The translations under genes and the position numbers were made by a program. This document shows positions 1-64,000 of a stretch of 64,000 nucleotides of DNA, piece by piece (the stretch's first letter is position 1; each line of letters begins with the position of its first letter). The stretch is from Nocardioides marinus. Lineage in GTDB: Bacteria > Pseudomonadota > Alphaproteobacteria > Rhodobacterales > Rhodobacteraceae. The stretch lies in contig JAHVJD010000009.1 in NCBI GenBank assembly GCA_019801415.1, positions 1 to 64,000 of the forward strand, given 5' to 3'. Under the pieces are notes generated by a model. The model saw only the letters and a list, made by a program, of their open reading frames with translations, did no database searches and was not told the DNA's origin.

Positions 1-489
1 CCGCCCACATATCTCTTCAGTTATCCATCAATGTCAAAGAGCATACACCCGGAGGCAAAAACAGGACCGTTGCGCCATTCTCACAGCGCGCCCGCCTCGT
101 TCCATCCAACAGATGCCGCTGTCTCTCCAGCGCGTCCCGCCGTCTCTCCGGCGTGTCAGCAGCGCCTCAGCGCCGCCGGTGAAGGGGCTTTTAGGGACAC
201 CCCGGATGAGTCGCAACCCCAAAATTCACAAAAACGCAGATCCGCCGAAGAAAATCCCTGCAACAACAAAAAATCAATGACTTAGCAGGAAAGAAACCCG
301 CCAGGACCTGGCGCAGGATCGCCGATGCAGCCCTCCCAGCCCCGCCCCGCGACCGTGACCAGCACCCAAACGCCCAGTTACCCACAGACTCGCAGGACTT
401 GCCCACAGACCACCCCCGGAATCAGCCGCACCCAAGGCCACCTGCCCCGCAGCCGACTCGCTCACACCAGGCACCGGGCAGAAACGAAA
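1..489. other. Left-edge non-coding stretch with DnaA-box-like repeats
   Basis: No convincing gene is seen; the short reading frames here resemble nothing recognisable. An A-rich patch lies around 225-285. Two near-identical 12-mers, TTACCCACAGAC (378-389) and TTGCCCACAGAC (399-410), are direct repeats 21 bp apart, about two helical turns. Their first nine bases differ from the DnaA box TTATCCACA by one and two positions. TTATCCATC occurs at about 19-27. The region lies downstream of the formate dehydrogenase terminator, and what lies further left is outside the window. Confidence 0.4.
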
Positions 490-514
490 ACGGGCGCCCT
501 CTGGGGGCGCCCGT
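490..514 (-). terminator. Intrinsic terminator of the formate dehydrogenase operon
   Basis: A perfect 10-bp stem (490-499 with 505-514) and 5-nt loop lie about 20 nt past the fdsA stop codon on the minus strand. They are followed by a T-rich tail (TTTCGTTTC). This closes the operon directly after fdsA. Confidence 0.8.
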
Positions 515-535
515 CTGGATCGTCTGCCAAAAGGT

Positions 536-3310
536 CTATTCGGCGGCAATCTGCGCTTCGACCTTTTCCACCCGCACCGCGGCGAATTTGAACTCCGGGA
601 TCTTGCCGTAGGGGTCCAGCGCCGGGTTGGTCAGGATATTGGCGGCGGCTTCCACATAGGCAAAGGGCACGAACACCATGTCCTCGGCGATTGCGCGGTC
701 GGCGCGGGCCATGATCTCGATCGATCCGCGCCGGGTGGTCAGGCGCACCATCTCGCCCGGCTCCACGCCCATCAGCTTCAGGGTGCGCGGGTTGAGGGAG
801 CAGTTCGCCTCCGGCTCCACCGCATCCAGCACCTTGGACCGGCGGGTCATCGAGCCCGTGTGCCAATGCTCCAGCTGGCGGCCGGTGGTCATGATCATCG
901 GGAACTCCGCATCCGGCGCCTCGTCCGGGGCGATCACCGCCGCCGGGGTGAAGCGCGCCCGGCCGCTGTCCCGCGGGAAACCGTCGCCGAACACGATCGC
1001 CTGGCCGGGATCGGTTTCATGCAGCGACGGGTACGTGATGGTCTCCACCTCCAAGCGCTCCCAGGTGATGTTGTCGAGCGACTTCATGTTCAGCTTCATC
1101 TCGGCAAAGACCTCGGAGACATCCTTGTAGTCCCACGGCAGGCCGATACGCTGCGCGAGGTCGACGGTGATCTGCCAGTCCTCGCGCGCTTCGCCCGGCG
1201 GCGGCACCGCGGGACGCACCCGCTGCACCTGCCGGTTGGTGTTGGAGACGGTGCCGTTCTTTTCATAGAGCGCCGAGGCGGGCAGGATGATATCCGCGTA
1301 GTTTGCCGTCTCGGTCAGGAAGATATCCTGCACGATCAGCAGCTCCAGCTTGGCGAAAGCATCGCGTGCATGGTCCACGTCCGGGTCCGACATCGCCGGG
1401 TTTTCCCCCTGGATGTACATGCCCTTGATGTTGCCGGCATAGACCTCGTCGACGATCTCAGTCACCGTCAGCCCCTTCTCGTTCGAGAAGTCGCCGCCGC
1501 CCCAGACATCCGTGAAGCTGCGGCGGACGTCGTCCGAGGTCACGGTCTGGTAGTCCGGCAGGAACATCGGGATGAGGCCCGCATCGGACGCCCCCTGCAC
1601 GTTGTTCTGGCCGCGCAGCGGGTGCAGACCGGCACCGGGCTTGCCGACATTGCCGGTCATCAGCGCAAGGCTGATCAGGCAGCGCGAGTTGTCGGTGCCG
1701 TGGATGTGCTGCGACACCCCCATTCCCCAGAAGATCAGCCCCGCCTTGCCGTTCGCAAAGGTGCGCGCGACGCGGCGCAGCTGCTCGGGGGACACGCCGC
1801 AGATTTCCGACATCTTCTCGGGCGTGAACTGGCGCAGGTGCTCCTTCTCGGCCTCCCAGTTCTCGGTCCAGCGGTGGATGTACTGGCTGTCGTAGAGTTC
1901 CTCCTCGACGATCACGTTCATGATCGCGTTCAGCATCGACACGTCCGCACCGGGACGGAACTGCACCATTTCGGTCGCGAACCGGCGCAGGCCGACGCCG
2001 CGCGGATCCATCACGATCAGCTTGCCGCCGCGCTTGGTGAACTGCTTGAAGTAGGTCGCCGCAACGGGGTGGTTCTCGATCGGGTTGGAGCCGATAACAA
2101 TCGCCACATCCGCGTTCTCGATCTCGTTGAAGGTTGCGGTCACAGCACCGGAGCCGACGTTTTCGATCAGCGCCGCAACGGACGACGCATGGCACAGTCG
2201 GGTGCAGTGGTCGACATTGTTGTGCTTGAAGCCCTGGCGGATGAACTTCTGGAAGAGATAGGCCTCTTCGTTGGTGCATTTCGCCGAGCCGAAGCCCGCA
2301 ACCGATTTCGGGTTCTCGTCCCGCAGGCGCATCAGACCCTTGGCAGCGAGATCCATCGCCTCTTCCCAGGTCGCTTCGCGGAAGTGCGTCGACAGATTGC
2401 CCGGATCGACGTTCAGACCTTTGGCCGGGGCTTCGTCGCGGCGGATCAGCGGCTTGGTCAGACGGTGCGGGTGGTGGATATAGTCAAAGCCAAAGCGCCC
2501 CTTCACGCACAGGCGGCCCTCATTGGCGGGGCCATTGATGCCCTCGACGTATTTGACCTTGCCATCCTTCACCTTGAGGCTGACCTTGCAACCGACGCCG
2601 CAGAACGGGCAGACGCTTTCAGTCTCGGAGTCGTAATCCTTGCTGTCGCCCACCTGCGCCTCGTCGACCACGGTCGCGGGCATCAGTGCGCCGGTCGGGC
2701 AGGCCTGCACGCATTCGCCACAGGCCACGCAGGAGGACGCGCCCATCGGGTCGGCGATATCAAACGTCGGATAGGCATCATGACCACGGCCCGCCATGCC
2801 GATCACGTCGTTCACCTGCACCTCGCGGCAGGCGCGCACGCACAGGCCGCAGGAAATACAGGCATCCAGGTTGACGCTCATGGCGACATGGCTGTCGTCC
2901 AGCAGCGGGATGCGGCCCTCTTCCAGCTTGGGAAAGCGGCTTTCGGTGACGCCGTTCAGCTCGGCCATGTCCCACATGTGGCTGGACTTGTCGTGCGCCT
3001 TGTCGCGTTCGGGCTGATCGGCCACCAGGAGTTCCATCACCATCTTGCGGGCATTCTCGGCCCGCGCGTTGTTGGTGGTGACAACCATGCCCTCGGCCGG
3101 TTCGCGGATGCAGGAGGCGGCCAGCGTGCGCTCGCCCTCGATCTCCACCATGCAAGCGCGGCAGTTGCCGTCGGGGCGGTAGCCCGGCTGCGGCTTGTGG
3201 CACAGATGCGGGATCTTCAGCCCGCGGCCATTGGCCACTTCCCAGATGGTCTGGCCTTTTTCTGCCGTGACCTCTTTGCCGTCGAGGGTGAATGTAACGA
3301 GATTGCTCAT
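536..3310 (-). CDS. fdsA: NAD-dependent formate dehydrogenase, alpha (molybdenum) subunit
   Basis: The 924-aa catalytic subunit would oxidise formate to CO2 and pass electrons to the FdsGB flavin/NAD module in the cytoplasm. Domains in order: NuoG-like 2Fe-2S ferredoxin domain (C37, C50, C53, C67); two 4Fe-4S clusters (C151/154/157/161 and C194/197/200/204); the bis-MGD oxidoreductase fold with a further 4Fe-4S site (C234, C237, C241, C268). C373-H374, in the context DHCTRLCH, aligns with the SeCys-His of E. coli FdhF, so this is the cysteine type. The start ATG lies 3 nt after the fdsGB stop. An intrinsic terminator follows at once, so the fdsC/fdhD and fdsD accessory genes usually found in this operon are not downstream here. 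Confidence 0.95.
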   Translation of the reverse strand: MSNLVTFTLDGKEVTAEKGQTIWEVANGRGLKIPHLCHKPQPGYRPDGNCRACMVEIEGERTLAASCIREPAEGMVVTTNNARAENARKMVMELLVADQPERDKAHDKSSHMWDMAELNGVTESRFPKLEEGRIPLLDDSHVAMSVNLDACISCGLCVRACREVQVNDVIGMAGRGHDAYPTFDIADPMGASSCVACGECVQACPTGALMPATVVDEAQVGDSKDYDSETESVCPFCGVGCKVSLKVKDGKVKYVEGINGPANEGRLCVKGRFGFDYIHHPHRLTKPLIRRDEAPAKGLNVDPGNLSTHFREATWEEAMDLAAKGLMRLRDENPKSVAGFGSAKCTNEEAYLFQKFIRQGFKHNNVDHCTRLCHASSVAALIENVGSGAVTATFNEIENADVAIVIGSNPIENHPVAATYFKQFTKRGGKLIVMDPRGVGLRRFATEMVQFRPGADVSMLNAIMNVIVEEELYDSQYIHRWTENWEAEKEHLRQFTPEKMSEICGVSPEQLRRVARTFANGKAGLIFWGMGVSQHIHGTDNSRCLISLALMTGNVGKPGAGLHPLRGQNNVQGASDAGLIPMFLPDYQTVTSDDVRRSFTDVWGGGDFSNEKGLTVTEIVDEVYAGNIKGMYIQGENPAMSDPDVDHARDAFAKLELLIVQDIFLTETANYADIILPASALYEKNGTVSNTNRQVQRVRPAVPPPGEAREDWQITVDLAQRIGLPWDYKDVSEVFAEMKLNMKSLDNITWERLEVETITYPSLHETDPGQAIVFGDGFPRDSGRARFTPAAVIAPDEAPDAEFPMIMTTGRQLEHWHTGSMTRRSKVLDAVEPEANCSLNPRTLKLMGVEPGEMVRLTTRRGSIEIMARADRAIAEDMVFVPFAYVEAAANILTNPALDPYGKIPEFKFAAVRVEKVEAQIAAE

Positions 3311-3313
3311 GGT

Positions 3314-5002
3314 TCAGACCTCCTCGGGGAAATGTTTCATGGTCAAGCGGATCGGGTTCGGCGCCGCCTGGCCCAAGCCGCAGATCGAGGCGTCGACCAT
3401 GGTCTGGCTCAACTCCTCCAACAGCGACTGGTCCCATTTCGGGGCCTGCATCAGCTTCACCGCCTTTTCGCAGCCGACCCGGCAGGGGGTGCACTGGCCG
3501 CAGCTTTCATCCTCGAAGAAGCGCAGCATGTTCAGCGCCGCATCGCGGGCCGAGTCCTGATCGGACAGCACGACCACGGCGGCGGAGCCGATGAAGGTGC
3601 CATGCGGTTGCAGCGTGTCGAAATCCAGCGGGATGTCATTCATCGATGCCGGCAGCAGGCCCGACGACGGACCACCCGGCTGATACGCCTTGAAGCTGTG
3701 GCCATCCAGCATGCCGCCCGCGGCCTCGATGATGTCGGTGATGGTGGAGCCGGCGGGCAGCAGATGCACGCCCGGGTTCTTCACCCGGCCCGAAACAGAA
3801 TAGCTGCGCAGCCCCTTGCGGCCGTTCTTCTCGACCGCGTTCAGGCACTCCGGCCCTTCGCGGTTGATCTTGCAGACCCAGTACAGGGTCTCGACGTTGT
3901 GCACGAGGGTCGGACGTCCGAAGATCCCCACCTGCGCCACAAACGGCGGGCGGTGGCGCGGCTCACCGCGCTTGCCTTCGATCGACTCGATCATCGCGCT
4001 TTCTTCACCGCAGATATAGGCCCCTGCCCCGCGGCGCAGGTCGATGTAACCCGGCGCAACCACGCCCGCCTCTTCCAGCGCCTTGATCTCGCGGCGCAGG
4101 ATTTCCAGCACCGCCGGATATTCGTCGCGCATGTAGATAAAGGCTTTCTCGGCCTCGACCGCCCAGGCGGCGATCAGCATGCCTTCGAGGAAGACATGCG
4201 GGGTGCGCTCCAGGTAGTAGCGATCCTTGAAGGTGCCCGGCTCGCCCTCGTCGCCGTTCACGGCCAGATAGCGCGGGCCTTCGTTGGCGCGCACAAAGCC
4301 CCATTTGGTGCCGGAGGGGAAACCCGCGCCGCCAAGGCCGCGCAGACCCGCTTCCTTGACCTTTTCCTGCACCGCTTCCCAGTCGCCATTCGCGCGCAGC
4401 TCTTCCAGCGTCACGTAGCCGCCCGCCAGCGCGTATTCCTGGTAGGTTTGATAGTCCGGGATATGCGCGTGGGTGTCACCCGCCGCAATTGCCGCTTCGA
4501 CCTTTTCGACCGTGGCGTGGTCGATGTGGTTATGGCCGAGCTCCAGCACCGGCGCGGTGTCGCAGCGGCCCATGCAGGGCGCGCGCAGCACGCGGACCTG
4601 GCTGGCGTCCAGACCGTCTTCCAGGGCCTGTTTCAGCTGTTCCGACCCGGCCAGTTCACAGGAAAGCGAGTCACAGACCCGGATGGTCAGCGCCGGAGGC
4701 GGCGTCTCGCCCTCGCGCACCACGTCGAAATGCGCGTAGAAGCTGGCGACCTCGTAGATCTCCGCCTGCCCGGTGCGCAACTCCTCGGCCAGCGCGCGGA
4801 TATGCGCCGCGCTGAGGTGGCCGTATTTATCCTGGATCAGATGCAGGAATTCGATCAGCAGATCCCGGTTGCGCGGGCGGTCCCCCAGCAGTGCTTGAAC
4901 CTCGCTCAGCGCGTGGTCATCCACCTGACGGCCCTTGGGCGTCTTGCGCCCCTTGCCGCGGCCGGATTTCCATACGCCCTTGCTATCATCCAATGGTGCC
5001 AT
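3314..5002 (-). CDS. fdsB: NAD-dependent formate dehydrogenase, fused gamma-beta (NuoE-NuoF-like) subunit
   Basis: This 562-aa protein joins two parts that are separate genes (fdsG, fdsB) in Rhodobacter capsulatus. Residues about 30-175 are NuoE/thioredoxin-like with 2Fe-2S ligands C110, C115, C143, C147. Residues about 185-562 are NuoF-like with the FMN glycine loop RGLGGAGFPSG (221-231), a GAGAYICGEE NAD-side motif and a C-terminal 4Fe-4S motif ESCGQCTPC. It takes electrons from FdsA to FMN and NAD+. The start ATG has GGAG 9 nt upstream. It is probably co-transcribed with fdsA and controlled by the adjacent LysR protein. The symbol fdsB is used for want of a name for the fusion. Confidence 0.92.
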   Translation of the reverse strand: MAPLDDSKGVWKSGRGKGRKTPKGRQVDDHALSEVQALLGDRPRNRDLLIEFLHLIQDKYGHLSAAHIRALAEELRTGQAEIYEVASFYAHFDVVREGETPPPALTIRVCDSLSCELAGSEQLKQALEDGLDASQVRVLRAPCMGRCDTAPVLELGHNHIDHATVEKVEAAIAAGDTHAHIPDYQTYQEYALAGGYVTLEELRANGDWEAVQEKVKEAGLRGLGGAGFPSGTKWGFVRANEGPRYLAVNGDEGEPGTFKDRYYLERTPHVFLEGMLIAAWAVEAEKAFIYMRDEYPAVLEILRREIKALEEAGVVAPGYIDLRRGAGAYICGEESAMIESIEGKRGEPRHRPPFVAQVGIFGRPTLVHNVETLYWVCKINREGPECLNAVEKNGRKGLRSYSVSGRVKNPGVHLLPAGSTITDIIEAAGGMLDGHSFKAYQPGGPSSGLLPASMNDIPLDFDTLQPHGTFIGSAAVVVLSDQDSARDAALNMLRFFEDESCGQCTPCRVGCEKAVKLMQAPKWDQSLLEELSQTMVDASICGLGQAAPNPIRLTMKHFPEEV

Positions 5003-5080
5003 CGGGCCCTCCAGTCAGCACGTTATTCATCGGGCAATGCCATCAAGAATGAATATCGTCAAATCTAGAAAACCGATGGA

Positions 5081-5103
5081 ACGATAAGCGCAGCTTATCT
5101 CGT
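5081..5103. promoter_or_regulatory. LysR-type operator candidate for the fds operon
   Basis: GATAAGC (5083-5089) and GCTTATC (5093-5099) form a perfect 7-bp inverted repeat around GCA. The core ATAAGCGCAGCTTAT contains T-N11-A, the classic LysR-family box. It lies about 80 bp upstream of the fdsGB start and just past the stop of the LysR gene. A TTGACG candidate -35 is on the minus strand at 5057-5062, adjacent to the palindrome. Confidence 0.6.
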
Positions 5104-5106
5104 GAT

Positions 5107-6006
5107 TTAGGTCGCATCTCCCTCGACAAAGGTCGCAACCACGCTTTTCAGCGCCTGAATGGTGGTCAGCTCCGGGCTGCGGTCCAGCGTCGCCAGGCAA
5201 ATTTGCCGGTTTTGCTCCGGCTCGACCAGGTCCAGCACGCAGGTTCCGCCCAGCCTGCCCAGCGCCTGCGTCAACGCCCGCGGCAGAATCGCCGCCGCCG
5301 ATCCCTCCAGCGCCAGCACCATCGAGGCCATGAACCCGTTGGATTCAGAGACGATCTCCGGCTTGCATCCGAGATCGGCAAAGATGCGATCCAGAATGCG
5401 ACGGTTCTGCATCTGCTGGTTCAGAAGGCTCAGTGGCAGCTCCGCCGCCTCGGCCCAGGTGATCGAGCCGTCCCGCCCGGCCACCATCGCCTCCGGCGCC
5501 AGCAACACGTAGCTTTCATCATAAAGCGGGCGCACCGTCACCAGATCGCGGCCCATGCTGTCGGCATAGGTGATACCGGCGTCTATTGTACCATCATAAA
5601 GCCGCTGCTGGATAGCCAGAGATGTCGTCGCTTCCAGTTGGGTCAGGATCCGCGGATAGCGCTGCCGCACCTGATCCACCAGCTGCGCCGCCCAGGCGGT
5701 GGCGGTCGGGATCACGCCCAGCACCAGCGTGCCGGTCACCTCGCCCCGGCTGGCGGCAATTTCCTGCTCCAGCGCCCGGGCATCATCGAGGATCGACCGC
5801 CCCCGGCGGACGATCATCAACCCCTCCTCGGTCAGCCCCTGAAACCGGTTGGCCCGGCGCACGATGGACAAGCCAAGCCGATCTTCCAGGTTGCGGATCC
5901 GCATGGAAAAGGCCGGTTGCGACATGCCGCATTCGGCCGCCGCCTTGGCAAAATGCTGGTGCCGGGCCAAGGCCGTCAGCAGCTGGAGTTCCTTGAGTTC
6001 AATCAT
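5107..6006 (-). CDS. LysR-family transcriptional regulator (probable fds regulator)
   Basis: The 299-aa protein has a typical LysR winged-helix at residues about 5-60 (LTALARHQHFAKAAAECGMS and following) and a substrate-binding domain after about residue 90. Length is normal for the family. It is transcribed in the same direction as fdsGB-fdsA, 104 bp upstream, and that gap holds a T-N11-A palindrome. By position it is the likely activator of formate dehydrogenase, as LysR-type FdsR proteins are elsewhere. The ligand, perhaps formate, is inferred from context only. Confidence 0.85.
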   Translation of the reverse strand: MIELKELQLLTALARHQHFAKAAAECGMSQPAFSMRIRNLEDRLGLSIVRRANRFQGLTEEGLMIVRRGRSILDDARALEQEIAASRGEVTGTLVLGVIPTATAWAAQLVDQVRQRYPRILTQLEATTSLAIQQRLYDGTIDAGITYADSMGRDLVTVRPLYDESYVLLAPEAMVAGRDGSITWAEAAELPLSLLNQQMQNRRILDRIFADLGCKPEIVSESNGFMASMVLALEGSAAAILPRALTQALGRLGGTCVLDLVEPEQNRQICLATLDRSPELTTIQALKSVVATFVEGDAT

Positions 6007-6144
6007 GGCGAAACCTTATGCCCGCCCGGACGGCAGGCGCAATGGGCACGACCGATGCAAACCACGGCCCATGACACCCCGGACCACATTTGCCGCAGGC
6101 CCGCCGCCGTGCCAGCCACGGACACGCACAGCAGAGACGCCGGG

Positions 6145-6696
6145 TCAGGCGCCCACCGGCTCCAGCGTGTCATGCAGGGCATCACCATAGGCTTTGCTCA
6201 GGCTGTCCAGCGCGTTGCGCGTCGCACGCAGCTGCTGGGCCAGATCGCCATGCGACACCTGCACCCGGCGGGCCAGCGCCGCGCGCTGCCGCAGCAGCCC
6301 GTCCAGCACCTCTGCCCCCCGTTCGGTCAGCCGATAACTCACCCCGGACCGCCCGGCCCCCTGCTTGCAGGTCAGGCCGGCCGCGCCCAGTTTGCGCAGC
6401 GAGTATTGGATATTTGGAATGTCGACACGGTTGGTTGCGGCGGCCAGCTCCTTGATCGCCTTGGGCTTGCCCTCGTCGCCGATCAGCTGCAACAGGGTGA
6501 CCTCCGCACCGGTCAGCGACACGTCGCTGATCTGTTCAAAGCCATGCACCTGCCAACGCGCCAGCCCTTCGGCGGCCCGTTGCACGGCCAACGCCAGCGC
6601 CTGGATGTCCTGCGCGACAGACTGTTGCTGGTCCAAGCCAGAGGTCTGCGCCTCTGCAGATGGGGAAAATGGAATGGGGGCGGTATTTATCTCCAA
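6145..6696 (-). CDS. MarR-like winged-helix transcriptional regulator
   Basis: I chose a TTG start at 6696 because GGAG lies 8 nt upstream and the protein family-like sequence begins there, giving 183 aa. Upstream in-frame codons give an unlikely Trp/Arg-rich extension. A central winged helix (SDVSLTGAEVTLLQLIG through IQYSLRKLGAAGLT) and a long C-terminal helix fit the small MarR-like regulators annotated as winged-helix DNA-binding proteins in Rhodobacteraceae. The target is unknown. It lies convergent to nothing and divergent from the epimerase gene. Confidence 0.75.
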   Translation of the reverse strand: MEINTAPIPFSPSAEAQTSGLDQQQSVAQDIQALALAVQRAAEGLARWQVHGFEQISDVSLTGAEVTLLQLIGDEGKPKAIKELAAATNRVDIPNIQYSLRKLGAAGLTCKQGAGRSGVSYRLTERGAEVLDGLLRQRAALARRVQVSHGDLAQQLRATRNALDSLSKAYGDALHDTLEPVGA

Positions 6697-7188
6697 CGAA
6701 CGAACTCCAATATTAAAATGGCCATGCCAGCGCACGGCAGAACACCGGGATACAAACCGAAACCAACCCAATACGGCCCACAAACGACCGATACGACGCA
6801 AACGCGAAACCGCGAAGCGTCCAGGCGACTCCGAAAAATCCGAACTAAATTCTAAGCAATATATCCAACCATTTGTGACAAGGTTCAATACCGAAGCTTC
6901 CAAGCCCGTTTTCAGGCCGTCCCAACACCACATCTTTCACGTGGAACATCCCGAACATCGCCCGGCGCCCAGCCGCGGTCAGCCCGGCGTCTGCACCAGG
7001 CGCCCTGCCCAATGCCGGGTGGCCAGCAGCGTGGATTGCCCGCAAGGCCCGCCACCACTGGACAACCCGCGCCCCCGTGGCTACCCAAAGATCTACAAGG
7101 CCCTCATGTGGCTCCGCCGCCCTGCACCTGCCAGGGGCCGCGCGCCACCACACAGGGGCGTCGTTCTGCACAACCGCTGAGGCCCGGC
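6697..7188. other. Divergent intergenic region (MarR-like / epimerase)
   Basis: No gene is supported. An AT-rich patch near 6845-6870 holds TATATT and TAGAAT on the minus strand, possible -10 elements for the MarR-like gene, but no well-spaced -35 is obvious. A parS-like palindrome is at 6933-6948. The rest is GC-rich with no structure I could assign. Confidence 0.5.
6933..6948. promoter_or_regulatory. parS-like ParB binding site candidate
   Basis: TCTTTCACGTGGAACA differs from the bacterial parS consensus TGTTTCACGTGAAACA at two of 16 positions (2 and 12). Position 12 is commonly variable, and GTGGAAC right halves occur in alphaproteobacterial parS sites. The CACGTG core is intact. No other CACGTG in the window has comparable flanks. 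parS sites normally cluster near the origin. Confidence 0.5.
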
Positions 7189-8205
7189 ATGCGTATCGAC
7201 AGTTTCGGAGCCACCCCGGATGGGCATAACGTCGAGCGCATCACCCTGCGCAACGGCGGGATGCGGGCACAGATCCTGACCCTTGGCGCGGTCCTGCGCG
7301 ACCTGCGACTGGAAAGCCACCCCGCGCCGCTGGTGCTGGGGCTGAACTCCGCCGCCGATTACTGGGACAGCCCCTGGTATTTCGGGGCCATCGCTGGCCG
7401 CGTCGCCAACCGGGTTGCCCGGGGGCACCTGCCGCTCAACGGCACCGATCACCAGCTGGACCGGAACTTTCTGGGAAAACACATGCTGCACGGCGGGCGG
7501 GATGGGCTGCACCGGCAGGTTTGGACGATCGAGGCCGCCGAGGACGCCAGCGTCACCCTTGGCTGCCGCCTCGCGGATGGTCACATGGGCTTTCCCGGCG
7601 CGCTGCAGGTCACATGTCGCTACAGCCTCCACCCCGACAACAGCCTGGAGATCACGCTGAGCGCCCGGGCCGACGCCGACACGGTCTGCAATCTGGCGCC
7701 GCATTTCTATTTCAATCTGGATGACAGCGGCGATCTGTGCCACCACCGCCTGCAGGTGCAGGCGGATCAAATCCTCGAAACGGACGCGGATCTCGTGCCC
7801 ACCGGCAAGTGCCTGCAGCTGGATGGCCACCCCAAGGACCTGCGCCGCCCGCGCGCCGCCGCCGCGACCGCGCTCGATGACAATTACTGCTGTTCGCAAA
7901 CGGTCACGCCGAGGCGCGAAGTGGCCCACCTGCACAGCACCGCTTCCGGCATCGGAATGCGTCTGCACAGCAATCAACCGGGGCTGCAGGTGTTCAACGC
8001 AGCCGGGATGCGTAGCCAACACCCAGGTCTCGACGGGCGTTCATACGGCAACCACGCCGGTATTGCACTGGAACCCCAAGGCTGGCCGGACGCCGTGCAC
8101 CACCCCACGTTCCCGTCAATCATCCTGCGCCGCAACGCGCACTACGAGAGCCGCAATCTCTTTTCTTTCGAGCACCTTGCAGGAAATGGGACTGGTCCTG
8201 GCTGA
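7189..8205 (+). CDS. galM: Aldose 1-epimerase (galactose mutarotase family)
   Basis: The 338-aa protein matches the GalM fold in length and motifs. It interconverts alpha and beta anomers of aldoses in the cytoplasm. Visible motifs are FGAIAGRVANRVA, the substrate-binding histidine in MLHGGRDGLHRQVW, a second histidine in NLAPHFYFNL, and the C-terminal GIALEPQGWPD bearing the catalytic glutamate. The ATG at 7189 was chosen because upstream codons do not look like protein. No sugar operon surrounds it. A tRNA-Arg gene lies downstream on the other strand. Confidence 0.88.
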   Translation: MRIDSFGATPDGHNVERITLRNGGMRAQILTLGAVLRDLRLESHPAPLVLGLNSAADYWDSPWYFGAIAGRVANRVARGHLPLNGTDHQLDRNFLGKHMLHGGRDGLHRQVWTIEAAEDASVTLGCRLADGHMGFPGALQVTCRYSLHPDNSLEITLSARADADTVCNLAPHFYFNLDDSGDLCHHRLQVQADQILETDADLVPTGKCLQLDGHPKDLRRPRAAAATALDDNYCCSQTVTPRREVAHLHSTASGIGMRLHSNQPGLQVFNAAGMRSQHPGLDGRSYGNHAGIALEPQGWPDAVHHPTFPSIILRRNAHYESRNLFSFEHLAGNGTGPG

Positions 8206-8319
8206 AGCCGGATACAGTCTTCCCGATGCACCCAAAGCCGCAGCGGAACGTACATCCGCCGACAACGCACATCGATCAGCTGCGCGCGATCAATTCTCTG
8301 CAAACAGGAGGGAGGGTAG

Positions 8320-8396
8320 TGGCGGACCGAGGAGGATTCGAACCCCCGACCCCTTGATTCGTAGTCAAGTACTCTATCCAGCTGAGCTATCGGTCC
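8320..8396 (-). tRNA. tRNA-Arg (anticodon ACG)
   Basis: The 77-nt cloverleaf is complete on the minus strand: acceptor GGACCGA paired with TCGGTCC, D arm AGCTCAGCTGG, anticodon stem CTTGA/TCAAG with loop CTACGAA (anticodon ACG, expected to be edited to ICG), T arm with GGTTCGAATCC, discriminator G and encoded CCA. It reads CGU/CGC/CGA arginine codons. Confidence 0.96.
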
Positions 8397-8510
8397 ACTG
8401 CGGCGGGGTTTATCCTTGGCACCGAGGCAGCGCAACCCCAAAAACAAAAAACTTTCACTTGCCTGTCACATGCCCCGCGCGACGGCCACCGGCAGCCTGC
8501 CCGGCGCGGC

Positions 8511-9917
8511 TCAGAGCGCGCCGTCCCCCTTGGGCAGACACACCTCGAAGGTCGTGCCCGCCGGGCTGGTTTCGCGCAGCTTCACCGCGCCGCCGTGACC
8601 GCGCGCCAGCTCATCCGCGATGGCCAGCCCCAGCCCTGTTCCGCCCTTGCGCGCGCCGCCCTGGAAGGGGGTGAACAATTTGTCCTGGGCGCGCTTCGGC
8701 AGGCCGGGACCGGTGTCGCTGACGGTTATCAGCCAGCGGCTGTCGTCCTCGTGGCAGGCCACGGTGATACGGCCGGGCTGCCCGGTCGCGGCAATCGCCT
8801 GACGGGCATTGCGCACCAGGTTCATCACGATGCGGAACAGCTGCTCGGGGTCCCCCCGCAGCATCATCGGCTTGGGCACCGCGTTGACGATGTCCGCAAG
8901 ACCGCCATCCGCGGCCAGTCGCTCGCTCTCGACGATGTCCTCGACAATCTCATGCAGGCAAATGACGGCAAAGGTCGGCGCGGGCTCTTCGGCGCGGCCA
9001 AAGGCCAGCGTTCCTTCGCACAGCGAGACCGCGCGGGTGATCGAATTCACCAGCTTCGGGGCGAGACGCCGCACGAGGGGATCTTCGCTCATCTCGATGC
9101 GGTCGGTGAACAGCTGCGCCGAGGTCAGGATATTGCGCAGATCGTGGCTCACCTTGGCCACCGCGCCGCCGAGCTGCGCCAGCCGTTCACGCTGTTTCAG
9201 CGCCTGGGTCAGCTCGGTCTGCAACTGCATCAGCGCCTCCTCCGCCTCGCGCAGCTCGGCAAGGCGCGAGCTGGGATGGATGATGCCGCGGGCATCCTCC
9301 GGCGCCGCCGCATAGCGCTGCATGTATCCCACCACCGCCTTGATCGGCTTTACCAGCACGATTCGCACCGCCACGAACAACAGCAACGCCGTGAAGATCG
9401 AGATCACCGCCGACAGGATCAGGATCCGCACGCCGTAGTCGATCATCGCCATCCGCAGGGGCGCGGTTTCCATGGTGATCTCGATCAGCAGCCCGGCGTC
9501 ATGGACCGGCGCGCCGATCACCCGGATGATCTCGTTTTCCGGGTTGGCCAGGCGCAGCATCGCATCGCGCACCAGCACCAGCGCACTGGCCATGCGCAGA
9601 TCATAAGTCGCCGCGATGGGCTGCGGAATCGGCGAGGCCAGCATCAGCTGGCGGACCTCGTCGCGGCGCAGCACCACGTTGAACACCCCCGCCGTCTCCA
9701 GAAGCTCCGCCTCCAGCTCGCTTTCCAGCATGTCATCCGCCAGCAGCGCCAGAGAGGCGATCTGGGCGCGCTCCAGCCGCGCCGCCAGGTAGTCTTCGCG
9801 AAACCGTGCGATCGAAGGCACGAAGATCAGCACCTCGGCCAGCATCACGAAGACCGTGGTCAGAATCAGAAATCGGCCCGAAAGCGTGTTGAGCATTCCG
9901 CCGCCCCTGTTCCTCAC
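8511..9917 (-). CDS. Membrane sensor histidine kinase
   Basis: The 468-aa protein has TM1 (about 15-35), an extracytoplasmic sensor region to about 160, TM2 (about 163-188), a HAMP-like linker, a coiled-coil and an HisKA domain with phospho-acceptor H258 (AKVSHDLRN). The HATPase domain follows, with N box NLVRNARQAI, G1 DTGPGLP and G2 GGTGLGLAI. No response regulator is adjacent, so it is an orphan here. The GTG start (9917) lies 6 nt after the upstream reductase stop; an internal ATG at 9896 is an alternative start. It is probably co-transcribed with the two genes upstream. Confidence 0.88.
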   Translation of the reverse strand: MRNRGGGMLNTLSGRFLILTTVFVMLAEVLIFVPSIARFREDYLAARLERAQIASLALLADDMLESELEAELLETAGVFNVVLRRDEVRQLMLASPIPQPIAATYDLRMASALVLVRDAMLRLANPENEIIRVIGAPVHDAGLLIEITMETAPLRMAMIDYGVRILILSAVISIFTALLLFVAVRIVLVKPIKAVVGYMQRYAAAPEDARGIIHPSSRLAELREAEEALMQLQTELTQALKQRERLAQLGGAVAKVSHDLRNILTSAQLFTDRIEMSEDPLVRRLAPKLVNSITRAVSLCEGTLAFGRAEEPAPTFAVICLHEIVEDIVESERLAADGGLADIVNAVPKPMMLRGDPEQLFRIVMNLVRNARQAIAATGQPGRITVACHEDDSRWLITVSDTGPGLPKRAQDKLFTPFQGGARKGGTGLGLAIADELARGHGGAVKLRETSPAGTTFEVCLPKGDGAL

Positions 9918-9923
9918 CCCGTC

Positions 9924-11342
9924 CTAGCGCCGCCAGCGCTGCACCAGCTGCACCGCCCGCTTGACCAGATCACTATCGAACAACCGGGGCGAAAAATAGG
10001 CTCCAGCCACCCGCTTGTTGATTTCGCCGACCGTGGGATAGGGCGCAACCATTGCAGCAATCTGGCTCATTTTCAGGCGGTTGGCCAGTGCCATCGACCA
10101 GAGCGAGATCAGCTCCCCGGCCTGCTGGCCGACGATCGTCACCCCCACCGGGCGACCGCGATGCACCATCACCTTGATGAATCCGTCGGTCTTGCGCTCA
10201 GCCACGGCCCGGTCATTCTCGCGGAAGTCGAACCGCACCACCTCCAGCTTGGCGCCATAGATGTCGCGCGCGGCCCGCTCCTGCAGGCCGACCTGGGCCA
10301 GCTCCGGGTCGGTATAGGTGACACGCGGGAGATGGTTGGTCTTTGCCGCCGACGGCAATCCAAACAGCGCCGAGCGGATGATGACGCTGGCGTGATAGCC
10401 CGCCACATGGGTGAACTGCAGCCCGCCCGCCGCATCGCCGATGGCATAGACGCGCCGGTTGCTGGTCAGCAGGCTGTCGTCCACCTTTATACCATTGCCC
10501 GCGGTTTCGATCCCGGCGGCAGACAGGTTCAGCCGGTCGATATTGGCGCGCCGCCCCACCGCCATCAGCAAATGGCTGCCGTGAAAGCGGCTGCCGTCGC
10601 GGGTCTGCACCTCGATGGCCCCCGCCCGCCCCGACACGCGCGAGACCATCGCCCCCTCGGCGATCTCCACGCCCTCGGCGCGCAGGGCGTCCAGCACCAG
10701 CGACACGGCCTCCGGGTCATCCTGGCCCAGCGCCCGCTGGCCTTCGATCACGGTGACCTTGCTGCCCAGCCGCACATGCGCCTGCGCCATTTCCATGCCG
10801 ATCGGGCCGCCGCCGACGATCAGCAGATGCGCCGGGCGTTCGCGCAGGTCGAACAGCGTCTCGTTGGTGAGATACGGCACGGTGTCCAGCCCCGGCACCG
10901 ACGGCACCAGCGGCGACGAGCCTGTGGCGATCACCACCCGCCGCGCGGTGATGCGGTGGGCGCCCGCCTCCACCTCCGTTTCCGAGACGAAATGACCGAA
11001 CTCGCGGATCACCCGCACGCCCAGCCCCTCGAACCGCTCCTGGCTGTCCACCGGGGCGATGGTTTCGATCACCTGCCGCACGTGGCCCATGGCGGCGGTG
11101 TAGTCCGGCTGCGGACGGTGAGGCGGCACTCCGAAGGCCGCGGTCTGCCGCGGGCCATGCGCCGCCTTGGCACTGGCCAGCAGCGCCTTGGACGGGACAC
11201 AGCCGTAGTTCAGGCAGTCGCCGCCCATCTTGTGGCCTTCCAGCAGCACCACGTCGGCCCCCATCTGGCTGGCGCCCACCGCCACCGACAGCCCGCCGGA
11301 CCCCGCGCCGATCACAAGAAGGTCGCAGTTGATACGCTCCAT
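9924..11342 (-). CDS. MerA/dihydrolipoamide dehydrogenase-like FAD-dependent disulfide oxidoreductase
   Basis: The 472-aa class I flavoprotein has an FAD-binding GAGSGG (residues 12-17), a redox-active pair C43/C48 (GGDCLNYGCVPSK), an NAD(P)-binding GGGPIGMEMAQ and a C-terminal dimerisation domain. The usual HPT-E catalytic motif reads YPTVGE, so the His is replaced by Tyr, as in mercuric-reductase-like members. No N-terminal HMA domain and no mer genes are present, so mercury reduction is not implied. The ATG at 11342 starts right at the family N-terminus. It sits 14 bp after the TVP38-type gene; the two domains occur as fusions in some bacteria. Confidence 0.87.
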   Translation of the reverse strand: MERINCDLLVIGAGSGGLSVAVGASQMGADVVLLEGHKMGGDCLNYGCVPSKALLASAKAAHGPRQTAAFGVPPHRPQPDYTAAMGHVRQVIETIAPVDSQERFEGLGVRVIREFGHFVSETEVEAGAHRITARRVVIATGSSPLVPSVPGLDTVPYLTNETLFDLRERPAHLLIVGGGPIGMEMAQAHVRLGSKVTVIEGQRALGQDDPEAVSLVLDALRAEGVEIAEGAMVSRVSGRAGAIEVQTRDGSRFHGSHLLMAVGRRANIDRLNLSAAGIETAGNGIKVDDSLLTSNRRVYAIGDAAGGLQFTHVAGYHASVIIRSALFGLPSAAKTNHLPRVTYTDPELAQVGLQERAARDIYGAKLEVVRFDFRENDRAVAERKTDGFIKVMVHRGRPVGVTIVGQQAGELISLWSMALANRLKMSQIAAMVAPYPTVGEINKRVAGAYFSPRLFDSDLVKRAVQLVQRWRR

Positions 11343-11356
11343 ACCCAATTCCCCCG

Positions 11357-12118
11357 TTATGTCTTGCCACGCTTGCCGCGCAGGGCTTTCACCAGGATCG
11401 GCATCGCCGCCAGCACGCAGAGCCCCAGAATCGGCCCCAGCACATGCGGCTCCCACAACAGGGTCAGATCCGGCTTGCCGCCGCGGTCGAACACGGCGCC
11501 CAGCCCCACGCCGATCCAGGTAAAGACGATGGCCCCGGGGATGATTCCCACCGCCGTCGTCCACAGAAAGTTGCGCAGCCTCACCCCGACCAGCGCGGGC
11601 AGCAGGTTGGCGACAAAGAACGGCACCGCAGGCACCAGCCGCAGCAGCAGCAGCACCTCGACCTCATTCTCGCGCAGCGCCTGCTTCAGCATCTGCACCC
11701 GGCCCTCGGCGGCCTCCATGCGGGCGGTCAGCAGTGCCCCCAGCCCCCAACGCGCCGCCAGAAAGATGCCCGCCGCGCCGATGGTGGCCGCCACCACGTT
11801 GAACAGCGTCCCCGCCACCAGCCCAAACAGGAACCCGCCGGTGACCGAGGCCACAGCGGCGCCGGGCAGCGAGAAGACCACGATCACAATGTAGAGCCCG
11901 ACAAAGGCTGCAACCAGTCCCGGATAGTTCTGATCCCGGAATGCCATCAGCGCTTCGCGGTTGTCGCGCAAGGTTTCAAAGGTGAGGTAATCGCGCAGCG
12001 TCACCGCGCCGATCAGCGCCACGGCGACAACCGCGATCAGCGGCAGGTGGCGCAACACGCCCGGCCGGGTGCCGGGCTGGTGGCTGGGCTGCGGTTCGGA
12101 ATTCTGTGGCTTGCTCAT
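11357..12118 (-). CDS. TVP38/TMEM64 (VTT/DedA-like) membrane protein
   Basis: The 253-aa integral membrane protein has about five to six hydrophobic segments and the VTT/SNARE-associated core, including FSLPGAAVASVTGGFLFG and a second half with RLVPAVPFFVANLLPALVG. VTT-domain proteins are linked to lipid scrambling or transport; the substrate here is unknown. It is the first gene of a likely three-gene unit with the flavoprotein and the histidine kinase, suggesting a membrane-redox theme, which is inference. Confidence 0.85.
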   Translation of the reverse strand: MSKPQNSEPQPSHQPGTRPGVLRHLPLIAVVAVALIGAVTLRDYLTFETLRDNREALMAFRDQNYPGLVAAFVGLYIVIVVFSLPGAAVASVTGGFLFGLVAGTLFNVVAATIGAAGIFLAARWGLGALLTARMEAAEGRVQMLKQALRENEVEVLLLLRLVPAVPFFVANLLPALVGVRLRNFLWTTAVGIIPGAIVFTWIGVGLGAVFDRGGKPDLTLLWEPHVLGPILGLCVLAAMPILVKALRGKRGKT

Positions 12119-12356
12119 GTGTGTCTGGGTCCGTCTTGTTCGCTGGCCTTGTAGCTATGCCTTATATGGCCTGCGCACGAGAGCAAGTGCGCCCGGATCA
12201 CGGGCGGTTGATCTGTCCCTCGTGTTACGTGAGAATTATGACGCGCCGGGGCCGAATCCTGTAACACTGGCCGCCACGCGGGGGCGGCGACCATGGTTTT
12301 TTGACAGAAATGTTGCGGTTCGGGCTGAAACTTGGCGAAAACCCTGCCCACGGGGT

Positions 12357-12385
12357 TTGACTTACCCGCCATTCCCTTCTAGAGA
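12357..12385 (+). promoter_or_regulatory. Promoter candidate for rpmH-rnpA
   Basis: TTGACT (12357-12362), 17-bp spacer and TAGAGA (12380-12385) form a well-spaced sigma-70-type promoter about 70 bp upstream of the rpmH start. A second TTGACA at 12301-12306 has no good -10. Apart from this the 341-bp gap 12119-12459 shows nothing I can assign. Confidence 0.6.
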
Positions 12386-12459
12386 CCGGGCTTCGAGATA
12401 GACACCGGGGCAGGCCGATTCCATGCCCGACCCGTAGACAATATGTGGAGACCGGAGCG

Positions 12460-12594
12460 ATGAAACGCACCTATCAGCCTTCGAACCTGGTTCGCAAACG
12501 CCGCCACGGCTTCCGTGCGCGCATGGCCACCAAGGCAGGCCGCAAGATCCTGAACGCACGCCGCGCACGCGGTCGCAAGGCACTGAGCGCATAA
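12460..12594 (+). CDS. rpmH: 50S ribosomal protein L34
   Basis: This is a 44-aa, highly basic protein beginning [20 protein letters not shown], the universal L34 signature, and ending KALSA. It is a late-assembly protein of the large subunit. GGAG precedes the ATG at a good distance. It is followed 23 bp later by rnpA, the conserved bacterial pair. Confidence 0.97.
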
Positions 12595-12617
12595 GCTCAG
12601 TTCCAGTTCTGACGGAC

Positions 12618-13043
12618 ATGACACCGCCGGAGACCCCCAAGGATGGCCAAGCTGCCCGCGGGGATCAGTCTCCGGCGGTGTCCGTTTGCGCATCTGACGC
12701 GCCGCAGATCGACGTCATGGCCAAGCGCCGCGACTTCCTCGCCTGCGCCCGTCCGCCTGCGCGCAAGCAGGGCACCAAGGCGATGATGCTGCAGGGGCGC
12801 GACCGCAAGGACGCCTCGGGCATCCGCGTCGGTTTCACCTGCTCCAAGAAAGTCGGCAACGCGGTGGCCCGCAACCGGGCCAAACGCCGCCTGCGCGAAG
12901 CCGCCCGCCTGGTGCTGCCCACCCATGGCCGCGCAGGCTGGGATTACGTGCTGATCGGGCGCGCCAACGAGACCGCCCAGCGCCCGTTCGAGGATCTGAA
13001 GCGCGACCTCATCTACGCGCTGAAAAAGGTCCACGGCGCCTAG
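12618..13043 (+). CDS. rnpA: Ribonuclease P protein component
   Basis: The 141-aa basic protein carries the RNR signature in KKVGNAVARNRAKRRLRE, which binds the RNase P RNA for tRNA 5' maturation. The N-terminal about 33 residues before MAKRRDFL are an extension seen in alphaproteobacterial RnpA proteins; the second methionine could be an alternative start. It sits directly after rpmH and before yidD. Confidence 0.93.
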   Translation: MTPPETPKDGQAARGDQSPAVSVCASDAPQIDVMAKRRDFLACARPPARKQGTKAMMLQGRDRKDASGIRVGFTCSKKVGNAVARNRAKRRLREAARLVLPTHGRAGWDYVLIGRANETAQRPFEDLKRDLIYALKKVHGA

Positions 13044-13197
13044 GCGCCCCCCCCCCTTCCATTCAGACCTCGCTGCCCGCCAAATGTCCGGCCGGAGCCT
13101 GTGGCCTTCGCTGGTAGGTCGCTTTCCCCCGCCGCCGTGCCGGGGTCCGGGCGTTGTCCTGATTGCCATAACGCGCAACTCTGCCTATCTATCGCCC

Positions 13198-13434
13198 ATG
13201 ACACCCTTGGCCCATATCCTGGCACTCCCCGTGCGCGCCTACCGGCTGCTGTTCAGCCCCTGGGTCGGTTTCAATTGCCGCTACCAGCCCACCTGCTCGG
13301 CCTATGCCCTTGAAGCTTTGGAGAAACATGGGGCCATTCGCGGTGCATGGCTGACGGCTCGCCGCATCGGGCGCTGCCACCCCTTTGGCGGCGACGGCTA
13401 CGACCCGGTTCCGGACACCGACCGGCGCGACTGA
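13198..13434 (+). CDS. yidD: Membrane protein insertion efficiency factor YidD
   Basis: The 78-aa protein has the YidD core FSPWVGFNCRYQPTCSAYAL with conserved cysteines, and GRCHPFGGDGYDPVP at the C-terminus. It is a small peripheral inner-membrane protein that helps YidC-dependent insertion. I chose the ATG at 13198 because the family starts there; the longer frame from 13084 does not resemble YidD. Its place between rnpA and (further on) yidC is conserved. Confidence 0.94.
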   Translation: MTPLAHILALPVRAYRLLFSPWVGFNCRYQPTCSAYALEALEKHGAIRGAWLTARRIGRCHPFGGDGYDPVPDTDRRD

Positions 13435-13489
13435 CATCGGCACCGCTTTTTGTCTTGGCAAAACGCCGATCCTCGGCTAGGGCGCGACC

Positions 13490-14377
13490 ATGCTTGATGA
13501 TGATCTGGACGAAATCCATCCGCTGTTCGCCGGTGCGCCCTCGACCACCGAGTTCAAGAAGCTCCGCAAACGCATCGTGCGCTACGCGCGCGAGGCGATC
13601 GAGCAATATGGCATGGTCGAACGGCGCGAGGACGGCAGCACCCCGAAATGGCTGGTCTGCCTGTCCGGCGGCAAGGACAGCTATACCCTGCTGGCGGTGC
13701 TGTATGAGCTGAAGTGGCGCGGCCTCTTGCCGGTGGACCTGCTGGCCTGCAACCTCGACCAGGGCCAGCCCGGCTTTCCCGCCACCGTGCTGCCGGAGTT
13801 CCTGGAAAAGATGGGCGTGCCGCACCGGATCGAGTATCAGGACACCTATTCCATCGTCGTCGACAAGGTGCCGCAGGGGCGCACCTACTGCGCGCTGTGT
13901 TCGCGCCTGCGCCGCGGCAACCTTTACCGCATCGCCCGCGAGGAGGGCTGCTCGGCGGTGGTGCTGGGCCATCACCGCGACGACATCCTGGAAACCTTCT
14001 TCATGAACCTGTTCCACGGCGGCCGCCTTGCGACCATGCCGCCCAAGCTGGTGAACGAGGAAGGCGACCTGTTTGTGTTCCGCCCGCTGGCCCATGTGGC
14101 CGAGGCCGACTGCGAGAAATTCGCCCGCGCGATGAACTACCCGATCATCCCCTGCGATCTGTGCGGCAGCCAGGACGGGCTGCAACGCCAGCAGGTGAAA
14201 CAGATCCTAGACCAGTGGGAATCAAACAGCCCCGGACGCCGCCAGGTGATGTTCCGCGCATTGATGAACGCCCGGCCATCGCATCTTCTGGACCCGAAAC
14301 TGTTCGATTTTGCGGGGCTTCAACTGAAGAATGCCGATTCCCCGCCGGAAAATGACGGGATTCCGAAACTGCGTTAA
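13490..14377 (+). CDS. ttcA: tRNA 2-thiocytidine(32) synthetase TtcA
   Basis: The 295-aa ATP-dependent thiolase would make s2C32 in tRNA using a 4Fe-4S cluster. It has the PP-loop SGGKDS (59-64), the CxxC pair C134/C137 (TYCALCSRL) and the third ligand cysteine in IPCDLCGSQ. Length is normal. It follows yidD by about 55 bp and is probably in the same run as rpmH-rnpA-yidD. Confidence 0.94.
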
Positions 14378-14443
14378 CTCCCGAGTCAGAACCGCGCCCT
14401 AGTCTATGTCCGGAATGACTGGATGCAGACGAAAGGTCTGACG

Positions 14444-15988
14444 ATGATGAACACCGGTTCAGGACTCCTGGCGCGACTGCGAAAGATACTGGCGCCGGCG
14501 CTGTTTGGCCCTCCCATGCTGGCCTTTCTGCCGGCGCTGTCGCTGGCAACCTACTGGCTGGGCGGCGAAGTCGCGCTGCTGGCCGTGGCGCTTGGCCTGC
14601 CGGTGCTGATCGTCGCCACCGGCGGATTCGCCCGGTTCGGCGGCAATGGCATGCCGCATGACAGCGTCACCGGCATGGTGCTGCGGGACGGGTTTGAAAA
14701 AGCCGCTGAACAGGTGTTCGAGGAATGCAGCGCGTCCAACCTGCGCGCCGCCATCTTCGTGATCGAACTGGATGATTACCGCGCCCTGACCGACCGCCAT
14801 GGGCAGGAGGCCGGGGATCGCATCATGCAGCACTGCGGCAGCCAGATCACCTCGGTGCTGCGCGAAGGGGACACCGTGGCGCGCATTGGCGACAGCCGGT
14901 TCGGTGTCTGCCTGTCGCCGACCCTGCAACTGGATCTGGAGCTGTGCATCCAGCTGGCGGGCCGCATGCAGGCCGCCGCCGAGGAACCGGTGCCGCTGGA
15001 TGGCACCACCGTCTACCTGAGCTCGTCGATCGGCTTCTGCCAGCGCCACCGCGCGCCCGGCAACACGACCACCGACTGGATCAGCGCCGCCACCGCCGCC
15101 CTGGCCGAGGCCCGCAGCAACGGCCCCGGCGGCATCCGCGCCTTTTCCACCGATCTGCCGAGCCGTGGCAACACCCGCTCCAACCTGCGCGAGGAAGCTG
15201 CCGACGCGCTGGAGGCCGGGCACATCCAGGCCTGGTTCCAGCCGCAGATCTGCACGGACACGGGCCGCATCTCGGGGTTCGAAGCGCTGGCCCGCTGGTC
15301 GCACCCGGTGCAGGGGCTGGTGCCGCCCTCCACCTTCCTGCCCGCGCTCGAAGAGGCCGGGCTGATGGACCGGCTGAGCCAGGTGATGCTGTACAACGCG
15401 CTGGTCGCGATCAAGGCCTGGGACGAGGCGGGTGTGCATGTGCCCAGCGTCGGCGTCAACTTCGCCACCCAGGAGCTGCGCAACCCCGGACTCGCCGCCC
15501 GCGTGAAATGGGAGCTGGAGCGTTTCGACCTGGCCCCGGAACGCCTCTGCGTGGAAATCCTGGAAACGGTGATGACCGACCAGCCCGATGACACCATCAC
15601 CCGCAACATCACCGCACTCAGCGAGATGGGATGCCGGATCGACCTCGATGACTTCGGCACCGGCCATGCCTCGATCGCCGCGGTGCGCCGCTTCAGCATC
15701 TCGCGGATCAAGATCGACCGCTCCTTCGTGATGAAGGCCGATCAGGACCCGGAACAGCAAAAGCTGATCTCCGCAGTGCTCAGCATGGCGGAACGGCTGG
15801 ACCTGGAAACCCTGGCCGAGGGCGTGGAAACCACCGGCGAACATGCCCTTCTGGCACAGCTCGGCTGCGGTCACGTGCAGGGCTTCGGCATCGGCCGCCC
15901 GATGCCCTTCGACCAGACACTGGACTGGATCACCGCCCACCAGGCGAAGCTGCAGGACACGCCCGCCATCGGCCGCCAACGCCCCTGA
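14444..15988 (+). CDS. Membrane-anchored EAL phosphodiesterase with degenerate GGDEF domain
   Basis: The 514-aa protein (ATG at 14444, AAGG 7 nt upstream; 14423 is an alternative) has two N-terminal hydrophobic helices, a GGDEF domain and an EAL domain. The GGDEF signature reads GDSRF (about residues 149-153), so diguanylate cyclase activity is unlikely. The EAL domain keeps EALARW (280-285), NFATQEL, VEILE, LDDFGTG, KIDRSF and EGVET, the metal and catalytic residues of active c-di-GMP phosphodiesterases. Its likely role is c-di-GMP hydrolysis, perhaps with the GGDEF remnant as a GTP sensor (inference). It interrupts the ttcA-yidC stretch. Confidence 0.88.
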   Translation: MMNTGSGLLARLRKILAPALFGPPMLAFLPALSLATYWLGGEVALLAVALGLPVLIVATGGFARFGGNGMPHDSVTGMVLRDGFEKAAEQVFEECSASNLRAAIFVIELDDYRALTDRHGQEAGDRIMQHCGSQITSVLREGDTVARIGDSRFGVCLSPTLQLDLELCIQLAGRMQAAAEEPVPLDGTTVYLSSSIGFCQRHRAPGNTTTDWISAATAALAEARSNGPGGIRAFSTDLPSRGNTRSNLREEAADALEAGHIQAWFQPQICTDTGRISGFEALARWSHPVQGLVPPSTFLPALEEAGLMDRLSQVMLYNALVAIKAWDEAGVHVPSVGVNFATQELRNPGLAARVKWELERFDLAPERLCVEILETVMTDQPDDTITRNITALSEMGCRIDLDDFGTGHASIAAVRRFSISRIKIDRSFVMKADQDPEQQKLISAVLSMAERLDLETLAEGVETTGEHALLAQLGCGHVQGFGIGRPMPFDQTLDWITAHQAKLQDTPAIGRQRP

Positions 15989-16122
15989 CCGGTCCAATTC
16001 TACCGTATTTTATGCCGCGCCGGAGGCCCTGCCGCCCCGGCGCGGCGTGATTCTGCTTGACCTTTGCGGCCCACCTCTGTTGAACCCCACCTGTCCTTCC
16101 CTACACGAGGTGGCAGTCCCCA

Positions 16123-17925
16123 ATGGACGATCAGAACAAAAATCTAATTCTCGCAACCGCTCTCAGCTTCCTGGTGATCCTCGGCTGGTACACTCTCTTC
16201 CCGCCGCCGGAGCCGGAACAGGCGCCGGAGATCGCGATCAGCGAAACCGCCCCCGCGGGCGACATCGCCGCCGCGCCAAGCGCCGGTGCCGACAGCGTCG
16301 CGGACGCCTCCACCGCCGAGGCGGAAGCCTCCCAGGCCCCCCGCCTGGAGATCGAAACCCCGCGCATCACCGGCAGCATCTCGCTGCAGGGCGGGCGGAT
16401 CGACGATCTTGCGCTGAAGGACTACCGCGAGACCCTGGACGAGAATTCGCCGATCGTCACGCTGCTGAAACCGGTTGGTGAAGCGCAGGCCTATTACGCG
16501 CTTTATGGCTGGGCACCCGGTGCCGGTCTTTCGGCGAGCGACGTGCCCGGGGCCAACACCCTGTGGTCCGCCCCCGAAGGCGCCACCCTGACACCGGACA
16601 GCCCGGTGACGCTGACCTGGGACAACGGCAAGGGCCTGACCTTCAACCGCACCATCGCGGTCGACAAGGATTACATGTTCTCGGTCACCCAATCGGTCAC
16701 CAACGCCTCCGGCGGCACCGTGTCGCTGGCGCCCTATGGCACGCTGGCGCGCCATGGCCTGCCGCAGGATCTGAAGAACTTCTTCATCCTGCACGAGGGT
16801 CTCGTCGGCATGGCCGATGGCGAGCTGTCCGAGATCGATTACGACGACATGGAAGATTTCGAGCTGGACCCCCGTGACGGGGCCCGCGCCGAGGTCCGCC
16901 AGGTCGCCGAAAACGGCTGGATCGGCTTTACCGACCACTACTGGATGACCACCCTGGTGCCCGCACCGGGTCAGGGGTTCCGCTCGATCGCCAAATTCGA
17001 CGAACGTCGCGGCATCTACCAGTCCGACATCGTGCTGCCCGCGGTGACCCTGGCCGAGGGCCAGAGCTCCGAGGTGACCACCCAGCTGTTTGCCGGTGCC
17101 AAGGAATGGGCCACCATCCGCGAATATGAATCCGCGGGCATCAAGGGCTTCCTCGATGCCATCGACTGGGGCTGGTTCTTCTTCCTGACCAAGCCGATGT
17201 TCTGGCTGCTGCACAATCTGAACGTGCTGATCGGCAACATGGGCTGGGCGATCATCGGCCTGACCGTTGTGATCAAGATCCTGGTGTTCCCGCTGGCCTA
17301 CAAGTCCTACGCCTCGATGGCGAAGATGAAAGAGCTTCAGCCGGAGATGGAAAAGCTCAAGGAACGCGCCGGCGACGACCGCCAGAAGATGCAGAAGGAG
17401 ATGATGGAGCTCTACAAGAAGGAGAAGGTGAACCCCGCCGCGGGCTGTCTGCCGATCCTGATCCAGATCCCGATCTTCTTCTCGCTCTACAAGGTGATCT
17501 TCGTCACGCTGGAACTGCGCCACGCGCCTTTCTTCGGCCCCTTCCAGGACCTCAGCGCGCCGGACCCGACCTCGATCTTCAACCTGTTCGGCCTGCTGCC
17601 CTGGGCAGCCCCGGCCCCGGACAGCATCCTTGCCCTGGTCTTCATCGGCATCCTGCCGATCCTGCTGGGCATCTCGATGTGGCTGCAGCAAAAGCTGAAC
17701 CCGGCGCCCACCGATCCGACCCAGCAGATGATCTTTGCCTGGATGCCCTGGGTGTTCATGTTCATGCTCGGCGGCTTTGCCTCTGGCCTGGTGGTCTACT
17801 GGATTGCCAACAACACGATCACCTTCACCCAGCAGTATCTGATCATGCGGAGCCACGGCTATACGCCGGATGTGTTCGGCAACATCAAGCAAAGCTTCAA
17901 GAAGAAGCCCAAGGTGGAGAAGTGA
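16123..17925 (+). CDS. yidC: Membrane protein insertase YidC
   Basis: The 600-aa Oxa1/YidC protein has TM1 at about residues 7-26 and a large periplasmic domain to about 350. The conserved five-helix insertase core follows, with KMKELQPEMEKLKERAG in the cytoplasmic loop and VNPAAGCLPILIQIPIFFSLY. It inserts inner-membrane proteins alone or with SecYEG. Length is normal for Gram-negative YidC. Its stop overlaps the MOSC start by one base (TGATG). Confidence 0.96.
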   Translation: MDDQNKNLILATALSFLVILGWYTLFPPPEPEQAPEIAISETAPAGDIAAAPSAGADSVADASTAEAEASQAPRLEIETPRITGSISLQGGRIDDLALKDYRETLDENSPIVTLLKPVGEAQAYYALYGWAPGAGLSASDVPGANTLWSAPEGATLTPDSPVTLTWDNGKGLTFNRTIAVDKDYMFSVTQSVTNASGGTVSLAPYGTLARHGLPQDLKNFFILHEGLVGMADGELSEIDYDDMEDFELDPRDGARAEVRQVAENGWIGFTDHYWMTTLVPAPGQGFRSIAKFDERRGIYQSDIVLPAVTLAEGQSSEVTTQLFAGAKEWATIREYESAGIKGFLDAIDWGWFFFLTKPMFWLLHNLNVLIGNMGWAIIGLTVVIKILVFPLAYKSYASMAKMKELQPEMEKLKERAGDDRQKMQKEMMELYKKEKVNPAAGCLPILIQIPIFFSLYKVIFVTLELRHAPFFGPFQDLSAPDPTSIFNLFGLLPWAAPAPDSILALVFIGILPILLGISMWLQQKLNPAPTDPTQQMIFAWMPWVFMFMLGGFASGLVVYWIANNTITFTQQYLIMRSHGYTPDVFGNIKQSFKKKPKVEK

Positions 17926-18677
17926 TGACCCATCAGGTCACAAGTCTCTGGCGCCACCCGCTCAAATCCCATGGGCGGGAGGCACTGGAAAACGTCACCA
18001 TGAGCGCCGGGCAGACCATGCCCGGCGACCGTGTTTGGGCGGTTGCCCATGACAGCTCCAAGGCGGACGACACCGCCTGGGTGCCCTGCCAGAATTTCAC
18101 CCGTGGTGCCAAGGCGCCCCAGCTGATGGCCATCGATGCCCGGCTGGATGATGCCTCCGGCCAGCTGACCCTGCGCCACCCGGACCGCCCGGAGCTGACC
18201 TTCGATCCCGACGCGGCCGAGGACCTGCCGCGCTTCCTGGACTGGAGCCAGCCGCTGCTGCCCGCCAACCGCGCCGCGTCGGCCCGCATCGTGCGGGTGC
18301 CGGGACGCGGCATGACCGACACCGAATTTCCCTCTGTCACCCTGTGCAACCAGGCCTCCCACCGCGCGGTGGAACAGGCGATCGGCCATGATCTGTCGCC
18401 GCTGCGCTGGCGCGGCAACATCTGGTTCGACCTCGGCGAAGCCTGGGTCGAGAACACCTGGCTCGGCCGCGAGGTGCAGATCGGCGAGGCCGTCTTTGCG
18501 GTGCGCGAGCGGGTCACCCGCTGCCTGGCCACCACCGCCAACCCTGAAACCGGCGAACGCGACGCCGACACGCTCAAGACCCTCAAGGACAATTGGGGCC
18601 ACCAGGATTTCTCGGTCTATGCCGAGGTGGTGCGCGGCGGCGAAATCCGCCTGGGCGACGCGGTAAAGGTACTGTGA
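17925..18677 (+). CDS. MOSC domain protein
   Basis: The 250-aa protein starts MTHQVTSLWRHPLKSHGREA, an N-terminal beta-barrel-like MOSC motif, with the conserved cysteine in RVTRCLATTANPETGERD near the C-terminus. MOSC proteins bind sulfur or molybdenum cofactor and relate to MoCo sulfurase and mARC-type enzymes; the actual substrate is unknown. It overlaps yidC and engB by one base each, so it is translationally coupled inside this operon. Confidence 0.88.
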   Translation: MTHQVTSLWRHPLKSHGREALENVTMSAGQTMPGDRVWAVAHDSSKADDTAWVPCQNFTRGAKAPQLMAIDARLDDASGQLTLRHPDRPELTFDPDAAEDLPRFLDWSQPLLPANRAASARIVRVPGRGMTDTEFPSVTLCNQASHRAVEQAIGHDLSPLRWRGNIWFDLGEAWVENTWLGREVQIGEAVFAVRERVTRCLATTANPETGERDADTLKTLKDNWGHQDFSVYAEVVRGGEIRLGDAVKVL

Positions 18678-19324
18678 TGCAGATGCAATTTTCCCTCGCC
18701 GAGGCGCCGGACGACGCCGCCGCCGAAAAGGGCCGCAAGCTCTTTGCCCGCGAGACCGAGTTTCTGAAGGGCGTGGTGGCGATGAACGGCCTGCCCGATG
18801 CCGACCGTCTGGAGGTCTGCTTTGCCGGCCGCTCCAACGTCGGCAAGTCGAGCCTGATCAACGCGCTGACCGGCACCAAGGGCATCGCGCGTGCTTCCAA
18901 CACGCCGGGGCGCACGCAAGAGATCAACTTCTTCACCCAGGGGCCGGAGCTCTATCTGGTCGACCTGCCCGGCTATGGCTATGCCAACGCGCCGCTGAAG
19001 GTGGTGGAGCAGTGGCAGAAGCTTCTGAAGCGCTACCTGTCGGGTCGCCAGAACCTGCGCCGCGCCTTTGTGCTGATCGACAGCCGCCACGGGGTGAAAC
19101 CGGTGGACGACGAGATCATGAAGCTGCTGGACACCTCCGCCGTGACCTTCCAATGCGTTCTGACCAAGGCCGACAAGGTCAAGGAAAAGGACCGCGCCAA
19201 GGTGCTGGAGCAAGTGAAGGGCGCGCTGGCCAAACACCCCGCCGCCTACCCCGAGATCGTGCTGACCTCGTCTGAGAAAGGCGACGGCATCGCCACGCTG
19301 CGGTCGATCATCGCCGGGCTGTAA
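18677..19324 (+). CDS. engB: Ribosome biogenesis GTPase EngB (YihA/YsxC)
   Basis: The 215-aa TRAFAC GTPase has G1 GRSNVGKSS, G2/T in NTPGRTQEINFF, G3 DLPGYGYA and G4 TKADK, matching EngB, which acts in late 50S assembly. The ATG at 18677 overlaps the MOSC stop (TGATG). A short hydrophobic protein gene follows after 4 bp. Confidence 0.95.
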   Translation: MQMQFSLAEAPDDAAAEKGRKLFARETEFLKGVVAMNGLPDADRLEVCFAGRSNVGKSSLINALTGTKGIARASNTPGRTQEINFFTQGPELYLVDLPGYGYANAPLKVVEQWQKLLKRYLSGRQNLRRAFVLIDSRHGVKPVDDEIMKLLDTSAVTFQCVLTKADKVKEKDRAKVLEQVKGALAKHPAAYPEIVLTSSEKGDGIATLRSIIAGL

Positions 19325-19328
19325 CGCC

Positions 19329-19694
19329 ATGCTCAGCCGCCTGCCTTCCTTGCTGGTTGTGATCGCCCTGGCCGTGGCCGGGCTGATCCCGACCGGCTGG
19401 ATGCCGGGCAACACGACCAACGGCAAGGTGCTGCTGGTGATCTGTACCGGCCACGGCCCGGTGGAAACCTGGGTCGATCTGGACAGCGGCGAGCCCCATG
19501 CGCCCGCCGACCAGATGGAAGACCGCAGCTGCCCCTTTGCCGCCATCGGCGCGACGGCCCTGCTGCCGGACAGCCAGATCTCACTTGAACTGGATGCGCC
19601 GCTCGGCAGCCGCTGGGCGCGTGAGGCCTTCACCCATCACAGCGCCGGGTTCCACTGGCGCTACGACGCCCGCGGCCCGCCCGCACTCTCCTGA
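19329..19694 (+). CDS. DUF2946-like small exported or membrane protein
   Basis: The 121-aa protein has an N-terminal hydrophobic segment (residues about 5-22) and then a GKVLLVICTGHGPVETWVDLD stretch followed by a DRSCPFAA motif, as in DUF2946 proteins. Such genes often lie beside PepSY and TonB-dependent copper or iron uptake genes. It starts 4 bp after engB and precedes a PepSY membrane protein. The function is unknown; a role in metal handling is inferred from context only. Confidence 0.6.
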   Translation: MLSRLPSLLVVIALAVAGLIPTGWMPGNTTNGKVLLVICTGHGPVETWVDLDSGEPHAPADQMEDRSCPFAAIGATALLPDSQISLELDAPLGSRWAREAFTHHSAGFHWRYDARGPPALS

Positions 19695-19766
19695 CTTCGC
19701 AGAACACTCCCTGATTTTCCAGCCGGCAGCCCGCTGCCCGGCCCTGTTCCGATATGGAGAGACCCA

Positions 19767-21170
19767 ATGGCGACCAGCCAACCGACCCCAGCGCCCTCCG
19801 CGCGCCCGCTGTCCGAGAAATTCTACTTCGCCGCCTGGCGCTGGCATTTCTATGCCGGGCTATACGTGATCCCCTTCCTCATCGTGCTGGCCGTCACGGG
19901 CCTGATCATGATGTACATCGCCCTGTTCGACGGCCGTGACGGCGAATATGTGACCATTCCGCAGGGCGAGACCGCCCTGCCCATCGCCGCCCAGACACAG
20001 GCCGCGCTGGACCATCTGCCGGGGGCCGCACTGGTGGAATGGATCGGCCCCAAGGCCGATGACCGCGCCGCCGTGGTGCGCGTCGCGGTCGAAGACGGCC
20101 AGCGCATGGTCGCGGTCGATCCCTACACGGCTGAGGTGGTCGAGGTCTGGGACCGCCGCGCGGGCTGGTATGACGTCCTGACCGATATTCACGGCACCCT
20201 GCTGCTCGGTGATCTCGGCGACCGGCTGATCGAGATCGCGGCCGGGCTTGGCATCGTGCTGGTGCTGACCGGTCTCTACCTCTGGTGGCCGCGCGGCAGG
20301 TCCGCCGCCGCCTTCCTCCCCAACCTCGCCGCCCGCGGCCGCGCCCTGTGGAAGAGCCTGCATGCGGTCACCGGCGTCTATATCTCGCTGCTGCTGGTGG
20401 TGTTCCTGGTCTCGGGCCTCGCCTGGTCGGGCTTCTGGGGCGAGCGCTTCGTGCAGGCCTGGTCCAGCTTCCCGGCCCAGAAGTGGGAGGCGGTGCCGCT
20501 GTCCGACAGCACCCATGCCGAGCATATGAACCACGGCGCGACCAAGGACGTGCCCTGGGCGCTGGAGCAGACCCTGATGCCCGAATCCGGCTCTGACGCG
20601 GGCCTCACCGGCCTGCCGCAGGGCACGCCCGTAAATGGCGATACGGTGGCGACACTGGCCCGTGCGCTGGGATACGAGGGGCGCTTTCGCATCGTCTTCC
20701 CGCGCAATGACAGCGGGGTGTTCACCATCAACCAGGACAGCATGAGCAACGACAGCCACTGCCCGACCTGCGACCGCACCGTGCATGTCGACCAGTTCAC
20801 CGGCAAGATCCTCGGCGACGTGAAATTCGCCGACTATTCGCTGGCGGGCAAATCCATGGCCGTCGGCATCGCCTTTCACGAAGGCGATCTGGGGCTGTGG
20901 AACGTGGTTCTGAACACGGCCTTCTGCCTTGCGGTGATCTTCACCTGCGTCTCGGGCGTGGTGATGTGGCTGAAGCGCCGCCCCGCGGGTGCGGCCCGCC
21001 TGGCCGCACCGCCGCTGCCCGCTGGGCTGCCGTTCTGGAAAGGCGCGGTGCTGATCGGGGCGCTGGTCTCGCTGGCCTTCCCGCTGACCGGGCTGGTGCT
21101 GCTGGCGGTGCTGGCGTTCGATGTGCTGCTGCTGGGCAATATCCCGGCGCTGAAACGCGCGGTCAGCTGA
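19767..21170 (+). CDS. PepSY-associated transmembrane protein
   Basis: The 467-aa protein has four main TM segments: WRWHFYAGLYVIPFLIVLAV near 30-50, IAAGLGIVLVLTGLYLWWP, a segment about residue 210, and a C-terminal pair. Two PepSY-like regions lie between them, including AVDPYTAEVVEVWD. WHxYxGL-type histidines typical of PepSY_TM proteins (possible heme ligands) are present. Relatives act in siderophore-iron reduction or copper handling; the substrate is not clear. It is probably co-transcribed with the DUF2946 gene. Confidence 0.82.
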   Translation: MATSQPTPAPSARPLSEKFYFAAWRWHFYAGLYVIPFLIVLAVTGLIMMYIALFDGRDGEYVTIPQGETALPIAAQTQAALDHLPGAALVEWIGPKADDRAAVVRVAVEDGQRMVAVDPYTAEVVEVWDRRAGWYDVLTDIHGTLLLGDLGDRLIEIAAGLGIVLVLTGLYLWWPRGRSAAAFLPNLAARGRALWKSLHAVTGVYISLLLVVFLVSGLAWSGFWGERFVQAWSSFPAQKWEAVPLSDSTHAEHMNHGATKDVPWALEQTLMPESGSDAGLTGLPQGTPVNGDTVATLARALGYEGRFRIVFPRNDSGVFTINQDSMSNDSHCPTCDRTVHVDQFTGKILGDVKFADYSLAGKSMAVGIAFHEGDLGLWNVVLNTAFCLAVIFTCVSGVVMWLKRRPAGAARLAAPPLPAGLPFWKGAVLIGALVSLAFPLTGLVLLAVLAFDVLLLGNIPALKRAVS

Positions 21171-21218
21171 CCCTGAACAGGCGCTGCCCGGCCTGTCGGC
21201 CGGGCGGTTTCCCGACAC

Positions 21219-21947
21219 TCAGACGTGCTGCGCGCCGTTCACCTCGATCTCGGCGCCGGAGATATACGAGCTGCCTTCCGAGCACAGGAAATAAATGGCC
21301 GAGGCCACCTCCTCGGGCTGGCCCAGCCGCTGCATCGGCAGTTTCTCGACGATCTTCTCGGTGCCGGGCGACAGGATCGCGGTCTCGACCTCGCCCGGGG
21401 CAATGGCGTTCACCCGCACCCCCATCGGGCCGAAATCATGCGCCATCTCCCGCGTCAGCGCCGCCAGCGCCGCCTTGGAGGTGGCATAAGCCGCCCCGGC
21501 AAAGGGATGCACCCGGCTGCCCGCGATCGAGGTCACGTTCACCACCGACCCCTTGGCCGCCGCCAGCTCATCCTTCAGCCCCCGCGCCAGCACCACCGAG
21601 GCAAAGAAGTTCACGTGAAAGACCTTGCCCCAGTCCATCAGGTCGGTGTTCAGGGTGTTCAACCGCTCGCCATTGGGGCCTTTGGGCGAGATGCCTGCAT
21701 TGTTGACCAGCGCATCCAGCTTGCCGTCCAGCAACTCCTGGATCTGCCCCACCGCGTTGATGGTGTCCGAGGGGTCCGACAGATCCAGTTGCACGTGATT
21801 CTCCCGGCCACCGCCCCAGGGGCATTCCTGCGGAAAGGGCTGGCGTGAACAGGTGATGACCCGCCAGCCTTCGGCGTTGAAGCGGCGCACGGTGGCGTGG
21901 CCAATGCCGCGGCTGGCTCCGGTCAGCAGCAATGTTTTCTGACGCAT
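21219..21947 (-). CDS. SDR-family oxidoreductase
   Basis: The 242-aa classical short-chain dehydrogenase has the cofactor motif TGASRGIG (9-16), NNAG, catalytic Ser in VTSIAGS and YATSK. The C-terminal APGEVETAI and SGAEIEVNGA match FabG-like enzymes. The substrate is unknown. It is convergent with the PepSY gene and divergent from argB. Confidence 0.9.
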   Translation of the reverse strand: MRQKTLLLTGASRGIGHATVRRFNAEGWRVITCSRQPFPQECPWGGGRENHVQLDLSDPSDTINAVGQIQELLDGKLDALVNNAGISPKGPNGERLNTLNTDLMDWGKVFHVNFFASVVLARGLKDELAAAKGSVVNVTSIAGSRVHPFAGAAYATSKAALAALTREMAHDFGPMGVRVNAIAPGEVETAILSPGTEKIVEKLPMQRLGQPEEVASAIYFLCSEGSSYISGAEIEVNGAQHV

Positions 21948-22098
21948 CAGATGGTCCTCATCGACGATTGCGCCCCGACCCTATCACCGGCACCGGCGGT
22001 GGCAATGGCCCGCGTGAATAGCGCCCTGCGACGCAGGCAATGCTTGGCAGCGACGACGGAACCGCCTAAACCCGTGACACCTAGGGATGATGACAGCG

Positions 22099-22959
22099 AT
22101 GAAGACACAGAACATGAACCGCGACTGGATTGCCACTGCCGAGACCCTTTCAAGCGCGCTGCCCTACCTGCAGCGCTATGACGGGGCGATCGTCGTCATC
22201 AAGCTGGGCGGCCACGCCATGGGCAGCGACGAGGCGATGGAGACCTTCGCCCGCGACATCGTGCTGATGCGGCAGGTCGGGGTGAACCCGGTGATCGTGC
22301 ACGGCGGCGGGCCGATGATCAACGCCATGCTGGACAAGCTGGACATCCAGTCGGAGTTCGTGAACGGCAAGCGCGTGACCGATGCGGCAACCATGGAAGT
22401 GGTCGAGATGGTGCTGTCCGGCGTCGTCAACAAGCGCATCGTGCAGGCGATCAACGCCCAGGGCGGCCGCGCCGTGGGCCTGTCGGGCAAGGACGCCAAC
22501 CTGATCACCTGCGATCAGGCCAACCCCGATCTCGGCTTTGTCGGCGCCCCGGCTGAGATGGATCCCAAGGTGCTCTATGGCCTGTTCGAAAAGGACATGA
22601 TCCCGGTGATTGCCCCGATCGGCGCAGGCCGCGCGGGCGAAACCTTCAACATCAACGGCGACACCGCCGCCGGAGCCATCGCCAAGGCGCTCAAGGCTGA
22701 CCGGCTGCTGCTGCTGACCGATGTGGCGGGCGTCAAGAACGCGAACGGCGACGTGCTGACCGAACTGAAAGCCTCGGACGTCGAGGAAATGACCGCCAGC
22801 GGCGTCATCGCCGGGGGCATGATTCCCAAGACCGAAACCGCGCTGGACGCGGTGCGCAACGGCGTGCGCGCCTGTACCATCGTTGATGGGCGGGTGCAGA
22901 ACGCGGTGCTGCTGGAACTGTTCACCGACCATGGCGCGGGCTCGATGATCCGGGCCTGA
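22099..22959 (+). CDS. argB: Acetylglutamate kinase
   Basis: The 286-aa enzyme phosphorylates N-acetylglutamate in arginine biosynthesis. Motifs are [37 protein letters not shown] and [10 protein letters not shown]. The ATG at 22099 ([10 protein letters not shown]) was chosen over 22087/22090 because it fits family N-termini and has AGGG upstream. It stands alone as an arginine gene here; its place downstream of engB is typical for the group. Confidence 0.94.
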
Positions 22960-23086
22960 GCCCCTGACCGATGACACCTCCCCCCCTGCGCCCCGGCGCG
23001 GGGCTGGGACTTGCGCAGACGCGGTCCTGCCCCCGCTGGCGCGGCCCGTTCTTCCCGCGGGACTACTCGCAACAAAACGGACGCTG

Positions 23087-23110
23087 ACGCACTGCCGCAG
23101 GGCGTTTTTG
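23087..23110 (+). terminator. Weak terminator candidate after argB
   Basis: ACGC/GCGT and TGC/GCA pair across a small internal loop, followed by TTTT. The stem is short and imperfect. Confidence 0.35.
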
Positions 23111-23166
23111 CGTTCCGGCCTCGGACCCGACGCTGCTAGGCTGCGGAAAACAGCCCGGAGCCAGCC

Positions 23167-23847
23167 GTGACGTCCGCCCCCCACACCGACCTTTATGTGC
23201 GCGTTGACCGTGCTGCCGCCGCCGCCGGGCTGGAGATCTATGGCGCGCTGCACCCGGGCCACCAACCGGTCAAGGGGCTGCGCGATGGCACATTGGTGCT
23301 GCTGGGAACGGGGGCGGCGTTCTGGCCGCTCTTCACAGCCAGCCCCGAACATCAGGACGGCCGCCCCGATCCGATCGACCGCTGGTCCGAGCGGGTGGTG
23401 GGCGGCATGGCGCGCGCGCTGGGGGCACGGGCCTATTACCCCTTTGGCGGGCCGCCCTATCAGCCCTTCGTCGACTGGGCCCTGGCCTCCGGGCGCAGTT
23501 TCACATCGCCGTCACAGATGCTGGTGCATGATCGGGTCGGACTGCTGATTTCCTTGCGCGGAGCCCTGCATTTCAACCAGAAGTTTGACATACCCCCCCC
23601 GCCGCTGGCAGAGTCACCCTGCCACAGCTGCCCGACGCGCCCCTGTCTGTCGGCTTGCCCCGCCGGGGCGCTGTCCGATAGCGAGCGCTATGATCTGGTG
23701 GCCTGCCACGACCACCTTGCCACCGCCGCGGGCTCCGTTTGCATGACCGGCGGCTGCCTTGCCCGGCTGGCCTGCCCGCTCAGCCGTGGGGCAGGCCGCG
23801 ATCCCGCCCAATCCGCCCATCACATGAGGCATTTTCATCACCCATGA
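23167..23847 (+). CDS. Ferredoxin-like Fe-S protein of unknown role
   Basis: The 226-aa protein (GTG start) has a C-terminal cysteine cluster, CHSCPTRPCLSACPAGAL, resembling one 4Fe-4S site, and more cysteines in VCMTGGCLARLACPL. The N-terminal two-thirds resemble the non-cluster part of QueG-like or AMP-binding ferredoxin proteins of Rhodobacteraceae, which I cannot assign a reaction. Its stop overlaps the next ATG (ATGA), so the two are coupled. Confidence 0.65.
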   Translation: MTSAPHTDLYVRVDRAAAAAGLEIYGALHPGHQPVKGLRDGTLVLLGTGAAFWPLFTASPEHQDGRPDPIDRWSERVVGGMARALGARAYYPFGGPPYQPFVDWALASGRSFTSPSQMLVHDRVGLLISLRGALHFNQKFDIPPPPLAESPCHSCPTRPCLSACPAGALSDSERYDLVACHDHLATAAGSVCMTGGCLARLACPLSRGAGRDPAQSAHHMRHFHHP

Positions 23848-24341
23848 CCCGCACCCTGATCCTGACCCGCCACGCAAAATCCGCCTGGGACACCAATGTC
23901 CCCAGCGACCACGCCCGCCCGCTGAACAAACGCGGCCGCCGCTCGGCCCCCGCAATCGGCGCCTGGCTGCGCGACAATGGCTATCTACCCGGGCAGGTGA
24001 TCTCCTCCTCCGCGCAACGCACCCGCGAAACCTGGGAGCTGATGGGGCTCGAGGCACAGGCCGCCTTCACCGAGCGGCTGTATCACGGCAATTCCGACAT
24101 CATGTTCCAGCTGCTGCAGCAGGCGGAACACCCCTGCGTGATGATGATTGGCCACAATCCCGGCATCGCCGCCTTTGCCCATTCCATCGTCCGCCACCCG
24201 CCAGATCACTCGCGGTTCGACGACTACCCCACAGGCGCGACCCTGGTTGCCCGCTTTGATACGGATCGCTGGCAGGATATCTCCTGGAGCAGCGCCAAGG
24301 TGGTGGATTTCTGCGTGCCGCGCGAGTTGCTGGGCGAGTGA
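23844..24341 (+). CDS. SixA-like histidine phosphatase family protein
   Basis: The 165-aa protein has the catalytic LTRHAKSAW (an RHA variant of RHG) at the N-terminus, the second histidine in MIGHNPGI, and the arginine in SSAQRTRETWE. Length and layout match SixA-type phosphohistidine phosphatases. It overlaps the ferredoxin-like gene by 4 bp. The substrate is unknown. Confidence 0.85.
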   Translation: MTRTLILTRHAKSAWDTNVPSDHARPLNKRGRRSAPAIGAWLRDNGYLPGQVISSSAQRTRETWELMGLEAQAAFTERLYHGNSDIMFQLLQQAEHPCVMMIGHNPGIAAFAHSIVRHPPDHSRFDDYPTGATLVARFDTDRWQDISWSSAKVVDFCVPRELLGE

Positions 24342-24444
24342 TCCGCGGCATCCCGCCGCATCCCGCGCAGGAAGGTTCTGGCAGCGGTCGATATCGCTTC
24401 CTAGGTATGCGTCAAAGACTGTCGTTTTGAAACAGGAGCCCGCC

Positions 24445-24897
24445 ATGAACCGCCGTTCCCTGCTGCTGGCCGCAGCCGCCCTGCCCTTTGCCCACCTGCC
24501 GGTCGCCGCCGCATCACAGCCAACCATCCGCGTCATGAAATCGCCCACCTGCGGCTGCTGCACCGCCTGGGCCGAGCGTCTCGCCGATGCCGGGTTCCAG
24601 ACCGAGGTCACCGATGTACCTGACACACAGCTGTGGGCGATGAAGGAAAAACTGGGCATCACCGAAGAGCTGGCCTCCTGCCACACCGCGATGGCCGACG
24701 CCTATGTGATTGAGGGCCACGTGCCGCCTGCCGATATCCAGCGGCTGCTGGCCGAACGCCCCGATGCCCTGGGGCTGACCGTGCCCGGCATGCCGATCGG
24801 CTCGCCGGGGATGGAGATGGGTGACGAGCGGGAAGCCTTCGACACCCTGCTGATCCTGGCCGACGGCAGCACCGAGGTCTTTGCCAGCCACGGCTGA
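24445..24897 (+). CDS. DUF411 metal-binding exported protein
   Basis: The 150-aa protein has an N-terminal signal peptide (MNRRSLLLAAAALPFAHLP) and a cysteine-rich motif SPTCGCCTAWAERL at the start of the mature domain, followed by SCHTAMADAYVIEGHVP. This is the DUF411 layout, associated with copper resistance loci. GGAG is 7 nt upstream. A strong bidirectional terminator lies just downstream. Confidence 0.85.
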   Translation: MNRRSLLLAAAALPFAHLPVAAASQPTIRVMKSPTCGCCTAWAERLADAGFQTEVTDVPDTQLWAMKEKLGITEELASCHTAMADAYVIEGHVPPADIQRLLAERPDALGLTVPGMPIGSPGMEMGDEREAFDTLLILADGSTEVFASHG

Positions 24898-24917
24898 TCG
24901 CTAGCCTGCGCAGACAA

Positions 24918-24946
24918 AAAAGGCCGGGCGCTGTGCCCGGCCTTTT
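24918..24946. terminator. Bidirectional intrinsic terminator (DUF411 / bztD)
   Basis: A perfect 12-bp stem (24918-24929 with 24935-24946), 5-nt loop, A-tract on the left and T-tract on the right. It serves the DUF411 gene on plus and bztD on minus. Confidence 0.9.
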
Positions 24947-24968
24947 GTTTGGTTTCTGCAGCCCTGGT

Positions 24969-25760
24969 TCAGTGACCCAGGATCTGGCTGAGGAACAGCT
25001 TGGTGCGGTCGCTCTTGGGGTTGTTAAAGAACTCCTCGGGCTCGTTCTGTTCCACAATCTGGCCCGCATCCATGAAGATCACCCGGTTCGCCACCTGGCG
25101 GGCAAAGCCCATCTCGTGGGTCACGCAGAGCATGGTCATGCCTTCCTCGGCCAGTTCGATCATGGTGTCGAGCACCTCCTTGATCATCTCCGGGTCGAGC
25201 GCCGACGTGGGTTCATCGAACAGCATGATGCGCGGCATCATGCACAGGCTGCGCGCGATCGCCACACGCTGCTGCTGGCCACCCGACAGCATGCCGGGGT
25301 ACTTGTGCGCCTGCTCGGGGATCTTGACCTTCTCGAGGAAGTGCATCGCCCGCTCTTCGGCCTCTTTCTTGGGCGTCTTGCGCACCCAGATCGGCGCCAG
25401 CGTGCAGTTCTCCAGGATGGTCAGATGCGGGAACAGGTTGAAGTGCTGGAACACCATCCCGACCTCGGACCGGATCTTGTCGATGTTCTTGAGGTCGTTG
25501 GACAGTTCGGTGCCGTCCACCACGATCTTGCCCTGCTGGTGTTCCTCCAGCGCGTTGAGGCAGCGGATCAGGGTGGATTTGCCGGACCCCGACGGGCCCG
25601 CGATCACGATCCGCTCGCCCTGGTTGACGGTCAGATTGATGTCGCGCAGCACGTGGAAGGAGCCGTACCACTTGTTCATGTTGGTGATTTCAATGGCAAC
25701 CTTGTCGCTCACCTGCATCTTGGAGCGGTCGATTGCGCGGTCGGTCATAAGTTCAGACAT
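24969..25760 (-). CDS. bztD: Amino-acid ABC transporter, ATP-binding protein
   Basis: The 263-aa ATPase has Walker [10 protein letters not shown], signature LSGGQQQR, Walker [11 protein letters not shown] and the H-loop in VTHEMGF. It is the last gene of a four-gene cluster matching the Rhodobacter bzt system for glutamate, glutamine, aspartate and asparagine uptake. It starts 12 bp after bztC. Confidence 0.93.
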
Positions 25761-25772
25761 ATGTTGAACTCC

Positions 25773-27092
25773 TTAACGGTGGTCCGTCTTGAGGCGACGC
25801 TCAAGATACATGGAATAACGGGACATGGAGAAGCAGACGACGAAGAACAGCGCCGCGATGAACGCGAAGAGTTCCCAGTAGATGCCGTTCCAGGCTGTGT
25901 CTGCGCGGATCGCACTGGCCAGGCCGATGACATCGAACAACCCGATGATCGACACCAGCGTAGTATCCTTGAAAATCCCGATGAAGGTGCTGACGATGCC
26001 GGGAATGGAGATCTTCAGCGCCTGCGGCATGATGATCAGCCGCTGCGCCTGCCAGTAGTTGAGGCCAAGGCTGTCAGCCCCCTCGTACTGGCCCCTGGGC
26101 AGGGCTGCCAGACCACCGCGGATCACCTCGGCCATATAGGCGGCGGAGAACAGGGTCATCATGATCATCACCCGCAGGATGATGTCAAAATTGGTCCCCG
26201 GCGGCAGGAAGATGTTCAGCAGCAGCGAGGCCACAAACAGCAGGGTGATCAGCGGCACGCCGCGCACGAATTCGATGAAGCCGACGCAGATGTACTTGAC
26301 GATGATCAGGTCGGACTGACGCCCCAGCGCCAGCACCACCCCGATCGGCAGCGAGACACCGATGGCCACGACCCCCAGCATGATCGCCAGCATGAAGCCG
26401 CCGAACTGGCGGCTCTGGACCGCCTCGATGCCGATGGGCAGGGCCGAGGACAGGGCATCCGTCACCGGACCGGCCAGCACGAACCACCAGATCACCGCGG
26501 CCACGACACCTGCGATCATCGCGCCCAGCTCACCCAGTTTTTCGGAGCCGTGCTTGATGATGAGATAGCCGATGACAAAGCCGAGCGCGGCGCTCAGCGG
26601 GCCCCAGATGGTGCCACCCCACATCAGGAAGGGCATCAGGAAGGGGTAGGCTGCGGTCAGGATCAGCATCTTGGAGGAGACCCGGTCAGAGAACAGCACC
26701 GGGCTCAGCGCCGCCAACAGCAGCACCAGCGCCAGGATCGGCCGCCAGTAGAGATGCGGCGGGTAGAAGCCGAACAGCAGTTGCAGCCAGCGTTCCTTGA
26801 TCACGCCCCAGCAGGCGTGGCCATGGGTCGAGCCCCAGGTTTCCATCATGATCTCGCGGCATTCGGTCAGCGAATCCGCGTTCCACACCGACTGGAAGAT
26901 CCAGGGCAGCACCCCGGCCAGCACGTAGTAGATCGCCGCCACCGCCAGCAAGGTCATGCCGGTGTTCACCCAGGTGGAGAACAGGTTGTGACGCATCCAG
27001 CCGATCGGTCCCACTTCGGATGCGGGAGGCGCCTGCTCGGGCAGCATGGTGTCGCGCACATAGGCGACGGTATGGGCATGTGTACCGCTCAT
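25773..27092 (-). CDS. bztC: Amino-acid ABC transporter permease
   Basis: The 439-aa permease has about eight TM helices. Its C-terminal half is the HisM-type domain with EVIRGGLAALPRGQYEGADSLG (EAA-type loop) and a polar-amino-acid permease ending. The long N-terminal part, with extra helices, is typical of Bzt/Aap C and B subunits. Its start lies 1 bp from the bztB stop. Confidence 0.92.
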   Translation of the reverse strand: MSGTHAHTVAYVRDTMLPEQAPPASEVGPIGWMRHNLFSTWVNTGMTLLAVAAIYYVLAGVLPWIFQSVWNADSLTECREIMMETWGSTHGHACWGVIKERWLQLLFGFYPPHLYWRPILALVLLLAALSPVLFSDRVSSKMLILTAAYPFLMPFLMWGGTIWGPLSAALGFVIGYLIIKHGSEKLGELGAMIAGVVAAVIWWFVLAGPVTDALSSALPIGIEAVQSRQFGGFMLAIMLGVVAIGVSLPIGVVLALGRQSDLIIVKYICVGFIEFVRGVPLITLLFVASLLLNIFLPPGTNFDIILRVMIMMTLFSAAYMAEVIRGGLAALPRGQYEGADSLGLNYWQAQRLIIMPQALKISIPGIVSTFIGIFKDTTLVSIIGLFDVIGLASAIRADTAWNGIYWELFAFIAALFFVVCFSMSRYSMYLERRLKTDHR

Positions 27093-27093
27093 C

Positions 27094-28341
27094 TCAGCGC
27101 TCCTTCAGCTTCACGGCTTCGTTGTACCAGTTCATCACCGCCGAGATGGTCAGCGAGATGGCCAGGTAGACCAGCATCAGCATCAGCACGCACTCCAGCT
27201 CGCGACCGGTCTGGTTCATGGTGATACCGCCAAGGGTGCCGGTGATGTCCATGTAGCCGACGGCAATCGCCAGCGAGGAGTTCTTGGTCAGGTTCAGATA
27301 GTTGGAGATCAGCGGCGGGATGATCACCCGCAGCGCCTGCGGCAGGATCACCAGCGACATGGTCTTGTTGGGACGCAGGCCCAGGGCCGATGCGGCCTCG
27401 GTCTGGCCCTTGGAGATCGCCAGGATCCCCGCCCGCACGATTTCCGCGATGAAGGCAGCCGTGTAGAGCGACAGCGCCAGCCACAAGGCCAGCAGCGAGT
27501 TGCGCAGATGGGTACCGCCCTGGAAGTTGAAGCCCTTCAGCTCGGGGTAGCCGAGGTGGAAGCCCAGCGCGATCAGCAGGCTCAGCAGCGGCAGGATCAG
27601 CACCGCGGCGCGGGTGTGCCAGGTGCGCGGGCGCACACCGGTGACCTCCTGGATGCGGTCCGCGCGCTGGCGGATCTTGATCGAGGCAAAGATGCTGAGG
27701 CCCAGCACCACAAGAATGGCAATCAGGTCCAGCGAGATATCAAAACGCAGGCTGGAGCTGCCGAACAGGTGCACATCGCCCAGGGAGCGCGAGAACAGCG
27801 GCTCCGGCAGGTAGGTGCCGCGGTTGGTCACCACCACGGCGCCGGTCTCGACGCCCCGGTAGACCTTGGGGTGCGGCGTGGATTCGGTGACGATGGCAAA
27901 GATCAGCACGATCCACAGCAGCACCGGGATGTTGCGGAACATCTCGACGTAGACGGTCATGATCCGCGCCACCAGCCAGTTCGACGACAGCCGCAGCACG
28001 CCGACCAGCACCCCGACAATGGTCGCGGCGACACAGCCCATGAAGGCGATCACAAGCGTGTTCAGCAGGCCCAGGAAGGCCGCGCGCAGGTGGGTGTCCT
28101 GGTTGTCGTAATCCAGCAGTCGCTGGTTGATATCGTAGCCTGCAGTCTCGCCCAGGAACCCGAAGGAGACGGGTTTGCCCAGCGTATTGAGGTTGATGAT
28201 GGTGTTGTTGATGAGCCAGGCGGCCAGAAGCATGAACCCGAACATCGCGATGACCTGGATGGTGGCCGAGCGATACCGGGTATCATAAAGGAGCATGGAC
28301 AGCCGGAACTGCTCCTTTGGAGGGTCAGTGAGCGTTGACAT
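27094..28341 (-). CDS. bztB: Amino-acid ABC transporter permease
   Basis: The 415-aa permease pairs with BztC. Its conserved loop EIVRAGILAISKGQTEAASALG and the C-terminal TM bundle are visible; a large N-terminal insertion is typical of the family. The ATG at 28341 has GGGGAT upstream; the longer frame to 28419 runs through the intergenic hairpin. It is separated from bztA by 127 bp that contains an intrinsic terminator-like hairpin. Confidence 0.92.
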   Translation of the reverse strand: MSTLTDPPKEQFRLSMLLYDTRYRSATIQVIAMFGFMLLAAWLINNTIINLNTLGKPVSFGFLGETAGYDINQRLLDYDNQDTHLRAAFLGLLNTLVIAFMGCVAATIVGVLVGVLRLSSNWLVARIMTVYVEMFRNIPVLLWIVLIFAIVTESTPHPKVYRGVETGAVVVTNRGTYLPEPLFSRSLGDVHLFGSSSLRFDISLDLIAILVVLGLSIFASIKIRQRADRIQEVTGVRPRTWHTRAAVLILPLLSLLIALGFHLGYPELKGFNFQGGTHLRNSLLALWLALSLYTAAFIAEIVRAGILAISKGQTEAASALGLRPNKTMSLVILPQALRVIIPPLISNYLNLTKNSSLAIAVGYMDITGTLGGITMNQTGRELECVLMLMLVYLAISLTISAVMNWYNEAVKLKER

Positions 28342-28430
28342 ATATGTGATCCCCTGGGCTCCGGTTTTCTGTCTTGGCGGCGTTGGTCGCCGCTCCGCAG
28401 CTGGCCGGAGCTTATGCAAAGATAGGAAAA

Positions 28431-28453
28431 GGGCGCAGGCTTAACCTGCGCCC
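28431..28453 (-). terminator. Attenuating terminator between bztA and bztB
   Basis: GGGCGCAGG (28431-28439) pairs perfectly with CCTGCGCCC (28445-28453) across CTTAA, and on the minus strand TTTTCC follows. It sits about 15 nt past the bztA stop. Such elements raise binding-protein output over permease output. Confidence 0.75.
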
Positions 28454-28468
28454 CTCCCGATGGTGTGA

Positions 28469-29485
28469 TTAGCGGAACGGCGGTGCGTACAGCAGGCCAC
28501 CTTCGGTCCACTGTGCGTTCAGACCACGCGCCAGACCGATCGGGGTGTCCTCACCGATGTTCTTGGCGAAGATCTCACCGTAGTTGCCGCCAGCCGCGAT
28601 GGCGTTTTTCGCCCAGTCAGCCGACAGGCCCAGCATTTCGCCCAGGGTGCCTTCGGTGCCCAGCAGACGGTTGATTTCCGGGTTGTCGGTGCCGGCCGCC
28701 ATGTCGTTCAGGTTGGCCGAGGTGATGCCCAGCTCTTCGGCTGCGATCAGCGCGTTCAGGGACCAGCGCACCACGTCGCCCCACTCGTTGTCACCGTGGC
28801 GGACCAGCGGGCCCAGCGGTTCTTTCGAGATGATTTCCGGCAGCAGCACATGCGCCGACGGATCGTCGAAGGTGGCGCGGGTGGCCGCCAGGCCGGAGGC
28901 GTCGGTGGTGTAGACGTCACAGGCACCTGCCAGGTACTGCTGCTGCGCCTCGGCGTTGGTTTCGATCGGAACCGGCTCGTAGGAGATGTTGTTGGAGCGG
29001 AAGAAGTCCGCCAGGTTCAGCTCGGTGGTGGTGCCGGTCTGGATACACACGGTGGCGCCATCCAGTTCCTTGGCCGAGGACACGCCCAGCTCTTTCGGAA
29101 CCATGAAGCCCTGGCCGTCATAGTAGTTGATGCCGGTGAATTCGAACTTCAGGTCGACGTCGCGGCTGAAGGTCCAGGTGGTGTTGCGGGCCAGCATGTC
29201 GATCTCGCCCGACGCCAGCGCGGTGAAGCGGGTCTTGCCGGTGGTCGGCACGAATTCCACCGCGGTGGAGTCGCCCAGCACGGCCGCAGCAACGGCACGG
29301 CACACGGCCACGTCGAAACCTTCCCATTCGCCGTTCGCATTCGGAGCCGCAAAACCGACCAGACCGGTGGTGACGCCGCAGTTCAGCTTGCCGCGCGCCT
29401 TCACGTCGTCCAGCGTGCCGGCAGATGCCGCGCCAGCCGCAAGACCGGCGAAGGTCATTGCGCCCAAAATAACGGATTTTTTCAT
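28469..29485 (-). CDS. bztA: Amino-acid ABC transporter, periplasmic binding protein
   Basis: The 338-aa protein has a Sec signal peptide (MKKSVILGAMTFAGLAAGAASA) and then the family-3 solute-binding fold: GKLNCGVTTGLVGFA, WEGFDVAVCRAVA, NTTWTFSRDV and CIQTGTTTELNLADFF. It captures acidic and amide amino acids for the BztBCD permease. The ATG at 29485 has AAGAGG upstream. Expression is probably higher than bztBCD because of the following terminator. Confidence 0.93.
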   Translation of the reverse strand: MKKSVILGAMTFAGLAAGAASAGTLDDVKARGKLNCGVTTGLVGFAAPNANGEWEGFDVAVCRAVAAAVLGDSTAVEFVPTTGKTRFTALASGEIDMLARNTTWTFSRDVDLKFEFTGINYYDGQGFMVPKELGVSSAKELDGATVCIQTGTTTELNLADFFRSNNISYEPVPIETNAEAQQQYLAGACDVYTTDASGLAATRATFDDPSAHVLLPEIISKEPLGPLVRHGDNEWGDVVRWSLNALIAAEELGITSANLNDMAAGTDNPEINRLLGTEGTLGEMLGLSADWAKNAIAAGGNYGEIFAKNIGEDTPIGLARGLNAQWTEGGLLYAPPFR

Positions 29486-29705
29486 ATTTACCTCTTCCTG
29501 ATGGCCCGCCATTCGGCGGTTCTTATTATCCGGCGATCCCCCGCCGGAAATGAGACTGAAGAAGGGTTTACCCCCAATTCATGCCCGAGTGTGGGCGCAT
29601 TCATCAGCAAACGTCAAGGGTCGTATCAGGAAATTCGATGCGCGGATTGCGCACAAACCCCGGCCAAGCAAAATACTTTCGCCGCGACCGGGGTTCGGGT
29701 AATTT
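29486..29705. other. Upstream region of bztA
   Basis: No gene. On the minus strand TTGACG (plus 29612-29617) is a possible -35, but the matching -10 is poor. A weak 8-bp repeat AACCCCGG/CCGGGGTT (29656-29663, 29688-29695) with a long loop follows the ATP12 stop; it may be a loose terminator. Confidence 0.35.
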
Positions 29706-30419
29706 TCAGCGCTCCGTGGAGAGGTCAAAGAAACGTTTGGCATGCAGGAATTCCTGCCGCTTGACGGCGGCGACGGCCTGCGCCTCCTCATCCACGCCCC
29801 ATTGCTCTTCCTGCCAGCGTTCATCGAGCCGCGACAGCTGCCAGATGTCCTCGGCATCGCGCCAGTCCAATGCCGCCGCGAACCCTAGAATCAAGGACCC
29901 GGAGATGCCCACCAGGTCATGAAACGCGGCCAGCTGGAACGGGCTCAGCGCCTCCACCTTCTGCGCCAGACATGCCAGCGCCGATGCCTCCTGCGGCTGA
30001 TGCAGGATGCCGCTGCGCGGTGCCAGACGGGCGCCCAGCGCGGTCTCGGCCCAGTCCAGGGCCGGATCCCATGCCTCGGCCTGGCGCGCGGCCAGCTCGG
30101 CCGGAGAGTCCGCGCGGTAGCACAGCAAATCGGTGTCACCGTATTCCGCCAGCATCGCGGCGACTTCGCTGTGCTGATGTGTCACCTTGTCGATCGCCGC
30201 ATTGGCCGACCGGGTGCAGGGCATGCTGCCCGGGTCGACTGATTCGCTCTGGGCGTCCCACTCCGCGGCAATGGCCTCGGCCATGGCGCGGGTCGGCACC
30301 GTCAGCGCAGCCTTCGCCGGGGTCTTCACCCGGCGGCCGTCCAGCTCCACCGCAAAGCCATCGTCGCATTGCGCCACTGCCACTGCCTTCCAGAACCGTT
30401 TCTGTGCCCAGCCGCTCAT
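29706..30419 (-). CDS. ATP12 family F1-ATPase assembly chaperone
   Basis: The 237-aa protein matches the ATP12 chaperone, known from mitochondria and alphaproteobacteria, which helps assemble the F1 alpha subunit. Features are RVKTPAKAALTVPTRAMAEAIAAEWDAQ near the N-terminus (positions about 30-58) and a YGDTDLLCYRAD motif. It starts 4 bp after the HAD phosphatase stop, the last gene of a minus-strand unit from crcB. Confidence 0.9.
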   Translation of the reverse strand: MSGWAQKRFWKAVAVAQCDDGFAVELDGRRVKTPAKAALTVPTRAMAEAIAAEWDAQSESVDPGSMPCTRSANAAIDKVTHQHSEVAAMLAEYGDTDLLCYRADSPAELAARQAEAWDPALDWAETALGARLAPRSGILHQPQEASALACLAQKVEALSPFQLAAFHDLVGISGSLILGFAAALDWRDAEDIWQLSRLDERWQEEQWGVDEEAQAVAAVKRQEFLHAKRFFDLSTER

Positions 30420-30423
30420 GTGC

Positions 30424-31092
30424 CTATTCCTTCCAGATCTCTGCCAGCAGCGGGCGCAGCTCCGCGAAGTCGCGGATCAGGTAGTCGGCGCCCAATGTGG
30501 CTGCGTCGTGATAGCCCCAGGGCACGGCGATGGTGGTGACCCCCGCGGCGCGCCCCATTTCAATGTCAAACCTCGTGTCGCCGATCATCACGGTGCTGTC
30601 CGGATCGGCCCCGGTCTCTGCCATCGCCGTCAGGATCATCGACGGATGCGGTTTCGACGGATGATGGTCCGCCACCTGCCGGGTCACGAAACAGTTCAGC
30701 CCATGCGCGTCGATCAAGGCATCCAGCCCGCGCTGTGACTTGCCGGTGGCCACGCCGAGCAGGTATTCCGGCACCTCGTGCAGCTGCGCCAGTGCCTCGC
30801 GCGCACCGGGATACAGTGGCGAATGCGCCGCGCCCGCCGCCTCTCGCGACAGCATGTAGGAGGACTTGTAGCCCTCCACCAGCGCCTCGATCGTGGCATC
30901 GTCATGATTCGGCGCCAGCTCCCGCATCGCCAACGGCAACGACAGCCCGACGATGGACAGGATCGCCTCGCGCGGGGGCACGTCCAGGCCCGCGCCTTCG
31001 AAGGCCTCCGCCATCGCACCGGTAATCGCGCCCTGGCTGTCGGCCAGGGTGCCATCGACGTCAAACAGGATCAGCCGCAGCGGTGTGCTCAC
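30424..31092 (-). CDS. HAD-family phosphatase (phosphoglycolate phosphatase-like)
   Basis: The 222-aa haloacid-dehalogenase protein has motif I LFDVDGTLADS, motif II/III with ATGKSQRG and KPHP, and motif IV MIGDTRFDIEMG. This matches Gph-like subfamily IA phosphatases; the substrate is not known. A GTG start overlaps the pseudouridine synthase stop (GTGA). Confidence 0.85.
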   Translation of the reverse strand: MSTPLRLILFDVDGTLADSQGAITGAMAEAFEGAGLDVPPREAILSIVGLSLPLAMRELAPNHDDATIEALVEGYKSSYMLSREAAGAAHSPLYPGAREALAQLHEVPEYLLGVATGKSQRGLDALIDAHGLNCFVTRQVADHHPSKPHPSMILTAMAETGADPDSTVMIGDTRFDIEMGRAAGVTTIAVPWGYHDAATLGADYLIRDFAELRPLLAEIWKE

Positions 31093-32135
31093 TTCAGATC
31101 CTCGAACGGGTCGTCCGCCGCCAGGTCCTCGGTCCAGCCAAAGGTCTCCCAGCTTTCCTTCATATGGTCGGGCAAGGGTGCCACGACCGACACCGGCTTG
31201 CGGGTGACCGGGTGCTCGAACACCATCCGACGCGCGTGCAGGTGCAGCTTCTTCGAGATCACCCCGCCGATCTGCGCGCCCCAGCCGTCGCCCAGGTTCT
31301 CCTGCCCCGAGCCGCCGTATTTGCCATCGCCGGCAATGGGATGGCCCATGCCGGACATATGCGCGCGCAGCTGGTGGGTGCGGCCAGTGATCGGCTCCAT
31401 CGCCACCCAGGCGGCGCGGGAGGCAACGCGGTAAAGCGTGGCGTACAGCGTATGTGCGCGCTTGGCACCCGGCGTGTCGTCGATGTCGCGCGGATGCACG
31501 TTGATCATCTTCTCGCCCTCACCGGACCGGCCATGCCCCGGCGCCTTCACCAGCCCGTTCTTGATCTCGCCAAGGTACGGCGTCGGCACGCCGGCCACCA
31601 GTGCCCAGTAGATCTTGCGGGTGTTCTTGTGCCGGAACGCGGCGGTCAGCGCCTGCGCCGCCTTGCGGTTGCGCGCCAGCACCAGCACGCCCGAGGTGTC
31701 CTTGTCGATCCGGTGCACCAGCTTGGGCTTGTCCTCCAGCCCGAATTTCAGCGCCTCGGCCAGGCCATCCACGTGCTTGGTGGTGCCGGAGCCGCCCTGC
31801 ACCGCCAGCCCCGCGGGCTTGTTCAAGACGATCACGTCGTCGTCGCGGTAGATCACGCAGTCGCGGATCATCTTCGCGTCGGCGTCGGAAATCCGCATCT
31901 CACGCGGGGCGGCCGGTTTCAGGTCGCTCTCCGCCAGCGGCGGCACCCGCACCACCTGCCCTGCCTCGACGCGGGTATTGGCCTTCACGCGGCCGCCATC
32001 CAGCCGCAGCTCGCCCTTGCGGCACATCTTCTCGATGCGGCCCTGGTTCACATGCGGAAACAGCCGCCGCAGCCAGCGGTCGATGCGCTGGCCGCTGTCG
32101 TCTTCGCTGACGGTAATCATCTGAACGCCGCTCAT
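31089..32135 (-). CDS. rluC: RluA-family 23S rRNA pseudouridine synthase (RluC-like)
   Basis: The 348-aa protein has an N-terminal S4 RNA-binding domain (residues about 10-55) and the catalytic HRIDKDTSGVLVL with active-site Asp, followed by GRTHQLRAHM. RluC modifies 23S U955, U2504 and U2580. The start at 32135 overlaps the crcB stop (ATGA), the best choice over 32159. Confidence 0.9.
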   Translation of the reverse strand: MSGVQMITVSEDDSGQRIDRWLRRLFPHVNQGRIEKMCRKGELRLDGGRVKANTRVEAGQVVRVPPLAESDLKPAAPREMRISDADAKMIRDCVIYRDDDVIVLNKPAGLAVQGGSGTTKHVDGLAEALKFGLEDKPKLVHRIDKDTSGVLVLARNRKAAQALTAAFRHKNTRKIYWALVAGVPTPYLGEIKNGLVKAPGHGRSGEGEKMINVHPRDIDDTPGAKRAHTLYATLYRVASRAAWVAMEPITGRTHQLRAHMSGMGHPIAGDGKYGGSGQENLGDGWGAQIGGVISKKLHLHARRMVFEHPVTRKPVSVVAPLPDHMKESWETFGWTEDLAADDPFEDLK

Positions 32136-32512
32136 GCGAACACTCCCCTTGCGGCCCACAGGCCGAAAAACAGCCCGCCGACCGACAGGCCCACGGACAA
32201 AGCTACATACAGCGCGGCCTGCCCGAAGGCGCCGCGCTCGATCAGGTTGGCGGTCTCCAGCGAGAACGCCGAGAAGGTGGTGAACCCGCCCAGGATCCCG
32301 GTCATCACCAACGGGCTGAGCCAGGTGAGGTCCCGCAGCGCCGCCGCCACCACGAACACCCCCATCAGGAAGGAGCCGAGGATATTGACCGTCAGCACCG
32401 CCACCGGGAAATCATGGTGCCCCAGCAGCCGGATGATGCCCAAGCCCGCCAGATACCGGCACACCGCACCGACCGCGCCACCAAGCGCCACCATGGAAAC
32501 CGAAGAAATCAT
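32132..32512 (-). CDS. crcB: CrcB/Fluc fluoride exporter
   Basis: The 126-aa four-TM protein has GGAVGAVCRYL, TVNILGSFLMG and GGFTTFSAFSLE, the Fluc signature. It exports fluoride as a dual-topology dimer. It is single copy here and overlaps the rluC gene. I saw no fluoride riboswitch in its short upstream region; TTGACA on the minus strand (plus 32542-32547) is a possible -35. Confidence 0.92.
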   Translation of the reverse strand: MISSVSMVALGGAVGAVCRYLAGLGIIRLLGHHDFPVAVLTVNILGSFLMGVFVVAAALRDLTWLSPLVMTGILGGFTTFSAFSLETANLIERGAFGQAALYVALSVGLSVGGLFFGLWAARGVFA

Positions 32513-32630
32513 CCCCGTCCTGTCGCGCGCACGGGCAAGGATGTCAAGTTTTGCCCGCCCTGCACCACGCGCAGGGCTGCCCGCAGAACCACCCCGGCTT
32601 CATCTTTCCCCAAATACTCGCGCCGCAGGC

Positions 32631-32654
32631 AGCGGCTTTGCCCGCAAAGCCGCT
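32631..32654 (-). terminator. Hairpin immediately after rarA
   Basis: AGCGGCTTTG and CAAAGCCGCT form a perfect 10-bp stem with a CCCG loop, abutting the rarA stop codon. No T-tract follows, so it may be a terminator of a weaker type or an mRNA 3' end stabiliser. Confidence 0.5.
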
Positions 32655-33980
32655 TCACTTGTTCCGCTTCAGCCTGAGGTTGGCGAAGTAATCCGCGCGC
32701 CGCTTCAGTTCGCGCTCAAAGCCACGCTCCACCGGTTGATACAGCACCGGCCGCTTTACCCCGTCGGGGAAGTAGTTCTGGCCGGAAAACCCGTCTTCGG
32801 CATCGTGGTCATAGGCATAGCCCTCGCCGTAGCCCTGCTCGGCCATGAACTTGGTCGGCGCGTTCAGGATGTGCTTGGGCGGCGGCGCGCTGCCGGTCTG
32901 CTTGGCCAGCCGCCGCGCCGCCTTGATGCCGACGTAGACGGCGTTGGATTTCGGCGCCAGCGCCAGGTAGACGGCGGCATTGGCCAGCGCCAGCTCCCCC
33001 TCGGGGCTGCCGAGGCGTTCATAGGTCTGCCAGGCATTGAGGCACACGGTATTGGCCTGCGGATCGGCCATGCCGATGTCCTCGGTCGACATCATTGTCA
33101 GGCGGCGGGCCAGAAAGCGCGGGTCCTCGCCGCCCTCCAGCATCCGCGCCAGCCAGTACAGCGCCGCATCCGGGTCGGAGCCGCGGATCGATTTGTGCAA
33201 GGCAGAGATCAGGTTGTAATGCTCGTCGCCGGACTTGTCGAACTTGGCCGCGCGGCGCATCAGCCGCGCCGACAGCGCCTCGCGCCCCAGCGGGGCCTCC
33301 ACCGTCCAGGCGGCCACCTGTTCGATCAGGTTCAGCAGCGCGCGCCCGTCGCCATCGGCCATCTCGTGCAGCGCATCGCGGGCATCGCCCGAGAGCGGCA
33401 GGGCGCGGCCCAGCTCCTTTTCGGCGCGCTGGGTCAGACGTTCGAGATCCGCCAGCGACAGACGTTCCAGCACCAGCACCTGCGACCGGCTCAACACGGC
33501 GGCATTGAGCTCGAACGAGGGGTTTTCCGTCGTCGCCCCCACCAGCAGGATGGTGCCATCCTCCATATGCGGCAGGAAGCCGTCCTGCTGGGCCTTGTTG
33601 AAACGATGGATCTCGTCGACGAACAGCAACGTCCCCTGGCCATTCTGGCGGCGGATCTTGGCCGCCTCGAACACCTTCCGGAGCTCGGGCACGCCGGTGA
33701 AGATCGCCGAAATCTGCACGAAATGCAGGTCCGTTTCCTTGGCCAGCAGCCGCGCGATCGTGGTCTTGCCCACGCCCGGCGGCCCCCAGAAGATCAGCGA
33801 CGACAGCGAGCCGGAGGCCAGCATCACGCCCAGCGGCGCCTCCGGGCCAAGCACCTGCTGCTGACCGATCACATCCGTCAGGGACTGCGGCCGCAGCCGG
33901 TCAGCCAGCGGCCGGTTGCGGGCGGGTTGCTGGGCGGTGTCGTCACCACCGCCTTCGGGGCTGCCGAACAGATCCGACAT
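32655..33980 (-). CDS. rarA: Replication-associated recombination protein A (RarA/MgsA)
   Basis: The 441-aa AAA+ ATPase has Walker A GPPGVGKTT, Walker B LFVDEIHRF and sensor motifs, then the RarA C-terminal tetramerisation domain. It acts at stalled replication forks. Its start overlaps the DegP/Q stop by one base. Confidence 0.94.
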   Translation of the reverse strand: MSDLFGSPEGGGDDTAQQPARNRPLADRLRPQSLTDVIGQQQVLGPEAPLGVMLASGSLSSLIFWGPPGVGKTTIARLLAKETDLHFVQISAIFTGVPELRKVFEAAKIRRQNGQGTLLFVDEIHRFNKAQQDGFLPHMEDGTILLVGATTENPSFELNAAVLSRSQVLVLERLSLADLERLTQRAEKELGRALPLSGDARDALHEMADGDGRALLNLIEQVAAWTVEAPLGREALSARLMRRAAKFDKSGDEHYNLISALHKSIRGSDPDAALYWLARMLEGGEDPRFLARRLTMMSTEDIGMADPQANTVCLNAWQTYERLGSPEGELALANAAVYLALAPKSNAVYVGIKAARRLAKQTGSAPPPKHILNAPTKFMAEQGYGEGYAYDHDAEDGFSGQNYFPDGVKRPVLYQPVERGFERELKRRADYFANLRLKRNK

Positions 33981-35371
33981 CAGAGCCGGAACCTCAGCGC
34001 CACCTGACGGCCGCGCCGGTTCAGATCCAGCTGGACCCAGCGGCCACTGTTGGCCAGCAGCGCATAGACATCATCGGTGCTGGTCACCGCCTTGCCGTTC
34101 ACGGCCAGCACGACGTCCCCGGTCTGCACCCCGCCGCGCGCGGCATAGGGACCGGGATCGGTGACCACCACCCCTTCTGCAGACAGCGGCAGGCCAAGGC
34201 GGGTGATGACCTGCGGATTGATCCGGGCCACGGTCAGCCCCGGCAACGCGGTCTTTTCGTCCAGCTGGACCGGATTGGCGGGCGGCGTGTCAGGGGCGGT
34301 GATCATCGGCACCTCGACCTCTTCCCGCTCGCCCCCGCGCAGACGGGTGATGACCGAGGTATCCCCCAGCCCGGCCACCGACATGCGGAACACCATCTCC
34401 GAAGGCGAGTTGACCACTTCACCGTCGACATGGGTGATCACGTCGCCGACCCGGAAGCCCGCCTTGGCAAAGGGGCTTTCGCTGTGCAGATCCGAAATCA
34501 CCATGCCCTCTGGCAGCTCCATTCCCAGCGAGGCGGCGAGATCCGCATCCACCGGCTGCCCCGCCATACCGGCCCAGGGGCGCTGGAACTCCTCGGCGCC
34601 TTCACGCGCCTGGTTGACGAATTCCCGCACCAGGTTGGCGGGGATTGCAAAGCCGATGCCGTTGGAGCCGCCGGAACGGGACAGGATGCGGGTGTTGATG
34701 CCGATGAGATCGCCGTTGACGTCGATCAGCGCACCGCCCGAATTGCCCGGATTGATCGGCGCATCGGTCTGGATGTAGTAGCCAAAGCCATCACCGGCCC
34801 CCATGCCGGTGCGCGCAAGCCCCGAAATGATGCCACTGCTGACGGTCTGCCCCACGCCAAAGGGGTTGCCGATCGCCAGCGCCAGCTCGCCCACCTCGAC
34901 CTGGTCGCTGTCGCGCAGGGACAGGTAGGGCAGGTCTTCGGCGTCTTCCAGCTGCAGGATTGCCAGGTCACTGGCCTTGTCGCCCAGGATGACCTCGGCG
35001 TTGTATTCGCGGCGATCCGCGGTCACCACGCGGATTTCCGTGGCGCTGCCGACCACGTGATAGTTCGACACCACGATGCCATCGGCCGACAGGATCACAC
35101 CTGACCCGAGCGAGTTCTCGACGCGCGGCTGCGGCGTGGTGAAGCTGCGGAACAAGTCATCGAAGAACGGATCATTCATGAAGGGCGAGCGGCGGCGTTG
35201 CTGCACCTGCCGCACCACCTTGGCATAGATGTTAACCACCGCGGGCGAGGCCTCCCGGACCAGGGGCGCAAAGCCGAGGGAGATCTCGGCCTGCGATTGC
35301 GGCACGCGGGTTTCGGCAGCGGCCGGCAGGGCCAGCAGGATGGCAAGGGCTGTCAGGACGGGGCGGAACAT
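33980..35371 (-). CDS. DegP/DegQ-type periplasmic serine protease
   Basis: The 463-aa protein has a signal peptide (MFRPVLTALAILLALPAAAE), the trypsin-like domain with His (SNYHVV), Asp (SDLAIL) and Ser (NPGNSGGAL), and two PDZ domains. It degrades or refolds misfolded envelope proteins. The ATG at 35371 has GGAG 5 nt upstream; the 39-residue upstream extension of the frame would spoil the signal peptide. It is coupled with rarA. Confidence 0.92.
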   Translation of the reverse strand: MFRPVLTALAILLALPAAAETRVPQSQAEISLGFAPLVREASPAVVNIYAKVVRQVQQRRRSPFMNDPFFDDLFRSFTTPQPRVENSLGSGVILSADGIVVSNYHVVGSATEIRVVTADRREYNAEVILGDKASDLAILQLEDAEDLPYLSLRDSDQVEVGELALAIGNPFGVGQTVSSGIISGLARTGMGAGDGFGYYIQTDAPINPGNSGGALIDVNGDLIGINTRILSRSGGSNGIGFAIPANLVREFVNQAREGAEEFQRPWAGMAGQPVDADLAASLGMELPEGMVISDLHSESPFAKAGFRVGDVITHVDGEVVNSPSEMVFRMSVAGLGDTSVITRLRGGEREEVEVPMITAPDTPPANPVQLDEKTALPGLTVARINPQVITRLGLPLSAEGVVVTDPGPYAARGGVQTGDVVLAVNGKAVTSTDDVYALLANSGRWVQLDLNRRGRQVALRFRL

Positions 35372-35524
35372 GAGCACTCCAACAGTTGTTGCCCGAAGGA
35401 TATGCGGAGCATGCGCCCGGATTGCAAGGCGGCTGTGTCGACTGACGGCCCGTGCAGAAGGCGCGCGCTGCGCCTCCCGGGCCGACACCCGATTTCCCCC
35501 ACCCGCAGGTGCAGGAGCCGGAAA

Positions 35525-35548
35525 GAGGCGGCCATCGGTGGCCGCCTC
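35525..35548 (-). terminator. Terminator candidate after DAHP synthase
   Basis: GAGGCGGCC and GGCCGCCTC form a perfect 9-bp stem with a 6-nt loop 15 nt past the stop. The T-tract on the minus strand is weak (CTTTCC). Confidence 0.5.
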
Positions 35549-35562
35549 CCTGTTCAGGTGGT

Positions 35563-36648
35563 TCAGGCGTCTGCCAGCGCGGGTGCGGGGCGGGCTGCGG
35601 CGGCGCGGCGGGCATCCACGGCGGCGGCGAGATGCTCCAGCGCCGTCACGGTGTCGTCCCAGCCGAGGCAGCCATCGGTGATCGACTGGCCGTAGGTCAG
35701 CGCGCCCTGCCCCAGGTCCTGCCGCCCGGCGACCAGGTGGCTTTCCACCATCACCCCGGTGATGCGCTGCTCGCCACCGGCGATCTGCCCGGCGACATCG
35801 GCCAGCACCGCGGGTTGCTTTGCCGGATCCTTGCCGCTGTTGGCGTGGCTGGCGTCGATCATCACATGGCCTCGGATGCCGTCCTTCTCGGCCAGTTTGC
35901 AGGCCGCATCGACCGATGCCGCGTCATAGTTGGTACCGCCGCCGCCACGCAGGATCAGATGGCCATCAGGGTTGCCGCTGGTGGCCGCGATCGCGGCGCG
36001 GCCGGACTTGGCAAGCGCCATGAAATGATGCGGGTGCGCCGCGGAGCGCACCGCGTCCACCGCGATCTGCACATTGCCGCGGGTGCCGTTCTTGAAGCCC
36101 ACCGGACAGCTCAGCCCCGAGGCCATCTCGCGGTGGATCTGGCTTTCGGTGGTGCGGGCACCGATCGCGGCCCAGGCCACCAGGTCGGAGATGTATTGCG
36201 GCACCGCGGTGTCGAGGAACTCGGTCCCGACCGGCAGGCCAAGCGCGTTGATGTCGAGACACAGGCGACGCGCCAGCCCCAGGCCTTCGTTGATGCGGAA
36301 CGAGCCATCAAGGCCGGGATCGTTGATCAGCCCCTTCCAGCCCGAGATCGTGCGGGGTTTCTCGAAGTAGACCCGCATCACGATTTCCAGCTGCGCGCCC
36401 AGCCGCGCGCGCAGCGGCGCGAGGCGTTCGGCATATTCCATCGCTGCCTTGGGATCATGGATCGAGCAGGGACCAACCACCGCGACCACCCGGTCGTCGC
36501 GGCCATGCAGGACGTCCTGAATGGCGCGCCGTCCGGCCAGGACGGTCTGCGTCGCGGCGGCGGTGGCGGGCATCTGCGCCGCCAGGTCCTCGGGTGAAAC
36601 CAGCTCCTGCATGCCGGTGATGCGCAGGTTTTCGGTCTGGGGTGTCAT
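35563..36648 (-). CDS. aroG: 3-deoxy-7-phosphoheptulonate (DAHP) synthase, class I
   Basis: The 361-aa enzyme joins PEP and erythrose-4-phosphate in the first step of the shikimate pathway. Motifs include VVGPCSIHDP, RVYFEKPRT, GFKNGTRGN, LRGGGGTNY, DASHANSGK and VESHL, all typical of the AroF/G/H class. It is preceded by a leader peptide with clustered Phe/Trp/Tyr codons and a terminator, so it is probably regulated by transcription attenuation. Symbol aroG is used for the family; feedback type is not determined. Confidence 0.94.
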   Translation of the reverse strand: MTPQTENLRITGMQELVSPEDLAAQMPATAAATQTVLAGRRAIQDVLHGRDDRVVAVVGPCSIHDPKAAMEYAERLAPLRARLGAQLEIVMRVYFEKPRTISGWKGLINDPGLDGSFRINEGLGLARRLCLDINALGLPVGTEFLDTAVPQYISDLVAWAAIGARTTESQIHREMASGLSCPVGFKNGTRGNVQIAVDAVRSAAHPHHFMALAKSGRAAIAATSGNPDGHLILRGGGGTNYDAASVDAACKLAEKDGIRGHVMIDASHANSGKDPAKQPAVLADVAGQIAGGEQRITGVMVESHLVAGRQDLGQGALTYGQSITDGCLGWDDTVTALEHLAAAVDARRAAAARPAPALADA

Positions 36649-36692
36649 GTTTCAGCTTCCTTGTCGGGAGGCCCTTGGCGCTGCGGCGGATA

Positions 36693-36723
36693 CGAAAAAA
36701 CCGCCAGCGGGCTGCGGGCGGTT
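36693..36723 (-). terminator. Attenuator terminator in the aroG leader
   Basis: AACCGCC (minus, plus 36717-36723) pairs with GGCGGTT (plus 36699-36705) across an 11-nt loop and is followed by TTTTTT. It lies between the leader peptide and the aroG start, in the position of an attenuator. UGGUAU (Trp-Tyr codons in the leader) is complementary to AUACCA just before the stem. Confidence 0.8.
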
Positions 36724-36754
36724 GGTGGTATCCTGGTGCGTTTCCTGACTGTCC

Positions 36755-36832
36755 TCAGAACGCGCTGACCCCTCCGTCCGCCATGTGGCGCGGATAAAAG
36801 AAATACCAGAATGCGGCATAGCTACGGGTCAT
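36755..36832 (-). CDS. Aromatic leader peptide of the DAHP synthase attenuator
   Basis: This is a 25-aa open reading frame beginning MTRSYAAFWYFFYPRH and ending with VSAF. Six of residues 8-13 are Phe, Trp, Tyr (FWYFFY), and two more aromatics occur, so it carries one Trp, three Tyr and four Phe codons. It is followed by a terminator and then aroG. This is the layout of a ribosome-mediated attenuator sensing charged aromatic tRNAs. The predicted promoter places the transcription start at or next to the ATG, so the peptide may be leaderless, as known for the S. meliloti trpL leader. Confidence 0.85.
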   Translation of the reverse strand: MTRSYAAFWYFFYPRHMADGGVSAF

Positions 36833-36839
36833 GGGTCGG

Positions 36840-36868
36840 ACGCTAGCGAAGATTCGCGCAGCTGTCAC
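36840..36868 (-). promoter_or_regulatory. Promoter candidate for the aroG leader transcript
   Basis: On the minus strand GTGACA, 17-bp spacer, TAGCGT. The predicted start site falls within a few bases of the leader ATG at 36832. The -10 matches consensus only at three positions, so this is tentative. Confidence 0.4.
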
Positions 36869-36953
36869 CCCCGAAAATCCGCGTCGTTCCTCCCCCACCT
36901 GCGAGCAGGAGATCGCGCAGCCGCACCCCCGAGGCGGCCCCCATGAAAAGGAA

Positions 36954-36979
36954 CAGGCCCCCCGCTGCGGGAGGGTCTG
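36954..36979 (-). terminator. Terminator candidate after the first chemoreceptor
   Basis: A GC-rich imperfect hairpin lies about 22 nt past the stop, followed on the minus strand by TTCCTTTTC. Confidence 0.45.
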
Positions 36980-37001
36980 TCCAAAACGTCGTGCGGTGGC
37001 T

Positions 37002-39407
37002 TCAGAAGTCCTGCCACAGATCGCGGGCAGCGTTGCCGCTGGTTGCGGCCACGGCCACCGGCGCCGGGCTGGCCTCGATCTGCCAGTCGGCCTCGCCATG
37101 GGCGGAAATCACCGCCTCGGCCGGAGCCTCCTCGGCAAGCGGCACCGCGCCCTCGGCGACCTGGAAGCGGGCCACCAGGCTCGCCAGCTTGTTGGCGTCG
37201 CCCTTCAGCATGTGGCCGGCGGCGGTGGCCTCTTCGACCATGGCGGCGTTCTGCTGGGTCACCTGATCCAGCTGGGTCATGCCGGTGTTGATCTCAGCGA
37301 GGCCGGTGGACTGTTCCGCGGCGCCCTCGGCGATCTCGGAGACGAGCTGCGAGATATGGCTGACCCGGCCCGCGATGGATTGCAGCGCCTGACCTGCGCG
37401 GCCGACCAGATCGACCCCCTGTTCCACCTGCCGCGAGCTGTCGCTGATGAGGGTCTTGATCTCCATCGCCGCATCCGAGGAGCGTTGCGCCAGGGCGCGC
37501 ACCTCGCTGGCCACCACCGCGAAGCCCCGGCCGGCTTCCCCGGCCCTGGCAGCTTCGACCCCGGCATTCAGCGCCAGCAGATTGGTCTGGAAGGCGATAT
37601 CGTCGATCACCCCGATGATCTGCGAGATCCGGTTCGAGCTTTCCTCGATGCCGCTCATGGCGGTCACCGCGCTTTGCACCACCTCGCCGCTGTCGGCAGC
37701 CTCGTTGCGGGCTTCCTGCACCGTGGCCTCGACGTTGCGCGCGCCTTCCGCGGCGGACTGAACGCTGGCGGTCAGCTCATCCAGCGCGGCGGCGGTCTGC
37801 TCGAGCGTCGCGGCCTGGCTTTCGGTGCGATGCGACAGGTCATCCGATGCCTGGCTGATCTCGGCGGCGCCATTGCGAATGCTGGCGGAGGCTTCGATCA
37901 CCTGCTGCACGGTGGCGTTCAGATTGTCGATCGACCCGTTGAAATCCGCGCGCAGCTGCTCGTAATCCTCGGGGAACGGCTCTGCGATGCGGATCGCCAG
38001 ATCGCCCTGCGACAGCCGGGAGAGGCGCTCGCTCAGCTGCTGGACAACGCCAGCCAGCTCGGCGTCCTTGCTCTCGGCCTTGCGCTTCTCGGCCTCCTGC
38101 ATCTTGACCAGCTCGTCGCGGAACTTCTCCAGGGCCCGCGCCATCTCTCCGACTTCGTCGCCGCGGGACTGGCCATGGATCTCGACCGCGTTGTTGCCTT
38201 CTGCCAGCCCCCGCATCGACACCACGATCCGGCGGATGCCCTTGGCGATGCCGGAACCGGTCACCAGCGCCATCACCGCACCGATCAGGATGGCCGCCGC
38301 GATGGCCGCCGGAATCATGATCCGGGTCTGCGCCGCGATTTCCTCGCTGACGGCGCGGCGCGCGGCCTTGGTTTCCATCGCCTGCGCCTTCAGCGACTGC
38401 ATGGTGGCGCGGAAGCTGTCAAAATACGCCTTGCCCTGCCCCTGCGCGACGAAATCCGCCATGTCATCCATCGTCGCCGCATCGCCGATCTCCTGGCGCA
38501 GCTGGATCATCGGCACCGCGACTTCCTTGCGCCAGTTGTCGATGGTCTCCGAGGCAGCGTTCAGCCGGTCCATCTGGGTCTTGTCCTCCAGCAGGGAGAG
38601 GCGCAGCGAGCTCAGCACCGAGCGCAACCGGCTGCTGCCCTCCATGAAGGGGGTCAGGAAGGCCCGGTCTCCGGCCAGCAGATAGCCCCGCATGCCGGTT
38701 TCCATGTCGACGGCGGCCGCCATCAGGTCCTTGGCGCTGCTGATCACCTCATGGGTCTGTTCAACCGCCTCCAGCGCGGTTTTCAGGTACTCCGGGTCGG
38801 CGATGCCCGCCGTGACCAGCGACGAGAACGTATTGCGGCGATCGGCGAGGTTCACCTCTTCCTCTTCGATGACGCGGGCAACCTCGGCGCGGAACTCCTC
38901 GAAGAACACCCGGCCGCGCGACTTCTTCACCTCGGCCGCCATGTCATTCATCGTCATCGCGTCGCCGATTTCCTGCCGCAGGGTAATCGCCGCGGTCGCA
39001 ACGGTTTCCTGCCAGCCGTTGAGGATTTCCTCGGCTTCATCGAGATCCGCCAACAAGGCGTCATTGCCGGCCGCGAGGCTGCGCAGGGTCGCCAGCGCCT
39101 CGGCGACCTCGGCCTTACCGGCCTCGTAGGGTTCCAGGTATTCCTCGCGCCCCGCCAGAAGATAGCCGCGCAGGCCCGCCTCCATACCGGCGGCGGCAAC
39201 AGCCAGTTCCTGCGCCTCGCCGAGAATTTCCTGGGCATGCGCCACATCGGCGGCCGCTTTTTCCATCCGGCCGAGATCGTTGACCGCCATCACCCCGACA
39301 CCAAGAACCAGCAGCAGCGGGAACAGCGCGACTGAGACGATTTTCGACTTGGTACTGAGGTTTGCCAGAGAGAACCGCCTGGCCGCGGAAGGCTTATTCT
39401 TCTTCAT
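37002..39407 (-). CDS. Methyl-accepting chemotaxis protein with tandem CHASE3-like sensor
   Basis: The 801-aa protein has TM1 (about 22-42), a large periplasmic region to about 360, TM2 (about 364-387), HAMP, and the MCP signalling domain with its hairpin tip ([20 protein letters not shown]). The sensor holds two copies of a CHASE3-like module in exact 160-residue register: [12 protein letters not shown] near 75 and 235, and LRQEIGDA near 143 and 303. The C-terminus ends LWQDF, which fits the xWxxF pentapeptide that tethers CheR and CheB. No che genes are adjacent. The ATG at 39407 follows GGACGGA. Confidence 0.9.
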
Positions 39408-39522
39408 CACATCCGTCCCGGTGCATTCACAGATGCGGCAGTCAAAACAGAAGAAACTTACCAATCCCTTTCCCGCATAGGTAATTTGTGGGTATGCATA
39501 CTTTTGCCGCGCAAAAGAAAAA

Positions 39523-39546
39523 CCCCCGCTCCGGGCGGAGCGGGGG
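39523..39546 (-). terminator. Intrinsic terminator of the alpha ribosomal operon
   Basis: CCCCCGCTCC and GGAGCGGGGG form a perfect 10-bp stem with loop GGGC, and TTTTTCTTTT follows on the minus strand. It is 32 nt past the rplQ stop. Confidence 0.92.
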
Positions 39547-39577
39547 CAGACAGTCAGACCCTGGGGTCCGGCACGTC

Positions 39578-40006
39578 TTATTCTTCGGCGTCGGCTGCCG
39601 CTTCCTCGGCTGCCAGGCGGGCCTTGTCGGCGGCGCCTTTGGCGGAGGTGTCACGGTCGACGAACTCGATGATCGCCATCGGAGCCATGTCACCGTAACG
39701 GAAGCCGGCCTTCAGGATGCGAACGTAGCCGCCCTGACGGTCCTTGTAGCGCGGGCCCAGAACCTCGAACAGTTTCGCGACGTCCTTGTCCTCTTTCAGG
39801 CGGGCTGCGGCCTGACGACGGGCGTGCAGATCGCCGCGTTTTGCCAGGGTGATCAGTTTTTCAACGATCGGGCGCAGTTCTTTTGCCTTGGGCAGGGTGG
39901 TCTTGATCTGCTCGTGCTCGATCAGCGAGCCGGCCATGTTGGCGAACAGGGCCTTGCGGTGCTCATGAGTACGGTTCAGGCGGCGATAACCACGTGCGTG
40001 ACGCAT
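39578..40006 (-). CDS. rplQ: 50S ribosomal protein L17
   Basis: The 142-aa L17 starts [20 protein letters not shown] and has the core [15 protein letters not shown]. It carries an acidic, Ala/Glu-rich C-terminal extension (about residues 120-142), common in alphaproteobacteria. It is the last gene of the alpha operon, 138 bp after rpoA. Confidence 0.96.
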
Positions 40007-40144
40007 TTTTCAGTTCCTTCACTTTGCGTTTTGCTTTGTCAGGCAGCTGATGCGTGTCAGCCACTCACCTTGGGGCGGGTGCCCATGTCTTCCCCGGCCG
40101 GTCCGGGCATTGAAGAGGAGGGCCGAAGCCCCCCTCAAAACGGT

Positions 40145-41161
40145 TTAGAAGCTGTCTTCGAACTTCTTGGCCAGATCTTCGATGTTGTCCGGCGGCCAGT
40201 CCTCGACGTCCATCCCGAGGTGCAGGCCCATGCCCGACAGAACCTCTTTGATCTCGTTCAGCGACTTGCGGCCGAAGTTCGGGGTGCGCAGCATCTCGGC
40301 TTCGGTCTTCTGGATCAGGTCGCCGATGTAGACGATGTTGTCGTTCTTCAGGCAGTTTGCCGAACGCACGGACAGTTCCAGCTCGTCCACTTTCTTCAGC
40401 AGAAGCGGGTTGAACTCGAGACCGTCGTCCTCGTCCTGGCGGCCAGCCGATTCCGGCTCGTCGAAGTTGACGAAGATCGACAGCTGATCCTGCAGGATGC
40501 GGGCGGCGAAAGCCACGGCATCATCCGGGGTGATGGAACCGTCGGTTTCCACCTTCATGGTCAGCTTGTCATAGTCCAGCACCTGGCCCTCACGGGTGGG
40601 CTGCACGTCATAGGAGACCTTCTTGACCGGCGAGTAGATCGCGTCGATCGGGATCAGGCCGATCGGCGCGTCTTCCGGCTTGTTCTTGTCGGCAGAGACA
40701 TAGCCCTTGCCGGTGTTCACGGTCAGTTCCATGAACAGGTCGGCACCGTCGTCCAGGTGGCAAATCACGTGGTCGCGGTTCAGAACCTCGATGCCGGCGG
40801 TTTCGGCGATGTCACCGGCGGTGACGACAGCCGGACCTTTGGCATTGATCGACAGGCGCTTGGGGCCTTCGACTTCCATGCGCAGGGACACGCCCTTGAG
40901 GTTCAGGATGATGTCGGTGACGTCTTCACGGACACCGGCAACGCTGGAAAATTCATGCAGTACATTGTCGATCTGCACGCTGGTGATGGCGGCGCCTTGC
41001 AGCGAGCTCATCAGAACGCGGCGCAGCGCGTTGCCCAGGGTCAGGCCGAAACCGCGCTCCAGCGGCTCTGCTACAACGGTGGCCTGACGTGCAGGATCGT
41101 TGCCCGGCTTCACTTCCAGCTGTGCCGGTTTGATCAGCTCTGCCCAGTTCTTGTGGATCAT
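40145..41161 (-). CDS. rpoA: RNA polymerase alpha subunit
   Basis: The 338-aa subunit starts [20 protein letters not shown] and has the N-terminal assembly domain ([20 protein letters not shown]) and the C-terminal domain ([26 protein letters not shown]). Its ATG at 41161 is internal to a longer frame with a spurious extension. It sits between rpsK and rplQ. Confidence 0.97.
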
Positions 41162-41275
41162 GCGTACCCTCCATTCCTGTCCTTGCCCCATGTCCAAAAG
41201 GCCAAGGACGCCCGAGGTTTAAATGACGCACTGGGGCCCTGCGAATCAAGCGGGGCCCCAGCAAAAATATTATTC

Positions 41276-41665
41276 TTAGACGCGACGGCGCTTCGGCGGG
41301 CGGCAGCCGTTGTGTGCGATCGGGGTCACATCACGGATCGAGGTGATGTTGAAACCGATGGCGGCCAGCGCGCGCAGAGCCGATTCACGGCCCGAACCGG
41401 GGCCCTGAACTTCGACTTCCAAGGTTTTCACACCGTGATCCTGGGCTTTCTTGCCCGCGTCCTCGGCAGCCATCTGGGCCGCGTAAGGCGTGGATTTCCG
41501 CGAGCCTTTGAAGCCCATGGTGCCGGCGGACGACCAGGAGATCGCGTTGCCCTGCACGTCGGAGATCAGGATTTTGGTGTTGTTGAACGACGAGTTCACA
41601 TGAGCAACGCCGGAAGCGATGTTCTTGCGCTCTTTACGCTTAATGCGAGTCTTATCACGTGCCAT
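41276..41665 (-). CDS. rpsK: 30S ribosomal protein S11
   Basis: The 129-aa S11 starts [19 protein letters not shown] and ends [17 protein letters not shown], the conserved C-terminus. It sits between rpsM and rpoA. Confidence 0.97.
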
Positions 41666-41680
41666 TGATCAATGCCCCCC

Positions 41681-42049
41681 TTACTTCTTCTTGCCGGCGA
41701 TCGGCTTGGCCGGGCCCTTGCGGGTACGGGCGTTGGTGTGGGTACGCTGACCGCGGACCGGCAGGTTGCGACGGTGGCGCAGGCCACGGTAGCAGCCCAG
41801 GTCCATCAGGCGCTTGATGTTCATGGTCACTTCACGGCGCAGGTCGCCTTCGACGGTGTAGTTGGCGTCGATGTGCTCGCGCACGGCCAGAACTTCAGCG
41901 TCGGACAGTTCGTTCACACGACGGGTTTCGTCGATGCCCACGGCTTCGCAGATCGCTTTGGCCGAGGTTGTACCGATACCGGTGATGTAGGTGAGGGCGA
42001 TGGGAACCCGCTTTGCAGTCGGGATGTTAACGCCGGCAATACGTGCCAC
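41681..42049 (-). CDS. rpsM: 30S ribosomal protein S13
   Basis: The 122-aa S13 has [15 protein letters not shown] at the N-terminus and [19 protein letters not shown]. The start codon is GTG with GGAAA upstream. It is the first gene of the alpha operon, 282 bp after adk, with its own leader containing a hairpin. Confidence 0.97.
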
Positions 42050-42071
42050 GTGTCACTTTCCTTTTGGTTGC

Positions 42072-42097
42072 GGTTCCGTAATGCCGGAACCTTTTTT
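42072..42097 (+). terminator. Terminator-like hairpin upstream of rpsM, oriented antisense
   Basis: GGTTCCG and CGGAACC form a perfect 7-bp stem with loop TAATGC, followed on the plus strand by TTTTTT. It lies 23 nt upstream of the rpsM start. On the minus strand the same stem is a leader hairpin without a T-tract. Confidence 0.5.
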
Positions 42098-42277
42098 CAC
42101 AACACTTGACCGTAGCAGGGCGCCAGAGGGTCCAGCATTTCGAGGTAGTATGGCAGGCAAACGAATCTGCCCGCCGGGAATCATTCCCAGAAGGGATGGG
42201 GCTGGGTATTTGGAAATTGCAGCAAGGTCAACCCGCGATCTGCCCGCAGCCGCCGACGCGGCGAAGCTGAAAAGCAA

Positions 42278-42308
42278 AACACCCCGCACCACGATGGCAC
42301 AGGGTGTT
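42278..42308 (-). terminator. Terminator after adk
   Basis: AACACCC pairs with GGGTGTT across a long loop that can itself pair in part, followed by TTTTGCTTTT on the minus strand. It is about 23 nt past the adk stop. The rest of the gap to rpsM (about 42110-42270) shows nothing I can assign. Confidence 0.65.
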
Positions 42309-42330
42309 CGATGTCCGGCGCTGGCCGCGC

Positions 42331-42908
42331 TTACTCGCCCAGGATCCAGGCGATGGATTTCTGCACCTCGTCGATCGAGGCCATGCCGTCCAGGCGCTGC
42401 AGGTTGCCCTTGGCCCAGTAATAGCCGATCAGCGGCGAGGTCTTCTTGTAGTATTCCATCAGGCGGATACGCACGGCCTCTTCGGTGTCGTCGGCGCGCG
42501 CCTCCTTGCCGGCAGCGCGGGCTTCGGCGGCGCGGTTCACGATGCGCTGCACCAGCACCTCGTCATCCACCTGCATTTCGATCACCGCGTCCAGCTTGAG
42601 GTCCATCTCCGCCAGCAACTTCTCCAGCGCGTCCGCCTGCGGCAGAGTGCGCGGGAAACCGTCGAAGATGAAACCGCCGTCGGAGCCTTCCTGCAGACGC
42701 TCGCGGATCAGGCCGATCACGATCTGATCGGTGACCAGCTTGCCCTCAGCCATGATGGCGGCAACCTTCTTGCCCATCTCGGTGCCCGAAGACTGTGCTG
42801 CGCGCAGCATGTCGCCGGTGGAAAGCTGGGTCATGTTGCGGGTTTCGACCAGGTGGCTGGCCTGCGTTCCTTTGCCTGCGCCCGGCGGGCCCAGCAGAAT
42901 AATATTGG

Positions 42909-42912
<4 letters not shown>
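42331..42912 (-). CDS. adk: Adenylate kinase
   Basis: The 193-aa enzyme has the P-loop [13 protein letters not shown], the [10 protein letters not shown] motif and [13 protein letters not shown]. It is the short form, without the zinc LID insertion. It overlaps secY by ATGA, as is common in the spc operon. Confidence 0.96.
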
Positions 42913-44273
<1,361 letters not shown>

Positions 44274-44386
44274 GAAAAGGTCTCTTCTTTAGCGAAAACG
44301 CCGCCCGGAACCGTTTTCCGGCTCGGGCGGCGTAATGGGAAAACTCGTAGGCCTATGTAAGCGGCATTGGCGCCGCTCACAAGCGC

Positions 44387-44857
44387 TTACTCGGTGGCGG
44401 TTGCGTTTGCCGCGGTGAGGGTGCCGCCCGCCTTGGCCACGGCCTCAACGGCGGCCTTGGAGGCGCCGGTGACCGCGATGGTTGCCTTGGCAGTGATTTC
44501 ACCCTTGGCCAGCACGCGGATGCCGTCCAGCTTGCGACGCACCAGGCCGGATGCAACCAGCGAATCCTCGGTGATCGAGCCGGCGTCCAGCTTGCCTGCG
44601 TCGATGAACTTCTGGATCAGGCCCAGGTTGACGACAGCGTATTCCTTGCGGTTCGGCTTGTTGAAGCCGCGCTTGGGCAGACGCTGGTAGAGGGGCATCT
44701 GGCCGCCTTCGTAGCCGTTGATCGAAACGCCCGAACGGGATTTCTGACCTTTGATACCACGGCCACCCATTTTACCCTTGCCGGAGCCGGGGCCACGGCC
44801 AACGCGGGTGCGTTTCTTGGATGCGCCGGGATTGTCGCGCAGTTCGTGCAGTTTCAT
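44387..44857 (-). CDS. rplO: 50S ribosomal protein L15
   Basis: The 156-aa L15 starts [20 protein letters not shown] and has [19 protein letters not shown] placed the start at 44857; the frame runs further upstream but is not L15. The gene begins a new transcription unit separated from rpmD by the DUF1127 cassette and three terminators. Confidence 0.97.
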
Positions 44858-44953
44858 GTCGCTTCTCCTTGCCGGATGTGACCCCCGAAGCGTGATGGGC
44901 CAAACACGGCGTTTCTTGATTGGTGATTCCGTGGCGCATGACGCCACCGGGGG

Positions 44954-44982
44954 CGTATAGACCTGTTGCGCCACGGGATCAA
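44954..44982 (-). promoter_or_regulatory. Promoter candidate for rplO-secY-adk
   Basis: On the minus strand TTGATC, 17-bp spacer, TATACG, about 95 nt upstream of the rplO start. It restarts transcription after the DUF1127 terminators. Confidence 0.6.
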
Positions 44983-45310
44983 GCCCCGCGGCCGCCAGCT
45001 GATGCGCCCGTGCTGCGCCAAAGCGCCCTGCGCTGGCGATAGCTCCCTTTTTGCTGTGCTTCCGCCTTGGTGTCTCTGCTTGTCGACCATTAAAGGGTGG
45101 CGGCGCCGCCGGGTGGAGATGGGATGGGGCGTAACCCCCATGCGAATAACGCGTCAGCCGCGCTCCGGGTGCCATGCCGAAGCCCAATTCCAGGTGCCGG
45201 GTGTGTCAGGCCCGGCGGTTGACCATGATCGGGTTTGAGACTGCCAGACCTGGGTTAACACCGCGTGGGAGCGGCGTACGCGACCCACGCAACGGCCCCG
45301 GGACGGGCAC
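44983..45310. other. Unassigned GC-rich stretch between DUF1127 gene and rplO promoter
   Basis: No open frame here resembles a protein and no known RNA was recognised. It holds a perfect 7-bp stem GCGTGGG (45263-45269) with CCCACGC (45284-45290) whose loop itself folds (GCG TA CGC). It may be a degraded gene or an uncharacterised RNA. Confidence 0.4.
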
Positions 45311-45319
45311 TGCAGAAAA

Positions 45320-45401
45320 CAAAAACGCCCCTGCCGATTGGCAGGGGCGCTTTTGCGCCGGTTCCCGGAGAGGGAGGAGGATCCGGGGGCGGCGAAAGGG
45401 A
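45320..45401 (-). ncRNA. CcsR-like anti-Shine-Dalgarno RNA, 3'UTR of DUF1127 gene 1
   Basis: On the minus strand, 14 nt past the stop codon, CCCGGA and TCCGGG (45364-45369, 45382-45387) form a 6-bp stem whose 12-nt loop exposes CCTCCTCCC (45372-45380). An intrinsic terminator follows 14 nt later. CCUCCUCCC loops downstream of DUF1127 genes define the CcsR RNAs of Rhodobacter sphaeroides and the wider cuckoo family. The paralogue at 45798-45882 has the same layout. The ends are estimates. Confidence 0.7.
45326..45349 (-). terminator. Intrinsic terminator of DUF1127 gene 1
   Basis: CGCCCCTGCC and GGCAGGGGCG form a perfect 10-bp stem with loop GATT, followed on the minus strand by TTTTTGTTTTC. 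Confidence 0.92.
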
Positions 45402-45617
45402 TTACTTGCCGTAGACATGTTCTCGCGCAGCGCCCGGAATGGCACAGCGGGTCAGACCGATGTCATCCAGCTCACGGTCCGACATGGACCGCAGCGCGTC
45501 GACGGTGAGGCGGTATTCGCGGCGCAGTTTCCATGCGCGCAGGGCGGCAGCGGCAAAACCGCCCACACGAGCCAGAATGCCCGAGGAAGCAGGTGCCGAA
45601 ACAGTTGAATAAGCCAT
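45402..45617 (-). CDS. DUF1127 small protein 1
   Basis: The 71-aa protein has the arginine-rich C-terminal DUF1127 motif RSMSDRELDDIGLTRCAI and a YRLTVDAL helix. DUF1127 proteins in alphaproteobacteria bind RNA-related or kinase partners; in R. sphaeroides CcaF1 is coupled to maturation of the CcsR RNAs that follow it. Here a CcsR-like hairpin and a terminator follow directly. The start ATG is preceded by AAGGAAAC. Its length equals the paralogue's. Confidence 0.88.
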   Translation of the reverse strand: MAYSTVSAPASSGILARVGGFAAAALRAWKLRREYRLTVDALRSMSDRELDDIGLTRCAIPGAAREHVYGK

Positions 45618-45695
45618 TGTTCTTGTTTCCTTTGCATCGGAGCCGGAAACGGTTTCCGGTCGCAGCTGATGATCTGTTCGCTTGTCGTGCAGCGG

Positions 45696-45723
45696 AAATA
45701 GGGACGCGACCGGCTGCCTTCAA
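45696..45723 (-). promoter_or_regulatory. RpoH-like promoter of DUF1127 gene 1
   Basis: On the minus strand TTGAAG (TTG at plus 45721-45723) and CTATTT (plus 45696-45701) are separated so that TTG is 22 nt from CTATTT. The identical TTG-N19-CTATTT spacing recurs upstream of DUF1127 gene 2. CTATnT -10 elements are typical of RpoH-type promoters in Rhodobacter. Confidence 0.55.
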
Positions 45724-45797
45724 CCGCCGCTTTGGTCTGGCCGCCATGCCCGGAATGCATGGCTAGGGCCATTGAAATCCGGGCGCTGTCACCAGCC

Positions 45798-45882
45798 AAA
45801 AGAAAACGCCCCTGCCCGGCGTCGGGCAGAGGCGTTTTGGTCCGGACCTGAGGGAGGAGGAGAAAGGTCCGGGAAGGGGAAT
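45798..45882 (-). ncRNA. CcsR-like anti-Shine-Dalgarno RNA, 3'UTR of DUF1127 gene 2
   Basis: On the minus strand, 10 nt past the stop codon, CCGGACCT and AGGTCCGG (45842-45849, 45865-45872) form an 8-bp stem whose 15-nt loop exposes CTCCTCCTCCC. The intrinsic terminator follows after 3 nt. Same design as the copy downstream of DUF1127 gene 1, with different stem sequence but conserved loop, which argues for a conserved RNA and not chance. Confidence 0.75.
45803..45838 (-). terminator. Intrinsic terminator of DUF1127 gene 2
   Basis: A 15-pair stem (one C-A mismatch) between 45803-45817 and 45824-45838, loop of 6 nt, and CTTTT on the minus strand after the stem's own T-run. Confidence 0.9.
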
Positions 45883-46098
45883 TCAGTGGCCGTAGACGTG
45901 CTGGCGGGCGATGTCTGCGATGTCGCCACGGCGGACGCCGATGTCGGACAGTTCGCGGTCGCTCAGGCCGTCCAGCTCGTTGTAGGTGCGCTGGTACTCG
46001 CGCGCCTTTTCCCAGCCGGTCTTCACGGCCTCAAAGGCGTGACGAATACGGGCGGTCAGGGACAGGGCGGGGGTGGAAGAAAGAACATGTGCCATCAT
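45883..46098 (-). CDS. DUF1127 small protein 2
   Basis: The 71-aa protein shares the C-terminal LSDRELSDIGVRRGDI and ARQHVYGH with DUF1127 gene 1, which ends AREHVYGK. The ATG at 46098 has AGGA 5 nt upstream and gives the same length as the paralogue; 46095 is possible. The pair probably arose by duplication. A CcsR-like hairpin and terminator follow. Confidence 0.88.
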   Translation of the reverse strand: MMAHVLSSTPALSLTARIRHAFEAVKTGWEKAREYQRTYNELDGLSDRELSDIGVRRGDIADIARQHVYGH

Positions 46099-46166
46099 TA
46101 AGATCCTTGTGTCTGAGCCGGGCCTATTCCCGGCGGTGCTTGTGTTGGTCTTTTCTTGTGACACCG

Positions 46167-46194
46167 AAATAGGAAATACCGTTGGCGATAACAA
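46167..46194 (-). promoter_or_regulatory. RpoH-like promoter of DUF1127 gene 2
   Basis: TTG (plus 46192-46194) and CTATTT (plus 46167-46172) on the minus strand with the same 22-nt TTG-to-CTATTT distance as the paralogue's promoter. The flanks otherwise differ, which supports functional constraint. Confidence 0.55.
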
Positions 46195-46300
46195 TTGCCG
46201 GTTCGGTCTGTCCGCTATGCGGCGGATGCAAGGGCCCTTGCCAGGCAGTTAAGCCTCCGCTTCCCCTGCCCTCGCCCGCCGCTCAGGGCGGCGCAACGAA

Positions 46301-46329
46301 AAACGCCCCCGGCAGAACCGGGGGCGTTT
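46301..46329 (-). terminator. Intrinsic terminator closing the spc block after rpmD
   Basis: A perfect 12-bp stem (46301-46312 with 46318-46329), 5-nt loop, T-tract TTTTTCGTTG on the minus strand, 30 nt past the rpmD stop. Confidence 0.92.
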
Positions 46330-46358
46330 TCCTAGATCAGTCGCGAAAGAGGGGCGTC

Positions 46359-46547
46359 TTAGCCGCGCTCTTCGATGATCTGAACCAGATGCGGGATCGA
46401 GTTGACCATACCGCGCACGGAGGGGGTATCCTCCAGCTCGCGGGTCTTGTGCATCTTGTTCAGGCCCAGGCCAACCAGGGTTGCGCGCTGTTTGGCGGGG
46501 CGGCGGATCGGCGAGCCGATCTGCTTGACGACGATGGTTTTTGCCAT
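46359..46547 (-). CDS. rpmD: 50S ribosomal protein L30
   Basis: The 62-aa L30 has [20 protein letters not shown] and ends with the conserved PHLVQIIEE. It starts 12 bp after rpsE and is the last gene before the DUF1127 cassette. Confidence 0.96.
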
Positions 46548-46559
46548 GGATCCGTCTCC

Positions 46560-47123
46560 TTACGCTTCTGCTTCCGCAGGTGCTTCGTCCCGCTTGGGCA
46601 GGATGTCGGCAACCTTCTTGCCACGACGCTGAGCCACAGAGCGCGGGCTCTGTTCTTTAGTCAGGCCGTTCAGAGTGGCGCGGATCATGTTGTAGGGGTT
46701 CTGCGAGCCGATCGACTTGGACACAACGTCCTTGACGCCCAGCATTTCGAAGACGGCACGCATCGGACCACCTGCGATGATCCCGGTACCTTCCGGAGCG
46801 GTACGCATGACCACCTTGCCGGCACCGTGGCGACCGCTGATGTCGTGGTGCAGGGTACGACCCTCTTTCAGCGGCACGCGGACCATCTGGCGCTTGGCCT
46901 GTTCGGTCGCCTTGCGGATCGCCTCAGGCACTTCTTTTGCCTTGCCCTTGCCAAAGCCGACACGGCCTTTCTGGTCGCCAACAACAACCAGTGCAGCAAA
47001 GCCAAAGCGCTTACCGCCTTTTACGGTTTTGGACACGCGGTTGATCGCAACCAGGCGATCTGCAAATTCCGGTGTCTCTTCACGGTCGCGGCGGTTGCCG
47101 CGGCGGTTTTCACGTTCTGCCAT
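46560..47123 (-). CDS. rpsE: 30S ribosomal protein S5
   Basis: The 187-aa S5 has the N-terminal RNA-binding motif [19 protein letters not shown] and the conserved [16 protein letters not shown] core. It sits between rplR and rpmD. Confidence 0.97.
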
Positions 47124-47257
47124 CAGGCATTCCTTTCAGAATGGCGCACTGCACAAAGCACGGGGCGCCGGTTTTCTCCAATCCTTGGTGAGATGGGCGC
47201 AGCCTGCGCCCTCTCCCGGATCATCGGGGCAGCCCCGGAGGGCTGCCCGCTTGGGAC

Positions 47258-47617
47258 TTAGATCTTCAGACCGCCTTCACGCGCAGCGTCGGCCAGAGCC
47301 TTCACCTTGCCGTGATACAGGAAGCCGCCACGATCGAAATAGGCTTCGGTCACGCCTGCGGCCTTGGCACGCTCGGCGATCGCGGCACCAACCTTGGCGG
47401 AGGCCTCGATGTTGTTCTTGCCGACAACACCCAGATCCTTTTCCAGGGTGGACGCCGAAGCCAGGGTCACACCGCGCAGGTCGTCGATCAGCTGAACAGA
47501 GATGTTCTTGTTCGAACGGTGCACGGAGAGACGCAGGCGGCCTGCGTTCACTTTGCGAAGCTTGTTCCGGACGCGCAGCCGGCGCTTCAGAAACAGGGTA
47601 CGTTTGCTGTTTGCCAT
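47258..47617 (-). CDS. rplR: 50S ribosomal protein L18
   Basis: The 119-aa L18 has [18 protein letters not shown] and ends [20 protein letters not shown]-type sequence, binding 5S rRNA. A 134-bp gap follows to rpsE with no visible gene. Confidence 0.97.
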
Positions 47618-47628
47618 TTTGCTGGTCC

Positions 47629-48162
47629 TTACTTCTTCTTGCCTTCCTTGCGGAAGATGAATTCGCCCTTGTAGCGGATGCCTTTGCCTTTGTAGGGCTC
47701 GGGACGGCGCCAGTCGCGGATTTTCGCCGCCACTTCGCCCACCTGCTGCTGGTCGATACCTTCCACAACGATTTCAGTCTGCTTCGGCGCGGTGATGGTG
47801 ATGCCATCAGGCGCAACGAAGTCGACATCGTGGCTGTAGCCCAGGTTCAGCTTCAGGACATTGCCCTGCATCTGAGCGCGGTAACCCACACCCTGGATCT
47901 CCAGCTCTTTCTTGAAGCCTTGGGTCACGCCGGCCACCAGGTTTGCAACCTGGGTGCGGGACATGCCCCACTGCTGGCGAGCACGCTTGGACTTGCCGCG
48001 CGGCTCGACCTTGACGATGTTGTCCTCAACGGTGAGGGTCACGTCGTCGGTGGCAGTGAAGGTACGGGCGCCTTTCGGGCCTTTGACTTCGATGGTCTGG
48101 CCGGACACGCTGGCGGTGACACCGCTGGGCAGTTCGACCGGTTTCTTACCAATACGGGACAT
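47629..48162 (-). CDS. rplF: 50S ribosomal protein L6
   Basis: The 177-aa L6 starts [15 protein letters not shown] and ends with [20 protein letters not shown], the family signature. It starts 14 bp after rpsH. Confidence 0.97.
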
Positions 48163-48175
48163 CGTTAAGGCCTCC

Positions 48176-48568
48176 TTAGAAGACGGTGCAAAGCACTTCG
48201 CCGCCGACGTTGGCTGCGCGTGCGTTTGCGTCCGACATCACACCCTTGGGGGTGGAGACAATCGACACGCCCAGGCCCTGGCGGACCTGCGGAATGTCAT
48301 TGACGCCCATGTAAACGCGGCGGCCGGGCTTGGAGACCCGCTTGAGCTCGCGAATGACAGGTTCGCCGTCGAAGTATTTCAGGCTGATTTCGATGGCGGG
48401 ATGGCCATTTTCACCAGTCACTTTCTCATAACCGCGGATGTAGCCCTCGTCCGCCAGCACGTCCAGCACCCACGCCCGCAGCTTGGAAGCCGGGGTCATG
48501 ACGGTGGATTTGCCGCGCATCTGAGAGTTACGGATACGGGTGAGCATATCGCCGATAGGATCGTTCAT
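48176..48568 (-). CDS. rpsH: 30S ribosomal protein S8
   Basis: The 130-aa S8 starts [14 protein letters not shown] and ends [19 protein letters not shown]-type sequence. It sits between rpsN and rplF. Confidence 0.97.
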
Positions 48569-48581
48569 ATCAGTCTCTCCC

Positions 48582-48887
48582 TTACCAGCTCGATTTCACC
48601 ATGCCGGGGATCTGGCCATTGGAGCCCAGTTCCCGCAGCGCGATCCGGCTGATCTTCAGCTTACGGTAGTAAGCGTGAGGACGGCCGGTCAGCTGGCAGC
48701 GGTTGTGCAGACGGGTTGCCGACGAGTTGCGCGGCAGCTTGGCCAACTTCAGGCGCGCCTTGAAGCGCTCTTCCATCGGACGGCTTTCGTCGTTTGCGAT
48801 TTCTTTCAGCTCGGCACGCTTTGCGGCATATTTGGCCACCAGGCGCTCGCGCTTCTTCTCGCGTTCGATCATGCTTTTCTTAGCCAT
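48582..48887 (-). CDS. rpsN: 30S ribosomal protein S14 (zinc-independent type)
   Basis: The 101-aa S14 has [20 protein letters not shown] but lacks the CxxC pairs of the zinc type, so it is the long, zinc-independent form. It sits between rplE and rpsH. Confidence 0.97.
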
Positions 48888-48906
48888 GGTCTCTTCTCTC
48901 CCGCGC

Positions 48907-49470
48907 TTAGCTGTTGAAGGGCATGTTGAAAGCTTTCAACAGCGCCTTTGCTTCCGCGTCGGTTTTCGCGGTGGTGGCAATCACAATGTCCATGCCCCAG
49001 GCTTCGTCGATCTTGTCGAAATCGATTTCCGGGAACACGATGTGCTCTTTCAGACCCATGGCGTAGTTGCCGCGGCCGTCAAAGGAGGTACCCGAAACAC
49101 CGCGGAAGTCGCGGATACGGGGCATTGCGATGGTGATCAGACGATCCAGGAATTCATACATCCGGTCGCCGCGCAGGGTCACCTTGGCGCCCATCGGCAT
49201 GCCTTCGCGAACGCGGAAGCCGGCGATGGAGTTCTTGGCAACGGTGGTCAGAGCCTTCTGGCCCGCGATCGCGGTCAGGTCCGCCTGTGCGGATTTGGCT
49301 TTCTTGCTGTCTTTGACAGCAGCGCGGCCACAGCCGATGTTCAGAACGATCTTCTCCAGCTTGGGGATCATCATATCGTTCTTGTAGGCGAATTCCTCTT
49401 TCAGGGCACCACGGATGGTTTCCTTGTAGAGAGCCTTCAGGCGCGGGGTGTAGGTTGCAGCGTCAAGCAT
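48907..49470 (-). CDS. rplE: 50S ribosomal protein L5
   Basis: The 187-aa L5 has [14 protein letters not shown] and [17 protein letters not shown] with [18 protein letters not shown] near the end; it binds 5S rRNA. Its start overlaps the rplX stop by one base. Confidence 0.97.
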
Positions 49471-49775
49471 CAGACAGTCTCCCCGGTGGTCTTGGCGAAG
49501 CGCACCTTCTTGCCGTCTTCCTCACGGAAGCCGACGCGGGTTGCTTTGCCGTTGCTGTCCAGCAGTGCCAGGTTCGACAGGTCGATCGGCAGTGCCTTGG
49601 GCAGACGGCCGCCCTGGCTGTTTTGGGTCTGGCGGGTGTGGCGGATCGCCATGTTCACGCCTTCGACAACGGCTTTACCGGCCTTGGGGTCGACGGAGGC
49701 GATGGTGCCTTCCTTGCCCTTGTCCTTGCCGGCCAGCACGACGACCTTGTCGCCTTTGCGGAGTTTAGCAGCCAT
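49470..49775 (-). CDS. rplX: 50S ribosomal protein L24
   Basis: The 101-aa KOW-domain protein has [20 protein letters not shown] at the N-terminus. It starts 2 bp after rplN. Confidence 0.97.
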
Positions 49776-49777
49776 GA

Positions 49778-50146
49778 TTACAGCACCTCCGGAGCCAGCG
49801 AGATGATCTTCATGAAGTTCTTCGCGCGCAGTTCACGAACAACCGGGCCAAAGATACGGGTACCGACCGGCTCGTTGTTGTTGTTCAGGATAACGGCTGC
49901 GTTCCGGTCAAAACGGATCGCGGTGCCGTCTTCGCGACGGACTTCTTTGGCGGTGCGCACGACAACGGCCTTACGGACGTCGCCTTTTTTCACGCGGCCG
50001 CGCGGGATGGCTTCCTTTACCGAGACGACGATGATGTCGCCAACGGATGCGTATTTACGCTTGGAGCCACCCAGAACCTTGATGCACTGAACTCGGCGAG
50101 CGCCGGAGTTGTCAGCAACATCCAGATTTGTTTGCATCTGGATCAT
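49778..50146 (-). CDS. rplN: 50S ribosomal protein L14
   Basis: The 122-aa L14 starts [19 protein letters not shown] and has [20 protein letters not shown] at the end. A 100-bp gap with no gene separates it from rpsQ. Confidence 0.97.
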
Positions 50147-50246
50147 GTGGTTTCTCCCGACCTATGGGGCAGCGATGCGTGCTGGTATCCCCCAGGGTTT
50201 CGACTGACTGTAAAGTCTAGTCGCCAGGAGTCTCGAGACGAGACTC

Positions 50247-50477
50247 TTAGGCTTCCAGAACTTCCCAGCGTTTCGTTTTCGATTTCGGCGCGCATTCGAT
50301 GATGCGTACGGTGTCGCCGACCTTGAAAGCGTTCTTTTCATCGTGAGCCCGGTATTTCTTGGACTTACGGATGGTTTTCTTCAGAACCGGGTGCGTGAAG
50401 CGGCGTTCAACCGAGACAGTTACGGTCTGGGCGTTTGCGTCGCTGGTCACAACGCCTTGCAGGATACGTTTGGGCAT
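50247..50477 (-). CDS. rpsQ: 30S ribosomal protein S17
   Basis: The 76-aa S17 has [19 protein letters not shown] and the [20 protein letters not shown] end. It starts 11 bp after rpmC. Confidence 0.97.
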
Positions 50478-50488
50478 TGTGTCGCTCC

Positions 50489-50689
50489 TTATTCGGCTGC
50501 TGCTGCAGCTTTTTCGTTCAGGATGGTCTTGACGCGGGCGGCATTGCGGCGCGCCGCCTTGATGCCTGCAGTCGATTCCAGCTGACCGGTTGCCTGCTGA
50601 AAGCGCAGGTTGAAGCTCTCTTTTTTCAGGGATGCGAGGATATCGCGGAGTTCATCCACGGTTTTCTCGCGCAGATCATTGGCGTTCAT
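50489..50689 (-). CDS. rpmC: 50S ribosomal protein L29
   Basis: The 66-aa L29 has [19 protein letters not shown] and the [14 protein letters not shown] end. In canonical order rplP precedes it; here a 4.3-kb cassette separates them, and rpmC starts a new transcription unit. Confidence 0.96.
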
Positions 50690-50830
50690 CGCCTTTGTTC
50701 CTTGTCCAAAGCACCAGAAGGCCCCGAGGGTAACCTTGAACCTGGTGGGTTATGTCAACCGCGCCAAAAGCGCGGCAAAAAAGAATCACTTACCCCGGAT
50801 CCGGCATGGATTGGGGCCAAGCGATGGGTT

Positions 50831-50859
50831 CCTATAGAGGAGACCGGGCGCAGGGGCAA
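50831..50859 (-). promoter_or_regulatory. Promoter candidate for the rpmC-rpsQ-spc block
   Basis: On the minus strand TTGCCC, 17-bp spacer, TATAGG, the same -10 as the rpsJ promoter. A second, less complete candidate is TTGACA (plus 50753-50758). Confidence 0.5.
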
Positions 50860-50895
50860 GGGAAAGGTTGGCCACCGCCCCTGCCGCGCCGCGGT

Positions 50896-51939
50896 TCAGA
50901 TGATTTCATCCTCATCGAACATCGCTGCACCGTCGAGCTGGGCGCTCAGATCCTCGATCCGCTGCTCCGCCTCGGCGGCATTCACCACCCGGGCGATGTG
51001 AAACAGCGCATCGCCTTCGTTGACGATCGGCATGTTGGCGCGACCGATGATCAGCCCGGCAGCGCCGGCCGCTAACTCCGCCTCGGTTTCGCCGAAGGGA
51101 TCGGCAACCACGCCAAGGATCTCGCCCTGCTCGACCATGTCGCCGGTCGTCTTGAAGGCCCGCAACAAGCCGCCCGCGGGGGCGCGCTCCCAGCTGCTGC
51201 TGCCCGCGCGGACCGGGACGGTTTCGGCCAGCGGCACGCCATCCTCCGGGATCATCCCAAGCGCGTGCATCACGCGCAGGATGCCGGCGACCCCGACCCG
51301 GGCCGAGTATTCGTCGAACCGCAAGCCCTCGCCCGCCTCGTACAACAGGATATCGACGCCGACGTTCTGCGCGGCCTGGCGCAGCGATCCTTCGCGCAGG
51401 CCGGATCGGATCACCACCGGCGCTCCGAAGGCATCGGCATAGGCCAGAGTATCCTTGGCCTTTGGTGACACCCGGATCTGCGGCATGTTGGTGCGGTGGA
51501 TGGCTGCCGAGTGCAGGTCGATGCCCAGGTCGCAGCGTGCCACCACCTCGGTCATGAACAAATGTGCGAGGCGACTGGCCAGCGAGCCGCCTTCGCTGCC
51601 CGGAAAGCAGCGGTTCAGGTCGCGCCGGTCCGGCAAGTAGCGAGAATGGTTCAGAAAGCCGAAGGTGTTGACGATCGGCACCACGATCAGCGTGCCCTTC
51701 AGCCGCGAGAACTTGCGGCTGCGCAGCAGTCGGCGCGCGATCTCGACCCCAATCACCTCGTCGCCGTGAATGGCGGCGGAGACAAACATGGTCGGCCCCG
51801 CCTCCGCGCCGTGGATCACATGAGCGGACATGGTGACCGGCGTGTGGTCCGACAGTACGCTGACCGGCAGATCCACCGTGCGGCGGGTGCCCGCAGGAAT
51901 GCAGAAGCCACCGATCTCGAAGTCAGGACGGCGCGACAT
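50896..51939 (-). CDS. AstE/AspA-like (succinylglutamate desuccinylase / aspartoacylase) family hydrolase
   Basis: The 347-aa M14-like amidohydrolase has the zinc motif AAIHGDEVIGVEIARR and the second ligand in DLHSAAIHR, with a C-terminal beta domain. It starts as an independent gene and is not an arginine catabolism cluster. The substrate is unknown. It occupies the S10-spc seam between rplP and rpmC. Confidence 0.85.
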   Translation of the reverse strand: MSRRPDFEIGGFCIPAGTRRTVDLPVSVLSDHTPVTMSAHVIHGAEAGPTMFVSAAIHGDEVIGVEIARRLLRSRKFSRLKGTLIVVPIVNTFGFLNHSRYLPDRRDLNRCFPGSEGGSLASRLAHLFMTEVVARCDLGIDLHSAAIHRTNMPQIRVSPKAKDTLAYADAFGAPVVIRSGLREGSLRQAAQNVGVDILLYEAGEGLRFDEYSARVGVAGILRVMHALGMIPEDGVPLAETVPVRAGSSSWERAPAGGLLRAFKTTGDMVEQGEILGVVADPFGETEAELAAGAAGLIIGRANMPIVNEGDALFHIARVVNAAEAEQRIEDLSAQLDGAAMFDEDEII

Positions 51940-52017
51940 GGCAAGAGCCTCTCAAGGACGAACTGCAAAAGCCTTAGCAGGATTCGAGGCTTTGGCAATC
52001 GCGCCGATGCGATGCCC

Positions 52018-52638
52018 CTACTCCCAGCGGTAGTTGAAACTGACGGAAATCCGCTCTTCCTCGGCCATGTTCATCGGCACCTCGTGGCGGATGAAGCTTT
52101 CCCACAGCAGCACGTCGCCCACCTTTGGCGACTGGTAGACGAAGGTCTTCAGCTCCTGGCGGCAGGTTTTCACGCGCGGCGGATGCGCCATCATCATCGC
52201 GTGGCGCGGGTCCTCCAGCTTGAGCGCGCTGGCGCCTTCGGGCATCGACACGTAGGTGGTGCCGGAGATCACCGAATGCGGGTGAATGTGGCTGGCGTGG
52301 GTGCCGCCCTCGGGCAGGATGTTGATCCACAGATCCTCCAGCACCAGCTTGCGACCATCAAGATCCAGCTCCAGATCCTCGGCAAAGGCCGCCACATGCA
52401 GATCCAGCGATTTCACCAGGTCCGCGAAGATCGGGAAGCGCCACGGCAGATCGGTCAGGGATGCATAGGAGGTATACCCGGGATACCCGTTTTCCTCGCA
52501 CCAATCCTGGCCTGCGTCATCATCACCGGCGATGACCAGGCATGAGTTTTCCAATTCCTGCGCGTCGATTGCCGGTCCGTGTTCGGACAGCGGCGCGCGG
52601 TAAAGTCGGGTCACGAAGAGCGATTCAATCTGAGCCAT
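52018..52638 (-). CDS. Putative 2OG-Fe(II) oxygenase-like protein
   Basis: The 206-aa protein has a jelly-roll-like core with THASHIHPHSVISGTTYVS (His cluster) and SFIRHEVPMN, matching a family of uncharacterised 2-oxoglutarate/Fe(II) oxygenase-like proteins. The metal ligand pattern is plausible, but activity is not established. It runs with the AstE-like gene on the minus strand and is divergent from the chemoreceptor. Confidence 0.7.
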   Translation of the reverse strand: MAQIESLFVTRLYRAPLSEHGPAIDAQELENSCLVIAGDDDAGQDWCEENGYPGYTSYASLTDLPWRFPIFADLVKSLDLHVAAFAEDLELDLDGRKLVLEDLWINILPEGGTHASHIHPHSVISGTTYVSMPEGASALKLEDPRHAMMMAHPPRVKTCRQELKTFVYQSPKVGDVLLWESFIRHEVPMNMAEEERISVSFNYRWE

Positions 52639-52834
52639 GCGCCCCTCCTACTCCATACGCCAAACAAACGCGAGAGGCTGGCAGCGCCGCTGAACAACCG
52701 GCGCATCAGGCGAATATCATCAAGACAAAATAAAATCTCTATCGGATTCCAACAGGGATTTAACCATTGGCGGCTAGGCTGACGGAAAAACAAGAAACGA
52801 CAACAATCTCTCTCGTGAAAATGGTCCCAGTCAC

Positions 52835-55009
52835 ATGAAACTCAAAGTCACTGTTGGTTCGGCAATCCTGTCGATCATCGTTCTTGCCGGGGGGCTGATG
52901 GCCGTTCTGGTCAGCCTTCTTCTGTACTCGCACGGGGTGCGCGACGACATGCAGAACCGGGTGGCGGTCATCGAATCCGCCTATCGCAACCTCGACACGG
53001 TCGAGCTGGAAATGCTGATGGCGCGCCGCGCCGAAAAGGATTTCCTGCTGCGTCGCGACGACACGCATGTCGAACGACACGCCGCCACCATGGCGCGGAT
53101 CAAGGACGCCTACGGCGCGTTGGAGCAAAAGGTTCCTAACATTCCGGAACTCGCGGAGAAACGCCGCGAACTGGCGACGCTTGGCGAGGTGATCGCCGCC
53201 TATGAAGCAAGCTTTCATGCGCTGACCGCCAGCAACCTGCGCCTTGGCCTTGATGAGAACAGCGGTCTGGAAGGCCAGCTGCGGAGCGCGGTCAAAAGCG
53301 CCGAAGCCACTCTGAAGGACCTCGGCCGCCCGGAAATGGAAGTGAAGATGCTGATGATGCGGCGGCATGAGAAGGACTTCATCATGCGCCAGGCGCCCAA
53401 GTACCTGGACCGGCTGAATGCCCGGGTCGAGGAGTTCGCCGCCTTCCCGGCCAGCTACTACAGCAGCAGCGCCCAGCAAAAAGAGGTGCTGGCGCTGATG
53501 ACCGCCTACCAGAAAAGCTTTGCCGACTACGTGAGCGAGAAGCTTGCCGAAAGCGAGCTGCGCAAGGAGGTCTCGCAGCACTTCGCCACCGCGGAGCCGC
53601 TGCTGGCCGCACTGCAAGCCGAGGTGCGCACTGAGCTGGACGCCGTGCGCCGCGAAGGCGAGGCCGTCAGCTCCGCCGCGCAGACAAATGCCCTGCGTGC
53701 GGGCATCGTCGGCTCCCTGCTGTTCATCGCCGTCGCACTGTTGCTGGCCCGCGGCATCGCGCGGCCGCTGAAGCAGATCGACCAGGTTCTGAAGCAGATG
53801 ATCCGGAACGACTTTACCGCCAAGCTGCCGACCACCCGTATCCGCGAAATTGCCGCCATCGGCGGCGCGGTCGGAGACTTCCGTCAGGCCGAGGTTGCCA
53901 AGCAGCAATTGAACGCCGAGATTTCAGAAGTCATCAACGCCTGTGGCGCCGGCGACTTCTCCCGCCGCATCCAGTGCGGCGACGGCGAGGACAGCGGCCT
54001 TAGCCGGGGTGTCAACACGATCGGCGAAGTCGCCCAGAAAGGCCTGGGAGACGTGCTGAAAGTGCTCGCCGCGATTGCGGATGGCGACCTGACCCAGCGC
54101 ATGCCCTCGGGCCAGAAAGGCGTGTTCAAGGACATCGCTGACGCCATCGACAACCTGACCGGAAACCTGGAAACCATCGTCCGCCAGCTGGCAGGCAGCA
54201 GCGAGATGCTGAATAACACCTCCAACGAGATCGCCGGAGCGGTGGCGGATGCCTCGCGCCGCGGTGAAGCCTCGGCCGCGTCGCTGGAGGAAACATCGGC
54301 TGCCCTGCAGACCGTCAGTGATACGGTGCGTGACACCGCCGAGAGCGCGCAGGGCGCCCGCAGCTTCGTGAACGACGCCCAGTCCACAGCCGAAACCACC
54401 CGCAAAGTGGGGGAGCAGACCATCGCCGCCATGCAGCGCATCAAGGAATCCTCCGATGCGATTTCCAAGATCACCGGCATGATCGACGACGTCGCCTTCC
54501 AGACCAACCTTCTGGCCCTGAATGCCGGGGTCGAGGCCGCCCGCGCGGGCGAAGCGGGTCGCGGCTTCGCGGTGGTGGCTTCGGAGGTGCGGGCACTGGC
54601 GCAACGCTCCTCTGCGGCGGCGCAGGAAATCAGCGCCCTGATCAGCAGCAGCCAGATCGAGGTGACCAGCGGCGTGAAACTGGCCGATGAAACCGGTGCC
54701 GCCCTTGCCACGATCCATCAGATGGTCAGCCAGGCTGCGGAGAAGGTGAACGAGATCGCCGAAAACACCCACGAGCAGGCGAACGGGATCTCCGAAGTGA
54801 ACGTGGCGCTCGAGGTGCTGGACCGGGATTCGCAGCACAGTGCCGCCATGCTGGAAGAAACCGCGGCCTCCGGCCAGATGCTGCGTGACGAGGCGGCGCG
54901 GCTGGCGCAAGCCATCTCGGGCTTCCGGCTGGATCACGACAGCGTGCCCCGGACCGCTGGCAACGATGTCACCGCCGCAGCGGACGACTTCATCGACCGC
55001 GCTGCCTGA
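52835..55009 (+). CDS. Methyl-accepting chemotaxis protein with HBM sensor domain
   Basis: The 724-aa chemoreceptor has TM1 (about 7-30) and a helical bimodular (HBM) sensor with two related motifs, MLMARRAEKDFLLRRD (60-75) and MLMMRRHEKDFIMRQ (172-186). TM2 (about 290-308), HAMP-like segments and the signalling domain ([20 protein letters not shown]) follow. HBM domains bind organic acids such as TCA intermediates. It lacks the xWxxF tail of the other chemoreceptor. It lies divergent from the minus-strand ribosomal run, between rplP and rpmC. Confidence 0.9.
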   Translation: MKLKVTVGSAILSIIVLAGGLMAVLVSLLLYSHGVRDDMQNRVAVIESAYRNLDTVELEMLMARRAEKDFLLRRDDTHVERHAATMARIKDAYGALEQKVPNIPELAEKRRELATLGEVIAAYEASFHALTASNLRLGLDENSGLEGQLRSAVKSAEATLKDLGRPEMEVKMLMMRRHEKDFIMRQAPKYLDRLNARVEEFAAFPASYYSSSAQQKEVLALMTAYQKSFADYVSEKLAESELRKEVSQHFATAEPLLAALQAEVRTELDAVRREGEAVSSAAQTNALRAGIVGSLLFIAVALLLARGIARPLKQIDQVLKQMIRNDFTAKLPTTRIREIAAIGGAVGDFRQAEVAKQQLNAEISEVINACGAGDFSRRIQCGDGEDSGLSRGVNTIGEVAQKGLGDVLKVLAAIADGDLTQRMPSGQKGVFKDIADAIDNLTGNLETIVRQLAGSSEMLNNTSNEIAGAVADASRRGEASAASLEETSAALQTVSDTVRDTAESAQGARSFVNDAQSTAETTRKVGEQTIAAMQRIKESSDAISKITGMIDDVAFQTNLLALNAGVEAARAGEAGRGFAVVASEVRALAQRSSAAAQEISALISSSQIEVTSGVKLADETGAALATIHQMVSQAAEKVNEIAENTHEQANGISEVNVALEVLDRDSQHSAAMLEETAASGQMLRDEAARLAQAISGFRLDHDSVPRTAGNDVTAAADDFIDRAA

Positions 55010-55185
55010 GCCTAACCCGCGGGCCGCCAACCGGTCGGCCCGCGGACGTCACCCGCCGGGTTCCGCGGCCACCATCCGCTCCCCCACCATGTATCGGCCC
55101 GCAACCAAAGCAATTCGATGCCGCACGTTGCGGTGTCCGGCGTCGGAGACCACACTCCCCACCCTCAACGACACGGAAACCATGC

Positions 55186-55221
55186 AAAAAGCCCCCGCCG
55201 AAATCTCGGCGGGGGCTTTTT
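55186..55221. terminator. Bidirectional intrinsic terminator between rplP and the chemoreceptor
   Basis: A perfect 15-bp stem (55186-55200 with 55207-55221), 6-nt loop, with flanking T-rich runs on both strands. It ends rplP on minus and the chemoreceptor on plus. Confidence 0.95.
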
Positions 55222-55284
55222 AGTCTCGTTCACGGTCCACCGGCCAGGGCGCAGCTGTCAGCAACCTGCCGGTGGGGTCGTGTA

Positions 55285-55698
55285 TTACCAGTCTTCGCGG
55301 ACCACGACGCGGGTCTTGACCGGCAGCTTCATCGCGGCAAGGCGCAGAGCCTCGCGAGCGACTTCATCGCTGACGCCGTCGATTTCGAACATCACGCGGC
55401 CGGGTTTGACCTTGCATGCCCAATAATCCACGGAACCTTTACCCTTACCCATACGAACTTCGACGGGCTTGGAGGTCACCGGAGTGTCCGGGAAGATACG
55501 GATCCAGACACGACCCTGACGTTTCATGTGGCGGGTCATGGCACGACGGGCAGCCTCGATCTGGCGTGCAGTCACACGCTCAGGGGTGGTTGCCTTCAGG
55601 CCATAGGTGCCGAAGTTCAGGTCGGAACCGCCTTTTGCCAGGCCGTGAATCCGGCCCTTGTGCATCTTGCGGAATTTAGTGCGCTTTGGCTGAAGCAT
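55285..55698 (-). CDS. rplP: 50S ribosomal protein L16
   Basis: The 137-aa L16 starts [19 protein letters not shown] and has [20 protein letters not shown]. It is followed by a strong terminator and not by rpmC. Confidence 0.97.
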
Positions 55699-55710
55699 CT
55701 CAAATCCTCC

Positions 55711-56421
55711 TTAGCGACGGCCGCCACCAGCACCACGGGGTGCAGGGCCGTCCTGGATTTCTTGTGCTTTACGGTCACGCGCCGACGGATCGTGCTCCAT
55801 GATCTCACCTTTGAAGATCCAGACCTTGATCCCGATGATCCCGTAGGGGGTCATCGCTTCGGAATGTGCGTAATCGATGTCGGCACGCAGGGTGTGCAGA
55901 GGCACGCGACCTTCGCGGTACCATTCGGTACGTGCGATTTCGGCACCGCCCAGACGACCAGCGACGTTCACCCGGATACCCAGGGCGCCCATGCGCATGG
56001 CGTTCTGCACGGCACGCTTCATCGCGCGACGGAAGGAGACACGGCGCTCCAGCTGCTGAGCGATGGACTCACCGACCAGCTGCGCGTCGAGTTCCGGCTT
56101 GCGCACTTCAACGATGTTGAGGTGCAGCTCGGAGTCGGTCATCTTCGCCAGCTTCTTGCGCAGAACTTCGATGTCTGCACCTTTCTTGCCGATGATGACG
56201 CCCGGACGTGCGGTGTGAATGGTCACACGGCACTTCTTGTGCGGACGCTCGATGATGACGCGCGCAACGCCGGCTTGCTTGCACTCGGTCTTGATGAACT
56301 CACGGATCTTCAGATCCTCGAGCAGCAGATCACCATAGTCCTTGGTGTCGGCGTACCAGCGGCTGTCCCAGGTGCGGTTGACCTGAAGGCGCATGCCGAT
56401 CGGATTGACTTTCTGACCCAT
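55711..56421 (-). CDS. rpsC: 30S ribosomal protein S3
   Basis: The 236-aa S3 starts [20 protein letters not shown] and has the KH domain motif [18 protein letters not shown]. It overlaps rplV by one base. Confidence 0.97.
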
Positions 56422-56801
56422 TAGGCTTGCTCCTCAACTTGACGCACCTTGATGGTGATCTCCGCGAACGGCTTCAGGATTTTGCCGAACCGGCCACGGG
56501 CACGCGGGCGACCGCGCTTCATGGTCAGGTTCTTGCCAACCCAAGCCTCGGCGACGATCAGCTCATCGACGTCCAGGTTGTGGTTGTTCTCAGCATTCGC
56601 GATGGCGGACTGAAGGCATTTCTTCACGTCCTGTGCGACCCGCTTGTTGGAGAAGGTGAGATCGGTCAGAGCCTTTTCAACCTTCTTGCCACGGATCATC
56701 TGAGCCACCAGGTTCAGTTTCTGCGGCGAGGTACGGAGCATGCGCAGTTTTGCCATTGCTTCGTTGTCTGCCACGCGGCGGGGATTCTTTTCCTTACCCA
56801 T
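56421..56801 (-). CDS. rplV: 50S ribosomal protein L22
   Basis: The 126-aa L22 has [20 protein letters not shown] and the [16 protein letters not shown] tunnel loop. It sits between rpsS and rpsC. Confidence 0.97.
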
Positions 56802-56804
56802 GAC

Positions 56805-57083
56805 TTACTTCCGCTTCGCTTTTTTGTCGGCGGCATGGCCATAATAGGTACGGGTCGGCGAATATTCACCGAACTTCTGACCGATCATGTCTTCCGAGAC
56901 GTTGACGGGGATGTGCTTCTTGCCGTTGTAGACACCAAAGGTCAGACCAACGAACTGCGGCAGGATGGTGGAGCGACGCGACCAGATCTTGATCACTTCA
57001 TTGCGGCCCGATTCACGCGCTGCTTCGGCCTTTTTCAGGACGTAAGCATCAACGAAGGGGCCCTTCCATACGGAACGTGCCAT
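56805..57083 (-). CDS. rpsS: 30S ribosomal protein S19
   Basis: The 92-aa S19 starts [18 protein letters not shown] and has [20 protein letters not shown]. It starts 3 bp after rplB. Confidence 0.97.
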
Positions 57084-57086
57084 GGA

Positions 57087-57929
57087 TTAGCGGCCTTTCT
57101 TCTTGGCGTGGCGCGAGCGGATGATGAGCTTCTGCGACGCCTTGTTTGTGTTGCGGGTACGCTTACCCTTGGTCGGCTTACCCCAAGGTGTCACCGGGTG
57201 ACGACCACCGGAGGTCCGGCCTTCACCACCGCCGTGGGGGTGATCGATCGGGTTCATCACGACACCACGCACGGAAGGACGCTTGCCCTTGTGGCGCATA
57301 CGGCCGGCTTTACCGTAGTTCTGGTTGGAGTTGTCGGGGTTCGACACGGCACCAACGGTGGCCATGCATTCCTGACGGACCAGGCGCAGTTCACCCGAGG
57401 ACAGGCGGATCTGAGCGTAGCCACCATCACGACCAACGAATTGAGCGTAGGTACCGGCTGCACGGGCGATCTGGCCGCCTTTGCCGGGCTTCATTTCGAT
57501 GTTGTGAACGATGGTACCGATCGGCATGCCCGAGAACGGCATTGCGTTGCCCGGTTTGATGTCTGCCTTTGCGGAGGCGATGACCTTGTCACCAACTGCC
57601 AGACGCTGCGGAGCCAGGATGTAGGCCTGCTCGCCGTCGTCGTACTTCACCAGGGCGATGAAGGCAGTACGGTTGGGGTCATATTCGATGCGCTCGACGG
57701 TTGCGGCGACATCAAATTTATTCCGTTTGAAGTCAACGATCCGGTAGAGACGCTTTGCGCCGCCGCCACGGCGGCGGGAAGTAATCCGTCCGGTGTTGTT
57801 CCGGCCGCCCGATTTGGTCAGACCCTCAGTGAGAGACTTGACCGGACGCCCTTTCCAAAGCTCCGAACGGTCGATCAGAACCAGCCCACGCTGGCCCGGC
57901 GTCGTCGGCTTATACGACTTAAGTGCCAT
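57087..57929 (-). CDS. rplB: 50S ribosomal protein L2
   Basis: The 280-aa L2 has the SH3-like core and the conserved [19 protein letters not shown] motif (with the catalytic-region His) near the C-terminus. It starts a block separated from rplW by the DUF3008/CsbD cassette. Confidence 0.97.
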
Positions 57930-58061
57930 GCTTTCTGTCTTCCGTTTAGCGTGCCGGGCCTTCGGTTGTTGTCTTTGGCCCAGCTATGTTTAAGGCCCCC
58001 GTAGGTGCCTGAGTTATAGGGCCCCGAAGGTCCCCAGTTCGAACATCCCGACAAACGTAAC
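57930..58061. other. Leader region of the rplB block
   Basis: No gene. On the minus strand TATAAC (plus 58013-58018) is a possible -10 for rplB, with only a weak -35. A new promoter is expected here because the DUF3008 cassette separates rplW from rplB. Confidence 0.35.
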
Positions 58062-58084
58062 GACCCCGGAACGAATCCGGGGTC
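58062..58084 (-). terminator. Terminator candidate downstream of DUF3008 gene
   Basis: GACCCCGGA and TCCGGGGTC form a perfect 9-bp stem with loop ACGAA, about 170 nt past the DUF3008 stop. The T-tract is short (GTTACGTTTG). The intervening 3'UTR shows nothing recognised. Confidence 0.5.
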
Positions 58085-58253
58085 TTCAGGATTGGTGCGG
58101 CTTAACAGATGCCGCGCGGGCTGGCAATGGGGTGTTTGCCGAACCACCCGCCGAACCGCAAACCGGGTGAGCGGATCATCGGCTTTGTCAGGCCAGTCAC
58201 CCTGAATTACGGGCTATATGCGGCGGAACTGATCGGCCGCCAAGGCGCCGCGC

Positions 58254-58436
58254 TCACGACTTCTTGCGCGGCAGGCCATCATGGTCGGTCGACGCCAGTT
58301 CCTCCAGCTCGTCCTCGCTCATCGATTCGTACATGTCCTTCGACGCCCCGGTGAGCTCGGACACCTTGGTGTCACCGCGCTTGGCCGACAAGGCGGCCCC
58401 TGCGGCCTTCTGCTGCGCCTTCGACTTGGCTTTCAT
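58254..58436 (-). CDS. DUF3008 small protein
   Basis: The 60-aa protein starts MKAKSKAQQKAAGAALSAKR and has SMSEDELEELAS, matching small DUF3008 proteins. AGGAGG is 6 nt upstream. The function is unknown. It is divergent from csbD and shares the GGAAC-N17-CGTT promoter type, so it is probably a stress protein (inference). Confidence 0.82.
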   Translation of the reverse strand: MKAKSKAQQKAAGAALSAKRGDTKVSELTGASKDMYESMSEDELEELASTDHDGLPRKKS

Positions 58437-58467
58437 GGCGTCCTCCTGTGTGGGCTGCTGAACGTGA

Positions 58468-58493
58468 AACGCCACGGCCCCCTGCCCGGTTCC
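58468..58493 (-). promoter_or_regulatory. EcfG-type general stress promoter of the DUF3008 gene
   Basis: On the minus strand GGAAC (plus 58489-58493), 17-bp spacer, CGTT (plus 58468-58471), 32 nt before the start codon. This matches the alphaproteobacterial EcfG consensus GGAAC-N16/17-CGTT. Confidence 0.75.
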
Positions 58494-58518
58494 GGTGCGC
58501 TGCGCGGCCCTGGAAGGC

Positions 58519-58543
58519 GGAACCTATCCGCGCTCCAGACGTT
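58519..58543 (+). promoter_or_regulatory. EcfG-type general stress promoter of csbD
   Basis: GGAAC (58519-58523), 16-bp spacer, CGTT (58540-58543), 40 nt before the start codon. It is back-to-back with the DUF3008 promoter and needs no mismatch to the consensus. Confidence 0.8.
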
Positions 58544-58582
58544 GTCGAGACAGGCTCACCAACCACAGGAAAGGACGAAGCC

Positions 58583-58780
58583 ATGGACTGGAATCAAGTG
58601 AAGGGCCAATGGAAGCAGCTGAAGGGCGCAGCCCAGCAAACCTGGGGTGACATCACCGACGACGATTGGGACCGGATCAACGGCCGCCGTGAAGAACTGG
58701 CCGGCAAGATCCAGGAACGCTACGGCCGCGAAAAAGAAGAAGCCGAACGCGAAATCGATCAGTGGATCGCGCGCCTGTAA
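58583..58780 (+). CDS. CsbD-family stress protein
   Basis: The 65-aa, highly charged protein starts MDWNQVKGQWKQLKGAAQQT, the CsbD signature, and ends REIDQWIARL. CsbD-like proteins are general stress proteins of unknown mechanism. AGGA precedes the ATG. The gene is plus-strand, opposite to the flanking ribosomal genes, with an EcfG-type promoter. Confidence 0.92.
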   Translation: MDWNQVKGQWKQLKGAAQQTWGDITDDDWDRINGRREELAGKIQERYGREKEEAEREIDQWIARL

Positions 58781-58834
58781 CCCGGTTGGCGCGGGGCAGC
58801 TCCCTCCCCGTGCCTAGCACGTAGGCGCATGTAA

Positions 58835-58862
58835 AAAGGCCCTCGCTTTCGCGAGGGCCTTT
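58835..58862. terminator. Bidirectional terminator (csbD / rplW)
   Basis: AAAGGCCCTCGC and GCGAGGGCCTTT form a perfect 12-bp stem with loop TTTC and flanking A/T runs. It ends csbD on plus and the rpsJ-rplC-rplD-rplW block on minus. Confidence 0.93.
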
Positions 58863-58886
58863 CATGTTCTTCCAAGAAGGCAGATC

Positions 58887-59183
58887 TCAGAGACCAGTGG
58901 TCACGTCGATGGTGTTGCCTTCTTCCAGGGTCACATAGGCCTTCTTGACGTCCTTGCGACGGCCCAGCTGGCCGCGGAAACGTTTGACCTTACCCTTGGT
59001 GACGGTGGTGTTGACCGCTTTCACCTTGACGCCAAAGAGAGCTTCAACAGCTTCCTTGATCATCGGCTTGTTGCTGTCGATCGCCACTTCGAACACCACG
59101 GCGCCGTTTTCGGACGCCAGGGTGGATTTCTCGGTGATGATCGGCTTGCGGATCACGTCGTAGTGTTCTGCCTTCGCGCTCAT
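58887..59183 (-). CDS. rplW: 50S ribosomal protein L23
   Basis: The 98-aa L23 has [20 protein letters not shown] and [19 protein letters not shown]. It overlaps rplD (ATGA). A strong terminator follows, so the first S10 block ends here. Confidence 0.97.
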
Positions 59184-59797
59184 TTCAGGCGAGCCTCCAG
59201 TGCTTCGACACCTGCTTTGGTGATCACCAGGGTGTCACGCTTCAGGATGTCATAGACGTTGGCACCGATGGTCGGCAGTACGTCCAGACCTTCGATGTTC
59301 TTGGCGGCGCGAGCAAAACCCTCGTTCACGGCAGCGCCGTCGATGACCAGAGCGCGTTTCCAGCCCAGGTTCTTCACCTGCTTGGCCAGAGCGGAGGTCT
59401 TGCCCTCGGCGCTCGCGTCCTCGATGATGACCAGCTCGCCCGCTTTCGCCTTGGCGGACAGCGCGTGGCGCAGGCCCAGCTTGCGGAACTTCTTGGTCAG
59501 CTCGTGGCCGTGCGACCGCGGGGTCGGACCCTTGTAGATACCACCCTTGCGGAAGATCGGCGCGTTGCGATCACCGTGGCGTGCGCCGCCGGTGCCCTTC
59601 TGGCGATAGATCTTCTTGGTCGAGTAGGAGGTCTCGGAGCGGGTCTTCACCTTGTGGGTGCCCTGCTGCGCGTTGTTGCGCTGCCAGCGAACCACACGGT
59701 GCAGGATGTCCGCACGCGGCTCCAGGCCGAACAGCTCTTCGGACAGTTCGATGTCGCCCGCTTTGCCGCCGTCCAGTTTGATCACGTCAAGTTTCAT
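59180..59797 (-). CDS. rplD: 50S ribosomal protein L4
   Basis: The 205-aa L4 has [28 protein letters not shown] (positions about 52-79) in its extended loop. In E. coli L4 represses its own S10 operon. It overlaps rplC by 4 bp. Confidence 0.97.
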
Positions 59798-60498
59798 GCT
59801 TCACCACCTTCCGCGGGAGCTTCCGCAGTTTTCAGAGCGGCCGGGAAAGGCAGACCCTCGGGGGCTTTCTTCTTCACGGCATCCTTGACGGTAACCCAGC
59901 CGGATTTCGGGCCCGGAACGGCGCCCTTGATGAAGACCAGGCCGCGCTCGGCGTCGGTTTTCACCACTTCCAGGTTCTGGGTGGTCACACGGGCAGCACC
60001 CATGTGGCCCGCCATCTTCTTGCCTTTGAAGACGCGGCCGGGGTCCTGACACTGACCGGTCGAACCGTGCGAACGGTGCGAGATCGACACACCGTGCGAG
60101 GCGCGCAGACCACCGAAGTTGTGACGCTTCATGGCACCTGCGAAACCTTTACCGATCGAGGTACCGGTCACGTCCACTTTCTGGCCAGCCAGGAAATGTT
60201 CGGCCGAAATTTCGGCACCGACTTCGATCAGGCCTTCCGCGGGAACGCGGAACTCGGCCAGCTTGCGCTTGGGCTCAACCTTGGCTGCTGCGAAGTGACC
60301 GCGCATGGCTTTGCTGGTGCGCTTTGCCTTGGCGGTACCGGCACCCAGCTGAACAGCGGTGTAGCCGTCCTTTTCCTCGGTGCGCTGAGCAACAACCTGC
60401 AGGCCGTCCAGGGACAGAACGGTCACAGGAATCTGCTTGCCGTCTTCCATGAACAGTCGGGTCATGCCGACTTTCTTTGCGATAATACCGGAACGCAT
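59794..60498 (-). CDS. rplC: 50S ribosomal protein L3
   Basis: The 234-aa L3 starts [20 protein letters not shown] and has the [13 protein letters not shown] and [10 protein letters not shown] motifs. It starts 18 bp after rpsJ. Confidence 0.97.
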
Positions 60499-60516
60499 AA
60501 TCTATACCCTCCGATC

Positions 60517-60831
60517 TTACGATTGCAGCTTGATTTCGACGTCAACGCCAGCGGCCAGGTCGAGCTTCATCAGCGCGTCCACGGTCTGCGGGGTCGGGTC
60601 GACGATGTCGAGAAGACGCTTGTGCGTACGGATCTCGAACTGATCGCGGGATTTCTTGTCGATGTGAGGGCCACGCAGAACGGTGAACTTCTCAATCTTG
60701 TTCGGCAGCGGGATCGGGCCGCGCACTTGGGCGCCGGTCCGCTTGGCAGTGTTGACGATTTCCTGGGTGCTGGCATCCAGCACGCGGTAGTCAAATGCCT
60801 TCAGCCGGATACGGATGTTTTGGCTTTGCAT
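60517..60831 (-). CDS. rpsJ: 30S ribosomal protein S10 / NusE
   Basis: The 104-aa S10 starts [20 protein letters not shown] and has [20 protein letters not shown]. It also works in transcription antitermination with NusB. First gene of the S10 array, 324 bp after tuf, with a good promoter. Confidence 0.97.
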
Positions 60832-60905
60832 CGTACAGCCTTATTCTAGGCGTTGGGGTTGAGAGGAGGGCCTGCGCTCACCGCAATCCCTCATCGAACC
60901 CAAAA

Positions 60906-60923
60906 GGCGGGAATCATCCCGCC
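60906..60923 (-). promoter_or_regulatory. Leader hairpin in the S10 transcript
   Basis: GGCGGG and CCCGCC pair across ATGATT and on the minus strand are followed by TTTTG, about 20 nt after the predicted start site and 75 nt before rpsJ. It could be a small attenuator. Between it and tuf the gap 60979-61106 shows nothing else. Confidence 0.5.
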
Positions 60924-60949
60924 CCTGATCACACTCGGTGAACTCGCGC

Positions 60950-60978
60950 CCTATACGCGCTATGGCCCGGTCTGACAA
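60950..60978 (-). promoter_or_regulatory. Promoter candidate for the S10 operon
   Basis: TTGTCA, 17-bp spacer, TATAGG on the minus strand, about 120 nt upstream of the rpsJ start. Confidence 0.65.
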
Positions 60979-61106
60979 GGGGGTGCGCCGCGAAACAAAA
61001 GGAATTCGCAGGCACGCGCCCTGCCGGAGGCATCCGGGCCGCGCAGCCAGGCGCAAATGTAGGGGCCGCTCGTGTCACCTGCCCTTTCCCTCTGCCACGC
61101 ACAGAA

Positions 61107-61132
61107 AAAGGGCCTCCCGAGGGAGGCCCTTT
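61107..61132 (-). terminator. Intrinsic terminator after tuf
   Basis: AAAGGGCCTCC and GGAGGCCCTTT (61107-61117, 61122-61132) form an 11-bp stem with T-tract TTTTTCTG on the minus strand, 24 nt past the tuf stop. Confidence 0.92.
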
Positions 61133-61155
61133 CCATCCAGTATCAGGAGACCTGA

Positions 61156-62331
<1,176 letters not shown>

Positions 62332-62394
62332 GATGGCCTCCTTTTGTTTCGAGAGGAGCCCGCGGATGCCGCGAACCCCTCAAAGTCTTGACGC

Positions 62395-64000
62395 TTACGC
62401 GTATTTCGCCTGGATCTCTTCCGAGATGTTCTGCGGCACCGGATCGTAGTGATCGAACTGCATGGTGAACTGGGCGCGGCCCGAGCTCATCGAACGCAGG
62501 GTGTTGATGTAGCCGAACATGTTCGCCAGCGGCACGAAGGCGTCGATGGCGATCGCGTTGCCGCGGTTCTCCTGGCCGGACACCTGACCACGACGGGAGG
62601 TCAGGTCGCCGATGATGCCACCGGTGTATTCTTCCGGGGTGATCACCTCGACCTTCATCACCGGCTCGAGCAGTTTCGCGCCGGCCTTTTTCAGACCTTC
62701 GCGCATGCACATGCGGGATGCGATTTCAAAGGCCAGAACCGAGGAGTCCACGTCGTGGAACTTACCGTCGATCAGGGCAACCTTGAAGTCGATGACCGGG
62801 AAGCCTGCCAGCGGACCGGAGTCCATGACCGACTGGATGCCCTTTTCGACGCCGGGGATGTATTCCTTCGGCACCGCGCCACCGACGATGCGGGATTCGA
62901 AGGAGTAACCTTCGCCCGGCTCGGTCGGCTGGATCTCCAGCTTGACTTCCGCGAACTGACCCGAACCACCCGACTGTTTCTTGTGGGTGTAGGTGTGCTC
63001 GATCGGCTTCGAGATGGTCTCACGGTAGGCCACCTGCGGCGCACCGATGTTCGCCTCAACCTTGAACTCGCGCTTCAGGCGGTCCACCAGGATGTCGAGG
63101 TGAAGTTCGCCCATGCCCTTCATGATGGTCTGACCGGACTCGAGGTCGGTTTCGACGCGGAAGGACGGGTCTTCGGCGGCCAGACGGGCCAGACCCTGGG
63201 ACATCTTCTCCTGGTCGGCCTTGGTTTTCGGCTCAACCGCGATCTCGATCACCGGATCCGGGAAGGTCATGGTTTCCAGAACGACCGGGTCGTTGACGGC
63301 GCAGAGGGTGTCACCGGTGGTGGTGTCCTTCAGGCCTGCCAGCGCGATGATGTCGCCCGCGAACGCTTCCGTGATTTCCTCACGGTTGTTCGAGTGCATC
63401 ATCATCATCCGGCCAACGCGCTCTTTCTTGCCCTTGGTCGAGTTCAGCAGGGTGTCGCCCTTGTTCATCACGCCGGAGTAGATCCGGGTGAAGGTCAGGG
63501 AGCCGACGAAGGGGTCGTTCATGATCTTGAACGCCAGACCTGCGAAGGGCATGTCGTCGTCCGCACGGCGGGCGATGTTACGCTCTTCGTTCTCGTCACC
63601 CGGCTTGAAGCCCATGTAATCAACAACGTCCAGCGGGCTGGGCAGGTAGTCGATCACGGCGTTCAGCAGCGGCTGCACACCTTTGTTCTTGAACGCGGAA
63701 CCGCCCAGAACCGGAACGAAGTTCAGCGCCAGGGTGCCCTTGCGCAGCAGTTTGCGCAGGGTCGGCACGTCGGGCTCGTTGCCTTCCAGGTATTCCATCA
63801 TCGCGTCGTCGTCTTGCTCGACGGCCGCTTCGATCATCTTGCCGCGCCACTCTTCAGCCATGTCCTTCAGGCTGTCGCGGATCGGAGCCTTGACCCAGCT
63901 TGCGCCGAGGTCTTCGCCCTGCCACAGCCATTCTTCCATGGTGACCAGGTCGATCAGGCCTTCCAGCTCGTTCTCGGCACCGATCGGGATACCGACCGGA
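62395..64000 (-). CDS. fusA: Elongation factor G, N-terminus off the window
   Basis: The visible 534 codons are EF-G from within the G domain (reading [20 protein letters not shown] at the window edge) through domains II-V. They include [16 protein letters not shown]-like and [14 protein letters not shown] motifs. About 170 N-terminal residues lie to the right of the window. The internal start at 63939 suggested by the frame is not real, since coding continues to the edge. It is directly upstream of tuf. Confidence 0.97.

Follow-up and report, generated by a model that had tools for sequence, protein, structure and literature searches.

Paired DUF1127 genes in the rpmD-rplO gap of the Leisingera group carry conserved 3' hairpins with an anti-Shine-Dalgarno loop

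Two short DUF1127 genes, each followed by a hairpin that exposes the anti-Shine-Dalgarno (anti-SD) motif CTCCTCC in its loop and then by its own terminator, were found in tandem between the ribosomal protein genes rpmD and rplO. The feature is real and under selection, and the pair probably gives rise to 3'UTR-derived anti-SD RNAs that act in trans, being single-hairpin relatives of the CIN1/CcsR kind. The window, that is, the whole stretch of 64,000 nucleotides that was analysed, corresponds to bases 1-64000 of contig C9, in a genome of 3.89 Mb assembled in 20 contigs.

The gene order on the minus strand, where all the features of the locus lie, is rpmD (L30; 46359..46547; NCBIfam TIGR01308), DUF1127 gene B (45883..46098), DUF1127 gene A (45402..45617) and rplO (L15; 44387..44857; NCBIfam TIGR01071), followed by secY and adk, the last two called by eye from their open reading frames. 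Genes B and A encode 71 amino acids each and match Pfam PF06568 with 48.9 and 46.5 bits, respectively (cut-off 23.3); the genome contains seven DUF1127 genes in total. A terminator-like inverted repeat is also present 3' of rpmD, indicating that genes A and B are separate units within the gap of the ribosomal cluster. No promoter was found by a sigma-70 scan of positions 44700-46300.

Both genes follow the plan of stop codon, spacer, stem, loop and terminator that a sequence-only reading of this DNA had described, each with a single hairpin and both lying within a cluster of ribosomal genes; sequence, folding, Pfam matches and gene order bear it out on the minus strand. For gene B, 10 nt separate the stop codon from the stem of the hairpin (45842..45872), which folds into an 8-bp stem and a 15-nt loop with the motif CTCCTCCTCCC at 45852-45862. 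The intrinsic terminator of gene B (45803..45838) was found by a terminator scan, with 16 pairs, 10 of them GC, and a U-rich tail. For gene A, 14 nt lead from the stop codon to the 6-bp inner stem of the hairpin (45357..45393), which also has a 4-bp outer stem and a 12-nt loop, with the motif CCTCCTCCC at 45372-45380. The terminator of gene A (45319..45356), a hairpin of 17 pairs whose 3' arm and tail are U-rich, is known from the 3'UTR fold and was not listed by the simple terminator scan. In the folds of both hairpins CCUCCUCCC lies in the unpaired loop. The segment 5' of the gene A stem is not AU-rich, which makes the release of this RNA by RNase E doubtful.

Compared with shuffled sequences, the whole 3'UTRs gave fold z-scores of -6.8 and -5.0, with 0/200 shuffles as stable in each case, a stability owed mostly to the terminators; taken alone, the anti-SD hairpins have more modest z-scores, from -1.9 to -3.0. 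When only the flanks were shuffled and the motif was held unpaired, the gene B hairpin was equalled in 0/200 shuffles and the gene A hairpin in 1/200. CTCCTCCC showed no general enrichment in the genome (92 sites in 3.89 Mb, against 113 for the backwards control), and 35 of the 92 sites fit a loose Shine-Dalgarno-plus-start pattern on the opposite strand. An initial energy filter on these sites was too lax (44 passed), and a contiguous-stem test with shuffled flanks was used instead. By this test, 17 of the 92 sites are located in the loop of a stem with 6 or more pairs (shuffled flanks: mean 5.2, maximum 13 in 500 rounds), and six of these 17 sites are part of DUF1127 loci. Three of the seven DUF1127 genes of the genome have CTCCTCCC within 60 nt of the stop codon, with a binomial P of ~1e-8 in which two of the three genes are the finding itself and only the third, a ccaF1-like gene, is independent; the motif is absent from the other four.

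The tandem of genes B and A was present in 20 of 21 genomes of the genus (Leisingera group), the window's own among the 21, and the exception was a 410-contig assembly (G076). CTCCTCC was found in both loops at all 20 loci. The gene A loop contains CCTCCTCCC at 19/20 loci and CTCCTCCC at 20/20, while full CCTCCTCCC and CTCCTCCC were found in the gene B loop at 1/20 only. Across the genus, the motif common to the two loops is CTCCTCC and seldom the full CCTCCTCCC. Against shuffled flanks, the gene B hairpin ranked at most 3/200 in 20/20 loci, and the gene A hairpin at most 11/200 in 18/20, being unremarkable in L068 (29/200) and L069 (59/200).

Pairs changed on both sides are few in the genus alignments (2 for B and 5 for A; within the anti-SD hairpin, 1 and 3), so arm pairing was tested across loci. 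The sample, chosen by us, comprised 21 hairpins: 3 of the 20 B, 4 of the 20 A, 10 of the 13 from other genera (see below) and 4 of an array that follows the ccaF1-like gene. None of 300 random re-pairings of the arms reached the true mean energy; considered singly, only 6 of the 21 hairpins outdid every foreign arm pairing. These results uphold the suggestion that an exposed anti-SD loop is kept while the stems differ.

A profile of gene B searched against species genomes returned 64 loci, from which 12 two-gene Leisingera-group loci and 6 distant loci without rpmD or rplO were removed. The remaining 46 loci, belonging to Ruegeria, Phaeobacter, Pseudophaeobacter, Tritonibacter, Zongyanglinia, Parasedimentitalea and further relatives, all have a DUF1127 gene near rpmD or rplO (the seam), with both ribosomal genes present in the stretch in 39. 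The comparison of 3'UTRs in relatives, proposed together with the original observation, gave a divided outcome: outside the 20 genus loci, where the loop is always kept, CTCCTCC was found 3' of the seam gene at 13/46 loci and was missing at 33/46, mostly Ruegeria, which retain the gene. The 13 motif-bearing loci have stems unlike those of the Leisingera group and retain the loop; only 8 of the 13 hairpins ranked at most 10/200 against shuffled flanks.

At two loci (L112 and L113), the stop codon of the seam DUF1127 gene is separated from the anti-SD hairpin by ~95 nt that have terminal inverted repeats (GCGTTTCCAG ... CTGGWAAACGC) and resemble a small mobile element. In a family sample of 32 DUF1127 genes chosen by similarity to gene B, CTCCTCC was found at most 90 nt from the stop codon in 20; the 32 include three seam genes, of which a single one has the motif. 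Ten to 14 tandem CTCCTCC copies adjoin a DUF1127 gene in L041, L055, L057 and L058 of the family.

The hairpin could merely stabilise the 3' end or help termination, with a C-rich loop that has no partner. The strong terminator directly 3' of the hairpin would suit such a role, as would the Ruegeria seam loci, where the gene and a terminator-like hairpin are kept without the motif. A plain stabiliser, however, needs no such loop, and the loop heptamer is kept in 20/20 A and 20/20 B despite stem changes, and again over different stems in the 13 loci of other genera, which makes this explanation unlikely.

The seam itself was surveyed in an even sample of the family, in which rplO was obtained from 59/61 genomes. 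The survey comprised 56 stretches, some shortened by contig ends (the own genome and the contig-edge cases G017 and G033 were left out). A DUF1127 gene was found at most 4 kb upstream of rplO in four of the 56 (G006, G031, G038 and G039), and the motif was seen in G039 alone among these, where one of two copies lies in a clear hairpin loop. In the 41 stretches with rpmD visible, the rpmD-rplO gap ranges from 45 bp to >3.6 kb and contains different cargo genes, indicating that it is an insertion place with DUF1127 genes as one resident among others. In the window, the parts of the gap on either side of the pair are 46098-46359 and 44857-45319.

Genes A and B are ~44-45% identical. In a tree of 71 proteins, the A genes group together (98/80), without a firm placement for the group, and the free tree does not join A with B. 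A joint A+B clade is compatible with the data (AU p 0.455), and so is a grouping of B and the remaining seam genes in one clade (p 0.39), in a test that rests on only 71 columns and with a bootstrap that had not settled. The proposed duplication of the module is thus unproven.

The association of DUF1127 genes with CcsR-like RNAs has already been published under the name CIN1, which in Rhodobacter sphaeroides comprises, in the available passages, a 71-aa DUF1127 gene, CcsR-like RNAs and a Rho-independent terminator (PMC10253847). Like CIN1 (ccaF1-CcsR1-4), as defined in the same excerpts, each unit of the window has a short DUF1127 gene directly 5' of a CcsR-like hairpin. The unpaired loops in the folds and this linkage agree with the view of the sequence-only reading that the hairpins are CcsR- or cuckoo-like. 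Unlike the CIN1 array, the window has one anti-SD hairpin and one terminator per gene, between rpmD and rplO.

At the gathering threshold, no Rfam family matched the site. The covariance search that had been suggested as a check gave scores under the cut-off: CcsR1 (RF02791) matched gene A over the full model length with 24.7 bits (cut-off 65.3), and ar14/NfeR1 (RF02344) matched gene B with 29.2 bits (cut-off 58.8). The same search gave 90.1 bits for L041, indicating that it works. The ccaF1-like gene of the own genome (C7:161444), which is the third DUF1127 gene with the motif and is followed by four anti-SD hairpins in a row, gave two CcsR1 matches, of 35.2 and 32.9 bits, which are also below 65.3.

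Several anti-SD RNAs of other Alphaproteobacteria are comparable. The window hairpins have in common with alpha-r14/NfeR1 and the cuckoo RNAs of Rhizobiales an anti-SD motif in the loop and variable stems, and with NfeR1 also a TGCA-N6-GCAT box upstream and predicted uptake targets, as far as the accessible text of the sources goes (PMC10746234, PMC7143759). Retention of the loop motif over diverging stems is attributed to cuckoo RNAs, and loop-kept, stem-variable anti-SD hairpins have been published for SmelA075/099 (excerpts of PMC3927594) and ar14. NfeR1 is described as a standalone 123-nt RNA with three hairpins, in contrast to the single hairpin per gene in the 3'UTR of a coding gene in the window. 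Excerpts on AbcR1 and AbcR2 report C/U-rich anti-SD seeds, uptake targets and LysR-type activation (PMC7143759, PMC7486931), features common to the proposal made here; unlike the window hairpins in 3'UTRs, they are separate RNA genes with a three-stem fold (PMC7143759). Among the literature matches listed, no title or abstract dealt with DUF1127 genes at the rpmD-rplO position, or with a TGCA-N6-GCAT box before DUF1127 genes of Rhodobacterales. The association of DUF1127 genes with CcsR-like hairpins is thus not new in kind, while the single-hairpin units in a ribosomal gap, their shared box and the phasin-like carrier described next may be.

One CTCCTCCC site (L027 ~1501, equal to C2:275347, minus strand) lies 3' of a gene for 149 aa that immediately follows a phaC-like gene (PHA synthase by its match to PDB 5xav, E 6e-65). 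The 149-aa gene looks like a phasin gene by its sequence and position; NCBIfam gave no match for it, and PDB none of note. In the 20 genus loci where its start was found (L358-L377; L378 is a fragment), the 3'UTR always contains a terminator-like hairpin, and its CTCCTCC lies within a hairpin loop or close to one in all 20, indicating that the anti-SD plan is not confined to DUF1127 genes. An upstream box of the kind described below was considered for this gene and judged weak: its TGCR form was found at 15/20 loci, all at -51 in minus orientation, and its strict form at 0/20.

Another explanation is that only the DUF1127 proteins matter, as regulators that bind proteins, and that the hairpins are left over from a larger CcsR array. 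Small DUF1127 proteins of Agrobacterium act on PhoR, and CcaF1 complements there, according to the passages available (PMC12501420); remnants, for their part, would not be expected to retain both the loop and compensating stems, and this explanation is improbable.

The alignment of the 20 genus loci showed a conserved block 5' of each gene. It contains an LTTR-type box, TGCA-N6-GCATAGC for gene B (46214..46230, -132 from the ATG) and TGCA-N6-GCATGGC for gene A (45743..45759, -142 from the ATG). The form TGCR-N6-GCAT, which was picked after the genus alignment had been seen, is present at -132 to -142 in 20/20 B and 20/20 A loci (shuffled expectation 0.35 and 0.26), and the strict TGCA form in 18/20 B and 14/20 A. 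The box was found in 10/13 motif-bearing seam genes from other genera, compared with 8/35 seam DUF1127 genes that have no motif; these counts include related species, which are not independent of one another. In the ccaF1-like gene, TGCR-N6-GCAT stands at -133. In the genome, TGCA-N6-GCATRGC has 24 sites (backwards control, 0), of which four stand upstream of DUF1127 genes at a distance of at most 300 bp; the P of 4e-10 for 4/7 DUF1127 genes is not an independent value, as three of the genes supplied the pattern and only L002 is independent. This pattern was derived from the window pair and the ccaF1-like gene before the published LsrB box was known to us.

A LysR-type regulator probably reads the TGCR-N6-GCAT box. 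In Sinorhizobium meliloti, LsrB activates the anti-SD RNA NfeR1 by binding TGCA-N6-GCAT in its promoter (available part of PMC10746234). The regulator VtlR is reported to activate AbcR2 as well as three DUF1127 genes in Brucella and, in Agrobacterium, abcR1 along with one gene for a small protein, and the VtlR boxes given in the same excerpts, CAATGCAGCCATGCA and GCAT-N3-TG-N3-T, are spaced otherwise (PMC12595884, PMC7486931). LsrB is described as confined to Rhizobiales in the accessible passages of PMC11975290, and this, together with the different spacing of the VtlR boxes, counts against the proposed model. In R. sphaeroides, ccaF1 is reported to be under RpoHI/RpoHII (excerpts of PMC10253847), which differs from the LTTR-type box of the window genes.

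A LysR-type gene of the window (5107-6006, minus strand) was considered as a possible regulator and set aside: it matches many LysR models, with all 25 listed under their cut-offs, and has no LsrB assignment. This gene has a TGCA-N6-GCATGGC box ~240 nt upstream (6247-6263) and adjoins an apparent formate dehydrogenase subunit gene, called by eye. At C7:41556-41572 and C7:41468-41484 (L292 and L416), the same box stands ~85 nt before an ABC solute-receptor gene with a GGGAGGAG Shine-Dalgarno sequence.

Each gene also has a hairpin in its 5'UTR, located 5' of the Shine-Dalgarno sequence. That of gene B (46117..46134; GCCGGG-AATAGG-CCCGGC) is present in 20/20 genus loci, with a stem of 5-6 pairs and the loop AATAGG or AATATG. 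That of gene A (45643..45659), whose stem covaries among relatives, is present in 19/20, with none of note in L081. For a DUF1127 gene of S. meliloti, transcription attenuation by a 5'UTR hairpin is reported in the available text of PMC12218461, and was considered as a candidate role for these hairpins too.

Partners for the loop were sought in the transcripts of the pair. A role in cis, in which the loop would pair with the Shine-Dalgarno sequence or coding part of its own mRNA or with the rplO leader, tuning DUF1127 or ribosomal protein synthesis, would suit the position in a ribosomal cluster and the AAGGAG Shine-Dalgarno sequence of rplO, but is improbable given that GGAGG or GAGGAG partners number 0 in B transcripts (8.3 expected) and 5 in A transcripts (7.2 expected) over 20 loci, that the own Shine-Dalgarno sequences are short AAGGA types, and that a terminator stands between each unit and rplO. 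The lack of a GGAGG or GAGGAG partner in the B transcripts favours action in trans over action in cis.

Candidate trans targets were found among genes whose Shine-Dalgarno sequence matches the loop. Sixteen ORFs have an ATG 2-9 nt after GGGAGGAG, this requirement having reduced the set from 22; the six dropped ORFs include L259, a TRAP receptor by eye. Eight of the 16 encode uptake parts: three DctP, a DctM, a DctQ, two ABC receptors and a sodium:alanine symporter. The other eight encode enzymes, mostly of catabolic type, namely two acyl-CoA dehydrogenases, an AMP-binding enzyme, a CoA transferase, a short-chain dehydrogenase, enzymes of the aldehyde/xanthine-dehydrogenase and mandelate-racemase types, and a weak TPP-enzyme match. 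Both target classes were named after this first set was seen, and before a replicate and a second control were scanned.

The replicate set (GGGAGGA followed by A, C or T; 19 ORFs) contains 6 uptake genes, 4 CoA-linked genes and one PHB-regulator (PhaR-type) gene. The controls AAGGAGG (19 ORFs) and AAGGAGA (17 ORFs) contain 4 and 1 uptake genes, respectively, and none of the CoA-linked families. The replicate and the controls were taken from the first 30 loci per pattern, of 85, 75 and 113 sites; two ORFs of <60 aa were removed from the first control, and 100 aa were required in the replicate and the second control. Six of the 16 GGGAGGAG ORFs and nine of the 19 AAGGAGG ORFs were scanned over 78 residues only.

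In the pooled sets, uptake genes account for 14/35 loop-matching Shine-Dalgarno sequences against 5/36 controls (one-sided p 0.013; 0.027 if L389, a DUF4212 gene left out of the uptake class, is counted in), and acyl-CoA, AMP-binding or CoA-transferase families for 8/35 against 0/36 (one-sided p 0.002). In the replicate alone, the two classes together reach 10/19 against 5/36 (p 0.003), and the uptake class by itself is not significant (6/19, p 0.12). Loop-matching Shine-Dalgarno sequences thus appear moderately enriched for uptake and CoA-linked catabolism, and Shine-Dalgarno composition may vary by gene class for other reasons. The uptake enrichment agrees with the case of NfeR1, for which the passages available give mostly ABC uptake systems as predicted targets (PMC10746234).

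The mechanism proposed for the trans-acting anti-SD RNAs is as follows. Each DUF1127 gene would have a separate promoter region, with a LysR-type regulator probably acting on both genes through the TGCR-N6-GCAT box, and each transcript would end at its own terminator. The 3'UTR, set free or still attached, would act as a short RNA whose loop CUCCUCC would pair in trans with purine-rich Shine-Dalgarno sequences and lower translation, with genes of solute uptake and CoA-linked catabolism as the main targets. The DUF1127 protein, in analogy to CcaF1 in Rhodobacter sphaeroides, could bind RNA and aid maturation. Besides the regulator boxes discussed above, several points count against the anti-SD RNA reading: the Rfam scores below cut-off, the missing CCTCCTCCC in 19/20 B loops, the 33/46 loci without the motif, the hairpins that do not stand out in the flank and arm tests (gene A in L068 and L069, 5 of the 13 from other genera, 15 of the 21 re-paired), the non-significant uptake class in the replicate, the doubtful RNase E release of A and the possibility that DUF1127 proteins act by binding proteins.

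A wider scheme is put forward tentatively, and could well be wrong. The anti-SD hairpins would be a 3'UTR cassette acquired by unrelated roseobacter mRNAs (several DUF1127 genes, and the phasin-like gene next to phaC), which would form one regulon: a LysR-type regulator would switch on the DUF1127-linked members through TGCR-N6-GCAT, and the common loop would lower acyl-CoA catabolism and the uptake of nutrients. On this view, rhizobial NfeR1 and the DUF1127 hairpins of Rhodobacterales might represent two versions of a single ancient circuit.

DUF1127 proteins and CCUCCUCCC RNAs co-occur in Alphaproteobacteria, and the rpmD-rplO pair, with one hairpin per gene, offers a compact and conserved test case for this association. 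Distant relatives are known to have a comparable RNA plan, with a similar switch site and similar likely targets. The box, the enrichment of target classes and the phasin-like hairpin suggest common control and common targets for the anti-SD RNAs of rhizobia and those linked to DUF1127 genes.
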